Part shown: piece after piece, positions 1-9,901 of the stretch
Numbering within the stretch: position 1 is the first letter of the stretch
Layout of the letters: the number at the start of each line of letters is the position of its first letter
Source: Nitrospinota bacterium
GTDB taxonomy: Bacteria > JADFOP01
NCBI GenBank assembly: GCA_022562795.1
Contig: JADFOP010000058.1
Span: forward strand, 1-9,901
Direction of reading: 5' to 3'
Length of the DNA: 9,901 nt
Program-made: the position numbers and the translations under genes
The notes under the pieces: generated by a model
What the model was told of the DNA's origin: nothing
The model's input: only the letters and a program-made list of their open reading frames with translations
Database searches by the model: none

Positions 1-44
1 GGCTCTCTCCGCCGGAAAGGCTCCACCCCTACATTCGCCCCGGT

Positions 45-1430
45 TCACCGCTTTGCCCGACGTAGCGCCCGGCGCACCTGACGGGCCACCTCCGACGGGG
101 CCGCAGAGCCCTCCGAGCGCTTGGCTGCAAGGCTCGCCTCGGCCGTCAGCTCCTCGGGCCGAACACCGGCCAGGGCCGGGTGGTGGCGGGCCAGCTCCTC
201 CGAGGAAAGGTCGGCCATGCCGAGGCCAGCCTCAAGGCAGGAGCGTACCAGGCGCCCGACAATAACATGAGCCTCCCTCATGGGAACCCCCGACTCCACA
301 AGGCGGTCTACGAGCTCCACAGCAGCCGGGAAGTCGGCCCCGGCCGCCTCGGCCATGCGTGCTTCGTCGACCTCGAGCCCCTCGATGCAGAGGACCGTCA
401 CGGCGAGGCAGGCATTCAATGTATCGGCGGCGTCGAAGGCCGGCTCTTTGTCCTCCTGGAGGTCACGGTTGTAGCTCAAAGGCAAGGCCTTGAGCACCGT
501 GAGCATGGCCACCAGACCGCCGAAAATCCGGCCCGTCTTTGCCCTGATGAGCTCCGGCGCGTCGGGGTTCTTCTTGTGCGGCATCAGGCTAGAGCCGGTG
601 CAGAGGGCGTCGGGCAGCCGCGCGAAGCCGAACTCCGCCGAGCACCAGAGGATCAGCTCCTCGGCGATGCGGGAGAGATGCGTCATGGCGAGCGCTGCGC
701 ACGAAAGGAACTCGACGACGAAGTCCCGGTCGGCCACCGCATCGATGCTGTTTGAGGCAACGGAGCGAAAGCCGAGCTCGCGGGCGACGAACTTCCTGTC
801 GATGGGCAAGCTCGTTCCCGCCAAGGCCGCCGCTCCCAGCGGCAGGACGTTGATGCGGCCTCGGCAATCGCCGAAGCGGGCCCGGTCGCGCTCCATGGCC
901 TCCCAGTGGGCCATGAGGTGGTGGGCCAAGGAGACCGGCTGGGCCCGCTGGAGGTGGGTGTAGCCGGGCATAACGGTCCCCATGTGCGCCTTGGCTTTCT
1001 TAGCCAGGGCGAGCTGAAGGGCCTCAATTCCTTGGACGACCTCATCGACCGCCTCCCTAAGATAGAGCCGAAGCGCAGTCGCCACCTGGTCGTTTCGTGA
1101 CCGGGCAGTGTGGAGCTTGCCTCCGACGGGGCCAATTGTCTCAATGAGGCCGGCCTCGACAGCCATGTGGATGTCCTCGTCGGAGGGGTCGAAGGCGAAG
1201 GACCCCTCGGCGATCTCCCGCCCGATGGTCTTCAGACCATTCTCAATCTGGCGGGCCTCACCGGCTTTGAGCAGCCCCACCTTCTTTAACATCCGGGCGT
1301 GGGCGATCGAGCCGGCGATGTCGTGGCGGGCGAGCTTGCGGTCGAAGCCGATGCTCGATGTGAATTCCTCGATAAGCGGATCTGTCGGCTCTGCAAACCG
1401 CCCTGCCCATGCCTTTTGCTTCTTCGCCAT
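45..1430 (-). CDS. argH: Argininosuccinate lyase
   Basis: Cleaves argininosuccinate to arginine and fumarate, the last step of arginine synthesis; a cytosolic homotetramer in characterised members. The 461-residue length is standard. The N-terminus KAWAGRF is typical. The three conserved regions of the fumarase/aspartase superfamily are present: HTARSRNDQ (107-115), GYTHLQRAQP (156-165) with the catalytic base His159, and the signature GSSLMPHKKNPD (279-290) with the mobile-loop catalytic serine pair 280-281. The C-terminal part, about 365-461, is the usual helical domain ending in a basic tail. No key residue is missing. Composition matches the GC-rich host. It lies beyond the pyr operon and is separated from it by a plus-strand gene, so it probably has its own promoter. 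The link to the neighbours is metabolic: carbamoyl phosphate made by CarAB also supplies arginine synthesis. Downstream (1-44) no gene is visible. Confidence 0.98.
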   Translation of the reverse strand: MAKKQKAWAGRFAEPTDPLIEEFTSSIGFDRKLARHDIAGSIAHARMLKKVGLLKAGEARQIENGLKTIGREIAEGSFAFDPSDEDIHMAVEAGLIETIGPVGGKLHTARSRNDQVATALRLYLREAVDEVVQGIEALQLALAKKAKAHMGTVMPGYTHLQRAQPVSLAHHLMAHWEAMERDRARFGDCRGRINVLPLGAAALAGTSLPIDRKFVARELGFRSVASNSIDAVADRDFVVEFLSCAALAMTHLSRIAEELILWCSAEFGFARLPDALCTGSSLMPHKKNPDAPELIRAKTGRIFGGLVAMLTVLKALPLSYNRDLQEDKEPAFDAADTLNACLAVTVLCIEGLEVDEARMAEAAGADFPAAVELVDRLVESGVPMREAHVIVGRLVRSCLEAGLGMADLSSEELARHHPALAGVRPEELTAEASLAAKRSEGSAAPSEVARQVRRALRRAKR

Positions 1431-1508
1431 GAAATAATCCTTACCTGCCTTCTACAACCCGTTGAGAAAAAACCTTCATCACGTTGGTGCCAATATACAG
1501 GATGTGGT
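1431..1508. promoter_or_regulatory. Divergent intergenic region between argH and the small plus-strand gene
   Basis: This 78-nt, comparatively AT-rich spacer must hold the start signals for two divergent genes. On the minus strand, TTGGCA (1493-1488) could be a -35 element for argH, but no convincing -10 follows at 16-18 nt. On the plus strand, TATACA (1494-1499) resembles a -10 but has no matching -35. I saw no arginine-operator-like palindrome or riboswitch. The promoter function is inferred from gene orientation. Confidence 0.3.
1438..1442 (-). promoter_or_regulatory. Shine-Dalgarno of argH
   Basis: AAGGA on the minus strand lies 7 nt before the ATG at 1430. This good spacing supports the chosen argH start. 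Confidence 0.6.
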
Positions 1509-1805
1509 ATGGTTAGTACACACACGCCTAAGGTCGCACCTTTGAATGCCGCGGAAATATATCAAAGAATGGACGAGCCTGCCAAAGAGAAAGAGGGAAT
1601 CAAATCCTTGAGGGGGAAGACGAACGACCCTAAAAGGGAACGGCTCCTTGATCTCATCAAGGCCCGTGAGGTGCTGGCCGCCGAGGGAGGGTGCGAGCCA
1701 ATGATACCGGGCCTGACCCGCCAGAAGCACATCTCCGAGATGCGCCATCGGGGCGCCTCCGAAGAATACATCACCTCTATCTACGAGTCGGTGGAGAAAG
1801 AATAG
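1509..1805 (+). CDS. Small hypothetical protein, 98 residues
   Basis: I do not recognise this protein. It is the only credible gene on the plus strand, divergent from argH (78 nt between starts) and convergent with the methyltransferase-like gene (24 nt between stops). It is hydrophilic and rich in Lys, Glu and Arg, with no membrane segment or signal peptide. Predicted helices include residues about 42-58 (PKRERLLDLIKAREVLA) and the C-terminal end (about 70-98, with RQKHISEMRHRGASEEY). One Cys (62) argues against a zinc site. ATG 1509 has AGGA (1499-1502) six nt upstream; ATG 1569 (78 residues) is the alternative. The second half uses GC-ending codons like the host, and the minus-strand frames opposite give implausible proteins, so it is probably a real gene. 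The frame is also open upstream across argH, but that part is antisense shadow. Confidence 0.6.
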   Translation: MVSTHTPKVAPLNAAEIYQRMDEPAKEKEGIKSLRGKTNDPKRERLLDLIKAREVLAAEGGCEPMIPGLTRQKHISEMRHRGASEEYITSIYESVEKE

Positions 1806-1829
1806 ACCCTCATCAACCTACCGCAAAAC

Positions 1830-2270
1830 CTACAACCACCGCCTGACGCGATTTTTGTAGTCCAGGTACGCCTGGCCGAACTGTCGCTCCAGGTTTCTCT
1901 CCTCGCGGGGGATGTGCGAAGCATTCATCGTGAGTGCAAACGCAATAGGTGCGAGAAACCACGGGAGGGTCCCCAGGTAGACGGCGATCCCCGAGAGAAC
2001 GACGGTGAGGCTTACATACATCGGGCTTCGGCTGAACCGAAAGGGACCGTCCACTACGAGGGCCGTCGGTGTGTCGAACGTATCGATCGGCGTGCGCGCC
2101 CTCTTAAATAAGAGGACAGACCAGACCGCAAGCACCATACCTGCCCCGATGAGGACCAGGCCAATCCGGTGATAAGACAAACTAATGATACGGATGTTTG
2201 GAAGGAGATATTCCAATCCCCAGGCTGCGCCCAGGTAGAGTACACCAACTATCGGTGGAATGACCCGCAA
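1830..2270 (-). CDS. Isoprenylcysteine carboxylmethyltransferase-family membrane protein
   Basis: A 146-residue integral membrane protein of the ICMT/PEMT superfamily, whose members methylate small or lipid-linked substrates with S-adenosylmethionine. The bacterial substrate is generally unknown, and none can be inferred here. There are about four hydrophobic segments (roughly 4-22, 35-55, 86-100 and 102-116). The family signature is clear: VVDGPFRFSRSPMYVS (72-87), then PREERNLERQFG (121-132) and YLDYKNRVRRW (135-145), the usual Glu-Glu / Phe-Gly / Tyr / Arg-Arg-Trp ending. The start is TTG at 2270: an in-frame TAG lies only three codons upstream (2277-2279), and AGGGG (2281-2285) is correctly placed. 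The gene begins 22 nt after pyrD, so it is probably the last gene of the operon, but no pathway link to pyrimidines is evident. Its 5' part is less GC-rich (25/60 at 2161-2220) than pyrD. Confidence 0.88.
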   Translation of the reverse strand: MRVIPPIVGVLYLGAAWGLEYLLPNIRIISLSYHRIGLVLIGAGMVLAVWSVLLFKRARTPIDTFDTPTALVVDGPFRFSRSPMYVSLTVVLSGIAVYLGTLPWFLAPIAFALTMNASHIPREERNLERQFGQAYLDYKNRVRRWL

Positions 2271-2280
2271 GAAAAACTAT

Positions 2281-2285
2281 CCCCT
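2281..2285 (-). promoter_or_regulatory. Ribosome binding site that decides the TTG start
   Basis: AGGGG on the minus strand, 10 nt before the TTG at 2270 and within the 22-nt spacer after pyrD. With the in-frame stop just upstream, it makes TTG the best start for the membrane methyltransferase-like gene. Confidence 0.55.
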
Positions 2286-2292
2286 GCTCGAT

Positions 2293-3237
2293 CTAAACCT
2301 CTAGCGCCCCTACGAGGTCGGTGACTTTTTTGACACGGTGGCGGCGGCAGTAGGCTTCGATGCCGGCGACGACCTCCTCGCAAGCACGTGGGTTGGCGAA
2401 GTTTGCGGTGCCGACCTGGACTGCGCTCGCCCCGACGAGGAGAAATTCGACGGCGTCCTCGCCCGTCATAATGCCGCCGATGCCGATGACAGGCGCCTCG
2501 ACGGCGCGGGCGACCTCCCAGACCATCCGCAACGCAACAGGCTTGATGGCGGGCCCCGAGAGGCCCCCGGTGACGCTTGAGAGTTCGGGCTTGCGCTTTT
2601 CCACGTTGACGGCCATCCCAAGGATGGTGTTGATGACCGATAGCGCGTCGGCCCCGGCCTCGACGGCGGCCCTGGCGGTCTCGGTAATGTCGGTCACGTT
2701 GGGCGAGAGCTTGACGATGAGGGGTTTATCAGGAGCGGCGCGCCGGGCGGCGGCCACGAAGCGGTGGGTCTCTCTGGGATCGTGAGCGATCTCGAAGCCT
2801 CCCTTATCGATATTGGGGCAAGAGATGTTGGCCTCCAGGGCGGCCACCCCCTCCATGGCCCCGAGGCGGCGGGCCACGGCGGTGAACTCCCTAAGAGTGT
2901 GGCCGTAGAAGTTTGCGACCACTGGAACCCCGACGCTGGTAAGCAGCGGGAGCTTGTCGCGCTCGAAGGCCCTGACCCCGATGTTCTGCAGCCCGATCGA
3001 GTTGAGCATCCCTGCGGCCGTCTCGGCGATCCTCGACGGAACGTTGCCAGCGCGGGGCCTAAGCCCCAGGCCCTTGGTGCAGATGGCCCCCAGGGCGGCG
3101 AGGTTCATATACGGCATGGCCTCGTCACCGTAGCCAAAGGTGCCGCTCGCGGCCATGACCGGGTTTTTGAGCTTAATCCCAGCTATCTCGACCGTTAGAT
3201 CGGGCGCGATGGGGCTCTCAGTAGTGGGCTGATCCAT
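2293..3237 (-). CDS. pyrD: Dihydroorotate dehydrogenase, class 1B catalytic subunit
   Basis: FMN enzyme of the cytosol that oxidises dihydroorotate to orotate, the fourth step of UMP synthesis. It is NAD+-linked through PyrK. The 314-residue TIM barrel shows KNPVMAASGTFGYGDE (24-39), TKGLGLRPRAGN (54-65), IGLQNIGV (81-88), the catalytic Cys140 in NISCPN (137-142), KLSPNVTDI (176-184) and the FMN phosphate-binding loops GGLSGPAIKP (224-233) and GIGGIMTGEDA (252-262). An active-site Cys instead of Ser, plus the adjacent pyrK, marks class 1B rather than the membrane class 2 enzyme. The ATG at 3237 has a strong GGAGGT eight nt upstream. It begins 20 nt inside pyrK. A small membrane-protein gene follows 22 nt after the TAG. 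The product should not be confused with dihydropyrimidine dehydrogenase, which shares this fold but occurs in a different context. Confidence 0.97.
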   Translation of the reverse strand: MDQPTTESPIAPDLTVEIAGIKLKNPVMAASGTFGYGDEAMPYMNLAALGAICTKGLGLRPRAGNVPSRIAETAAGMLNSIGLQNIGVRAFERDKLPLLTSVGVPVVANFYGHTLREFTAVARRLGAMEGVAALEANISCPNIDKGGFEIAHDPRETHRFVAAARRAAPDKPLIVKLSPNVTDITETARAAVEAGADALSVINTILGMAVNVEKRKPELSSVTGGLSGPAIKPVALRMVWEVARAVEAPVIGIGGIMTGEDAVEFLLVGASAVQVGTANFANPRACEEVVAGIEAYCRRHRVKKVTDLVGALEV

Positions 3238-4077
3238 CCCAGTTGACCTCCAGGGCGTTGAAGACAGAGCCTTCGATACAGGCCCGCTCGTATCGGCCCC
3301 CGTTTGCCTCTGGCTGGCCCCGCTTGCCGCCGCGAATGTTCACGACACAGCCGAGGCAGATGCCGAACCCGCAGGCCATGCGGGCCTCCAGCGAGGCCTG
3401 GCAAGGAACCTTGTGACTCCCTGCGAGGGAGGCCACGGCCCGAAGCATCCCCTCGGGGCCGCAGGCGTAGAGCATGAGGCCGTCCTCCTGGCCGCTACGG
3501 ACGGCGAGCAGGCCCGCAAGGGCGTCGGTCACGCGCCCCTGCACTCCGAGGGAGCCGTCTTCGGTGGTGACCAGAACCGGGCACCCGACCGCTTCGAACG
3601 CCTCCCGATAGACTATCTGTTCGTGGGTGCGCGCACCAAAGATGAGCAGGGGCTCGATAGTACTATCGTCCCGGCGGCGCCGATTGGCCTTCTCTATTGC
3701 GCGGGCGAGTAGCAGCACGGAGGCTAGGCCCACCCCGCCGGCCACGATTACCGCCCGCCTGGTAGCCCGAGGCACAGTGAACGAGTTTCCCAGGGGGCCT
3801 AGCACCTCCAGCTCGTCGCCGGGGGCGAGGCCCGCCATTAGGCGGGTTATCTTGCCGATGATGTGGTAGAAGAAGTCGACGATCGGCGGGCCGTCGTCGG
3901 CACCGGCGCGGATGTCGAAGATGGCGAAGGCCCGGGGAAGGAGAGGGTCGAGCCTCCCAGGGGCGCGCAGCATGACGAACTGGCCCGGACGGACGGCTTC
4001 CGGCCCGAAGGGGCTCTCCAGCGTCAGCAGGTAGTAGCCCCCACCGAGCTCTCTGTTGGCGACGACACGGGCGCGGA

Positions 4078-4081
<4 letters not shown>
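3218..4081 (-). CDS. pyrK: Dihydroorotate dehydrogenase electron-transfer subunit (FAD, 2Fe-2S)
   Basis: Partner of class 1B PyrD. It passes electrons from the PyrD flavin through a [2Fe-2S] cluster and FAD to NAD+. The 287-residue protein has a ferredoxin-reductase FAD domain with RAFAIFDI (50-57) and [14 protein letters not shown] (76-89), an NAD domain with [15 protein letters not shown] (113-127) and YACGPEGML (205-213), and a C-terminal cluster domain with Cys237, Cys242, Cys245 and Cys268. The spacing C-x4-C-x2-C is standard. The 22-residue gap to the last Cys is longer than in the forms I know, because of a Gly/Arg-rich insert around 250-265. The ATG overlaps the carB TGA by 4 nt (ATGA), with GGAG at 4087-4090 five nt upstream. 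The 3' end overlaps pyrD by 20 nt, which fits stoichiometric synthesis of the PyrD/PyrK complex. Confidence 0.96.
3246..3251 (-). promoter_or_regulatory. Strong Shine-Dalgarno of pyrD inside pyrK
   Basis: GGAGGT on the minus strand lies 8 nt before the pyrD ATG and within the pyrK coding sequence. It supports the start at 3237 despite the 20-nt overlap, and suggests that pyrD is translated efficiently in its own right as well as by coupling. Confidence 0.8.
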
Positions 4082-7342
<3,261 letters not shown>

Positions 7343-7359
<17 letters not shown>

Positions 7360-8290
7360 GATGTCTTACGCTCGTCCGCTCCAACTTGTCTAAAACTTCT
7401 TTAATATTTTTGTATGTTTTTGGAGAATACGTTGGGCTGTCAAATTTACTTGATACTATGTCGTCATATGCCTTTACATAATGCGAAATCGTTCGATCTG
7501 TTGTAAAGACATCGACATAAGGCAAGGCTTCTATATGATTGAAATCACCGACTACGTCCGAAGGACGTGGTTTTGTCCGAGTATCTCTTATCAATACGTG
7601 GAAGATTTCAAAACTTAACCGGCGGCTTGGGCATACAGCAGGATTCTTATAAAGGTATTTAGCGAAACTCAACCTAATGTCTTCGCCATCAAGTTCATGA
7701 TGGCTATTTATCCTTCCGCCTGTTAAACCCTGAACAACCTTGTCATATAAAAGTTCTTTTGTTGCAGTGAGAACATTTGGAAACCTTTGAATCGTTTCTC
7801 TATCTTTGCGAATCAAATCCTCATACCTGTCAAATAGAACTTTATGGTGAGCAACAAGGTCAAAACCATTTAACTTCTGCCCATACATTTGGTCCCAAAT
7901 CATTTCAGATAATGACTTGGAACGGTAATAGTTTCGTACTTCTCTAGATACATCTACAAGAGTATCTATGTAACTTCGTACAAACGGGTCTATTGGCTTA
8001 CAATACTCTCCTTGAGAATATTGTATAAATGCAACATCTAGCTCATCTTTTTTCAAAGATGAGATATTTATCCATACGTGTGGCAAGTTCTCAAGATAAT
8101 TACATCTGCTCATCACATTCGATTGACCTTCGCTGTAAAGTGGCCTCGTCATTTCATCTATATGAATAAACGAATAAACTAGCTTTGCATCGTGATCGAG
8201 CAGAAAATCGTTGAAGCGATTGATTGTTTCAACTGAGATCGAATTATCAGCAAGTGAATTTAAATCTTTGCTATCAAGATATATTAACAT
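7343..8290 (-). CDS. Uncharacterised PIN-like nuclease-fold protein inserted between carA and carB
   Basis: I cannot name this 315-residue protein's family. The pattern resembles PIN-like metal-dependent RNases. A first strand is followed by Asp6 ([10 protein letters not shown]), Glu46 ends a second strand (SFIHIDE), and a C-terminal block holds Asp245, Asp249, His252, Pro257, Asp260 and Asp265 ([19 protein letters not shown], then TTDR). Residues about 65-240 are largely helical and charged, and would be a long insertion between the two halves of the fold; classical VapC toxins are only about 130-150 residues. No signal peptide or membrane segment is seen. Codons strongly favour A/T at third positions, unlike all neighbours. 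The ATG at 8290 has a weak GGAA (8298-8301) upstream and lies 44 nt after carA. The TGA overlaps the carB start by 17 nt, so it should be co-transcribed with the operon. No antitoxin-like partner lies beside it. The coding call is firm; the PIN assignment is inference from motif spacing only. Confidence 0.85.
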
Positions 8291-8300
8291 AATGCTTTTC
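7377..8300. other. AT-rich segment, likely horizontally acquired, inside the car operon
   Basis: Base composition changes abruptly here. Hand counts give 21/60 G+C at 7441-7500 and 20/60 at 8041-8100, against 34/60 at 5041-5100 (carB) and 41/60 at 8761-8820 (carA). The edges are approximate: high GC resumes at about 7370-7380 on the left and about 8300 on the right. The segment contains one gene and no transposase, integrase, tRNA or clear terminal repeats, and I found no target-site duplication. It separates carA from carB, which are usually adjacent. Acquisition by recombination, or loss of the mobile functions, is inferred. Confidence 0.7.
8042..8063 (-). repeat. Perfect 9-bp hairpin with GAAA loop inside the PIN-like gene
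   Basis: CTCATCTTT (8042-8050) and AAAGATGAG (8055-8063) are exact reverse complements around 4 nt. Read in the mRNA sense (minus strand), the loop is GAAA, a GNRA-type tetraloop. The hairpin lies in frame in the coding sequence, where it encodes SSLKKDE (residues 77-83). It may be incidental or may affect mRNA folding; nothing else supports a function. Confidence 0.4.
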
Positions 8301-8306
8301 CGGGTA

Positions 8307-8330
8307 GTCGGGGTCGCCCCTGACCCCGAC
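8307..8330. repeat. Perfect 9-bp inverted repeat between carA and the inserted gene
   Basis: GTCGGGGTC (8307-8315) and GACCCCGAC (8322-8330) are exact reverse complements around a 6-nt loop (8316-8321). The hairpin begins 4 nt after the carA TAA and ends 16 nt before the start of the AT-rich gene. It is GC-rich like the host, not like the insert. No T-run follows it in the direction of transcription, so it is not a standard intrinsic terminator. It could be a pause or mRNA-protecting hairpin for carA, a small interspersed palindromic repeat, or a boundary or target of the inserted segment. The sequence does not decide between these. Confidence 0.75.
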
Positions 8331-8334
8331 GCCT

Positions 8335-9471
8335 TTATCCCCTCCTCTCCTCCATCGCCTCGATGAAGCGGTCGAAGAGGTAGCTGGCGTCGTGGGGGCC
8401 GGGGGAGGCCTCGGGGTGGTACTGGACGGAGAAGACCGGTCTCGTCCGGTGCCGGAGACCTTCGCAGGTCCCGTCGTTCAGGTTCACGTGGGTGAGCTCC
8501 AGCTCTTCCGGCAGTGTCTCTATGTCAACGGCGAAGCCGTGGTTCTGGCTCGTAATCTCGACCTTCTCGGTGGTGAGGTCCTTGACCGGCTGGTTGGCCC
8601 CCCTGTGGCCGAACTTGAGCTTGAAGGTCTTCGCGCCGAGCGCGAGCGCCATAATCTGGTGGCCGAGGCATATTCCAAATAGGGGTTTGTCCAGCTTATC
8701 CAGCAAGGCCGCCACCGTCTCGGCGGCATACGGCACGCCGGTCGGGTCGCCGGGGCCGTTGGAGAGGAAGATGCCGTCGAAGGTCTCGGCCCTCTCCAGG
8801 AGCCACTCGGCCGAGGCGGTGGCCGGCGCCACCTGGACGTCGCAGCCGCGAGCCACGAGGTTTCTCAGGATGTTTTGCTTGATGCCGTAGTCGAAGGCCA
8901 CCACCCGGTGGCGGGCTTCACCTGGGCCGGCGTAGCCGTCCTTCAAACTCCAGAGAGCCTGCTCCCAGCCGTAGGGCTCCTGGCAGGTGACTTCCCGGAC
9001 GAGGTCCCTTCCGATCAGGGAGGGCACGGCCCTGGCCTTCTCCATCAGTGAGCCCCGGTCGAGGTCCACCGACGACAGCACCCCGTCCATGGCCCCGACC
9101 GTCCGGATGTGCTTGGTCAGAGCCCGGGTGTCGATGCCCTCAATTCCAACGATGCCCCAGGCTTTCAAGTAAGCGTCGAAGCTCATCCGGGAGCGCCACG
9201 AGGAAGGCGCCCTGGAGGCCTCCCGAACGATGAAGCCCTCCACCTGGGGTCGGGCCGACTCGAAGTCTTCCTCGTTGCAGCCGACGTTGCCGATCAAAGG
9301 GTAGGTCATGGCGACGATCTGGCCCTTGTATGAGGGGTCGGTCGTAATCTCCTGGTAACCGGTCATGGAGGTGTTGAAGACCACCTCGCCCGTGGCCTCT
9401 CCGAGGGCCCCGAGGGCCCGGCCCTCGAAGATCATCCCGTCTTTGAGCGCCAGGATGGCCTTCTCGCTCAT
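8335..9471 (-). CDS. carA: Carbamoyl-phosphate synthetase small (glutaminase) subunit
   Basis: Hydrolyses glutamine and channels the ammonia to CarB for carbamoyl phosphate synthesis, which feeds both pyrimidine and arginine pathways. The protein has 378 residues, normal for the family. The N-terminal CPSase domain (about 1-150) includes [11 protein letters not shown] and DPSYKGQI. The C-terminal class I amidotransferase domain has [10 protein letters not shown] (194-203), SNGPGDP (237-243), the nucleophile Cys268 in FGICLGHQ, and His352/Glu354 in QYHPEA, so the Cys-His-Glu triad is intact. I chose the ATG at 9471 because the protein then begins [12 protein letters not shown], as the family does. 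The frame stays open for 62 more codons upstream, but this overlaps pyrC and does not resemble CarA. The ribosome site is only a weak purine run (AAAAGAG). pyrC ends 19 nt upstream. Downstream, instead of carB, comes an unrelated AT-rich gene. Confidence 0.97.
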
Positions 9472-9490
9472 GTCTCGCTCTTTTCTTGAC

Positions 9491-9901
9491 TCACAGCACC
9501 ACGCCGCCCTCGGCCGTGTAGACGACCCGACCGTCAACAATCGTCGCCAAGACCCGGCCTTTGACCTTCCATCCAGCGAAGGGGGTGTTTCGGCCCCTGG
9601 AGTAGAACCGCTCAGGCTCGACCGTCCAGGCTTCTTCCGGGTTAAAGACCACCACATCGGCCGGCGACCCGACGGACAAGGTCCCGGCGGGAAGGCCCAG
9701 GCAGCGGGCCGGCCCCAAGGTCAGGCGCTCGACGGCCTCAGGGAGGCCCATGAGGCCTTCCTCGACGAGCCGGAGCACCAACGGCAGGGCCGTCTCGAGG
9801 CCCACGACGCCGAAAGCCGCCTGGTCAAACTCGACCTCCTTCTCCGCCTCCGCGTGAGGGGCGTGATCAGTGGCCACAGCGTCGATAACCCCCTCGGCCA
9901 G
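9491..9901 (-). CDS. pyrC: Dihydroorotase, type I (C-terminal part; gene runs off the right edge)
   Basis: Zinc enzyme of the cytosol that reversibly cyclises N-carbamoyl-L-aspartate to L-dihydroorotate, the third step of UMP synthesis. The frame is open to the window edge, so only the last 136 codons are visible and the start is missing. The first visible stretch contains ATDHAPH, the metal-site/catalytic Asp motif of the amidohydrolase family. It is followed by [11 protein letters not shown], then the C-terminal signature [13 protein letters not shown] and [11 protein letters not shown]...TIVDGRVVY, which are typical of Bacillus-type (type I) dihydroorotases. The TGA stop is 19 nt before the carA start, so the two genes are very probably co-transcribed. 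A GTG codon at 9877 could look like a start, but it lies inside the conserved metal motif and is internal. Allantoinase or hydantoinase are related alternatives; the car-pyr neighbourhood makes dihydroorotase much more likely. Confidence 0.95.

Follow-up and report, generated by a model that had tools for sequence, protein, structure and literature searches.

A solitary AT-rich gene with a PIN-like signature between carA and carB of a Nitrospinota pyrimidine operon

The genes carA and carB encode the small and large subunits of carbamoyl-phosphate synthetase. In a contig from an uncultured Nitrospinota bacterium (GenBank assembly GCA_022562795.1, contig JADFOP010000058.1) the two are separated by an AT-rich gene, which raises the question of where this gene came from, what its product might do and how the operon has accommodated it.

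Organization, composition and distribution of the intervening gene

The window analyzed here is the whole contig (C58), 9,901 nucleotides in length, and holds the pyr/car region of a host genome of 2.15 Mb in 84 contigs (G000). The genes are transcribed from the minus strand in the order end of pyrC, carA, a 315-codon ORF, carB, pyrK and pyrD. By translation carA (8335..9477, minus strand, with its TAA stop at 8335-8337) is intact, as is carB (4078..7359, minus strand, with its ATG at 7359), and they are 68% and 71% identical, respectively, to the carA and carB of G002, a genome of the same class. The ORF between them (7343..8290, minus strand) is intact, begins with ATG and, from its composition and a signature described below, is an AT-rich gene predicted to encode a PIN-like nuclease of 315 aa. 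Its 3' end overlaps the start of carB by 17 bp (7343..7359, minus strand), and its TGA stop is supplied out of frame by the carB sequence ATG CCC AAA CGT ACT GAC. On the other side, a spacer of 44 bp, most of it a dispersed REP repeat, separates the ORF from carA. A preliminary description, made from the sequence alone, had placed the ORF between carA and carB in the direction of the operon, and the translations, coordinates and strand agree with it; the remaining junctions are also as tight as it stated, with pyrD overlapping pyrK and pyrK overlapping carB. The 17-bp overlap with carB had been overlooked. A chimeric assembly of the carA-ORF-carB region is unlikely, since the carB-side junction is overlapping and non-repetitive, and since a misjoin at the REP would by chance have to bring exactly carA to carB. 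ORFs or spacers between carA and carB have been reported in some Pseudomonas and Neisseria.

The composition of the ORF sets it apart from the surrounding genes. Its GC content is 37.2% (46.5, 32.0 and 33.2% at the three codon positions, giving a GC3 of 33.2%) versus 64.8% for carA and 63.5% for carB, both of which have a GC3 of 85-88%, and in 300-bp windows the GC of the ORF lies at 35-40%. A CAI-like score was 0.27 for the ORF and 0.47-0.70 for the remaining genes of the window. Among 137 host ORFs (mean GC 0.614, SD 0.056), a non-random sample of ORFs >360 bp from approximately 150 kb around REP copies, it had the lowest GC and the lowest GC3, the next lowest GC being 0.411. The gene is thus compositionally foreign, as had been proposed; the low GC noted earlier was correct, with the whole-gene value slightly higher than the 33-35% then given. 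The first dozen codons of carB (7317-7359) are AT-rich too, and under a two-state GC segmentation the AT-rich block extends leftward into carB, with its edge at 7317-7327. This AT-rich carB start may reflect ordinary start-codon composition or may be a trace of the acquired segment.

In G002 carA ends 24 bp before carB, a comparison that is thin because this is the sole same-class relative with both genes assembled, and in the unrelated, distant genome G003 the gap is approximately 12 bp. The comparison set for the phylum consisted of three genomes, namely the host, G002 and G001, the last of which is from the same genus (85% complete, 780 contigs) and has both carA and carB outside its assembled sequence. 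No match to the ORF protein was found in G001, G002 or 57 more distant genomes, in 398 genomes of one large phylum, or in plasmids, phages and viral contigs. A profile search of 386 diverse genomes recovered distant relatives only, and among approximately 780 genomes, plasmids, phages and viral contigs there was no close relative. Since carA and carB are adjacent elsewhere, the gene is absent from the searched relatives and its composition is extreme, the ORF was very probably acquired horizontally by one lineage. The junction comparison that had been suggested, with carA and carB adjacent in both G002 and G003, supports the earlier proposal that a foreign gene was inserted here.

The REP element at the carA-side junction

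The spacer between carA and the ORF contains a GTAG-tagged REP, GTAGTCGGGGTCGCCCCTGACCCCGA (8304..8329, plus strand), which abuts the carA stop and is separated from the ORF start by 13 bp. The REP core has 28 copies in the genome, while the reversed control pattern gave 0. Three Y1_Tnp (RAYT) proteins are encoded in the host genome, and the gene for one of them (C16:446-775) is flanked by two REP copies. GTAG REPs are defined by the GTAG tag, a short palindrome, many copies and a RAYT gene with flanking copies, and a RAYT gene between two REPs constitutes the REPtron arrangement (PMC3733652). The element at 8304-8329 has the tag, the palindrome, the copy number and the copy-flanked RAYT gene of this type. 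The preliminary description held that no mobile functions are present; this is true of the ORF itself, which carries none, but the REP in the adjoining spacer had been missed.

Most REP copies in the host are intergenic or located at the ends of genes and are not accompanied by foreign cargo, and no REP was found on the carB side of the ORF. We therefore treat the REP as a neighbor that marked the insertion site or arrived later. Other copies have a RAYT-side flank, TAAAAGGAG, that is similar to the carA stop, GATAAAGGCG, so the REP may have landed on the carA stop and re-supplied the stop codon. In the transcript the REP could also fold into a hairpin immediately before the ORF and thereby reduce translation of the ORF.

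Several other features of the REP family were observed. The segment C16:369-906 (L028) comprises the RAYT gene together with its two flanking copies of the GTAG REP family, and several other REP copies have bases from the beginning or the end of the RAYT gene as their flanks and so look like internally deleted REPtrons. A second dispersed palindrome, GGGACAGGG...CCCTGTCC, occurs beside many REPs (L027, L031, L035, L040). Further GC-poor genes lie near host REP copies (L031:5507-6367, L041:174-1782, L022:777-2490 and L030:7461-8012); they include a DNA methylase (N6_N4_Mtase) with an adjoining ORF and a DUF5677 protein, and several of the GC-poor ORFs near REP copies have no Pfam match.

PIN-like blocks in the protein and its distant relatives

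The HMM searches and structure prediction that had been suggested for the protein gave neither a model match nor a usable fold: Pfam (the VapC PIN model PF01850 included), NCBIfam, PHROG and PADLOC models and a PDB sequence search did not match it, and the AlphaFold models were unusable, with a pLDDT of 41 from the single sequence and 39 with seven distant relatives. The protein does contain a collinear PIN-nuclease signature consisting of LIYLD (D at residue 6), SFIHIDE (E at residue 46), D249 and D265. The codon of D6, the predicted first catalytic acid, lies at 8273..8275 (minus strand), and the predicted third and fourth acidic blocks, D249-D265, are encoded at 7496..7546 (minus strand), both placed by motif comparison. 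In PIN-like nucleases the second acid is expected in an S/T-x5-E block some 30-40 residues after the first; the predicted second acidic block here, SFIHIDE (S40-E46), is encoded at 8153..8173 (minus strand) and has an S-x5-E spacing matched in six of eight distant relatives. The C-terminal feature of this superfamily, a D..(I/H) helix and then a strand bearing T-D, has its sequence counterpart in D249..H252 and T264-D265, and on visual inspection the C-terminus resembles the final pair of acidic blocks in PIN domains. Against the PIN reading, the residue two after D6 is K, where N is usual.

Relatives were sought with a degenerate DNA pattern for the C-terminal motif LPYVDxFxTD, which matched 25 stretches when run on 84,980 genomes. 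Most of these were other proteins, but in four (L051, L053, L059 and L061) the motif was near the end of an ORF of 270-340 aa, and all four, found by the C-terminal motif only, also carry the N-terminal hydrophobic strand ending in D. The most specific single-virus motif match (L079) was a phage structural-type protein and was rejected as a relative. The profile over the 386 diverse genomes added L072, L073/L074 and L075 with the same layout of blocks, and a later profile search added L106, giving eight relatives (L051, L053, L059, L061, L072, L073, L075 and L106) that are 14-25% identical to the query.

The motif expressions were composed after the sequences were seen and the relatives were found partly through the motif itself, so that the following counts serve as a guide and not as a formal test. 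The N-terminal hydrophobic strand ending in D was present in the query and all eight relatives versus 4 of 160 control ORFs, and the S-x5-E block in six of the relatives (seven of nine with the query) versus 13 of 160; a single control ORF of the 160 had both. In genuine VapC proteins S/T-x5-E was found in 8 of 16. A profile of seven relatives recovered the query with an E value of 9e-7, which is partly circular. Alignments to the 16 VapC proteins with hhalign were weak, with P 0.016 for the N-terminal block (full family) and P 0.066 for the C-terminal block (query left out), while reversed controls gave P 0.5-0.6. Judged by these motifs, we consider it highly probable that the ORF protein is PIN-like.

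The surroundings of the relatives were varied. The gene of L072 directly adjoins the stop codon of hsdS (Methylase_S, E 2e-19), L053 has AbiEii and AbiEi a few kb away, L059 abuts a helicase-domain protein, L106 is 2.7 kb from a Mutator-family transposase and L075 is near Mu-like phage portal and protease genes, whereas L051 and L061 have ordinary neighbors. In addition, an 83-aa remnant in G623 (L071) adjoins a BrnT gene (E 3e-24). The majority of the relatives are GC-poorer than their surroundings, for example 0.387 versus 0.599 for L075 and 0.322 versus 0.429 for L061. From these contexts and the low GC, both read in the relatives alone, the group appears to behave as accessory genes at varied sites, often linked to mobile elements or defense. 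The preliminary description had asked whether homologues lie in defense islands or at varied insertion points, and at this distance several do have defense or mobile neighbors and the sites do vary. In an unrelated genome (L107:4173-6586) a PIN-like relative starts at the end of hsdS, and it may belong to a type I restriction operon.

Proposed origin and function, and comparison with known systems

The reading we favor, to which we assign a probability of approximately 0.6, is that an acquired, solitary gene for a PIN-like nuclease, an RNase of the defense or toxin type, became lodged between the end of carA and the start of carB. Both carA and carB were left undamaged. Under this reading the pyr promoter would give rise to a carA-REP-nuclease-carB mRNA, from which the nuclease would be made at a low level because of its poor codon match and weak ribosome-binding sequence. 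Given the 17-bp overlap, the ORF would be translated just ahead of carB, and the overlap would let ribosomes re-start at carB through translational coupling, keeping the Car subunits near balance. In the protein, D6, E46, D249 (or D245) and D265 are predicted to hold Mg2+/Mn2+ and to cleave RNA. No antitoxin gene is adjacent, the neighbors of the ORF being carA and carB, and we infer on this ground that residues ~60-235 may form a recognition or self-inhibiting part. The RNase would then stay inactive while cells grow normally and become active upon infection or stress. A defense or selfish function, as first suggested for this gene, receives indirect support from the PIN signature and from the distant relatives near hsdS, AbiE, BrnT, IS or Mu-like genes, but PADLOC gave no match; a defense activity is a putative one, predicted from sequence.

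Other explanations would account for parts of these data. The gene could be an orphan toxin or decaying passenger from a former toxin-antitoxin or restriction locus, partnerless, without benefit and not yet lost. Its solitary state with no neighboring antitoxin gene would be expected of such a passenger, the G623 relative has been left as a remnant beside BrnT, and the last residues of the ORF come from host-like DNA and carB, so that the original C-terminus has possibly been lost. The frame of 315 codons is nevertheless intact, none of the three PIN blocks is missing and its size agrees with that of full-length relatives (250-337 aa), and we regard a passenger as rather unlikely. It is also conceivable that the likeness to LPYVD.F.TD is convergent and that the ORF encodes another protein altogether, given that the 25 pattern matches include unrelated proteins with the motif, that no PIN model matches and that the pLDDT values were so low; what makes this improbable is that the query and six or more of its relatives have the three acidic blocks ordered and spaced as in PIN proteins.

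The position of the REP, between the carA stop and an ORF start only 13 bp away, together with the Y1_Tnp proteins of the host, one of them encoded between two REP copies, might instead point to the REP and the ORF having arrived as one transposed unit. We rate this as highly unlikely because the carB side has no REP, and most REP copies are without foreign cargo.

The locus is an example of an intact foreign gene accommodated in one of the most tightly coupled operons, which remains unbroken. The scattered PIN-like proteins, found beside restriction, AbiE and toxin loci, escape Pfam, NCBIfam and PADLOC, and this group may include undescribed defense nucleases. It is tempting to speculate further that the gene represents a new family of PIN-like RNases, each encoded by one gene, self-contained and able to sense infection via its middle region, and that the location of this gene in the pyrimidine operon ties its dose to nucleotide demand, but we consider this very doubtful; if true, expression would rise as an infecting phage depletes the nucleotide pool.

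Compared with known systems, the ORF protein has in common with VapC PIN toxins (PF01850) the order of the acidic blocks, namely hydrophobic strand-D, S/T-x5-E, D..(I/H) and T-D. VapC proteins are approximately 130 aa long and have an adjacent VapB antitoxin, whereas the ORF protein, of 315 aa, is solitary, has its blocks separated by a long insertion and is not matched by PF01850. As regards GTAG REP elements and RAYTs, the REP here adjoins the ORF with no sign of carrying it. The eight unmodelled PIN-like relatives (250-340 aa) resemble the ORF protein in block layout and size, but none of them lies in a car operon. The ORF protein is therefore new as a protein, while the PIN-like kind is already known, and the locus exemplifies the acquisition of a lone gene at an unusual site and does not represent a new kind of system.
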